Origin: Victivallaceae bacterium | Lineage (GTDB): Bacteria; Verrucomicrobiota; Lentisphaeria; Victivallales; Victivallaceae | NCBI GenBank assembly: GCA_024405715.1 | Contig: JAKSOG010000003.1 | Location: 1 to 37,296, forward strand | Direction of reading: 5' to 3' | Length of the DNA stretch: 37,296 bases | In this document: piece after piece, positions 1-37,296 of the stretch | How the letters are laid out: each line of letters opens with the position of its first letter | Position numbering within the stretch: the stretch's first letter is position 1 | Translations under genes and position numbers: made by a program | The notes under the pieces: generated by a model | What the model was told of the DNA's origin: nothing | Database searches by the model: none | Seen by the model: only the letters and a program-made list of their open reading frames with translations

Positions 1-2
1 CC

Positions 3-3000
3 GACAAAGTCGGCAACGTCGCGACGTCGGAAAAATTCATCGTCAAAGTCGACAAGATCGTGCCGACGATCCAGGTTTCGGGCGTACCCGCCGACTGGAC
101 GGAAGAGACCGTTACCGTCACGGCGAAATTCGCCGACACGCTTTCGGGCATCGCAAAACAGCAGTACCGTATCGACGGCGGCAGTTGGACGAATTACACC
201 AAGCCGCTCGTTTTCGCGGAATCCGGCATCTCGACGGTCGAATTCAAAGCGACCGACGTCGCCGGAAACTCCTCGACGTCGAAAAAATACGTCGTCAAAG
301 TCGACAAGGAAGCCCCGACGATCAGCGTTTCCGCGACTCCCGCGCTGGACAAGTGGACGCGCGGATCCGTCACCGTCACGGCGACTTTCACCGACGAATT
401 TTCCGGTATCGATCCCGAAACGCAACAATACAGCACCGACGACGGAAAAACGTGGAAATCCTGCGGCGTCACGTCCAATGTTTTCACCACCGTCGCCGAT
501 GAAAACGGAACACTTCTCTTCCGCGTGGAGGACAACGTCGGAAACCGCAGTATAAAGGAAGTTACCATCGATCACATCGACCGGATCGCCCCCGTTTTCG
601 ACAAGGTGACGCCGAGTACGACCGACTGGACGAAAGACGACGTCATCATCACCGTCGCCGCGCACGACCCCGCCGACAAGCAGGGCATCGCCAGCGGTCT
701 CAAATCGGTGCAATACAGTTTCGACAACAAAAACTGGGAAACGGTCCAGGGCGGCACGGTCGCGGTCGACGACAACACGGTCGTCTATCTCCGCGCGACC
801 GACAAAGCCGGCAATGCACAATCGACTTCGATCACCGTTTCCAACATCGACAAGATCGCTCCGTCGGTCAAGGTTTCTTCGGAACCCTCGTTGAGCAAGT
901 GGAACAACCAGTTCTTCACGATCTGGGCGGAACTCGCGGACAACGAATCGGGGCTTGATCTCGGCAAATGCTACTACGTCGATATCGACGGCGGAAGTCA
1001 TTCCTGCAAGCCCTTCGAGAAACTGCCTCCCGTCACCCAAAACGGGACGATCACCGTCTATGCATATGACAAAGCCGGGAACGTCACCCAAAAGAGCGTC
1101 AAGATCGACCATATCGACAAAGAGAAGCCGGAAATCACGACGACCGCCGAGATCCAAAAGGGCGTCGTCGCCGAAGACGGCAAAAAGTGGACGCGCGACA
1201 CCGTTCTCGTCAGCGCGACGATGAAGGACAAAGGACCTTCGGGGCTGGCTTCCACCGAATACCGGACGGCGCAGACCGATCCGTGGACGGCGTACACGAA
1301 CGATGCGGAACTGACTTTCTCCGACAACACGACGGTCTTTTTCCGCGCCGCCGACAAAGCCGGAAACGTCACCGAAAAGAACTTCGTCGTCGACTGCATC
1401 GACAGGATCGCCCCCACGATCGACTGCATCACGCAGACGACGGAAGCGGCGGCGGCGGTCGTTACCGCGCAATTCACCGATTTTGAAAGCGGCATCAAGA
1501 CCAAAGAATACAAGTTCGACGGAGAATCCTTCCTCGCTTACGACCGGAACGTCACCGTCAACCACAACGGCAGGATCACGTTCCGCGCGGTCGATTACGT
1601 CGGCAACGAAACGTACGTTTCCTACGACGTGACCGGCATCGGCACGGGACCGACGATCTCGGTCGATGCGACGCCGGGCTCCTGGACCAACGGAAGCGTC
1701 AAGATCAGCGCGTCGGCGAAAGCCGCGAAAGGCATCAAATCGTTCGAGTACAGTTCCGATCAGAAAAACTGGACGAAATACACCCAGCCATTCACTGTTT
1801 TGGAACGCGGTGTCGTTTACTTCCGCGCGACCGACAAGAGCGGCGCTGTTTCGACCAGCAACATCGACGTTCTGATCGACACCGTGAATCCGACGATCAG
1901 CGACATCACCCGGGACATCACCGCCAAAACCGACGGACCGGTGCGTGTCAGCGCGGTCTTTGCCGATGCGCTTTCCGGCATCGCCGCGCGCGAATACCGG
2001 ATCGACTCCGGCGACTGGCAGACCTACTCCGGCAGCGGCGTCAGCGTTTCCGCCAACGGGACCGTCTACTTCCGCGCGACCGACAACGCCGGTAACACGA
2101 AAGAGGCAAGCCAGGTGATCGACAACATCCGCGGCCCCAAGATCCAAATCTCCGCGAATACGACCGACTGGACTCACAACGACGTCACGCTCAAAGGGAC
2201 GTTCACGACCGAAACCGCGGGCGCGTCCGTCAAGAGCAGGGAGTACAGTCTCGACGGATTCCTCTGGAAAAGCTGCAAAAACAAAGAGGAGATCACCGTC
2301 AAGTCCAACGGCACGGTCTATTTCCGCGTTACCGACTCGAAAGGTCAACGCGCGACCAACTCCTACGTCGTTTCCAACATCGACCGCGTATCGCCGACGG
2401 CGACGATCAAAGCGACGTCCGTCCACGGCGACGACTGGTTCTCGGGCAAAGTGAAAGTCACCGTCAGTTACCGTGACGAACTTTCGGGGCTGGACACTTG
2501 TTCGTACCGCATCAACGGCGGCTCGAAAAAGAACGTTTCCGGCGGCACGAAGTCGCGCACCGTTACCTTTGAAACCAAAGGCGGCAACAAGATCCAGGCC
2601 GAAATGCGGGATCGCGCGGGAAATTCAAGCAAATCCACGTTGACGGCGACGCTCGACACCGACGAAACCGTCCGGTCGGCGATCACGACGGGCGCATCCT
2701 CGTCCATCCGGCTGAAAACGCTGACCGTCGACGACGGTACGCTGACGCTCGGAAGCAAATCGACGCTCAAAGTCACCGGCGCACTGACGCTCGACGACGG
2801 TATGCTCAACGCCAAAAACGGCGATTTCTCCGCCGGTTCGATCACCGTAAAAGACGGAGACAACGTCATTTCCGGCACGGTTTCCGCCAAGGAACTGCGC
2901 GTTTCCGGCACGGCGACGTCGCTGACGGTCGACAAAAGCCAATTCGACGCGATGCTCAAGTGGAGCGTATTCAAGTCCGAAGGGCAACTTATCGCCAAAG

Positions 3001-4802
3001 GCGGTACGCTCAAACAGGCGAACATCAAAGCATTCCTCGCCAACGGCGACCTCGCGAACGTCGAATTCACCGCGTCCAAAGGCATCACCGATCTCAACAA
3101 TCTGACCCTTTCCGGCAAGCATGCGATCGTCTTTTCCGGCGGCAGCGGCACCAGTAAAAACGATAAACTCGTCTTTGACGGAAGCGCGACCGTCGCGTTC
3201 GGCAAAAAAGACACCGCGATCAATTTCGGGAAAGGTACCGATACCGTTTCCCTCAACGCCAACGCCAACGCGACGCTCCGTTCGGATCTCGTCAACGTGT
3301 CGAAACTTTCGATCGCGGGATCCAAGAGTTACGTCAAGGGCGATTTCGCGGACATCTCCTTCAAGAGCGGCGCGACGGCGTCGGTCGGCGACTACGCCCG
3401 CATAACGACGCAGAAACTTGATTTCAGCAAGGGAGGCAACAACAAACTTGCCGTCGGGAAATCCGCCACGTTCACGGCGAAAAGCACGATCAAGTTCGGG
3501 AGCGGGAAAGATACGCTTTCCATCGGCGATCAAACGAAATTCACCGCCAAAGGGAAACTTTCCTTCGGCGACGGGGCGAATCAGCTTTCGACCGGGAAAT
3601 CGAGTACGTTCGACACCGGGAAATACGACATTTCCTTCGGCACGGGCAGCGATAAACTTTCGACGGGAAACAACTCCAAATTCTACACATCAACGCTGAA
3701 ATTCGGTTCGGGCGACGACAAACTTTCCGTCGGCAAGTCCGCTCTCTTTTCGGCGGACGAAGCGATCGACTTCGGCAAAGGCAACGACACATTCTCGACG
3801 GGTGATTCGAGTTCTTTCTCCGCCGGGGACGGGATCGTTTTCGGAAGCGGCAACGACACGCTTGCCACGGGAGCGTCGAGTTTCTTCACAACGAACGACT
3901 TGCTTGATTTCGGGGACGGCAACGACAAACTTTCCGTCGGGAAATCCGGAACGTTCGACATCTACGGTGCGATCGACTTCGGCAAAGGCAACGACACGCT
4001 TGCCGCCGCCGACAAAGCGGAATTCTCCGTCAGCGAAAACATTTCTTTCGGCGACGGTGCGAATCAGCTTACGACGGGGAAATCGGTCCGTTTCGATGTC
4101 GGCGGAAAAAACAGCCGGAAAAATCTTTCCTTCGGTTCGGGCAACGACAAACTTTCGACTGGAAGTTCCTCCAAGTTCTACGTCGCGAAAATTGATTTCG
4201 GTTCCGGAACCAATCAACTTGCCGTCGGGAAATCCGCCACGTTCACGGCGTACGACGCGGTCAAATTCGGCGGCGGGAAAGACACTCTGTCCACCGGGGA
4301 AAAAGCGAAATTCACCGCCAAAGGAAAAATTTCCTTCGGCAACGGCACGAATCAGCTTTCGACCGGAAAATCAAGCACGTTCGATGCCGGGAAATACAGC
4401 GTTTCCTTCGGCTCCGGGAACGACAAACTTTCGACGGGAAATTATTCCAAGTTCCACGCGATGACGCTGAATTTCGGCGCGGGCGACGATAAACTCGCCA
4501 TCGGCGCGTCCGGAAATTTCGACATCGACGGTTCGATCGATTTCGGCAAGGGGAACGATCAATTTTCCATCGGCGACAACACCGACGTCACGATCGGGGC
4601 GTTCGATATGGGATCCGGCACCAATTCCTGGACGATCGGCAAAAAAGCCGTCGTCACGGTTTGGTCGCTGGACGTCGACAGCATCGACAAATTCTCGATG
4701 GGCAAAGAATCGGTGCTTTATCTCGGCGCCGACAGTTACGACGAGGCGATGCGGAATAAACTTTTCTCGAAATACGAAAAACAGATCGGCAAACTCGCCT
4801 GA
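3..4802 (+). CDS. Giant Ig-repeat / RTX-like repeat surface protein (5' truncated)
   Basis: The frame is open to the left edge and already reads repeat sequence there (DKVGNV, then KVDKIVPTI), so the true start lies upstream and the GTG at 60 is not a real start. About ten complete Ig-like repeats of 80-95 residues fill bases 60-2670. Each has a W-T near the start, an SGI/SGL turn, a Y-x-x-D-x-x-x-W stretch, a FRATDKAGN-like strand and an ID-K/R-x-x-PTI linker. Bases 2680-3410 encode Thr/Ser/Lys-rich sequence like a beta-solenoid. Bases 3414-4680 hold about 18 repeats of 22-24 residues around F-G-x-G-N/D-D-x-L-S-x-G, resembling a single RTX calcium-binding turn per unit. No LPXTG, autotransporter barrel or obvious sorting signal is seen at the C-terminus. 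I infer a secreted or surface adhesin/structural protein, possibly type I secreted. The exact function is unknown. Confidence 0.85.
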   Translation, partial: DKVGNVATSEKFIVKVDKIVPTIQVSGVPADWTEETVTVTAKFADTLSGIAKQQYRIDGGSWTNYTKPLVFAESGISTVEFKATDVAGNSSTSKKYVVKVDKEAPTISVSATPALDKWTRGSVTVTATFTDEFSGIDPETQQYSTDDGKTWKSCGVTSNVFTTVADENGTLLFRVEDNVGNRSIKEVTIDHIDRIAPVFDKVTPSTTDWTKDDVIITVAAHDPADKQGIASGLKSVQYSFDNKNWETVQGGTVAVDDNTVVYLRATDKAGNAQSTSITVSNIDKIAPSVKVSSEPSLSKWNNQFFTIWAELADNESGLDLGKCYYVDIDGGSHSCKPFEKLPPVTQNGTITVYAYDKAGNVTQKSVKIDHIDKEKPEITTTAEIQKGVVAEDGKKWTRDTVLVSATMKDKGPSGLASTEYRTAQTDPWTAYTNDAELTFSDNTTVFFRAADKAGNVTEKNFVVDCIDRIAPTIDCITQTTEAAAAVVTAQFTDFESGIKTKEYKFDGESFLAYDRNVTVNHNGRITFRAVDYVGNETYVSYDVTGIGTGPTISVDATPGSWTNGSVKISASAKAAKGIKSFEYSSDQKNWTKYTQPFTVLERGVVYFRATDKSGAVSTSNIDVLIDTVNPTISDITRDITAKTDGPVRVSAVFADALSGIAAREYRIDSGDWQTYSGSGVSVSANGTVYFRATDNAGNTKEASQVIDNIRGPKIQISANTTDWTHNDVTLKGTFTTETAGASVKSREYSLDGFLWKSCKNKEEITVKSNGTVYFRVTDSKGQRATNSYVVSNIDRVSPTATIKATSVHGDDWFSGKVKVTVSYRDELSGLDTCSYRINGGSKKNVSGGTKSRTVTFETKGGNKIQAEMRDRAGNSSKSTLTATLDTDETVRSAITTGASSSIRLKTLTVDDGTLTLGSKSTLKVTGALTLDDGMLNAKNGDFSAGSITVKDGDNVISGTVSAKELRVSGTATSLTVDKSQFDAMLKWSVFKSEGQLIAKGGTLKQANIKAFLANGDLANVEFTASKGITDLNNLTLSGKHAIVFSGGSGTSKNDKLVFDGSATVAFGKKDTAINFGKGTDTVSLNANANATLRSDLVNVSKLSIAGSKSYVKGDFADISFKSGATASVGDYARITTQKLDFSKGGNNKLAVGKSATFTAKSTIKFGSGKDTLSIGDQTKFTAKGKLSFGDGANQLSTGKSSTFDTGKYDISFGTGSDKLSTGNNSKFYTSTLKFGSGDDKLSVGKSALFSADEAIDFGKGNDTFSTGDSSSFSAGDGIVFGSGNDTLATGASSFFTTNDLLDFGDGNDKLSVGKSGTFDIYGAIDFGKGNDTLAAADKAEFSVSENISFGDGANQLTTGKSVRFDVGGKNSRKNLSFGSGNDKLSTGSSSKFYVAKIDFGSGTNQLAVGKSATFTAYDAVKFGGGKDTLSTGEKAKFTAKGKISFGNGTNQLSTGKSSTFDAGKYSVSFGSGNDKLSTGNYSKFHAMTLNFGAGDDKLAIGASGNFDIDGSIDFGKGNDQFSIGDNTDVTIGAFDMGSGTNSWTIGKKAVVTVWSLDVDSIDKFSMGKESVLYLGADSYDEAMRNKLFSKYEKQIGKLA
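3414..4680 (+). repeat. Tandem array of 22-24-residue Gly/Asp repeats
   Basis: About 18 coding repeats lie in the 3' third of the giant gene, with consensus (I/L)-x-F-G-x-G-N-D-K-L-S-T-G-x-x-S-x-F. Higher-order order is visible: units 1-6 (3414-3833) match units 12-17 (4191-4601) in sequence, and units 8-11 partly echo the same pattern. Bases 3445-3479 and 4216-4250 are identical over 35 nucleotides, which points to internal segmental duplication rather than only convergent repeat evolution. Confidence 0.8.
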
Positions 4803-4818
4803 TGAAAGGATTGATTCG

Positions 4819-4847
4819 CCCCGGAGAGATCTCCGGGGATTTTTTTT
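4819..4847 (+). terminator. Rho-independent terminator after the giant gene
   Basis: An 8-bp perfect stem (CCCCGGAG / CTCCGGGG) with an AGAT loop is followed by A and eight T. It starts 16 bases after the giant gene's stop codon. It ends only three bases before the GGAGGG ribosome binding site of the next gene, leaving no room for a separate promoter between them. Confidence 0.85.
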
Positions 4848-4861
4848 CGCGGAGGGATACG

Positions 4862-6043
4862 ATGAAATACGCGGAACTGGATCTGGCTTCCTTTTTGAAG
4901 CCCGTAACGCGTTATGAAGCACGGCGTTTCGTCAGTGCGACGCCGGGCGTGCGCGGCGCGTTTTTGAAAGGGCCGCTTTTCCGCGGCAAAGGAACGCGCG
5001 TTTTCATCTGGTACGGATTGCCGGAAAAAGCCGACGCCGGACGCCGCGTGCCGGGGATCGTGCTGATCCACGGGGGACTCGGCACCGCCTATGCTCCGTG
5101 GGTGAAAAAGTGGGTCGATCATGGTTTCGCCGCCGTCGCGGTCGATCAGTTCTGTGCGATCCCCAAAACCGATGGTTCCTACGGAAACATGAAACCGCCC
5201 AGGCGGCATCGCTTTTCCGGCCCCGTTGCGGAAGAACGCTTCGACCATCTCGACGAACCTTTGACCGACCAATGGGGATATCATTCGATCGCCGCCGTGA
5301 TGCTCGCCAACACTTTTTTGCGCGATCTGCCCGAAGTCGACGAAAATAAAGTCGGTGTCACCGGCATTTCCTGGGGCGGCTATGCCGCCGCCGTCGCGGC
5401 GGGAGTCGATCCGCGTTACGCTTTCGCGATGGTCGTTTACGGGTGCGGCGGGTGCGACACGCTCGCGCTTTCCGACGGCAAGGCGAAGGCAAAACGGGAA
5501 AAATTCTGCCGCTTATGGGATCCGAACCGCTTTTTGCCCGACGCGAAAATGCCGATACTCTGGACGGTGGGAACCAACGATTTCGCTTTCGACGTCGCCA
5601 ACTGGAATCATTCGTCGAAACTTGCGCAAAATTCTTTCCGCGCGCTCCGCACGGATTTTCCGCACGGACAATATGAGGGCGAAGATCCGGCGGAACTTTT
5701 TTCCTTCGCCCGCGCCGTCGTCGACGGCAAACCCTACACGCGCTTCGACGACGCGACGCTCAAAGTAAAAAATTTGATCCTTTCCTGCCGGGTACTCCCG
5801 GCGGGGAACATCGACCGCTGCGAAGTCGTCGCCACCCGGGCGACGGGGCGTTGGAACGACCGCTTTTTCCGCGCATCGGAAGCGCAATACGATCCCGGAA
5901 CGGGCATCGTCAAAGGGAAATTGCCTTCCGACTGGACGGCGGCTTATCTCGCCGCGTACGATGATCGCAACTTGCTCCACACGTCGGAAGTCGCGATCAG
6001 AAAAAACGCCGGACGATGCCGATCACCCAGACGGCAAAAATGA
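4862..6043 (+). CDS. Alpha/beta hydrolase, acetylxylan esterase / dienelactone hydrolase-like
   Basis: This is a 393-residue alpha/beta hydrolase. VLIHGGLG supplies the oxyanion-hole HG motif. The nucleophile is S170 in G-I-S-W-G-G, with D240 (GTND) and H268 (FPHG) completing a plausible triad in the correct order. The last ~90 residues look like the small beta-sandwich found after the hydrolase domain in PVC-type acetylxylan-esterase/PqaA-like proteins. No signal peptide is evident. I chose ATG 4862 because GGAGGG lies at 4851-4856. An in-frame ATG at 4802 overlaps the upstream stop (TGATG) but would translate through the terminator hairpin. The gene overlaps the end of the convergent transporter gene by 47 bases. 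The substrate is probably an ester on a plant or host glycan; this is inference from family only. Confidence 0.85.
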   Translation: MKYAELDLASFLKPVTRYEARRFVSATPGVRGAFLKGPLFRGKGTRVFIWYGLPEKADAGRRVPGIVLIHGGLGTAYAPWVKKWVDHGFAAVAVDQFCAIPKTDGSYGNMKPPRRHRFSGPVAEERFDHLDEPLTDQWGYHSIAAVMLANTFLRDLPEVDENKVGVTGISWGGYAAAVAAGVDPRYAFAMVVYGCGGCDTLALSDGKAKAKREKFCRLWDPNRFLPDAKMPILWTVGTNDFAFDVANWNHSSKLAQNSFRALRTDFPHGQYEGEDPAELFSFARAVVDGKPYTRFDDATLKVKNLILSCRVLPAGNIDRCEVVATRATGRWNDRFFRASEAQYDPGTGIVKGKLPSDWTAAYLAAYDDRNLLHTSEVAIRKNAGRCRSPRRQK

Positions 6044-7352
6044 AAAACGGCAATATCCAGCGGTAATAAAAGAAGAAACGCGGAGAAAATTTCCATCCGT
6101 TCCCCGTGTTGACCTCGCCGAAAAACGCCTCTTTTTTCCACTTCCACGCGACGAAAAGCGTAAGGTAAAGCGCGCCGAGCGGCAAAATATTGTCGCTGAC
6201 AACGAAATCTTCCAGATCCAGGATGTTGCTCCCCTGCCCGAGAGGAGAAAAACCTTTCCAGAGATTGAACCCCAAAATGCAGGGCATCGACAGCACGGCG
6301 AGAACGCCTCCCCAGAGCAGACAGCAACATTTTCTTCCGATGCCCCACTCGTCCATCCCGAATGCGACGAGCGCTTCAAAAACCGCCACCAGCGTCGAGA
6401 TCGCCGCGACCGCCAGAAACAGGAAAAAGACCGTCCCCCACAGTACGCCGCCGGGAAGATTTTCAAATACGTTCGGCAGCGCGATGAAAATCAGCGACGG
6501 ACCGCCGGCGGCGGGAACGCCGAAACTCGCACAACAGCAGAAAATGATCACGCCCGCCGTAACCGCCACGAGCGTATCAAGTACGATGATCCAGACGCTC
6601 TCCGGCGCAAGCGCGCGGTCGCGCCGCTGATAACTGCCGCAAAGCGCCACCGAGCCGAATCCGATGCTCAACGTGAAAAACGCCTGCGTCATCGCCGCGA
6701 CAAGTGCATCGAAAAAGTCATTCCCGACACGGCTTGCGTCGGGTACGAAAAAGAACATAAGTCCCTTGCCGACGCCGGGAAGCGTCAGCGCTTTCGCGCA
6801 AAGTATGAGCATCAAAGCGAAAAGACCGCCCATCATCCATTTGATCGATTTTTCCAGCGAACTGCGAACGCCTCCGAAGCACATCGCCACCGTCAAAAAC
6901 AACGCGATCAGCATACCCAAAGTCTGCCGCGGGAACGACGCGAGCAAGGCATCGAAAAGCGCGCGGGGATCGCCGTGCATTTGCCCCGTCGCGTACGAAA
7001 AAGCATAGTCGATCAGCCAGCCGCTCACCACGGTATAAAACATCAGCAGCAACAAATTTCCGAAAAAGAAAAAATATCCCGGTATGTCCCAGCGGAAACG
7101 CCCTTTCCGCCCCTGCAAATCCCGCAATGCGCCGGGAAGAGTTTTCCGTCCGGCGCGGCCGATGGCAAGCTCCATCACGAGCGCCGGAAATCCGAGGACG
7201 ACGAGGCATACGGCGTAACGCAACAGGAAAATCCCGCCGCCGTACTTTCCGGCGATATAGGGAAATCTCCAAATGTTTCCGAGCCCGATCGCACAGCCGG
7301 AAGTCATCAGCAGAAAACCGATCCGGCTGGAAAGCGTTTCGCGTTTATTCAT
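5997..7352 (-). CDS. Sodium-dependent transporter, NSS/SNF family
   Basis: This 451-residue polytopic membrane protein belongs to the neurotransmitter:sodium symporter family (LeuT/MhsT type). The family signature near the N-terminus is clear: GCAIGLGNIWRFPY followed by GGGIFLLRY and FPALVMELAIGR. These form TM1 and TM2, with the unwound substrate/Na+ site expected in TM1. The length is close to that of short bacterial members. Such proteins usually import amino acids or related amines with Na+. It is the last gene of a three-gene operon: its ATG overlaps the stop of the beta-helix gene by 8 bases, with a GGAG site just upstream. Linkage to two glycosidase-like proteins is unusual, and the substrate cannot be told from sequence. 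Confidence 0.92.
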   Translation of the reverse strand: MNKRETLSSRIGFLLMTSGCAIGLGNIWRFPYIAGKYGGGIFLLRYAVCLVVLGFPALVMELAIGRAGRKTLPGALRDLQGRKGRFRWDIPGYFFFFGNLLLLMFYTVVSGWLIDYAFSYATGQMHGDPRALFDALLASFPRQTLGMLIALFLTVAMCFGGVRSSLEKSIKWMMGGLFALMLILCAKALTLPGVGKGLMFFFVPDASRVGNDFFDALVAAMTQAFFTLSIGFGSVALCGSYQRRDRALAPESVWIIVLDTLVAVTAGVIIFCCCASFGVPAAGGPSLIFIALPNVFENLPGGVLWGTVFFLFLAVAAISTLVAVFEALVAFGMDEWGIGRKCCCLLWGGVLAVLSMPCILGFNLWKGFSPLGQGSNILDLEDFVVSDNILPLGALYLTLFVAWKWKKEAFFGEVNTGNGWKFSPRFFFYYRWILPFFIFAVWVIGIVRRFF

Positions 7353-9477
7353 TTTTCTCCGTCGGTGTCAGTCCGGCAAAATCAAGCGTTTCCGCCGGGT
7401 CGAAAAAGCCGAGTTTCCGCGCCGCGGCATCCGGTTTCAAATGGAAATCGCGTTTTTTTGCATCGACGAATCCGGGGTCCGTGAAAACGGAACCCAGGTC
7501 ATGCCCTTTTTGCCGCCACGCTTCCAGATTGTCGTGAATGACCGTTTCAGCGCCGGGGAGCGCGGTATTGGCGCGTTTGAGTTTGCAGGCGATGATGCTC
7601 TCCTTTTCGGAAAGTTTCAGATCGAAATAAAGATTGCAGTCGCAGAAAAGTTCGTTTTTGTCGAAATTTTCAAGATAACTCGCACGGAAAAACGGTTTTC
7701 CGTCCGCAATCAATATGTTGCGGTACATCACGAAGTCGCAGGAATAATTTTTTCCGGGGAAACGGTACCCGGTATGATCGGACGCTTCGCAGTTGCTGAC
7801 GCGCACGAGATTTTCGCCGCAAAAGGCGAAAACATTGTCGCGAAGCGTGTTTTCGCGCCCGAAATTCTGGTGAAAGGCGTCGTTTTTCGTGTCGTAACAG
7901 ACGTTGCGTTCCCAGATCTGATGTGAAGATCCTTCGTCGGCGTAGAGCGCCCAACCGCCGTAAACACGGCCGGAAACGTGATGGATGTGATTGTTGTAAA
8001 CGCGCGTCCCCGGCTGGATGCCGAGCAGATAAATGCCCGCCATATCGCTGAGCATACCGCGCCCGATGTTGTAAATGTGATTGAATCCGATGCGGTTTTC
8101 GCCGCCCGTCGCGGGGGCGTGTCCCCAGTTCCATCCGGCGGAAATGCCGCTGTAAAAAAGGTCGTGGATGAGATTGTGTTCGACGAGATTGCCACGGGAA
8201 AATCCGATCATGATGCCGACGCCCGCCATGTCGAATTTGCCGCAATCGTGGACATGATTGCCGGAAACGGTGATCCTTTCCGAAAGAAGCGCGGCGCATT
8301 GCGGAGCGCGTTCAAGATCGACGCCGTTGACGAGGATGCCGCCCGCGCCCATATCGGAAATGTCGTTGCCGGAAATTTCCATATCGGTGATGCCGGCAAG
8401 CGCGCCGATCGCGTAAAAGTCGCTCTTTTCGACGCGGCAATTCAGGACTTTGCAATTTTCGGCGAAGTGAAACGACACCACCGCCGGATCGTAGATCGCC
8501 CCCTGCGTCGGCTTGCCGCGGCGGCAGAATTCATTGTGAAGGAGCGGCAGTTTTTCCGAACCGGGGAAGCGGTAGACGTCGTCGTAATCGGGACGCCCGA
8601 CGCCGCCGTACCGGAAAGCGATCCCGTCGAGGACGATGCCGGAAACTTTTTTGCCGCTTGCTTCATCGCCCGCCGCGAGAAACAACAGCGAACGCACCGG
8701 CGCGACCGCTTCGATCGTTTCCGGCGTTTCGCCGTCGCGCGGCAGATAAGAAACCGTTTTTGCCGCGCGGTCGAAATAGTATTCACCCGGTTCCGTCAGC
8801 GCTTCGCGCACATTGCGCCAGACGACGAACATCTGTTCCGGACCGGAACGCCGCAACAGCGGCTTGTCAAAACGGATCCTCTTTTCGGCGGGGAAACATT
8901 GCGAAACAGATGCGCGCGGATCGATCCACGCCGTGACCGCGTGCGCTTCGATGCCGCCGAGATCATGCCACGACGGATCGAAATCGCCTTCCTTGTAGAA
9001 GAAGTCTTCCGTGTATTTTTCTCTTTCCGGAAGCATTTTTTCGGGATGCGTCGCATGGTCGAAATCCTTGGGCGTCGAAGCGACGACCGCGCGGCGGCCG
9101 TTGATGTAAAGCTGGTCAAGATGTCCGTCGCACACGGCGGCTTCCGGCACGTCGTACACCAACGCCTGTCTGCCGTTCAACAAAACGGTTTCGCGGTATT
9201 TCAGGATCTCACCGCCGCTGAAAACGACTTCGCCGTCGCCCGCCGCAGTGATGCACAGATCATTCAATTCCGGCGTGACGCAAATCGTTTCCGGCAAAAA
9301 ATAAACGCCTTTTGAAAAGATCAGCCGGATTTTTTCTCCGGGATGCGACTGCCGGTATTCCTTCACCCGCGACAAGGCGTTTTCAACGGATTCCGCCGGC
9401 GCGACGCGGATCTCGGCGCCCACGACGACGACGGCGGCGGAAATGAACGACAGCATAACGGCGATGATTTTTTTCAT
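7345..9477 (-). CDS. Exported right-handed beta-helix protein, GH141-like
   Basis: This 710-residue protein has an N-terminal signal peptide (MKKIIAVMLSFISAAVVVVGA, probable cleavage near VVGA/E). It is followed by the opening seen in beta-helix glycosidases of the GH141 type: a small domain with IRLIFSKGVYFLPETI, a VVFSGG strand and LYINGRRAV. The C-terminal half is a parallel beta-helix with many N-x-I/H-D/N turns, including DMAGIYLLGIQPGTRVYNN and YADEGSSH. The two Asp-bearing motifs (D-M-A-G and D-E-G-S-S) are candidate catalytic positions by analogy with GH141; this is inference. GH141 includes alpha-L-fucosidase and xylanase activities, so a periplasmic or secreted polysaccharide-degrading role is likely. 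Its ATG overlaps the stop of the upstream paralogue by 4 bases (ATGA). Confidence 0.82.
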   Translation of the reverse strand: MKKIIAVMLSFISAAVVVVGAEIRVAPAESVENALSRVKEYRQSHPGEKIRLIFSKGVYFLPETICVTPELNDLCITAAGDGEVVFSGGEILKYRETVLLNGRQALVYDVPEAAVCDGHLDQLYINGRRAVVASTPKDFDHATHPEKMLPEREKYTEDFFYKEGDFDPSWHDLGGIEAHAVTAWIDPRASVSQCFPAEKRIRFDKPLLRRSGPEQMFVVWRNVREALTEPGEYYFDRAAKTVSYLPRDGETPETIEAVAPVRSLLFLAAGDEASGKKVSGIVLDGIAFRYGGVGRPDYDDVYRFPGSEKLPLLHNEFCRRGKPTQGAIYDPAVVSFHFAENCKVLNCRVEKSDFYAIGALAGITDMEISGNDISDMGAGGILVNGVDLERAPQCAALLSERITVSGNHVHDCGKFDMAGVGIMIGFSRGNLVEHNLIHDLFYSGISAGWNWGHAPATGGENRIGFNHIYNIGRGMLSDMAGIYLLGIQPGTRVYNNHIHHVSGRVYGGWALYADEGSSHQIWERNVCYDTKNDAFHQNFGRENTLRDNVFAFCGENLVRVSNCEASDHTGYRFPGKNYSCDFVMYRNILIADGKPFFRASYLENFDKNELFCDCNLYFDLKLSEKESIIACKLKRANTALPGAETVIHDNLEAWRQKGHDLGSVFTDPGFVDAKKRDFHLKPDAAARKLGFFDPAETLDFAGLTPTEKNE

Positions 9478-11636
9478 TTTTGATTCTCCTCGGAACGGAC
9501 TCCGGCGAGATCAAGCGTTTCCGCCGGGTCGAAAAAGCCCCGTTTTTTGGCATATGCGCCTTTTTTGAAATGGAAGTCGCGTTTTTTGACGTCGACAAAA
9601 CCGGGGTCGGCAAATTCGGAATGAAGATCGCGTCCCAGTTCCCGCCATGCGGCAAAATCACAGCTCCACTCGTATTTTTCCGCCAAAAGTTCGGCGATCG
9701 CCGCGAAAACGGCGGCGCGTTTCGCTTTCGGAGCGGCGTCCCAGAAAAGGTTGCCGTCGCAATAAAACTGATCGCGTTCTTTCATATCCATAAACATCGA
9801 ACGGAAAAAAGGACCGCCTTCCGAAACGAAAATATTGCCGAAAATATTGGCGACGCGCGACGTGCATTCTCCCGGAAAAGCGTATTCGGGCGTCCACGTT
9901 TTTCCGCGCGTAAGCGTCAGTTGATGCGCCCGGTTGCAAGCGAAAAGATTGCCGCGTACGATCGTTTCGCGCCCGAAATGCTGATGAAATCCCTCTTTGG
10001 CGCAGTCGTAGCAGACGTTGTTTTCGATGACTTCGTGCGACGACCCTTCATCGCAATAAATGCCCCATCCGCCGTAAATGCGGCAGAAAATATCGTGGAT
10101 GTGATTGTTGTAAACGCGCGTTCCGGGCTGAATGCCGAGGAGGTAAACGCCTCCCATATCGCAGAGCATTCCCTTGCCGAGGTCGTGAATGTGATTGAAA
10201 CCGATGCGGTTTTCCCGGCAGCTCGAATCGCCGAATCCCCAGCTCCACCCGACGGAAAACCCCGAATAGTAAAGGTCGTGGATATGGTTATGCTCCAACC
10301 GATTTCCCCAGGCGTGCCCGACGAGAAATCCGCTCGCCGCCGGATAAAAATTGCCGCAATCGTGAATATGGTTGTCGCACGCCGAAACGTGATGCGTGGC
10401 AAAGGGATAAAGTTCGGGACGCCGCGCGACGTTCGCGCCGTTGATGACGACGCCGCCCGCGCCCATATGATGGATCGTGTTGTATTCCAGTTTGACGTCG
10501 CTGCAACCGCCCGTCAGGGCGATGCCGTAGAAATTGGAGTCGTAAATTTCGCATCCGCGGATCCGGCAACGGCGCGCGCCCGCAAGCAGCAACACGCCCG
10601 GAAGTTGCGCCGCCGCCTGGGGGCTCCCGGAAGAATCGACGTTGTTTTCCGGTTGACCTTCCCAGAAATCCTTGGCGAAAAAGTTGGGCAGAGCGTGCGG
10701 CAGACGGCTTGCATTCGGAAAAGTATAATTTTTGCTGATCTGCGGACGGCCCGCGCCGCCGTGGCGGAAACGCAACCCCTCGAAGGAAATGTCTTCGACG
10801 AAGCGGTTTTTTTCCGGTTCCCCGATCAGCGCGACGAGGACCGGCAGCCGCGCGACCCAGGCATCGAGCGTTTCCGGCTTTTCACCGCGCCGGGGCAGAT
10901 AATAGACATATGAGTCGGTGTTGTCGAAATAAAATTCGCCGGGGTCGGTCAGCGCTTCGCGTACGTTCTGCCAATAGTAGCGCACCGATTTTTCATTGAA
11001 ACGCCACGCGCTACTTTTTTTGAACCGGATGCGCCGGGCAACGGGATCGACGCAAGCGATCGGCAGACGGCTGTCCGTCCAGAGTTGAAGCACGAGCGCT
11101 TCGATCCCGTCCCGATTGTACCACGCGGGATCGAAGTCGCCTTCTCTGTAATAAAACGCTTCGCTCGCATTGTGAAATTCGTCCGCGTCGACGGGACAAG
11201 TCTTTTCGATTTCCAGCGGTTGCCCGCCGGGAAATTTCGGGTAGGACGCGACGCGCGCCGCCCGTCCGTTGACGTAAAGATTTTCGATGCGCCCGTCAAA
11301 AACCGCATATTCAGGTACACAAGCCCGCAAGACCGTCCTGCCGTTGATACGGCATTTTTCCCATCCGGAAAGCTTTACGCCGCCATCGAAAACCGGGATC
11401 TCGCCTTTCGCCGCGGCGAAAGTGATCCCCGCAGGATCGTCCGGCGTAATGACGACGGGGGAACGCAACGGATAGACCCCTCCCCGGCAGATCACGGTAA
11501 CGTGATCCGCCGCCTGATGCGTCGCGCGCAACCGGGCGACCTCCCTGACCGCCGCCTGGATCGAATGCAACGCGGCGGGTTTTTCCCCTTTTTCAAACCG
11601 GCGGTCTTCCGGCGCGATCACAAGTTCGCGGACCAT
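9474..11636 (-). CDS. Right-handed beta-helix protein, GH141-like, no signal peptide
   Basis: This 720-residue paralogue of the next gene in the operon shares the same layout: VTVICRGGVYPLRSPVVI, PVFDGG, LYVNGRAARVASYP, then a long beta-helix with DMGGVYLLGIQPGTRVYNN, YCDEGSSHE and GFHQHFGRE. The C-terminal PGFVDVKKRDFHF and FFDPAETLDLAG endings are nearly the same in both proteins. No signal peptide is present: the N-terminus is MVRELVIAPEDRRFEKG, and only AT-rich non-coding sequence lies upstream, so a cytoplasmic location is likely if the start is right. AGGGG lies 9 bases before the ATG. It is the first gene of the three-gene operon. Function is inferred as a glycoside hydrolase acting on imported or intracellular oligosaccharide. 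Confidence 0.82.
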   Translation of the reverse strand: MVRELVIAPEDRRFEKGEKPAALHSIQAAVREVARLRATHQAADHVTVICRGGVYPLRSPVVITPDDPAGITFAAAKGEIPVFDGGVKLSGWEKCRINGRTVLRACVPEYAVFDGRIENLYVNGRAARVASYPKFPGGQPLEIEKTCPVDADEFHNASEAFYYREGDFDPAWYNRDGIEALVLQLWTDSRLPIACVDPVARRIRFKKSSAWRFNEKSVRYYWQNVREALTDPGEFYFDNTDSYVYYLPRRGEKPETLDAWVARLPVLVALIGEPEKNRFVEDISFEGLRFRHGGAGRPQISKNYTFPNASRLPHALPNFFAKDFWEGQPENNVDSSGSPQAAAQLPGVLLLAGARRCRIRGCEIYDSNFYGIALTGGCSDVKLEYNTIHHMGAGGVVINGANVARRPELYPFATHHVSACDNHIHDCGNFYPAASGFLVGHAWGNRLEHNHIHDLYYSGFSVGWSWGFGDSSCRENRIGFNHIHDLGKGMLCDMGGVYLLGIQPGTRVYNNHIHDIFCRIYGGWGIYCDEGSSHEVIENNVCYDCAKEGFHQHFGRETIVRGNLFACNRAHQLTLTRGKTWTPEYAFPGECTSRVANIFGNIFVSEGGPFFRSMFMDMKERDQFYCDGNLFWDAAPKAKRAAVFAAIAELLAEKYEWSCDFAAWRELGRDLHSEFADPGFVDVKKRDFHFKKGAYAKKRGFFDPAETLDLAGVRSEENQK

Positions 11637-11679
11637 CGCGTTTTGCCCCTTTTTTCCGTTATTCCTGAAACATCCTCAA

Positions 11680-11708
11680 AAATTATCACGCAAAACGCGC
11701 TTTTTCAA
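11680..11708 (-). promoter_or_regulatory. Candidate sigma-70 promoter for the beta-helix/transporter operon
   Basis: On the minus strand TTGAAA (11703-11708) is followed after 17 bases by TAATTT (11680-11685), or after 15 bases by GATAAT (11682-11687). It lies between the terminator of the rhamnose operon and the first beta-helix gene, about 45 bases before its ATG, where a promoter is expected. The match is moderate. Confidence 0.4.
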
Positions 11709-11730
11709 GCGCGCGCGCGAAAACGCACGC

Positions 11731-11762
11731 AAAAAAAAAGACCGTCGCCTGAAGCGACAGTC
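11731..11762 (-). terminator. Rho-independent terminator of the rhamnose operon
   Basis: On the minus strand GACTGTCGC-TTCAG-GCGACGGTC forms a 9-bp stem with one G-U pair, followed by nine T. It sits about 30 bases after the stop codon of the nucleotidyltransferase gene and separates the rhamnose operon from the beta-helix operon. Confidence 0.85.
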
Positions 11763-11790
11763 CTTTGGCGTGGCAAAAACAAACGGGCTT

Positions 11791-12924
11791 TCAGCGGCAA
11801 CGCGATCGCGATGCCGTTTTCCAGGAATGTTCGATGCGTTTCCGGATTTTCATTTCTCCGGTAACGTTCCGGTCGGGGAAACAGTATCCTTTTGCCAGCG
11901 CCGCCGCTTTGCCGGCAAGATCCCGCGCCAGAAAAAGAAGATAACGCGCGGTACCGTCGCCCATTTGCGGATAGCGGTAGCGCAAATTGTCCCGGCGCAA
12001 ACGCAGCAATTGCGCTTTCAACCAAAAAAGCGACAGCAAACTTCCGCTCCGGGCATTGCGTTCGCAGCAACGGGGATCGTTTTCGTCGGCATTCGTCAGC
12101 AACCAACTCCGGAGCGCGGCGATCTCCCCGTCCGCGAAGACGATCCCCGTCGGATGGCGTCCCCGGAAAAATTCAGGGAAAGCCGCCAGAAACAACGCGG
12201 GATGCGCGATGCGCCACCGGCGTGCGAGCGCGGTGATTTTTTGCCAGTCGACGGGCTCGGCGCGCAAGAGAAATTCGACGTCGACAAGCCCTTTGAGCAG
12301 TTGCCGCCAACTTCGCGCTCCGACGAGCGTATGACGGAAAATCATCGTCAGATTCAATTCCGCCGTAAGACGTCTTTCGTATTTTTTGCCGGGGACGGCG
12401 CGCGTTTCGCTCCACAGCGTTTCACCGGGAACGGGGAAATTGGGCAACGAAAAATGCGGTTCGACACAGAAGCCGTCTTTGCTCCGCACCCCGGCGTGAT
12501 GATCGCTGAAACTGTCCAGTGCGCATCGCCAATTATCGCGCTGCAAAAAAGCGCAGAATCTTTTGAGGTCGCGCGGATGCACCCAGATGTCCCAGTCGCC
12601 GAAACTCCGCAACGCGGGATAGGGATAAACACGAAATGCGAGATCCGCTCCTTTGACGGGAACGAAAGGAATTTCCTCTTTTTCCAGTTGCGCAAAAAGC
12701 TGTTCCAACGCCATTTTCTGCCGCATGGCTTCGGTACTGGCGCACAGATACGCTTCCAGGAAATCCCGTCCGGGCTTGCATCCGTTTTCGCAACTCAAAT
12801 AATAGCACAACGGAGCGAAAGTCGTACCGCGCAGATACGTTTCGTCGGGGATCAACGCACCGGACGTTGAAAACGCCGCACCGACCCAAGCGAGCAACGC
12901 CGATACTTTCTCTGCCTGATCCAT
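11791..12924 (-). CDS. Nucleotidyltransferase family protein (NTP_transf_5-like)
   Basis: This 377-residue protein has the hallmark of the PF14907-type nucleotidyltransferases found in polysaccharide loci. LEQLFAQLEKEEIPFVPVKG (K91, G92) is followed by LRSFGDWDIWVHPRDL, whose D110 and D112 form the acidic pair of the NTase fold. A later FCVEPHFSLPN strand would supply a third acid. The Arg-rich C-terminal third has no clear motif. The family is common in exopolysaccharide and natural-product clusters, but its substrate is not established. It is the last gene before the terminator, 19 bases after the rfbD stop. The ribosome binding site is weak, so it may depend on coupling with rfbD. Confidence 0.75.
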   Translation of the reverse strand: MDQAEKVSALLAWVGAAFSTSGALIPDETYLRGTTFAPLCYYLSCENGCKPGRDFLEAYLCASTEAMRQKMALEQLFAQLEKEEIPFVPVKGADLAFRVYPYPALRSFGDWDIWVHPRDLKRFCAFLQRDNWRCALDSFSDHHAGVRSKDGFCVEPHFSLPNFPVPGETLWSETRAVPGKKYERRLTAELNLTMIFRHTLVGARSWRQLLKGLVDVEFLLRAEPVDWQKITALARRWRIAHPALFLAAFPEFFRGRHPTGIVFADGEIAALRSWLLTNADENDPRCCERNARSGSLLSLFWLKAQLLRLRRDNLRYRYPQMGDGTARYLLFLARDLAGKAAALAKGYCFPDRNVTGEMKIRKRIEHSWKTASRSRCR

Positions 12925-12943
12925 AAAACGGCGATCCGTGAAA

Positions 12944-13789
12944 TCAGAATTCCGTTTTCATAAATTCCGCCAGCGCGTCGTGCCAGTCGGGCATCGGAGG
13001 CAGACCGCAGAGACGGAGCATTTTCTTTTCCAGCCGCGAATTCAGCGGGCGCGGAGCCGGACGCGGAAACTCCTGCGTGGTACAGGGCACGACCTTTTGG
13101 TCGATCCCCGCCAGACGGAAGATCTCGCGGGCGAATTCGCACCATGACGCTTCGCCTTCGCAAGTCATATGAAACGTGCCGACCAACTCCGGACGGCCGA
13201 GGATGGTTTTGAGTTGCCGCGCCACCGCGAACGCGGACGTGGGATTGCCGCGCGGGGCGCCGACGGCTGTAGGTTCCGGATGCGTGCCGTCGGCAAGTTT
13301 CATCATCGCGTGTACGAAACTCGGTCCGCCCGCGCCGTAAAGCCAGCTGATGCGGCAGATCACATGATCGGGACAATGACGCCGGATCATTTCCTCGCCG
13401 GCGAATTTGGTTTTTCCGTAGACGGTATGCGCGCCTCCGGCGACGTCGAATTCGTGATAGGGGCGGTCGAGTTCCCCGCCGAAAACGTAATCGGTGGAAA
13501 TCGCCGCAAGCCGGATGCCGTGACGATGACACGCCGCCGCCACGTTCATCGAACCGACGGCGTTGAGTTTGTAGGCGAGATCGACTTCCGTTTCGCATTT
13601 GTCGACCGCCGTCATCGCGGCGCAGTGGATCACGGCGTCGGGCGCGGCGGCGGCGAGAAAGCGGTCGAAAACCGCCGCGTCGGTGATGTCGCATCCGGGC
13701 AGATCGGCAACGATCAGGTCGTCATCCGTGAAGACGCGCTGCAGCGTGCGTCCGAGCATCCCCTTGCCTCCGGTGACGAGAATTTTCAT
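12944..13789 (-). CDS. rfbD: dTDP-4-dehydrorhamnose reductase
   Basis: This 281-residue short-chain-dehydrogenase-type enzyme makes the last step of dTDP-L-rhamnose synthesis, NAD(P)H reduction of dTDP-4-keto-L-rhamnose. Visible are the nucleotide-binding VTGGKGMLGR (residues 5-14), T99 in STDYVFGG, and the Y124-x-x-x-K128 pair in VYGKTKFAGEE. C-terminal sequence such as GNPTSAFAVARQL also fits the family. I chose the ATG at 13789 because it overlaps the rfbC stop as ATGA and begins directly with MKILVTGG. The frame stays open a further 468 bases upstream, but that stretch is antisense-like shadow across rfbC. It lies fourth in rfbB-A-C-D order. Confidence 0.95.
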   Translation of the reverse strand: MKILVTGGKGMLGRTLQRVFTDDDLIVADLPGCDITDAAVFDRFLAAAAPDAVIHCAAMTAVDKCETEVDLAYKLNAVGSMNVAAACHRHGIRLAAISTDYVFGGELDRPYHEFDVAGGAHTVYGKTKFAGEEMIRRHCPDHVICRISWLYGAGGPSFVHAMMKLADGTHPEPTAVGAPRGNPTSAFAVARQLKTILGRPELVGTFHMTCEGEASWCEFAREIFRLAGIDQKVVPCTTQEFPRPAPRPLNSRLEKKMLRLCGLPPMPDWHDALAEFMKTEF

Positions 13790-14343
13790 TTTGCATCCTC
13801 CCACGGGGCGATCTCGCTGAAAAGAGGGTTGCGCGCGTCTTTTTCCGAGAGGATCCATTCTCCGGGATCGACGCGCCAGTCGATGCCCAACGCCGGATCG
13901 TCGAAACGGATGCCCCGTTCGGACGAAGGAGCGTAGGCGTTGTCGCATTTGTAGGCAAACACCGCCTCGTCGCTCAACACCGCGAAACCGTGGGCGAAAC
14001 CGCGGGGAATGAAAAGCTGGCGTTTGTTTTCGCCGGAAAGTTCCACCGCGACGTGTTTCCCGTAAGTGGGAGACCCCTTGCGGATGTCGACCGCCACGTC
14101 GAGCACGGCGCCCGCGAGGACCCGCACGAGTTTCGCCTGCGTATGGGGCGCCGCCTGCCAATGCAGTCCCCGCAACACGCCGAAACGGGATTTCGACTCG
14201 TTGTCCTGTACGAAACGGCAATGGATGCCGGCGGCGGCATACGCCGATTCGTTCCACGATTCAAAAAAGTATCCGCGCGCGTCACCGAAAATTTTCGGTT
14301 CGAGGATCAGCACGCCTTCGATATCGGTCCGGATGACGTTCAT
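13786..14343 (-). CDS. rfbC: dTDP-4-dehydrorhamnose 3,5-epimerase
   Basis: This 185-residue cupin-fold epimerase converts dTDP-4-keto-6-deoxyglucose to the L-rhamno form. The family signature DARGYFFESWN and the catalytic His (H61 in LRGLHWQ) are present, as is the acidic partner D169 in LSEKDA. IPRGFAHGF and YKCDNAYAPSSERGI complete the active-site face. A TTG codon 12 bases upstream (14353-14355) also keeps the frame open, but it directly abuts the AAGGA site. The ATG at 14343 gives the standard MNVIRT start and sits one base after the rfbA stop (TGA-T-ATG). The gene ends in an ATGA overlap with rfbD. Confidence 0.95.
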   Translation of the reverse strand: MNVIRTDIEGVLILEPKIFGDARGYFFESWNESAYAAAGIHCRFVQDNESKSRFGVLRGLHWQAAPHTQAKLVRVLAGAVLDVAVDIRKGSPTYGKHVAVELSGENKRQLFIPRGFAHGFAVLSDEAVFAYKCDNAYAPSSERGIRFDDPALGIDWRVDPGEWILSEKDARNPLFSEIAPWEDAK

Positions 14344-14344
14344 A

Positions 14345-15211
14345 TCAATTTTCAATCCTTTGGGCGAGATATTGTCCGTACCGGGTTTTCATAAGATCGG
14401 CGATGCTCCGGCGTACGTCGTCCTTGTCCATCCAGCCGTTTTCATAGGCGATCTCCTGAAGACAGGCGACCTGCAATCCCTGACGCGTTTCGATGGTGCG
14501 GATGAAATTCCCCGCGTCAAGCATCGCTTCGCAGGTGCCGGTGTCGAGCCACGCATATCCGCGGCCGAGCCGCTCGACGTGAAGATCGCCGCGCTTGAGA
14601 TATTCGTTGTTGACGCTGGTGATCTCCAGTTCGCCGCGCGCGGAGGGCTTGATCGTTTTGGCGATCCCGACGACATCGTTGTCGTAGAAATAAAGTCCCG
14701 TCACGGCGTAATGCGATTTGGGGTGTTCGGGTTTTTCCTCGATGGAAACCGCCCGGAAATCCCGGTCGAATTCGACGACGCCGAAACGTTCCGGATCACG
14801 GACGTAATATCCGAAAACGGTCGCCCCCCGCGGACGCGCCGCCGCCTTCTGCACGAGACCGCCGAGATTCGCGCCGTAAAAAATATTGTCTCCGAGCACG
14901 AGCGCGACGGAATCTTTCCCGATGAATTTCTCGCCGATGAGAAATGCCTGCGCCAGTCCTTCGGGTTTCGGCTGAACGGCATATTCCAACCGGATCCCGA
15001 AGCGGTCGCCGTCGCCGAGCAACCGGCGGAAAGCGCTCTGGTCTTCGGGGGTCGTGATGATCAGGATCTCGCGGATCCCGGCGAGCATCAGCACCGAGAG
15101 CGGATAATAGATCATCGGTTTGTCATAGACTGCAAGAAGTTGTTTCGACACGCCGCGCGTGATCGGATGCAGACGCGTCCCCGCGCCGCCCGCCAATACG
15201 ATACCTTTCAT
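14345..15211 (-). CDS. rfbA: Glucose-1-phosphate thymidylyltransferase
   Basis: This 288-residue enzyme makes dTDP-glucose from dTTP and glucose 1-phosphate. The nucleotidyltransferase signature is intact: [13 protein letters not shown] (residues 6-18), the [16 protein letters not shown] segment, PEGLAQAF (83-90), and D108 in LGDNIFYG as a metal ligand. [20 protein letters not shown] and GYAWLDTGT complete the sugar site. Length and order match RmlA. The start overlaps the rfbB stop by 4 bases (ATGA), so translation is probably coupled. Confidence 0.96.
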
Positions 15212-16278
15212 TTCGTTTCCCCCGTTCCGAGCCGTTCCATTTTATAAGCGCCGTTGAGCACCCGGGCGCACCAGCTGTCGCGGTGGTCGAGGTACCATTG
15301 CACGGTTTTGCGGATGCCGCTTTCGAATGTTTCCCGCGGAGTCCAGCCGAGTTCGCGGCCGATTTTCGACGGGTCGATCGCGTAACGCAAATCGTGCCCG
15401 GGGCGATCCTTGACGTGAACGATCTGCTCCGCGTAGGATCTCCCGTCCGCACGGGGGCGCAGTTCGTCAAGAAGCGCGCAGATCGTTTTCACGACTTCGA
15501 TGTTCTTTTTTTCGTTGTGCCCGCCGATGTTGTAGGTCTCGCCCGGAACGCCCCGCGTGGCGACGAGATAGAGCGCGCGGGCGTGATCTTCAACGTAGAG
15601 CCAGTCGCGGATCTGCAATCCTTCCCCGTAGACCGGAAGTTCCTTGCCGTCCAGCGCGTGCAAAATGACCAGCGGGATCAGTTTTTCGGGGAAGTGATAC
15701 GGCCCGTAATTGTTGGAACAGTTGGTCACCAGCGTCGGCAATCCGAACGTGCGCTTCCAAGCCCGCACGAGGTGGTCGCTGGACGCCTTGCTCGCGCTGT
15801 ACGGCGAACTCGGCGCATAGGGGGTGGTTTCGCGGAAAAAGTCTTCCGGTCCTTCGAGGTCGCCGTAAACTTCGTCGGTCGAAATATGATGGAAACGGAA
15901 CGCCGCTTTTTCCGCATCGTCAAGCGAATGGAAATATTTGCGCGCGGCTTCGAGCAGCGTATAGGTGCCGATGATGTTGGTGCGGATGAATTCTCCGGGA
16001 CCGTCGATGGAGCGGTCGACGTGGCTTTCCGCCGCAAGATGCATGATATGCGTCGGCCGGAAATCGGCGAAAATGCGGTCGAGTTCCGCCGCGTCGCAAA
16101 TGTCCGTTTTCTCGAAGCGGAAACGTCCGGAACGGGAAACCGGAGCGAGGTTTTCCAAGTTGCCCGCATAGGTCAATTTATCGATCACGCAGACGGCGTC
16201 ATCCGTCTCGCCGACGATGTGCCGCACGACCGCGGAACCGATGAAACCGGCTCCCCCTGTCACGATGATGCGATTCAT
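15208..16278 (-). CDS. rfbB: dTDP-glucose 4,6-dehydratase
   Basis: This 356-residue extended short-chain dehydrogenase carries out the second step of dTDP-rhamnose synthesis. Visible are the NAD-binding GGAGFIG (residues 8-14), the active-site T134-D135-E136 in STDEVYGDL, and Y160-x-x-x-K164 in [19 protein letters not shown] and [11 protein letters not shown] are typical of RmlB. An AGGGA site lies 7 bases before the ATG. It follows the split rhamnosyltransferase gene by 36 bases and heads the rfbB-A-C-D set. Confidence 0.96.
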
Positions 16279-16314
16279 ATCGATTTCCCTTTCTTTATTG
16301 ATTTTCCGTCTTTT

Positions 16315-16875
16315 TCACAGCACTTCGGCATAGAGATCGGCGATGCGTTTCCAGACGTAGCGGCGGTGTGCGATCTCCCGCATCCGGGCGGCGACGGCGG
16401 CAAGTTTCGCGTCGGCCAAATCGGCGACGAGCGCGCGCAGACCGGCGGCGTCGCTGAAATAAAACGCCGCGTTTTCAGTCGTTTCCCGATTGAAGTTCAC
16501 GTCAAAAGCGGCGACGGGAAGCCCCACATACATCGCTTCGACGAGCGACGGATTGGTGCCGCCGCAACCGTGCCCGTGCAGATAAAGCGTACAGCGCGAA
16601 CGCAAAACGTCCAATTCCGCGAGATCGTAGACCGGATCGAGCAACGCGACGTTGCCGTCGTCGCGATAACGCCGTTTCAGCTTTTTCCCGTATTCGCTTT
16701 TGTTCCAGTTCCCGACGACGACGCAAGGCAGCGCGGCGTTTCCGGAAAACGCCTCCAAAATGAGATGGGGATTGTTTTCCGGTTCGATCCGGCAAATCGC
16801 CAGCGCGTACCGCGTCCATTTTTCCACCGGAAATTTCATTCGTTCATTCGCTTTCAAAGGGAATATTGTCGGCAC
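16315..16875 (-). CDS. DUF1972-type glycosyltransferase, C-terminal part (frameshifted)
   Basis: This is the second half of a glycosyltransferase whose first half lies just upstream in another frame. It reads ALAICRIEPENNPHLILEAF, then LHGHGCGGTNPSLVEAMYVG, then FDVNFNRETTENAAFYF. That is the GT4 nucleotide-sugar-binding domain of the DUF1972 family, which includes beta-1,4-rhamnosyltransferases of the Cps2T type. The nominal GTG start at 16875 lies inside the overlap and is probably not used. Deleting one A near 16848 joins the halves as ...NIPFES-DERMKFPVE..., giving about 357 residues, the family's usual size. The frame is otherwise undamaged, which fits a recent mutation or a sequence error. 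Confidence 0.75.
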   Translation of the reverse strand: MPTIFPLKANERMKFPVEKWTRYALAICRIEPENNPHLILEAFSGNAALPCVVVGNWNKSEYGKKLKRRYRDDGNVALLDPVYDLAELDVLRSRCTLYLHGHGCGGTNPSLVEAMYVGLPVAAFDVNFNRETTENAAFYFSDAAGLRALVADLADAKLAAVAARMREIAHRRYVWKRIADLYAEVL

Positions 16876-17386
16876 CGTATTCGATCAGGCGGCAGTCGCG
16901 ACGGTAAATTTTCCGCACATAATCGACGATGACCCGGTTGTCGCCGATGACCTCGTCGGCGCAACGGACCGCGCATCGTTCGGAAAAACGCAAATAACTC
17001 CGGGCAAGCGCGTTCCACTTCGCCCGCCGCCATTCGATGCCGTCGATGTTGACGACGATCGTTTTGCGGCATCCGAAAAAACGCAACAGCGGCAAAAGAC
17101 CGCACCCGCTGACGCCGAGGATGAGCAGCGTATCCGCATAAAAAAGCGCGTGAACGATCGCCGTCATATCGTAGAAAATGCTGGATATCCCGTTGGCGCG
17201 CAACGGCAGATACCGGAGCGAAACGTCGCCGATCTTTTCCGGGCGGACCGCGAAAGCGCTTTTCTGGCAATAGACGGTGAATTCGAAACGGTCGCGCAAA
17301 CGCAGAACAAGCTGCTCGGTAAAGCGCTCGAAACCGCCGTATTGCGCCGGAATTCCGACGATGCCGATGATCGCGACTTTTTTCAT
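16844..17386 (-). CDS. DUF1972-type glycosyltransferase, N-terminal part (frameshifted)
   Basis: This 180-residue fragment is the N-terminal Rossmann half of a DUF1972/GT4 glycosyltransferase. It opens with MKKVAIIGIVGIPAQYGGFE, the family's donor/acceptor loop, and includes TIVVNIDGIEWRRAKW and EVIGDNRVIVDYV. It stops at TGA 16844-16846 just after YGADNIPFESE, exactly where the family normally continues into its second domain, found in the +1 frame. Beside rfbBACD it would be expected to use dTDP-rhamnose, possibly as a chain-starting or extending rhamnosyltransferase. If the frameshift is real, the enzyme is inactive. Transcription probably starts at a promoter about 30-55 bases upstream. 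Confidence 0.78.
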   Translation of the reverse strand: MKKVAIIGIVGIPAQYGGFERFTEQLVLRLRDRFEFTVYCQKSAFAVRPEKIGDVSLRYLPLRANGISSIFYDMTAIVHALFYADTLLILGVSGCGLLPLLRFFGCRKTIVVNIDGIEWRRAKWNALARSYLRFSERCAVRCADEVIGDNRVIVDYVRKIYRRDCRLIEYGADNIPFESE

Positions 17387-17414
17387 ATCGTCCGGAGTTT
17401 TCTTCTAATCCTTA

Positions 17415-17442
17415 AATATATACAACTTTTCAAAAAATGCAA
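17415..17442 (-). promoter_or_regulatory. Candidate promoter for the rhamnose operon
   Basis: On the minus strand TTGCAT (17437-17442) is followed after 16 bases by TATATT (17415-17420) in a very AT-rich 60-base gap before the DUF1972 glycosyltransferase ATG at 17386. The sequence AAAAGTTG(C/T)AT occurs twice here. The -10 match is good and the -35 match is weak. Confidence 0.35.
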
Positions 17443-17447
17443 CTTTT

Positions 17448-18755
17448 TTATGAAACGTAAAAACGTGTCATCGCTTCCGCGTGATCGCGCAAAACCGGAA
17501 ACGCCGCCGCGCCGGAACATATCTTTTCTTTTTCCGCGTCAAGAGTTTCGGGATGCGCCAAAAAGGAATCCAGTTTTTCCGCCAGTTCCGCATCGCCGTG
17601 AAAGATCATTCTTTCCGGCAACAGCATTTTCGCGCCGACGGTGTCGGACGCAAGCACGGGAACGCCGTGCGACAACGCTTCCGGTACGACGAAACCGAAT
17701 GTCTCAAACCAGACGGAAGGCACGATCACAAGATCGCTCTTTCGCAAAATCCCGGTCAATTCCGACGGGGAGAAACGACCGTGCCGATAAATTTCCGGTG
17801 CGGCGTCACACTTCTTTGCCGTGTCCGTGCCCCATATATCCAGTCGCCGATTGCGCCGCGCGATGCCGGCAAACGCCGCGACAAGACGCGGCAACCCTTT
17901 GTAAAAAGCATCCGCGCCGAGGTAGGTCAACGCGACGCACCGGGGATCGGTTTTGCGGAAAACGCGCCGGTCCGCGATGCCGCCGTGCGTGATCGGAATG
18001 ACTTTTCCGGCAAGCGCGGGGAAATATTTCCGGTAGATCAATGCGGAAACGTCGCTGTTGAAATGGATCTTGTCGCATTGCGCGAGCAAATTTCCGTAGT
18101 ACGCGCGCAACGCCGTGAAATCTTTCGGCGGCGCCGTCGCCGGAACCGGACGGGAACGATGCCGAAAAAAACATTTTTTCAACGGCAAAAGGAGCGATCT
18201 CAACCGGAAAAGCACCCGCCAGTTGCGCAAGTGCAAATAACCGGGGGACGGCGCCGCCGCGTTGCAAAGCGTACACGCCATATCGCCGGGCGCATCGCAA
18301 AGCATCCCGTTGCCGCGCAACAAATTGACTTTGGGGCAGATGCCGAAATAATCATGCGTCGTAAACACAATGCGCACACCGTGCGCTTTCAGAACATCGA
18401 ACAATTCGTCGGGAAACCCCATCCAGGAGTGGACGTGCAGGACGTCGGGAGTCGTCGCCCGGTAAAACGCTTCCATTTCCGGGATTCCCAGCCGGGGATG
18501 CAAAAGGATGTAGTCCGGATCGCGGATCCCTTCCAGAAGCGGCACGACCGCGCCGCCGGTCAAGCGGAAACATTCGATCCCGCCGCGGCATCCGGCTTTT
18601 TTGATCTCCGGTCTTTTCCGCGGCAGAATGCCGCCGTCCGGAAAAAGCGCGAAAACGTCGTGCCCCGCCGCGCGTTGCGCCGAGGCGAGATCTTTGGCGT
18701 AGCGGTTCAAGCCGCCCTGCCGGTCGAATCCCAGAAAATAATGGAGGATACGCAT
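17448..18755 (-). CDS. Glycosyltransferase family 4 (group 1)
   Basis: This 435-residue GT-B glycosyltransferase has an N-terminal domain with DRQGGLNRYAKDLASAQ and DVLHVHSWMG. The C-terminal donor-binding domain has LTYLGADAFYKGLPRLVAAF, DLVIVPSVWFETFGFVVPEA and HGVPVLASDTVG, where the E-x7-E pair contacts the nucleotide sugar. A Cys-rich insert (GICPKVNLLRGNGMLC...CTLCN) may bind metal or simply be a subfamily trait. I chose ATG 18755 because it overlaps the upstream stop as TGATG and starts with MRILHYFL. The frame extends a further 17 codons without support. It is the last gene of the long assembly operon. Confidence 0.9.
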   Translation of the reverse strand: MRILHYFLGFDRQGGLNRYAKDLASAQRAAGHDVFALFPDGGILPRKRPEIKKAGCRGGIECFRLTGGAVVPLLEGIRDPDYILLHPRLGIPEMEAFYRATTPDVLHVHSWMGFPDELFDVLKAHGVRIVFTTHDYFGICPKVNLLRGNGMLCDAPGDMACTLCNAAAPSPGYLHLRNWRVLFRLRSLLLPLKKCFFRHRSRPVPATAPPKDFTALRAYYGNLLAQCDKIHFNSDVSALIYRKYFPALAGKVIPITHGGIADRRVFRKTDPRCVALTYLGADAFYKGLPRLVAAFAGIARRNRRLDIWGTDTAKKCDAAPEIYRHGRFSPSELTGILRKSDLVIVPSVWFETFGFVVPEALSHGVPVLASDTVGAKMLLPERMIFHGDAELAEKLDSFLAHPETLDAEKEKICSGAAAFPVLRDHAEAMTRFYVS

Positions 18756-19990
18756 CACAAAACGCTTTCCAGTTTTTCGGCGAGTTTGCGGCAAAGCACG
18801 TTCCACTCGTAATTCGTTTCGATCAATTCCCGTCCCCGTTCGCCGTATTGGCGGCGCAAGTCGGGAAAATCCGCGAATTTCAGCGCCGCGTCTTCAAGTT
18901 TATCCATCCTTTCCGCCATCGTCTTGCCTCCGGCGGCGATCCCGGCGCCCTGCGCGACCGTTTCCCCGACGGGGTCGCCCGCCAGCGCGAGGATCGGAAG
19001 TTTCGCATACATCGCCTGCAGAACCACCGTCGCAAGTCCGTGATGATACGACAAATAGAGCAAAACATCCGCATCGAAAAGCGCCTGGATCATTTCCGCT
19101 TTGCCGACGAACCCCTTGAAAAAGACCCGGTCGTTCATCCCGTGACGGGAAAAAATCTTTTTCATCGCCGCTTCTTCCGGACCGTTGCCGTAGATGAAAA
19201 GCTCGGCGTTCCGCCGTTTCGCGGCGACGCGGCAAAAGAGTTCGGCGGCAAAAGTAACGCCTTTCCAATGCAGAAATTCACTGCAAATCAAAAAACGTAC
19301 CCTGCCGTCGGCGGCACGGCGGCGGGTCGTATCGTATTCCGGTTCACGGGTTTCGATCCCCGTCTGCGTATGAGCGATGATCTTGTTCCGGAGCCGTGCC
19401 GGGAAACCGCTCTTTCCCGGCGGGAAGCCGCTTTCCAGAATGAGATCGGCGCGGCGTTCCGTCAGGATGCGGAAAATATCCAGCCGGCACATCAGCGTCA
19501 TCGCGGCGGCACGGAAAAATTCCTTGACTTTCACCTTGAAAGGCAACGCCGAAAAAATCGCGCGCGGCGTCGAAGTCCGTCCGACGGGCCCCCACACCGT
19601 AAACGGTTTCGCCAGCATAAAAAGCGACGGCGTCGCGAAGTTGGCGAAAGTAAGATGCTGGACGATGTCGAAACCGGACGCATTGACGAAGTTGCGGTAG
19701 CGGAAATATGCGCCGAACTGCCACAGATAATAATAAAGATGATACCCGCGCCGTTTTTTCTTCCAGAAGGAAAGGTATTCCGGCAGATCGTAATAGTGAA
19801 ACACGGGGACGTTTTCCGTTTTGCCCGCCAACGCTTTTTCGATGCCTTCGCGGTTGTTGGCGCGGGTCAAAACGTGTACTTCAAAAGAGCGCGCCAGTTG
19901 ATTGACGACATTCCACCCGATGCCCGGTTCCGATCCTTTTTCCGGCTCGCAGGCATAGGCGGAAATAAAAATTTTGCGCCGCTTTTTCAT
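18755..19990 (-). CDS. Glycosyltransferase family 4 (group 1)
   Basis: This 411-residue enzyme begins with the subfamily signature ISAYACEPEKGSEPGIGWN, well known among exopolysaccharide GT4 proteins. The C-terminal domain contains FLICSEFLHWKGV, LFIYGNGPEEAAM, FKGFVGKAEM and LLYLSYHHGLATVVLQAMYAKLPILAL, with the acceptor/donor residues in usual order. The ATG at 19990 overlaps the upstream gene's stop as ATGA and is the likely start. An upstream in-frame codon would add 15 residues inside the preceding gene. The donor sugar cannot be deduced. It acts at the cytoplasmic face of the inner membrane on the lipid-linked glycan. Confidence 0.9.
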   Translation of the reverse strand: MKKRRKIFISAYACEPEKGSEPGIGWNVVNQLARSFEVHVLTRANNREGIEKALAGKTENVPVFHYYDLPEYLSFWKKKRRGYHLYYYLWQFGAYFRYRNFVNASGFDIVQHLTFANFATPSLFMLAKPFTVWGPVGRTSTPRAIFSALPFKVKVKEFFRAAAMTLMCRLDIFRILTERRADLILESGFPPGKSGFPARLRNKIIAHTQTGIETREPEYDTTRRRAADGRVRFLICSEFLHWKGVTFAAELFCRVAAKRRNAELFIYGNGPEEAAMKKIFSRHGMNDRVFFKGFVGKAEMIQALFDADVLLYLSYHHGLATVVLQAMYAKLPILALAGDPVGETVAQGAGIAAGGKTMAERMDKLEDAALKFADFPDLRRQYGERGRELIETNYEWNVLCRKLAEKLESVL

Positions 19991-21243
19991 TTTACCCTGA
20001 CGTCGGAAATTTCGACCGTACCGGACTGGATCCAAAAATACAATTCCCCGAACGGGAAAAAGGAATAAGCCGGAATTTGCAACCGGTAATCGCGTTCTTT
20101 TCCCGCTTTGATGAACAAAAGATAAAAAGGATGCAACCCCAGACTTTGATCCGGATAACGGACGTTACGGGAAATCTGTATGACGGCATCGCGTTCCGCT
20201 TTGACGTGAAATGAAAACGTCCTTTCCGTTTCAACGGGAAAAGAAGGCACAATGCAAAAAACGTAACCATTCGCATCGACGCGCAACGCTTGGGTATCGC
20301 CGCGTTCGACCACCGATGCGAACGAATTGTTTTTTCCGGCCAAACTGCACTCGATCACCCAATGGGCGGGGAAAACGAATTTTTCCGTTTGCAGGCGCGT
20401 CATCCGCTTGCCCATATCATTGCGAATGCGCGCAAGATCTTTTTCGCTTTGCGCCTTGGAAAAATCGCCGTTTTTGACGAGTTCTCCCCGGTCTTCGGGC
20501 ATTTTCTGCCGCTCGGGAAGAGGCAAATAACGCAGGACGACAAGTTTTTTCTTGCGGTGCCGGTCGAGATATTCCCCGCCGAAAACGCCGAAACGCTCCG
20601 GCGGCGCGATCATCCGCAGCATTTCCGGAGTCAACGTCTCGTTTTTTTTGACTTCGACGACCCAATAAACGGCGTCGAAATCGCCGTCGTAAACCGACAG
20701 ATTGCCGCGCAGATGTATCAGCAACTCCGATAACGGCAGTGGCCTTTCCGGTGCGATACATTCGACGCCGCTGTAATAAGAAATCTGCGAAAACCGCGAC
20801 GTGTACGCGAGTCCGATCACGGATTTCCCGGCGGCGTCTGCCTTTATACGGGAGCAAAGATCCACGATCTTTTTTTCCTGCGGATTATAGTATAAGCACC
20901 GGAGCGTGCCCGCAAGCAGACAACCCGCAAAAAGCAGATCCATCGCGAGCTTCGCATTTTTTTCCGGCAAAAAATGCCACGGTCCCCGTTTCAGCAGATA
21001 GACAAGGAAAAAAAGCGCGGGGAAAACCAGTATCGAATAATAACGCCCCGGCGTGATATGAAAATAAACGCGACCGAAAAAAATCGCGCAGAGCGCCGCC
21101 GCGCCGAACCAGAAACGCAAATCGCGGAATTTTTTCCCGTCGCGGACGAGAAAATAGATCATACCGATGAGGAAAAGGATCCCCACCGGTTCCCACAGCA
21201 AATCGCTGACGCCTAAAAGGGCTTGAATTGTTGAACAAGACAA
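19987..21243 (-). CDS. GT39-like membrane glycosyltransferase, C-terminal part (frameshifted), with CBM-like tail
   Basis: This is the second half of the membrane protein begun at 21977. It opens in the overlap (TTG at 21243, not a likely start) and continues LLGVSDLLWEPVGILFLIGMIYFLV, then several more membrane helices typical of the distal TM block of GT39/PMT-type enzymes. From about 20500 downward it becomes a soluble beta-rich module: LVKNGDFSKA, AHWVIECSL, ALRVDANGY, RTFSFHVKAERDAVIQISRN. This resembles a CBM4/9-type jelly roll ending in GTVEISDVRVK. Adding one T in the T-run at 21216-21219 joins it to the first half for a total near 663 residues. It ends in an ATGA overlap with the next GT4 gene. 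Confidence 0.7.
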   Translation of the reverse strand: MSCSTIQALLGVSDLLWEPVGILFLIGMIYFLVRDGKKFRDLRFWFGAAALCAIFFGRVYFHITPGRYYSILVFPALFFLVYLLKRGPWHFLPEKNAKLAMDLLFAGCLLAGTLRCLYYNPQEKKIVDLCSRIKADAAGKSVIGLAYTSRFSQISYYSGVECIAPERPLPLSELLIHLRGNLSVYDGDFDAVYWVVEVKKNETLTPEMLRMIAPPERFGVFGGEYLDRHRKKKLVVLRYLPLPERQKMPEDRGELVKNGDFSKAQSEKDLARIRNDMGKRMTRLQTEKFVFPAHWVIECSLAGKNNSFASVVERGDTQALRVDANGYVFCIVPSFPVETERTFSFHVKAERDAVIQISRNVRYPDQSLGLHPFYLLFIKAGKERDYRLQIPAYSFFPFGELYFWIQSGTVEISDVRVK

Positions 21244-21977
21244 AATATTTTGACCCGATTGTAAAAAATAACGAAAATATCCGGCATACCGGGAAGACTG
21301 CGCATCACGAAATAGCCGACGAAAACGCCGACCGAAAAGGCGAGAAGCGCAAAGAAAAAGTTTTTCAGCCGCGGTTTTGCCAGCAACGCCGACGGCAATG
21401 CAAATGCGCCGAGCAGAAGCAATTCCAATCCTTCATAACGGCAGAATACCGCGACAACGCCGAAAAGTCCGCAGAAGAAAAAATTCCGTTTTGCGCAGAC
21501 GCGCGTCACCGCGTAAAGCCAGCAGCAAAGCACGATCGCCGCACACAGGAGATAAAGACTTTCGCGCAACCGCTCGCAGGAAAACCTTACCAAAAGCGGC
21601 ATCACCGCCGCAATGCCGGACGACATAAAACCGTATTTGACTTCGCCGAAAAGCCGCTTCCCCGCAAAATAAACAGGAATCAGCAACAACACGCCCGCCG
21701 CGATATTGACGGAAACGGCGGCCGTCGCCGCATCCAGACCGCAATCGGTAAGTTTCCACGAAAGCCAAACGAAAAGCGGCGGTTGCGTCTGCAACAGATC
21801 GGGGAAAGCCGCCGCACCTTCGGCGTGCAATTTTTCGATGAAGCGTACATAACCGATCCCGTCCCGCGTTTCCAGAGGGTGCAGCGCAAGATAGGTGAGG
21901 CGCAACGCCAGCGCGCCGAGCATCGTCGCGATCAGCACACATAGATTCAAAAGTTTTTCCTTACGCACGGGAGACAC
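21213..21977 (-). CDS. GT39-like membrane glycosyltransferase, N-terminal part (frameshifted)
   Basis: This is the N-terminal 254 residues of a polytopic glycosyltransferase of the dolichyl/polyprenyl-phosphate-sugar type (GT39-like). TM1 (LIATMLGALALRLTYLAL) is followed by a periplasmic loop HPLETRDGIGYVRFIEKL that carries the expected acidic catalytic residues. LLQTQPPLFVWLSWKL and further helices follow. I chose GTG 21977: GGAG lies 7 bases upstream, and it overlaps the preceding kinase gene by 17 bases. The frame ends at TAG just after FKPF, while the -1 frame continues with the rest of the family-like sequence, so a single T appears to be missing. If real, the product would be a truncated membrane protein. 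Confidence 0.72.
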   Translation of the reverse strand: MSPVRKEKLLNLCVLIATMLGALALRLTYLALHPLETRDGIGYVRFIEKLHAEGAAAFPDLLQTQPPLFVWLSWKLTDCGLDAATAAVSVNIAAGVLLLIPVYFAGKRLFGEVKYGFMSSGIAAVMPLLVRFSCERLRESLYLLCAAIVLCCWLYAVTRVCAKRNFFFCGLFGVVAVFCRYEGLELLLLGAFALPSALLAKPRLKNFFFALLAFSVGVFVGYFVMRSLPGMPDIFVIFYNRVKIFCLVQQFKPF

Positions 21978-22953
21978 GATGCAACTCCAAAAATTTTTCA
22001 GCGAATGCGGTTTCGCCGCGCTCGCGCCAAAAAGAACAGCGTTCGCCGAGATAACAGTGCCAGTAACGCCGCCACGCCTCTTCCGGAAGACCGAGCGTTC
22101 GCAGATAAAGTCCGTATTCTTTTTCCCGGCGGCGCACGCATTCCCACACCTTCGCGGGCGAAACCGTCCGCAACGCCGGATCGACCGTGTAATTGAAAAG
22201 GTCTTCCAACGGCAAACCGTCGAACGATGCCGATTCAAAATCAAAAAAGAGCGGACGATCATTTCCCGCCATCACGTTCCACGGCTTGAAATCGCGGTGC
22301 GCCATACCGACCGGCGTCATCCCGTCGGAAGAAACGCTTTCCCGTATCTCCGGAGTGAGTTTTTCCGTAACGGCGCGCCACGGGATCTCCCGGCCGCCGC
22401 CGATACGGAAAAATTCCGTCAGCGGAAAAATCAGGGATCTCGCGGACGGGACCGCGCCGGAAAAACTTCCGGCGGCGTAATGCATGAAAAAGCCGATCTT
22501 CCCCGTTTTTTCCACGTTTTCTCCGGGCGCGGAAAAGGCGAATGAACGGATCGTATTTTCCGCGAGCAAACGGTAAACTTCCAACTCTTTTTTCACGCCG
22601 GAAAAACTTTTGCCGACGGCAAATTTAAAATACCCTTTCCCGTGCAGATGGATGACCGCCTTGTCGCGCGTCGGCGAGATCAACGCGGAAAAGGAGTCGT
22701 CAAAAGCAAAAGGCAACTCCCAGTCGAGAAGAGCGCCGATCGCCTCTTTTACTTCGCTTCCGGAAAGAAGAGGTTTCCTTTCCCAGTAAAAAAGCGAATG
22801 ACGCAGCACCGTTTTTTTGACTTTTGCGGAAAAAGATACGGTGCGGTAAAAGTCAATGCTTTGCCGCCAGTCGCGCGCGGAAGATACATTCCAGAAATAA
22901 GTCGCGCCGTTGTTGCCATCGAGGCGCAGAAAAATTTTTTCAGAGTTTCGCAT
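21961..22953 (-). CDS. Aminoglycoside-phosphotransferase-like kinase
   Basis: This 330-residue protein has a kinase-like fold of the APH/choline-kinase type. The catalytic loop is H219-R-D221-x-x-x-x-N226 (HRDFKPWN), followed by the metal-binding D238-F-E (FFDFESASF). The N-terminal lobe has a candidate lysine in HGKGYFKFAVGKSF and a helix KKELEVYRLLAEN. I chose ATG 22953, which overlaps the end of the upstream nucleotidyltransferase/kinase gene by 14 bases. The ribosome binding site is poor, so coupling is likely. In a polysaccharide locus it may phosphorylate a sugar or small alcohol, or prepare a phosphoryl substituent. The substrate is unknown. Confidence 0.75.
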   Translation of the reverse strand: MRNSEKIFLRLDGNNGATYFWNVSSARDWRQSIDFYRTVSFSAKVKKTVLRHSLFYWERKPLLSGSEVKEAIGALLDWELPFAFDDSFSALISPTRDKAVIHLHGKGYFKFAVGKSFSGVKKELEVYRLLAENTIRSFAFSAPGENVEKTGKIGFFMHYAAGSFSGAVPSARSLIFPLTEFFRIGGGREIPWRAVTEKLTPEIRESVSSDGMTPVGMAHRDFKPWNVMAGNDRPLFFDFESASFDGLPLEDLFNYTVDPALRTVSPAKVWECVRRREKEYGLYLRTLGLPEEAWRRYWHCYLGERCSFWRERGETAFAEKFLELHRVSRA

Positions 22954-24229
22954 ATTTTCTGCTTTGGCGCGCGAGGAGCGCGTCGAGGATCCGATCCGCC
23001 GCTTCTTCGGGAGTGCCCTCGTTGCCGATCCACACATAACTTTTATCTTTTGAGGCGAGATATTCCAGCCGCGCATAAATGCGGTCGATGGCTTCGCGGC
23101 TCAATTCCCGCTTGCGGGATAAAATCGTTTCCGGCGCGACCTTGAAAAGGACGTTGCAGTTGCACGCAGGGATGAAATGACGCATCGTCCCGATGAAACG
23201 ATGCGAAAGAAAAATGCCGCTGCGTTCGGAATCGACGATGACGTCGGTGAAGTAACGGTCGAAAAAAACGATGTGTTTGCGTTGGCGAAGCGGCAGTATT
23301 TTGACGAAATAACCGAAAACGTAATCGCTCATATAGTACGCAAGACGGCAGAGCGAACTCGCGACGCCGTGCCGCTTGCCGCGGTGCGGCTGCTCGAAAC
23401 GGCGGTCGACCGTTTTCGTCAGATGCGCCTTGTGCGCGGCTTCGCCGAGATTGGGAAGCAAAGCCGGGCGGAAATGAAAAAGGACGGGGGAATTGACGTT
23501 CAATTTTTCACAAAGCAAGTCGATGACGGTGCTTTTGCCGCACCCGTCGGGTCCGGAAAAGGAGATCATCAGACCGCGGCGGCGGAAAAGGTCGAGAAAA
23601 TAGCCGCCGAGAAACGCCGCCATGCGGCTTACGGCACGTCCGAAATGACTTTTCAAGGCGGCAAAAAAGGCGCGGCGCCGGAGCGTCCATTTCCCCGTTT
23701 TGTCCCAGTATTCCAGACCGCCTTTCCCGAGTGAAAGACGGTTCAATTCCGCTTCGATCGCACCGGCATCACAAACGACCGCCGCCTGCCGGACGGAAGC
23801 GTATTTTTCCGGATACGCCGCCCCGAGGATACGGCAGTAGAGATATTTCGGCAGGAACGTCAATCCGGGCGGGAGATGATAGATCTTCCCGTTGAAAATG
23901 CGTTTTTCCAATACCTTTTCCTCGTCAAGGAGATCGATCCCCATCCATGCGAAATTATATTGAAAATCCAGTTGAAAGACGCGGTATGTCCGGTCGACGA
24001 AAACGATCGTGAAAAACTGATGGTCTTCATTGGTGTACAAAATCCGGCATCCGTGTCCGGCGGCAAAATCCGGCAATTCTTTTTTGAGTTGCCGCAACTC
24101 ACGCGCGGGAATGAGAATGTCGATATCGCGGCTGTCGCCGGCTTCCGGCAAATTCCCGTAATTGCGCAAAACGGCGTAACGGAAACGACCGTTGAGCAAT
24201 TCAAACAGGGCAACAAGAAATTCAGTCAT
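22940..24229 (-). CDS. Nucleotidyltransferase-thymidylate-kinase-like fusion protein
   Basis: This 429-residue two-domain protein combines two folds. Residues 1-150 look like a minimal nucleotidyltransferase: YAVLRNYGNLPEAGDSRDIDILI with D35 and D37, then D88 in FQLDFQ. Residues 218-429 resemble a thymidylate-kinase P-loop fold: MISFSGPDGCGKST (Walker A, G226-T234), FFDRYFTDVIVD as the D-R-Y acceptor motif, and LFKVAPETILSRKRE as a lid region. Such proteins occur in exopolysaccharide loci, where true dTMP kinase activity is doubtful. It may activate or transfer a phosphorylated group together with the adjacent APH-like kinase. It starts 13 bases after the GT2 stop. Confidence 0.75.
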   Translation of the reverse strand: MTEFLVALFELLNGRFRYAVLRNYGNLPEAGDSRDIDILIPARELRQLKKELPDFAAGHGCRILYTNEDHQFFTIVFVDRTYRVFQLDFQYNFAWMGIDLLDEEKVLEKRIFNGKIYHLPPGLTFLPKYLYCRILGAAYPEKYASVRQAAVVCDAGAIEAELNRLSLGKGGLEYWDKTGKWTLRRRAFFAALKSHFGRAVSRMAAFLGGYFLDLFRRRGLMISFSGPDGCGKSTVIDLLCEKLNVNSPVLFHFRPALLPNLGEAAHKAHLTKTVDRRFEQPHRGKRHGVASSLCRLAYYMSDYVFGYFVKILPLRQRKHIVFFDRYFTDVIVDSERSGIFLSHRFIGTMRHFIPACNCNVLFKVAPETILSRKRELSREAIDRIYARLEYLASKDKSYVWIGNEGTPEEAADRILDALLARQSRKYAKL

Positions 24230-24241
24230 ACTCGCGGGATC

Positions 24242-25228
24242 CTATTTTTTCTTGTAATTCGCGGAATACTTTTCCAGCGGATAGAGCGGCGCGCAGACGA
24301 TGCCGAGCGCGAGATTTCCGCCGCACCGGAAGATCCGGCGGTTGACCCAGGCGAAACACGCCTGCCGGAAAAAGTAGGCGCCGAGATTGCGCCGTTCAAA
24401 ATGAAACTTTTTCCAAAAGCCGACGCTTTCCCAAAATTCGGAAAATTTCCATTCCGGCAGTCCGGCGCGGCGGCGGCGCAGATTGGACTTGATGTACATC
24501 AATTTCTGTCCCATCGCCCGCGATTTGGCGAATCCGGTGGAAAGCGACGCGGTGTTTTTCCGGTAATAAAAAAGGACTTCGGGGATCGTCACGATCACCT
24601 TCCCTTCGGCGAAAAAGTCGGACATACGGCTCCACAAATCGACGTCTTCGCTCATATCCTCGTAACGGATCCTGCCTTCCGGGAACCATTCCGCCTGACG
24701 GTACCCGCCCGCGCGCAACGCATATTCCCTGCGGAAAAGCGTCGGCGGCAAGAGAAACATCTGTTTGCCTGCGGCGGCTTTTTCTCTGAACTGTTCTTTG
24801 GTGACGGGTCCGAGATAAATACCGCCGGACAAAACTTTCCCGTTTGCGCTCATATAATTACAGTAACAGCTGACGGCGATCAGCGAATCGTCGCCGGAAA
24901 TTTTTTCATAAAGAGTTTGTACCATTTCCGGCTTGGCGATGTCGTCGGAGTCGAAAAACATCAAAAACGGCGTGCCGGCTTTTTCCAGAAGCCGCTGGCG
25001 GCAAAAAGCAATTCCTCGATTTTCCGGCATTTGAATGAAATCCGAAGCGATCTGCGGATGCGCGGCAAGCCATTCCCGGGCGATTTCCGCCGAAGAATCC
25101 GTCGACGCATCATCCAGCAAAATCAAGCGGAAATCTTTTTTCGTCTGGTGCGCAAGACTATCCAACGTATCGACGAGATACTTTTCCGCATTGTAAATGC
25201 AAACGCAAACCGTAATTTCCGTACTCAT
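24242..25228 (-). CDS. Glycosyltransferase family 2
   Basis: This 328-residue GT-A enzyme starts ITVCVCIYNAEKYLVDTLDSL and has the nucleotide-binding LILLDDASTD. The metal-binding motif is D-S-D-D (MFFDSDDIAKPEMV), followed by YEDMSEDVDLWSRM, whose acidic cluster gives the catalytic base. The C-terminal basic helix (WVNRRIFRCGG, NYKKK end) may contact the membrane. I chose ATG 25228, but no ribosome binding site is visible, and a TTG at 25246 is also in frame. It follows an AT-rich acyltransferase gene by 39 bases. Donor and acceptor are unknown. Confidence 0.88.
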   Translation of the reverse strand: MSTEITVCVCIYNAEKYLVDTLDSLAHQTKKDFRLILLDDASTDSSAEIAREWLAAHPQIASDFIQMPENRGIAFCRQRLLEKAGTPFLMFFDSDDIAKPEMVQTLYEKISGDDSLIAVSCYCNYMSANGKVLSGGIYLGPVTKEQFREKAAAGKQMFLLPPTLFRREYALRAGGYRQAEWFPEGRIRYEDMSEDVDLWSRMSDFFAEGKVIVTIPEVLFYYRKNTASLSTGFAKSRAMGQKLMYIKSNLRRRRAGLPEWKFSEFWESVGFWKKFHFERRNLGAYFFRQACFAWVNRRIFRCGGNLALGIVCAPLYPLEKYSANYKKK

Positions 25229-25267
25229 AAATAAAATTGATACCAATGAACTATTTTTCGTATACCG

Positions 25268-26344
25268 CTAACGTCCTCCGGTAAGGACGTCATATGCGGG
25301 AGCGTGTATTTTCTTTAACAAGTTCCCCGCAAAGACACAAATCAGTAATGCTATTACAGGAGCGCAAAGAGTCGCGATCAACGAAACAGGATTGCTTTTC
25401 CCGAATAGCAAAAAGAATCCGACAATAATATTGCCTATGATCAAACTGTGCGAGCAATAAATCCAAAACGAAAAATTAAGAAAAAGAACATTCTGCCGAA
25501 TGTGAATCCGGCAAACGGCACACCACAACAAATAAATTGTACTCAACGGTAACAAACGCTGATATAGCATAATGCGTGAATCATCATAAAACGACAGTAA
25601 CAACAGAAGCAATACAAAAACAAAATCTGCCGCCATAAAAATTTTATCAATCCGAATTCGGTGGAGGTACTCTCGCAACACCATGCCAAGACAAAAATAT
25701 CCAATCGCAAAAAGTTTGACATCAATCAGAGGGAGCAAAGAATCCGGCCAGATAAAAATGCACAAAAGACTTAAAAGCATTAACCCTTTTTTAACTCTAA
25801 TATAAAAACTTTTCAGCAACGGTGAAAATAAAAATATAATCAATAAAGTCCTTACATACCAAAGCGGACGATTGCCTAACGGACCGACCAGCCCATTCCC
25901 AATCATATCATAACTCGTTATTCCGAACAACGCATTCAATCCATCTGACCAGGAGCGATACTGCAAAATGGTATTGGCAAAGATATCCCTATGCATATAC
26001 CAGCTAATAAGTATTGAGGAAAAAGCTTGTACAATTGCACCTATTACCGCCCAAGAGACATAGGGGATAAACAACGTATGAATTTTAACTTTTATCAATG
26101 AAAAATAATCCCTCTTGTGGGCAGAAACAAAGAAAAAACCTGATACCAGAAAGAAATAAGGGACTGCCCATCCCGTCCAAATATCACAAATGCTCTTTTG
26201 AAATACAAGATTCCAATGTTCCGTATGGGGAAGATTCAGATAACTCTTGGAATGGATTATTAAAACAGTAATCACTGCACAATATGATAACAGGCGAAGT
26301 GCAATGCTTGTTTGTTCTGTTACTTCAGTTGGTTTAGTAGACAT
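25268..26344 (-). CDS. Membrane acyltransferase (acyltransferase 3 family)
   Basis: This 358-residue polytopic protein of the PF01757 type transfers acetyl or similar groups to sugars. The N-terminal helix LLSYCAVITVLIIHSKSYL carries the conserved His. PYFFLVSGFFFV is the typical second motif, and NRPLWYVRTLLIIFLFSPLL the third. About ten membrane helices are visible. I chose ATG 26344, with AGGTG 6 bases upstream; the in-frame GTG at 26353 lacks spacing. The gene is clearly more AT-rich than its neighbours and uses many A/T-ending codons, which suggests recent transfer. Confidence 0.85.
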   Translation of the reverse strand: MSTKPTEVTEQTSIALRLLSYCAVITVLIIHSKSYLNLPHTEHWNLVFQKSICDIWTGWAVPYFFLVSGFFFVSAHKRDYFSLIKVKIHTLFIPYVSWAVIGAIVQAFSSILISWYMHRDIFANTILQYRSWSDGLNALFGITSYDMIGNGLVGPLGNRPLWYVRTLLIIFLFSPLLKSFYIRVKKGLMLLSLLCIFIWPDSLLPLIDVKLFAIGYFCLGMVLREYLHRIRIDKIFMAADFVFVLLLLLLSFYDDSRIMLYQRLLPLSTIYLLWCAVCRIHIRQNVLFLNFSFWIYCSHSLIIGNIIVGFFLLFGKSNPVSLIATLCAPVIALLICVFAGNLLKKIHAPAYDVLTGGR

Positions 26345-26353
26345 CGCTTGCAC

Positions 26354-26593
26354 CTAATTCAAACACAGAATCAAACCGAAACCCAATGATGAAAAAAAAT
26401 AAGGAACAACCCCGATCATCCAATCTTCGCAAAAGAACTCCTGTACCTGAATCCTCCGTCGGGAGGCATAAGACAGGCCCAAATAACTTTTACCGGTACA
26501 GTAAATGTTGCCCCAAACGACAAAATCCGTAACCCAACGTTTATATCTGATTTTATTTCGGATATTTGCATCACCGATAAAGAAATCCGTAAG
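26354..26593 (-). pseudogene. Possible gene remnant between GT9 and acyltransferase
   Basis: A 79-codon open frame without a usable start fills almost all of the 257-base gap between two genes. It reads with plausible protein composition, for example NKIRYKRWVTDFVVWGN, SYLGLSYASRRRIQVQ and EDWMIGVVPYFFSSLGFGL, and ends at TAG just before the downstream ribosome binding site. The final segment resembles the VPYFFLVSGFFF motif of the downstream acyltransferase, but I cannot assign a family. It begins directly after an in-frame TAA. It may be a decayed fragment left by replacement of a neighbouring gene, or just chance. Confidence 0.3.
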
Positions 26594-26601
26594 TTATAAT
26601 C

Positions 26602-27636
26602 TCAATGCAATGATATTATTACTTTTTTTGCGGCATCGCACACTTCATCGGGGGTAATCAAATCAATGCAACGCGCCGGATCAAAGGAACAAACGGGAAC
26701 TTCGCATTCTTCACATTCGCAATGATGACGCAAAAAAACGTGGTTTTTTCCCGGAGGATACCATTTCCCGACAGGATTACGTGCGCTGAAAATCCCCACA
26801 CAGGGAAGCCCCGCCGCCGCCGCCATATGCATTGTTCCGGTGTCGTGCCCGACATAAAGTTTGCAATGCATCATCGCGGCGATGGATTCCCGCAAGTCAA
26901 ATCCCTGTGAAGCCGCACGCGCACCGCACCGGAGTTCCCGTATCATCTGCTCCTCTTCGGCCTTTGACGTGTCATCTCCGAAAAACAATGGGAAAAAATG
27001 ATCTCTCCGCGCCAAATGCCGCAGAACTTCACGATGCTTGGCGACCGGCCATTTGCCATTTCTGCTTTTTCCCCCCATTCCGTAAACGACAGGAATTGAA
27101 CCGGGGGGGATATTCAGCGCATCAAACCATTGACCGGCTTTTTGCTTTTCCGCTTCGGTCAGTTGAAAATTTCCGTAGTCTTCCACGGTATGAGGGAACC
27201 CCACGCCGTCTGCCGCCAAAGTATCGATCATCCGTTGGGCGACATTGACCGACGTCGAAACATATTGATCAATACCATGAAAAACACGAATCCCGGCGCG
27301 GGCAAAAAAGATTTTATCGCGCTTGCGTCGCTCCCGATCATCATCCCGGGCAAGATAAACCAATTCGTCAAAATGGCTCAACCGGAGTTTGCAAATGAGT
27401 TTCCCCGCCATCAATATGCGCATCCAACGGTGTTTCGGCAACGTATAACTTAAAAACTCGTCAACATAATCCGTCGGTTTCAGCAACGCCTCCGTAGCGG
27501 AAAAACGCCCCTGCAGCGCGCTCAGGAGAGTAATATGCGCCGACGGGTACGTTTGCCGGATCATCTGAAAAGCGGGAAAGGCGATGATCGTATCGCCGAT
27601 CGTTCCGGTGTAATAGATAAGAATTTTTTCAGCCAT
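26602..27636 (-). CDS. Glycosyltransferase family 9 (heptosyltransferase-like)
   Basis: This 344-residue GT-B enzyme of the ADP-heptose:LPS heptosyltransferase type has the N-terminal motif LIYYTGTIGDTIIAFPAFQMIR. The C-terminal motif is LYVGHDTGTMHMAAAAGLPCVGIFSARNP, which binds the nucleotide sugar. A Cys-rich tail segment (CECEECEVPVC) is present and may be structural. I chose ATG 27636: AAGGGA lies 6 bases upstream, and it overlaps the preceding acyltransferase stop by 8 bases. GT9 members also occur in O-antigen and capsule loci, so the actual sugar may not be heptose. Confidence 0.9.
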   Translation of the reverse strand: MAEKILIYYTGTIGDTIIAFPAFQMIRQTYPSAHITLLSALQGRFSATEALLKPTDYVDEFLSYTLPKHRWMRILMAGKLICKLRLSHFDELVYLARDDDRERRKRDKIFFARAGIRVFHGIDQYVSTSVNVAQRMIDTLAADGVGFPHTVEDYGNFQLTEAEKQKAGQWFDALNIPPGSIPVVYGMGGKSRNGKWPVAKHREVLRHLARRDHFFPLFFGDDTSKAEEEQMIRELRCGARAASQGFDLRESIAAMMHCKLYVGHDTGTMHMAAAAGLPCVGIFSARNPVGKWYPPGKNHVFLRHHCECEECEVPVCSFDPARCIDLITPDEVCDAAKKVIISLH

Positions 27637-28663
27637 TCTTTTTCCCTTGATCTTTTGCATTTGACGAATGCTTCCAACCGTTGAAAACAAAATCTGCATG
27701 AAGCCGCTTCGCCGTTATTGCACATAGAAGGCAAAGCATCAACGATATTCCGAAAATCACCAATCCCGACTCGAAACTTTGCCGCGGGAAACCACGCCGG
27801 AGGAGGTTGTAGAAAAAAGGATGCAACCAATAAATCGCGAGGGATTTTTCTCCGAGCAGACAAAACGCGGACAATCGGACGAGTTTTTCCTTTCCCAGAT
27901 AGATGCCGCAGAATGCGGCGATCGGCGACCAAAGCCAGGTCAGATAATGAAAATTCCACGGCAGATATCGACGTAGCGCGACAAATCCCGGAGCCAGTAA
28001 AAACACGGGGATCGCCCAATAAACTTTCTTTTTCGGGAGAGGTATTTTTTCCAGAATAAAACGCGCCGCGATCCCGGCGGTGCAAAAACGAAGTCCGCCG
28101 AGTAAAGCAAAAGGTATCATATCATACGGCAACCAATAATCAAGAACTCCGCAAACCGGCAATATCCAAAGCAAAAGCGACAACACGAAAAGAATGGCTT
28201 TTCCCGTCCGCGGGAACAAAAAATAGAGGTCGCGGAAAAACATCACGGCGACCAGCGTCGGCAAAAACCAAAGAAACGCGCCGCCGCAATACTGTGCCAG
28301 CAAATTTTCGCTGCCCGTCAAAAGGGCGCGTATGATCCCCGCAACGTCGACCGTAAAATTTCCGATAAAACAACGGCACGCAATGGAAACCAAAGCCCAA
28401 AAGAAATATAACGGATAAAAACGGAAAAGATTTTTCTTCTGCCGGTTCAGAAAAAATGCCGTTTTTTCCATAGTCGGCATGGGGGACATTCCGTAAAGAA
28501 AAGGCAGCATATAAAAACAGTAAATATGGAAAGAATAGATGTATGGGAACGCCCCCGTCGCATCCATCAGCAAAGGATTGTGACCGAGCACGACCAATGC
28601 GATCAGCAATCCCTTGATCGCCGTTGATTCGGACAGAGACAACAAGGACGGATACGTTTTCAT
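27629..28663 (-). CDS. Membrane acyltransferase (acyltransferase 3 family)
   Basis: This 344-residue polytopic protein begins with SLSESTAIKGLLIALVVLGHN, a match to the acyltransferase-3 first helix with its conserved His. SFHIYCFYMLPFLYGM is the usual second helix, and FLWFLPTLVAVMFFRDLYF the third motif. It most resembles the fucose 4-O-acetylase-like branch. The ATG at 28663 overlaps the upstream stop as ATGA, with a GGGGAAAG site before it. It probably O-acylates a sugar residue of the glycan made by this locus. Confidence 0.85.
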   Translation of the reverse strand: MKTYPSLLSLSESTAIKGLLIALVVLGHNPLLMDATGAFPYIYSFHIYCFYMLPFLYGMSPMPTMEKTAFFLNRQKKNLFRFYPLYFFWALVSIACRCFIGNFTVDVAGIIRALLTGSENLLAQYCGGAFLWFLPTLVAVMFFRDLYFLFPRTGKAILFVLSLLLWILPVCGVLDYWLPYDMIPFALLGGLRFCTAGIAARFILEKIPLPKKKVYWAIPVFLLAPGFVALRRYLPWNFHYLTWLWSPIAAFCGIYLGKEKLVRLSAFCLLGEKSLAIYWLHPFFYNLLRRGFPRQSFESGLVIFGISLMLCLLCAITAKRLHADFVFNGWKHSSNAKDQGKKNG

Positions 28664-29682
28664 TCTTTCCCCGCGATCAACTTCCCGTAAAAAGTCGTTT
28701 TTCCGTCCTCCGTTTCGGATCGCCACGGCACACGGAAACTTAATTTAAAAACAAAATCGTTTTTCGTCAGATCACGATACTTTTTTTCGTCGAACGGGGA
28801 ATCCATCCATTTCGCCAATTCGACACGATTTTCGCACGGCAAAGCGGAAAAAGCGTTTTGCAATTCCTCCCGGCAACCAGGCAAATGGCGGACGGCATAA
28901 TAAACAAGATGATCCTGAAAAACATAATCCGGCCAACATTTTTCCCTCAAGGCGACGGTCAAAAGCATTTCCCCTACAAACGCAAAAAGCGCATGATTTT
29001 TTCGACGGCAACCGATACACCAGGTACTCCAATTCAAATCCCGCGATGTCCAAAAGCAAACCGAATCAGGTGAAGGATCCGAATAGATGCATCCGCCGGC
29101 GGTAAAAACCGGCAACGATCGTATCGTTTCCAGCGGCAACCGTTCGGGAACATAAACCGTAGCATCAAGCCAAAGTCCGCCATGTTTTGCGAGCAAATTC
29201 ATACGGACAATATCGCTGAAATGGGCGAACGTGATCTTTTTTTGCGATAACTTTTCAAAAAGTTCCGGCGGCAAATCAAGATAATCTTTGAGGTTTTCCG
29301 TCGTGACCAGAACCGCTTCCGGATGATTTTTTCGCAATTTTTCAAAACACGCTTTCACAAGGAGCGGCATCGCTTTTTCGCCCTGCCCCCAGAAAACCCA
29401 AATGCGGTACGGTTCGGCGGGAGTCGTTTCCGACGGAGACCGCAACAGCTTTTGAACCAAATCGCCGTATTTCGTTTCAATAAAATGGTCGAGATATTTC
29501 GTTTTCCCGTCCAAGGCGAATCGGGAAAGCCGATAACGACCGCGCCCCCGCAAATAAAAAGCGGTCCACCACAGCAGACTGTAAAAAGCAAAGCGCCAAC
29601 TGTAATAACGGCCGATCGCCCAGGTCTCACGCAACCGCCGGAACAAAAGTTGCCGCAAAGATTTTGCACGGGAAACCGTCAT
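28660..29682 (-). CDS. Capsular polysaccharide synthesis glycosyltransferase (GT32-like)
   Basis: This 340-residue protein contains the Caps_synth/GT32 signature: YRIWVFWGQGEKAMPLLVKAC, then VTTENLKDYLDLP, then HFSDIVRMNLLAKHGG followed by LWLDATVYVPE. The D-x-x-R and W-x-D-x-T residues form the donor/metal site. A Cys/Trp-rich central segment (WSTWCIGCRRKN) follows. The basic N-terminus with an aromatic stretch near residues 25-45 may attach it to the membrane. Both ends overlap neighbours as ATGA, with the polymerase upstream and an acyltransferase downstream. Confidence 0.87.
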   Translation of the reverse strand: MTVSRAKSLRQLLFRRLRETWAIGRYYSWRFAFYSLLWWTAFYLRGRGRYRLSRFALDGKTKYLDHFIETKYGDLVQKLLRSPSETTPAEPYRIWVFWGQGEKAMPLLVKACFEKLRKNHPEAVLVTTENLKDYLDLPPELFEKLSQKKITFAHFSDIVRMNLLAKHGGLWLDATVYVPERLPLETIRSLPVFTAGGCIYSDPSPDSVCFWTSRDLNWSTWCIGCRRKNHALFAFVGEMLLTVALREKCWPDYVFQDHLVYYAVRHLPGCREELQNAFSALPCENRVELAKWMDSPFDEKKYRDLTKNDFVFKLSFRVPWRSETEDGKTTFYGKLIAGKE

Positions 29683-30944
29683 GATAGCATTTCCTCTTTT
29701 TTTTCAATTCCCCGCTTTTTTTCTTTTTCTCTTTCCCAGAAAAAGTAATTCTCGCAAGTCATAACCATCATCAATTCCCACGCATAATGAATGTTGGTCC
29801 CCGTTCCGCCGGCTAAAGCGAGCAGCATAAAAATGGATCCTAACGATTTAAAACGGTACGCGCACAGAAAATTAAAAGTCATTCCAATCAGATAAAAGAT
29901 TAACCCGTAATCGTCGAAAAGCGTCGCCCGTTCCGAAACAATGAGATTATTATCCTTTGCATAATCGATCCCGAGGCCAAGCCAAGTGTCCATATCGGAA
30001 AAATCGACTTGCAAAGAATTCAATAACGGTGCAATACGCGATGAACCCGCTTTCCCCTTTATTTCATCCGGATTTCCGCTGATCGTGGCATTGATTGTCG
30101 AAGTCGCCCGATGCGCCTGTTCAAATTGTTCGGCATCCAGATTGTCCATAAAAATGAAAAGCCCTGCGACGGCAGGCAACATATAAACAAAATTTTTACC
30201 CGTCACAAAATAAAGTGAAAAAACGATCAGACAACAATAGGCGGTGGCGCTTCCCATCGTACACATCATCCACAGCCAAGGGATGGTCACCCGGCGCAAT
30301 TCTTTGTCGCAAAACAATTCTTTCACGGAAAAACGTCCCCGTTTGCGACGATATTCCATACACTTGACGAAACAATAAAAGCAAACCAACATGATCCGGG
30401 CGAAATGACTCGGCTCCAGTGCCAGCGAATTACAACCGAGTCCGCGCTGTAAATTATACGTCAAATTGATGACGGGAAGCGTCCGCCCCGTCGCAACGAC
30501 GACTTGTTGCAAAACGCAGACGATGAAATACGCCCAAATCAAAAATTTCAGGATCTTGATGAAATGCTCAAGCGTAAAGATCCGGTGCCGGAAAATCAGA
30601 TTGTAAAAACCGATATAAGTACAAGTCAGTCCGATGGAAAAAAAGAGTGTGTCCCAACGGATCGGACGTGCGAAATCACTGTTCCAGTAGGAAACAAAAA
30701 GTTGCCATCCAAGATATAAGATACCGACCATCAGCGCACGGGACAAGGTGATCGTCGCCAGCATCATCCCCGTCGCGGCAACCATCAAAAAGAAATGGAT
30801 CGGTCCGAATCCCGCCCCTCCCTCGATCGGCATATAATAGATGCCGAAAGCGACAAGAAAAAAAGTTCCCCATTTCGTCAGAAACGGAGTGTATTTTGCC
30901 GTCGAACGGTCGTCGGCAGTTGTGACGATTTCGATCGATGTCAT
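29679..30944 (-). CDS. O-antigen/polysaccharide polymerase-like membrane protein (Wzy-like)
   Basis: This 421-residue protein has about ten to twelve membrane helices. A large extracytoplasmic loop (DAEQFEQAHRATSTINATIS to NSLQVDFSDMDTWLGLGI) lies in the middle-to-C-terminal part, the layout of Wzy-type polymerases. A further clue is the periplasmic RIAPLLNSL...LGLGIDYAKDNN segment. Sequence conservation in this family is low, so the call rests on topology and on the position inside a polysaccharide locus. I chose ATG 30944, which overlaps the preceding small ORF's stop as ATGA. A longer frame from 30971 lacks a ribosome binding site. Confidence 0.65.
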   Translation of the reverse strand: MTSIEIVTTADDRSTAKYTPFLTKWGTFFLVAFGIYYMPIEGGAGFGPIHFFLMVAATGMMLATITLSRALMVGILYLGWQLFVSYWNSDFARPIRWDTLFFSIGLTCTYIGFYNLIFRHRIFTLEHFIKILKFLIWAYFIVCVLQQVVVATGRTLPVINLTYNLQRGLGCNSLALEPSHFARIMLVCFYCFVKCMEYRRKRGRFSVKELFCDKELRRVTIPWLWMMCTMGSATAYCCLIVFSLYFVTGKNFVYMLPAVAGLFIFMDNLDAEQFEQAHRATSTINATISGNPDEIKGKAGSSRIAPLLNSLQVDFSDMDTWLGLGIDYAKDNNLIVSERATLFDDYGLIFYLIGMTFNFLCAYRFKSLGSIFMLLALAGGTGTNIHYAWELMMVMTCENYFFWEREKEKKRGIEKKEEMLS

Positions 30945-31120
30945 CGACTTTTTCCCGACACAAAACACCATTTTTCGTTAAAACCGTGACCGCCCAAGCC
31001 GTCGGTCATGAAAACATTGAACGGCCCGAAGCATACACCGTCTTTGAAATAAGGTAATACGATGCACAAAACAGCGACGCCTTTCACGGCATCAAGAAAC
31101 GTTAAACGCTCATTCGCCAT
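30941..31120 (-). CDS. 59-residue small protein, acyltransferase-like N-terminus
   Basis: This short ORF fills the apparent gap between an acyltransferase gene and the polymerase gene. Its ATG (31118-31120) overlaps the acyltransferase's end by 11 bases, and its TGA overlaps the polymerase ATG as ATGA, so it is fully embedded in the operon. It starts MANERLTFLDAVKGVAVLCI, very like the first helix of acyltransferase-3/DUF418 proteins, and runs on through VLPYFKDGVCFGPFNVFM to end WCFVSGKSR. One membrane helix is likely (residues 12-25). It may be a truncated acyltransferase kept by coupling, or a genuine small membrane protein. Confidence 0.6.
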   Translation of the reverse strand: MANERLTFLDAVKGVAVLCIVLPYFKDGVCFGPFNVFMTDGLGGHGFNEKWCFVSGKSR

Positions 31121-32207
31121 TTTTTCCGCTCCGATGGATCCGCCCGGTCAAAATATCCAAAACAACCGGCATAAAACGCTTCAGAGCAAAATAACCGGCA
31201 TAAACAATCATGCCGCCGCCGAAAAAGAAGAGACCGCCGAGAAGCAAAAGATAATATGATGTCGGGGAAATGCGCGATCCGACGATCCGCAACAGCGCGG
31301 TGCCCGCGAGTGCGTGCGCCGCGTACACGAAAAAAACCGGTTCGACGAAAAAACGGTCGTAGCGGCTTCCGGTCCCGAACCGCAAAAAACGCAACAGAAA
31401 AAGAGTACCGGGAACGTAAAACAGATAATCCAACCGACGTTCGGCAAGTTCGGTACACAATGAAACTCCGGCAAAAGTTCCGGCGATCATCACCGCCGTC
31501 AGCGCCATCGCCGCATACGCCGGCCATCCGGACTCAAAACAATGAAGCGAAATTTTGTTTTCACGGAACCATATCCCGAAACAAAATGCCGAAAGCATAT
31601 AGGGCTTGAGATGTTCGTGCACGCTCAACGGCATACGCGGCTGAAAATACGCCAAAACCGCCGCAATGCCAACGGGACACAACCAACCGTATTTTCCACG
31701 GCACCCGATGCGCAACAAAGGATAAAGCACAATAAAGCAAAAAATACTCCGGATATACCAGAGCGGACCATCCGCCGGATGATGCGTCACCCCGAAAAAT
31801 CCGTCTGCGATCCCGCCCCAAGTGTTCAACTTCAATTCGGCGACCTTTTGTTGCATTGCCGGCATAAATTTTGCGCTGACGAGAAAGGCGGCGATATAAA
31901 TCGCATTCCAGGTAAAAAACGGGATCAGCAACGAAAAAAATCTTTTTTCAAGCAAATTCACATATCCCCGCCGATCAAACGGGGACATCTGTGTGTAATA
32001 GCCGGAAATCATAAAGAATGCGCCAAGCACCCACACCGAAATCCGTCCGGCCACCCAGTTGATACCGGAAACAACCGGCGCCTGAGGAACGACGGCGACG
32101 GTGCAGAAAGCGTGCTCGAGAAAGATTCCCCAAAGCATCAATGCTTTCAAATTGGCGACGGCGGTATCCCGCGACAAATGCGCCCCGTTATTTTGCGTTG
32201 CCGCCAT
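31110..32207 (-). CDS. Membrane acyltransferase (acyltransferase 3 family)
   Basis: This 365-residue polytopic protein has an N-terminal helix, VANLKALMLWGIFLEHAFC, that carries the conserved His position as EH. It is followed by WVLGAFFMISGYYTQ and by GPLWYIRSIFCFIVLYPLL, the two other motifs of the family. The C-terminus ends in a basic tail (GRIHRSGKNGE). An AGAGG site lies 7 bases before the ATG, which overlaps the GT2 gene by 20 bases. Likely role: O-acylation of a sugar in the assembled glycan. Confidence 0.85.
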   Translation of the reverse strand: MAATQNNGAHLSRDTAVANLKALMLWGIFLEHAFCTVAVVPQAPVVSGINWVAGRISVWVLGAFFMISGYYTQMSPFDRRGYVNLLEKRFFSLLIPFFTWNAIYIAAFLVSAKFMPAMQQKVAELKLNTWGGIADGFFGVTHHPADGPLWYIRSIFCFIVLYPLLRIGCRGKYGWLCPVGIAAVLAYFQPRMPLSVHEHLKPYMLSAFCFGIWFRENKISLHCFESGWPAYAAMALTAVMIAGTFAGVSLCTELAERRLDYLFYVPGTLFLLRFLRFGTGSRYDRFFVEPVFFVYAAHALAGTALLRIVGSRISPTSYYLLLLGGLFFFGGGMIVYAGYFALKRFMPVVLDILTGRIHRSGKNGE

Positions 32208-33057
32208 TTTTATGCCTCTTGGAAAAATTCAACATGAAAAAATAAACGCGTATGGAAAACGCGGCGAAAAGTTTTCCGTACCACGGATAACCGCTGTAGT
32301 ATTTTATATAATGCAACCGGGAATGACACCAATGGCGATTGTTCATCGCAAAATAATTTTCCCGGGACTTTCGATGATGATGTACGGCGAAAGTCGATGC
32401 CGTATAATAGATTTTCCACTTCGCAAGTTCCACTTGACGGCCGAGGATCGCTTCCTCGCCGTACAGAAAAACTCTTTCGTCGAAAAATCCGGTCTCCTGC
32501 AAACAGGCGGTGCGAAGCAAAAGACAGCAACCGTTTACGCCGCGGCAGAAACGGGAAGTTTCCGGATTTTCGATCCAGTCCGGGACATCGGATCTATTTC
32601 TCTTAAAAATGTCCCCGATCCAATCGAAACTGCGATACCAGGGACTTTCCTCGTAACGCCGCGGGCTTTGGTGAATACCTTCCGGCGTTCGGATATCGCT
32701 TCCGCAGACGGCAGTCCGGGCGTCCTTTTCCATCTCTGAAACGAGGATCTGCAGATAATCGCGGTTCGGGAACTCCATGTCGGGATTGCAGATCAGCGAA
32801 TACGGGAAACCTTTTTCCGCCGCGTAACGCAAGCCGATATTGTTTCCGGCGTTGTAGCCGCGATTGCTTTCAGCGGCAAGAAACGTGCAGTTTCTTTCTT
32901 CGCAAAGCGCGCGGACCTTTTCGCAGTCGTCGGGACGCGATGCGTTATCGACGACGACGATTTCAAGATCGACGTTTGTCTGCAACAAAAGATCGCCGAT
33001 GCATTTCTTGCACAAGTCGGCGGAATTGTAATTAAGGATGACGGCGGCGACTTTCAT
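32188..33057 (-). CDS. Glycosyltransferase family 2, rhamnosyltransferase-like
   Basis: This 289-residue GT-A enzyme starts MKVAAVILNYNSADLCKKCI and has EIVVVDNASRPD. SNRGYNAGNNIGLRYA and LICNPDMEFP (metal-binding N-P-D) follow, then CRGVNGCCLLLRTACLQETGFFDERVFLYGEEAIL, the W/GEE acceptor motif. This pattern is typical of the dTDP-rhamnosyltransferase-like GT2 branch, which fits the rhamnose genes in the same window. I chose ATG 33057, which gives the standard start; no strong ribosome binding site is seen, and an ATG 11 codons upstream is also in frame. Confidence 0.88.
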   Translation of the reverse strand: MKVAAVILNYNSADLCKKCIGDLLLQTNVDLEIVVVDNASRPDDCEKVRALCEERNCTFLAAESNRGYNAGNNIGLRYAAEKGFPYSLICNPDMEFPNRDYLQILVSEMEKDARTAVCGSDIRTPEGIHQSPRRYEESPWYRSFDWIGDIFKRNRSDVPDWIENPETSRFCRGVNGCCLLLRTACLQETGFFDERVFLYGEEAILGRQVELAKWKIYYTASTFAVHHHRKSRENYFAMNNRHWCHSRLHYIKYYSGYPWYGKLFAAFSIRVYFFMLNFSKRHKNGGNAK

Positions 33058-33108
33058 ACATCTATATGATATTTGAAAAAGGACCCACAAACGGACTCAA
33101 AAAACGCA

Positions 33109-34200
33109 TTATCTTTTTTGCGGGCAAAGCCATTGTCCGGTCAGGCATCTCATCACGCCGGGAAAAAATCGTCCCGCATAGAAAAAGCAATAAGACAAGG
33201 CAATCGGGAAAGCCACACCGCAAACCGCATATAAAATCCTTATTTTCCAATCAAGCGTTGCGGGAGGACAAAGCTCCGCTAATGAAGATGCATCATGCCG
33301 CAAAAAATAACCGCCCGCGGTAATCGCCTTGAATATCGCAAAGTGCAATGCCATAATCGAAAAAGAATAAACTCCGCATACACGAAATATTTTTGTAAAA
33401 AACGAACTTCGCCGAATCTTTTTTGTCAGCATGACTGCACATACGATTCCCGCTGTTGCAACCGCCAATGCGGCATTCGGATTTTTCATATCGTTGTAAG
33501 AGATCCCCTTTTCAGCTCCCAGGAACAACAACACGGAAGCAGCAAGAAAAATGCTCCATCTCAATTCCCGTTTTCTGAAACGCTTTCCAATCGAATGATA
33601 TGTGCAAAACCACCCCATCACATAATAGATAAACAGCGTAAAAGATATGTTTAGCGAGCGAGGAAAATAAAAATTCGCGCCTACGCAATACAACAATATG
33701 GAGAAAACCGCAATCCCAGCTTGAAAAAAAGAATCCGAAACATATTGGCGTAGAAATCTCAAAACTTCCCACAAAACAGAAATTTCAAAGAGGCAAATAA
33801 GGAACCAGAGTGCGCCGCCCAAAGATTCGCCGCCGCCCATCGTCAAAATCCGAAGCACATTCTTGAAAAAGCCGCACCATGACAATGTTTCAGACGAATA
33901 CAAATGATATTTTACAAGCAAATTGTGGAACATCAAGAAAAACAACTGGAACATCACAAACGGCACATAGAGCCGAGCAGTTCGCTTGCGTAAATTTCTC
34001 CAAAATTCTGCGGTTGCGTCTGCCCCTTGTGTTATTGCTTTGTTTTGTTTATCACACCTCCCCGCAAGCATTCCAGAAACAAAAATAAAAAGCGGGATGT
34101 GAAACATATAGACCACATTATTTCCGATACTGCAATGCCCCAATACGACGGCAATAATTCCAATGCCGCGTAAAATATCAAATTCAATGCGTCGTTTCAT
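33109..34200 (-). CDS. Membrane acyltransferase (fucose 4-O-acetylase-like)
   Basis: This 363-residue polytopic protein begins MKRRIEFDILRGIGIIAVVLGHCSIG, the classic acyltransferase-3 opening with its conserved Arg-Gly and His. MFHIPLFIFVSGMLAG and GALWFLICLFEISVLWEVL follow. A C-terminal YSFSIMALHFAIFK is also family-like. ATG 34200 is chosen for that start; the frame continues 28 codons upstream without support, and the ribosome binding site is weak. The gene is visibly AT-richer than the neighbouring HAD gene, as with two other acyltransferases here, hinting at separate acquisition. Confidence 0.86.
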   Translation of the reverse strand: MKRRIEFDILRGIGIIAVVLGHCSIGNNVVYMFHIPLFIFVSGMLAGRCDKQNKAITQGADATAEFWRNLRKRTARLYVPFVMFQLFFLMFHNLLVKYHLYSSETLSWCGFFKNVLRILTMGGGESLGGALWFLICLFEISVLWEVLRFLRQYVSDSFFQAGIAVFSILLYCVGANFYFPRSLNISFTLFIYYVMGWFCTYHSIGKRFRKRELRWSIFLAASVLLFLGAEKGISYNDMKNPNAALAVATAGIVCAVMLTKKIRRSSFFTKIFRVCGVYSFSIMALHFAIFKAITAGGYFLRHDASSLAELCPPATLDWKIRILYAVCGVAFPIALSYCFFYAGRFFPGVMRCLTGQWLCPQKR

Positions 34201-34244
34201 AGTTGCTTTGACGGAAAAATATCCGCTGGAAACCGGACAACATT

Positions 34245-36104
34245 TTACGGAAAAATGAACCGATGATTCCGGTGCCTTTTCCAAATTTTATACAGGGGGT
34301 AAAAACAGCGGATGGCGAGACGATGCCAGCGCATCACTTGTTTCGCCGCGAAAAATCCGAGCGTCACTTGCAAACTTGCCACGTCGAAAGCCGTCACCCG
34401 GAAACCGGCGGCGATCCGGCAAACTTCCGCGACCGACAATTTTTTGACGAAACGGACTCCGTCGAAATCGGGCAATTGCAGAAGCGGCGTCCAATCGACG
34501 GGACCGTGCATTCCCGTCCAAAAATCAAGCGAACTTTTCGCCCACAGATACAACGCGGCTTCCGACGGCGCAAAGTCATTCATCAGACGGGCGATCTCTC
34601 CGCAAATTTGCACATGCGTTTCAACGAGTTCCTCGGGGATGCCGTCCTGATTTTTCCATACGGGCACAACGATCCCGTTTTCCTCCCGGTACGACGCCGT
34701 CGACGGCCGGCAACTTGCGGAAAAATAATGTTCGACCGGAATGGTCGTTTCCGTCGAAAGCCCGCCTTCCCGGAAAAAACTCCGGTATTTCCCCGCCGAA
34801 CAGCGGAAAACGTCGCGCCGGACGCCGTAATAATAAAATTCCGCCTCCTTTTGTCCGGCGCTGCGTAAAATATCCCGGAGCATAAGGCGCGAAGTCCCCA
34901 GCCATCCGACGTCGACGAAACGGCGTTCCCCTTCGTCGAAAAGTTTTTCCTGCCGGAAATAACGCAACACAAGATTTTTCGCTTTTTGCGCTTTTTCCTT
35001 TACGATCCCGGTCAAGTCCGACGCAAAAATTTTGTCGAGGAAATCATTTTCCAGGTCGCGAGAATGAATCGTTTCATAGGGGAACGTGATCCCGCAGGAA
35101 TTCAAATCCATTTCCCCGACTTGAAGCGACTGCAAAAGTTCACTCACTTTGCCGCCGAGCAGCGTTCCGTGCTCCATCACCCTCAAATAGGCGGTGCGGC
35201 TGAAATCATCCGCGAGGTAAGGCAGGAGCAACGAAGCGCGCGAAACAAATAGTTCGTGCAGTTCGGGACCATCCCGCCATTCCTCCGCGATGCGTTTCAA
35301 AACGTAGCCGTCGCGGGAAAGGAAATAAAGCCGCCGGACATTTTCCTGCTTCGCTTCGCGCATGATCCGCTCAATATAAGGCAAGTAAGCAGGCGCGATG
35401 AAATCGGCGGCCAGTACCGCCGCGCGGTCATTCTTTTTTCGCATCCGCGCATAACGGGAAAATCCCGTCAGCACGGAAACTTCTGCGGGATCGGGCAACA
35501 TTTTCGCGGCGTTCCGGCAGAAAATTTCCGCATCGGAAAAGGCGGCGTCCGCGGGATCCGTCCCGATTCCGGCGCGCCGGGCGCATTTGACGTCGCTTTT
35601 CAGATTGTCGCCGCAATGGATCCACTCGGAAGGATGGTATTTTTCGCGGAGCAGGCGGTAGAGATCCCCCGTATCCTTGCGCGCGTTTTCTTCGCAGGAA
35701 ACGAAAACTTTTTCCCCGCCTTCAAGACATTTTTCTCGACGCAGGATCTCCTCCAAAAACGCGGAAGGCAAATACATATCGCTGACGAAAAGGATCGCAT
35801 ATCCCGTGCGGCGCCGTTCCGCGATCTTTTGCGCGACGGCGGGATTGGCGGCGAGATTTTCGCTTTCGACGGACAATTCCGCGGCGATCAAATCTTCTTT
35901 GGCGTATCCGGGGAAATCAGCGGTCGCATAAATGCCGGCGATCGTGTCGCCCTCGGCATATTTCCGCCAGACGAGAAAATCTTCGCGCAACGCCGGATCG
36001 TCGGGATAAAGGCGTTCCGCCAAAAAATAAAAGATATTTTCCGGCGCGCCGCATTTCCGGACGAGCGCCGTATCGAAAATGTCAAACGAGGCAAGTTTCA
36101 TCAT
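34245..36104 (-). CDS. HAD-superfamily protein of polysaccharide loci (COG5610-like)
   Basis: This 619-residue protein has an N-terminal HAD domain (about 1-195): LASFDIFDTALVRK with nucleophile D8, FVSDMYLPSAF supplying the motif II Ser, and HCGDNLKSDVKCARRAGI supplying the acidic motif. The residue two after D8 is Phe, not Asp, so the general acid of ordinary HAD phosphatases is absent, as in haloacid-dehalogenase-type members. The remaining 420 residues (RRLYFLSRDGYVLKRIAEEW, FVDVGWLGTSRLML) form the companion domain seen in COG5610 proteins of O-antigen/capsule loci. Its role is unknown. ATG 36104 overlaps the upstream stop as ATGA. Confidence 0.78.
   Translation of the reverse strand: MMKLASFDIFDTALVRKCGAPENIFYFLAERLYPDDPALREDFLVWRKYAEGDTIAGIYATADFPGYAKEDLIAAELSVESENLAANPAVAQKIAERRRTGYAILFVSDMYLPSAFLEEILRREKCLEGGEKVFVSCEENARKDTGDLYRLLREKYHPSEWIHCGDNLKSDVKCARRAGIGTDPADAAFSDAEIFCRNAAKMLPDPAEVSVLTGFSRYARMRKKNDRAAVLAADFIAPAYLPYIERIMREAKQENVRRLYFLSRDGYVLKRIAEEWRDGPELHELFVSRASLLLPYLADDFSRTAYLRVMEHGTLLGGKVSELLQSLQVGEMDLNSCGITFPYETIHSRDLENDFLDKIFASDLTGIVKEKAQKAKNLVLRYFRQEKLFDEGERRFVDVGWLGTSRLMLRDILRSAGQKEAEFYYYGVRRDVFRCSAGKYRSFFREGGLSTETTIPVEHYFSASCRPSTASYREENGIVVPVWKNQDGIPEELVETHVQICGEIARLMNDFAPSEAALYLWAKSSLDFWTGMHGPVDWTPLLQLPDFDGVRFVKKLSVAEVCRIAAGFRVTAFDVASLQVTLGFFAAKQVMRWHRLAIRCFYPLYKIWKRHRNHRFIFP
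36041..36095. repeat. 55-bp perfect direct repeat, copy 1 (inside HAD gene)
   Basis: These 55 bases encode the HAD nucleophile region on the minus strand (residues 4-22 of the HAD protein). They recur without mismatch at 37242-37296, the last 55 bases of the window, 1201 bases away. Confidence 0.95.
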
Positions 36105-37165
36105 TTTATCAAATGATCCGCAAAGCCGCAACGACGTTGCAGTGATAATTTTTCAAAAATCCACCGCCTTGGGAAATCCAACAAAAGGCAGACGATAAAA
36201 ATCAAAAATGCCAAAAACAAAACCGTCAAAAACAATGCGATCGGAGTTAGCGATGCCAAAAAAGAGAATCGTTTCCCGTTACTCCCCAATTCCCATACGA
36301 TTGGATGTACGTGAATCAGGTAAACAGCAAATGCAGACGGCGAAAAAATCTGTGCAAACCGCCCCCATCCGCCGTTTCCCGCGATGGGCATTTCGGCAAA
36401 AGCAAGCAGTAAAAAAATTGCGCCCAAAAACATCATCGGAGAAATATACATAAGGCAGCTCGTACTTCCAAGCGGATGATGCAGCTGCATCAACGTTTCA
36501 CGCCACACACAACACAATGCGACCATTATGCAATATCCGAGCAGATTACCACGCCATGACCACCTGACGGGCAATCGATATTTTCGGAAAAACCCGCCGA
36601 CAAGGTAACAATACCCCAACCACAATGCATTGTACCCATGCCGTTGTTCGAAAAAGGTGGATGTTTTCCAGAAAAACATCGGAACGATGCAAAAAAAGAT
36701 AAACAAAACAATCAAACTGTAGAATAAATTCCTTGCATCGGTGTTTCGGATCGCCGTATTCAACAACGGCATTGCGGCAAAAACGATCACATATGCGTTG
36801 AAGTACCAATACTCGCAACTCAAGATCGGGAACAAATACTTCCACAGCCCATGCCAATTCCCTCCAGTCGAAAAAAGCGGCATAATCACGGCAATCAGCA
36901 AAGAGTAGTAGACAACCTGACACCAAAGCGCGAGGATTTTACTCGGCTTCAATTGCGCCGACATGCAACCGACATAGCCGCTGATCATCGCAAAACAGTT
37001 GACCGCGCAGCCGGAAATCGCACACAAAAGAAATGCGCATCGCTCATTGCCGATGCCACCATAGCCGGCGATATGAAGAACCACCACCAGAAACATCGAA
37101 AACAAACGCAATAAGTCGATACCGTTATTGCGTCCATTACTCGAATTTTCACGGATATCAATCAC
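36101..37165 (-). CDS. Membrane acyltransferase (acyltransferase 3 family)
   Basis: This 354-residue polytopic protein opens NNGIDLLRLFSMFLVVVLHIAGYG, with the Arg and His of the first acyltransferase motif. NCFAMISGYVG and EYWYFNAYVIVFAAMPLL are the next two, and SAFAVYLIHVHPIVW is the usual C-terminal motif. Translation starts at GTG 37165, supported by a strong GGAGGGG site 6 bases upstream (37172-37178). The gene is AT-rich relative to the HAD gene that follows. Its stop overlaps the HAD start (ATGA), so the pair is probably co-translated. Confidence 0.88.
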   Translation of the reverse strand: MIDIRENSSNGRNNGIDLLRLFSMFLVVVLHIAGYGGIGNERCAFLLCAISGCAVNCFAMISGYVGCMSAQLKPSKILALWCQVVYYSLLIAVIMPLFSTGGNWHGLWKYLFPILSCEYWYFNAYVIVFAAMPLLNTAIRNTDARNLFYSLIVLFIFFCIVPMFFWKTSTFFEQRHGYNALWLGYCYLVGGFFRKYRLPVRWSWRGNLLGYCIMVALCCVWRETLMQLHHPLGSTSCLMYISPMMFLGAIFLLLAFAEMPIAGNGGWGRFAQIFSPSAFAVYLIHVHPIVWELGSNGKRFSFLASLTPIALFLTVLFLAFLIFIVCLLLDFPRRWIFEKLSLQRRCGFADHLIK

Positions 37166-37168
37166 GAT

Positions 37169-37282
37169 TCACCCCTCCATCAAGTACATCAAAAGCGCTC
37201 GGCAAGATTTTTCCCACGAAAATTTTTGGATCGCGCGATTCCCGGCGCGCCGCATTTCCGGACGAGCGCCGTATCGAAAATG
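37169..37282 (-). CDS. C-terminal end of a GT4-type glycosyltransferase (partial)
   Basis: The last 37 codons before TGA 37169-37171 read PEMRRAGNRAIQKFSW followed by EKSCRALLMYLMEG. That is the helix-rich end typical of group-1 glycosyltransferases. It ends three bases before the acyltransferase GTG and contains that gene's ribosome binding site. Upstream of about 37244 the sequence becomes a perfect copy of HAD-gene sequence, and the glycosyltransferase frame meets TGA at 37283-37285, so only roughly 37169-37250 is likely authentic. The rest of the gene lies outside the window or was lost in assembly. Confidence 0.55.
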   Translation of the reverse strand, partial: HFRYGARPEMRRAGNRAIQKFSWEKSCRALLMYLMEG

Positions 37283-37296
37283 TCAAACGAGGCAAG
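37242..37296. repeat. 55-bp perfect direct repeat, copy 2 (window end)
   Basis: This is identical to 36041-36095 and ends exactly at the last base of the window. On the minus strand it encodes the same HAD nucleophile segment, but then runs into the glycosyltransferase C-terminus and stops. The junction lies at a GC-rich palindromic GGCGCGCC stretch. See the findings for the interpretation. Confidence 0.95.

Follow-up and report, generated by a model that had tools for sequence, protein, structure and literature searches.

A 59-codon reading frame between an acyltransferase-3 gene and a putative polymerase gene in a Victivallaceae polysaccharide cluster: a candidate acyltransferase remnant

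The polysaccharide cluster and its small reading frame

The window analyzed here is a stretch of 37,296 nucleotides from a Victivallaceae bacterium (contig C105 of a 1.83-Mb genome in 181 contigs). The right part of the window is occupied by a polysaccharide cluster on the minus strand with five acyltransferase-3 (AT3) genes (Table 1), and five of the six AT3 matches in the genome lie on this contig. The cluster also encodes family-2 and family-9 glycosyltransferases, a protein of the capsular-synthesis type and a putative polymerase. The name of the last is putative because no Pfam or NCBIfam model matched the protein. Its longest open reading frame begins at 30971; the start at 30944 is supported because the length up to the conserved GIYY then equals that in the homologue from a genome of the same genus (G026), counted from its own start.

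Table 1. Coordinates of the features discussed in the text (positions in the window unless a locus is named).
Feature	Position	Strand	Remarks
59-codon ORF under test	30941..31120	-	ATG at 31120, TGA ending at 30941; 59 aa; begins MANERLTFLDAVKGVAVLCIVLPYF, ends FVSGKSR
Overlap of ORF start with upstream acyltransferase end	31110..31120	-	11 bases, exact
ATGA, overlap of ORF stop and polymerase start	30941..30944	-	exact if the polymerase starts at 30944
AT3-like stretch, about residues 2-26	31043..31120	-	AT3 N-terminal profile and 21-position matrix
Intact AT3 gene upstream of the ORF	31110..32207	-	PF01757, 49.9 bits
Multi-pass membrane protein, putative oligosaccharide polymerase	29679..30944	-	name putative
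Capsular polysaccharide synthesis protein, downstream of polymerase	28660..29682	-	PF05704
AT3 genes of the cluster	25268-26353, 27629-28726, 31110-32207, 33109-34284, 36101-37165	-	
G026 AT3 gene split between two frames	L023 10888-11139 and 11016-12023		PF01757 positions 3-59 and 75-323
G026 115-aa AT3 remnant	L023 12218-12565		PF01757 19.9 bits, below cut-off

The cluster is tightly packed, and only two of its 16 junctions have gaps longer than 21 bases (248 and 165 bases), overlap lengths at the junctions depending on the choice of start codon. The longer gap lies at 26354-26601. The 165-base gap separates the AT3 gene at 31110-32207 from the polymerase gene, and it is the site of the 59-codon ORF. 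The first-pass annotation described this ORF as complete, with an 11-base overlap at its start and an ATGA overlap at its end, and our analysis confirmed its coordinates and both overlaps. A GGAG motif is located 8 bases 5' of its ATG; the same scan found comparable motifs before some neighboring genes and none before others. The 59-aa product has a single hydrophobic stretch, with a mean hydropathy of up to 1.79 over 19 residues. It had no matches in Pfam or NCBIfam, where no match to PF01757 appeared even at E <= 10, let alone above the gathering score, and the PDB search returned nothing useful.

Relatives and junctions of the reading frame

We searched for relatives of the ORF in several collections. 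Besides the ORF itself, there were no matches below E 0.004 in 137 genomes of the order or in 387 genomes of the phylum. At E <= 0.05, 19 of the 387 phylum genomes, the own genome included, gave matches; the 11 loci inspected contained unrelated frames, except for the N-terminus of one membrane protein (L062), which we take to be DUF418-like. No relatives were found in a collection of 84,980 species or in the viral contigs and plasmids searched, and a DNA search gave only short, chance-like matches. Homologues of the polymerase occur in four of the 33 other genomes of the genus (51, 50, 35 and 35% identity). The ORF was unmatched at all four of these loci, including the region upstream of each polymerase. 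The upstream neighbors also differ among them: two match the family-2 transferase of the window and the other two are, as judged by eye, other glycosyltransferases. The same acyltransferase/polymerase junction was absent from every relative examined. Thus the sequence comparisons give no sign of a conserved new small protein, and the absence of the reading frame from all collections searched argues against a function.

The first-pass annotation also took the precision of both junctions as being unlike ordinary decay. We shuffled the 165-base gap 5,000 times with its dinucleotide composition preserved and the flanks fixed. An ORF of 50 aa or longer that spanned at least 85% of the gap appeared in 1,060 shuffles; in 875, both junctions were placed likewise. 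Because the ATG falls within the last bases of the upstream gene and the TGA within the ATGA of the polymerase, any open frame in phase acquires these overlaps. Neither the open frame nor its pair of junctions therefore exceeds chance; they constitute weak evidence, and the argument from precision is unsupported because the shuffled gaps reproduce the geometry so often. The polymerase homologue in another genome of the genus (G018) is likewise preceded by a 155-base leader with a 52-aa ORF that is unlike the 59-aa ORF, and this is a fair picture of a chance outcome. These results, together with the lack of relatives, speak for the explanation that the 59-codon ORF is simply open by chance within a leader of 165 bases, and that its likeness to the first AT3 helix is a hydrophobic coincidence noticed owing to the neighboring acyltransferases. 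We regard this explanation as possible and as the main competitor of the one proposed below. If the ORF is instead a relic, then it serves as a warning that neat ATG/ATGA junctions alone are not the mark of a gene.

Likeness to the first helix of AT3 proteins

To compare the ORF with AT3 proteins, we used a profile of 26 AT3 N-termini (24 from loci and two from acyltransferases of the window). Of 26 AT3 rows read, 25 were kept, with L050 dropped for a stop; the AT3 gene at this locus (1465-2604, in genome G098) has a single in-frame TGA that interrupts it after codon 45. The profile took 24 of the 25 kept loci, L044 being left out because its match begins late, and L045, L048, L053 and L056 were also unused. 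A 21-position matrix was made from 24 of the 25 rows, one row without the R/K-X10-H pattern being left out.

The ORF scored 10.6 bits on the profile over residues 2-30. This score was exceeded by two of 20,000 composition shuffles of the ORF, reached by nine of 20,000 shuffles that preserved hydropathy classes, and reached by none of 659 windows of 59 aa from the non-AT3 proteins of the window. Among 2,249 distinct six-frame ORFs from the window and the fetched loci (L001 and L011, which are copies of the window, were excluded), the 59-aa ORF ranked directly beneath the AT3 proteins and was the best outside recognizable AT3-like genes, the next scoring 7.8 bits. In four related loci, 56 of 9,057 open 59-aa windows reached 10.5 bits, and 55 of these were in AT3-like frames while one was off-frame at an AT3 locus. 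The 21-position matrix was less generous: 15 of 139,210 positions scored equally high, including the ORF itself and about seven AT3 sites. When whole genomes were searched with an AT3 N-terminal profile of 24 rows, the matches listed at E <= 10 for the genome of the ORF included one of 14.1 bits at an unrelated place but not the ORF. Most of the genomes searched gave weak unrelated matches of about 12-17 bits, which again speak for chance. Therefore, the AT3 likeness of the N-terminus weakly but measurably exceeds local chance, whereas it does not exceed the whole-genome background, and it is meaningful only given its position because the genome-wide search misses it. The local controls put the likeness at roughly 1 in 2,000 to 1 in 10,000, which speaks against coincidence, although these figures concern a simple hydrophobic pattern in a family that was picked after the sequence had been seen.

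The match sits at the natural AT3 N-terminal position of the ORF, and D10, K13 and Y24 align with the D, R/K and H of AT3. The R-X10-H motif of AT3 has been called absolutely conserved, and in helix 1 of OafB it consists of Arg14 and His25 (PMC9833829). In the ORF this signature is broken, with Lys13 and Tyr24 in register; all 24 aligned AT3 rows have the His, while Lys occurs in some of the AT3 proteins here. In other words, the ORF shares with helix 1 of AT3 (PF01757) the LD-x-x-(R/K) register at the helix start, the hydrophobic run and the N-terminal position, but it differs in the Lys for Arg, the Tyr for His, the lack of RXXR and of further helices, and the extent of the likeness, which is about 26 residues only. 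AT3 proteins are expected to have about ten transmembrane helices, whereas the ORF has 59 residues with one hydrophobic stretch, and past helix 1 it contains no recognizable AT3 sequence. These first residues, in register with AT3 helix 1, appear to be its only above-background signal. The first-pass description of the ORF, an acyltransferase-like first helix followed by none of the remaining protein, is thus supported, weakly but measurably, by the profile and the local controls.

Three other possible connections with AT3 proteins were considered and rejected. The ORF tail (residues 26-59) was unmatched by a full-length model of 26 AT3 proteins, as it would not be if an internal deletion had kept the AT3 C-terminus. 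The remaining minus-strand frames of the gap, where a frameshifted continuation of an acyltransferase might lie, had no AT3 match. The FVSG near the end of the ORF resembles the AT3 ‘F-x-x-SG’ motif, but this likeness was not counted because the profile leaves it unaligned.

We also examined codon statistics. When the codon contrast was trained on the cluster, the score of the ORF was 5.9 bits. This value lies at the 20th percentile of 293 true coding windows and surpasses 97.4% of 380 open off-frame windows. When all genes of the window were used, the ORF ranked at the 17.5th percentile of 510 coding windows and surpassed 89.6% of 824 off-frame windows. A cruder earlier coding score gave 0.10, the off-frame level, against 0.16-0.42 for the neighboring genes. 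These statistics are compatible with a decayed coding stretch and are not decisive, and in leaning toward coding-derived sequence they count against a chance frame.

Origin of the reading frame

AT3 genes do break in such clusters. A genus search gave 21 profile matches that begin no later than profile position 6, with E values up to about 0.001, and the two that lie in frames shorter than 150 codons are both in G026. Downstream of its polymerase homologue, this genome has two broken AT3 genes. One is split between two frames, for which a frameshift mutation, phase variation or an assembly error are conceivable causes. The other is a remnant of 115 aa that keeps helix 1 and a hydrophobic tail; it lies directly before a glycosyltransferase-like gene and looks like an internal deletion. 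This remnant resembles the 59-aa ORF in being a broken AT3 with helix 1 in a related polysaccharide cluster, and the two show 78% DNA identity over 41 bases in register. However, it differs from the ORF in keeping the His, in its apparent C-terminal hydrophobic helix and in its location downstream of the polymerase. O-antigen and capsule clusters carry truncated genes at recombination junctions between cassettes; the ORF differs from such remnants in that its parent gene was not found. A literature search for acyltransferase remnants in O-antigen clusters gave nothing pertinent.

Based on these observations, we propose with moderate confidence that recombination in the cluster left this ORF behind as the 5' stub of an AT3 gene, and that any coupling to the polymerase is incidental. 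A recombination or deletion event in this acyltransferase-rich cluster would have fused the start codon and the first transmembrane helix of an AT3 gene to the polymerase start, removing the remaining ~300 codons. The stub would have kept its short overlap with the preceding gene, and its frame would end at the TGA within the ATGA of the polymerase. Later drift may have changed the His of R-X10-H to Tyr24 and the Arg to Lys13 and made the second helix unrecognizable. Any ribosome coupling into the polymerase would be a by-product, and beyond such incidental translational coupling no mechanism is needed. The ORF with its junctions, the likeness to helix 1 beyond the local controls, the missing relatives and the broken AT3 genes in a sister cluster are shown here; the deletion, the drift and the by-product nature of any coupling are what we infer.

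For the 5' stub we count the profile controls, the codon statistics, the N-terminal position, the concentration of AT3 matches on this contig, the broken genes in G026, and the placement of the ORF in one of only two long gaps. Against it we count the absent His, the shortness of the matching segment, the failure of the genome-wide search to list the ORF and the lack of a C-terminal AT3 piece. Furthermore, no intact parent gene was found in the own genome or in the relatives searched, and the order, phylum and 84,980-species searches gave no full-length AT3 carrying the N-terminus of the ORF. The earlier suggestion of an internal-deletion relic holds in part: a deletion relic fits better than a small protein, but a 5' stub is preferred to a deletion retaining both ends because C-terminal AT3 similarity is absent from all minus-strand frames of the gap. 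Overall, we rank the 5' stub first among the explanations, followed closely by chance, and consider a function unlikely. If the ORF is a relic, it is another trace of acyltransferase gene gain and loss in polysaccharide clusters.

Alternatively, the ORF might encode a small membrane protein with a function of its own, or it might be a translated leader whose ATGA junction sets how ribosomes pass into the polymerase gene. The GGAG, the ATGA junction, the open frame, the hydrophobic stretch and the coding-compatible codon statistics are consistent with this. However, we consider it unlikely given that relatives are lacking in every collection and that the frame is missing upstream of all four polymerase homologues of the genus; the AlphaFold model, made without an alignment, was uninformative (mean pLDDT 48.5, zero helix). 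The proposal of a small membrane protein acting on an acyltransferase or the polymerase is thus unsupported, because the frame has no relative in these collections. It seems still less probable that a truncated AT3 helix has been kept as a polymerase-coupled membrane peptide, located in the polymerase or a neighboring acyltransferase or regulating one of them; if translated and kept, such a peptide from the first helix of an enzyme would be worth study. The least credible explanation is a non-coding leader with a regulatory role, such as a terminator, riboswitch or promoter: five terminator-like pattern matches, including one within the ORF, occur in 30800-31300, where shuffles averaged 1.2, but Rfam gave no match, no promoter-like site was found, and folding was no stronger than that of shuffles (z -0.70; 46 of 200 folded equally well).

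The AT3 gene upstream of the ORF has relatives in two of 77 other genomes of the family. The one in G018, the only one read, continues into homologues of other cluster genes. It is a 953-aa ORF (L024 14333-17194) that begins with a complete AT3 domain, continues into homologues of the window genes at 21961-23076 and 21213-22262, and may encode a fusion protein.
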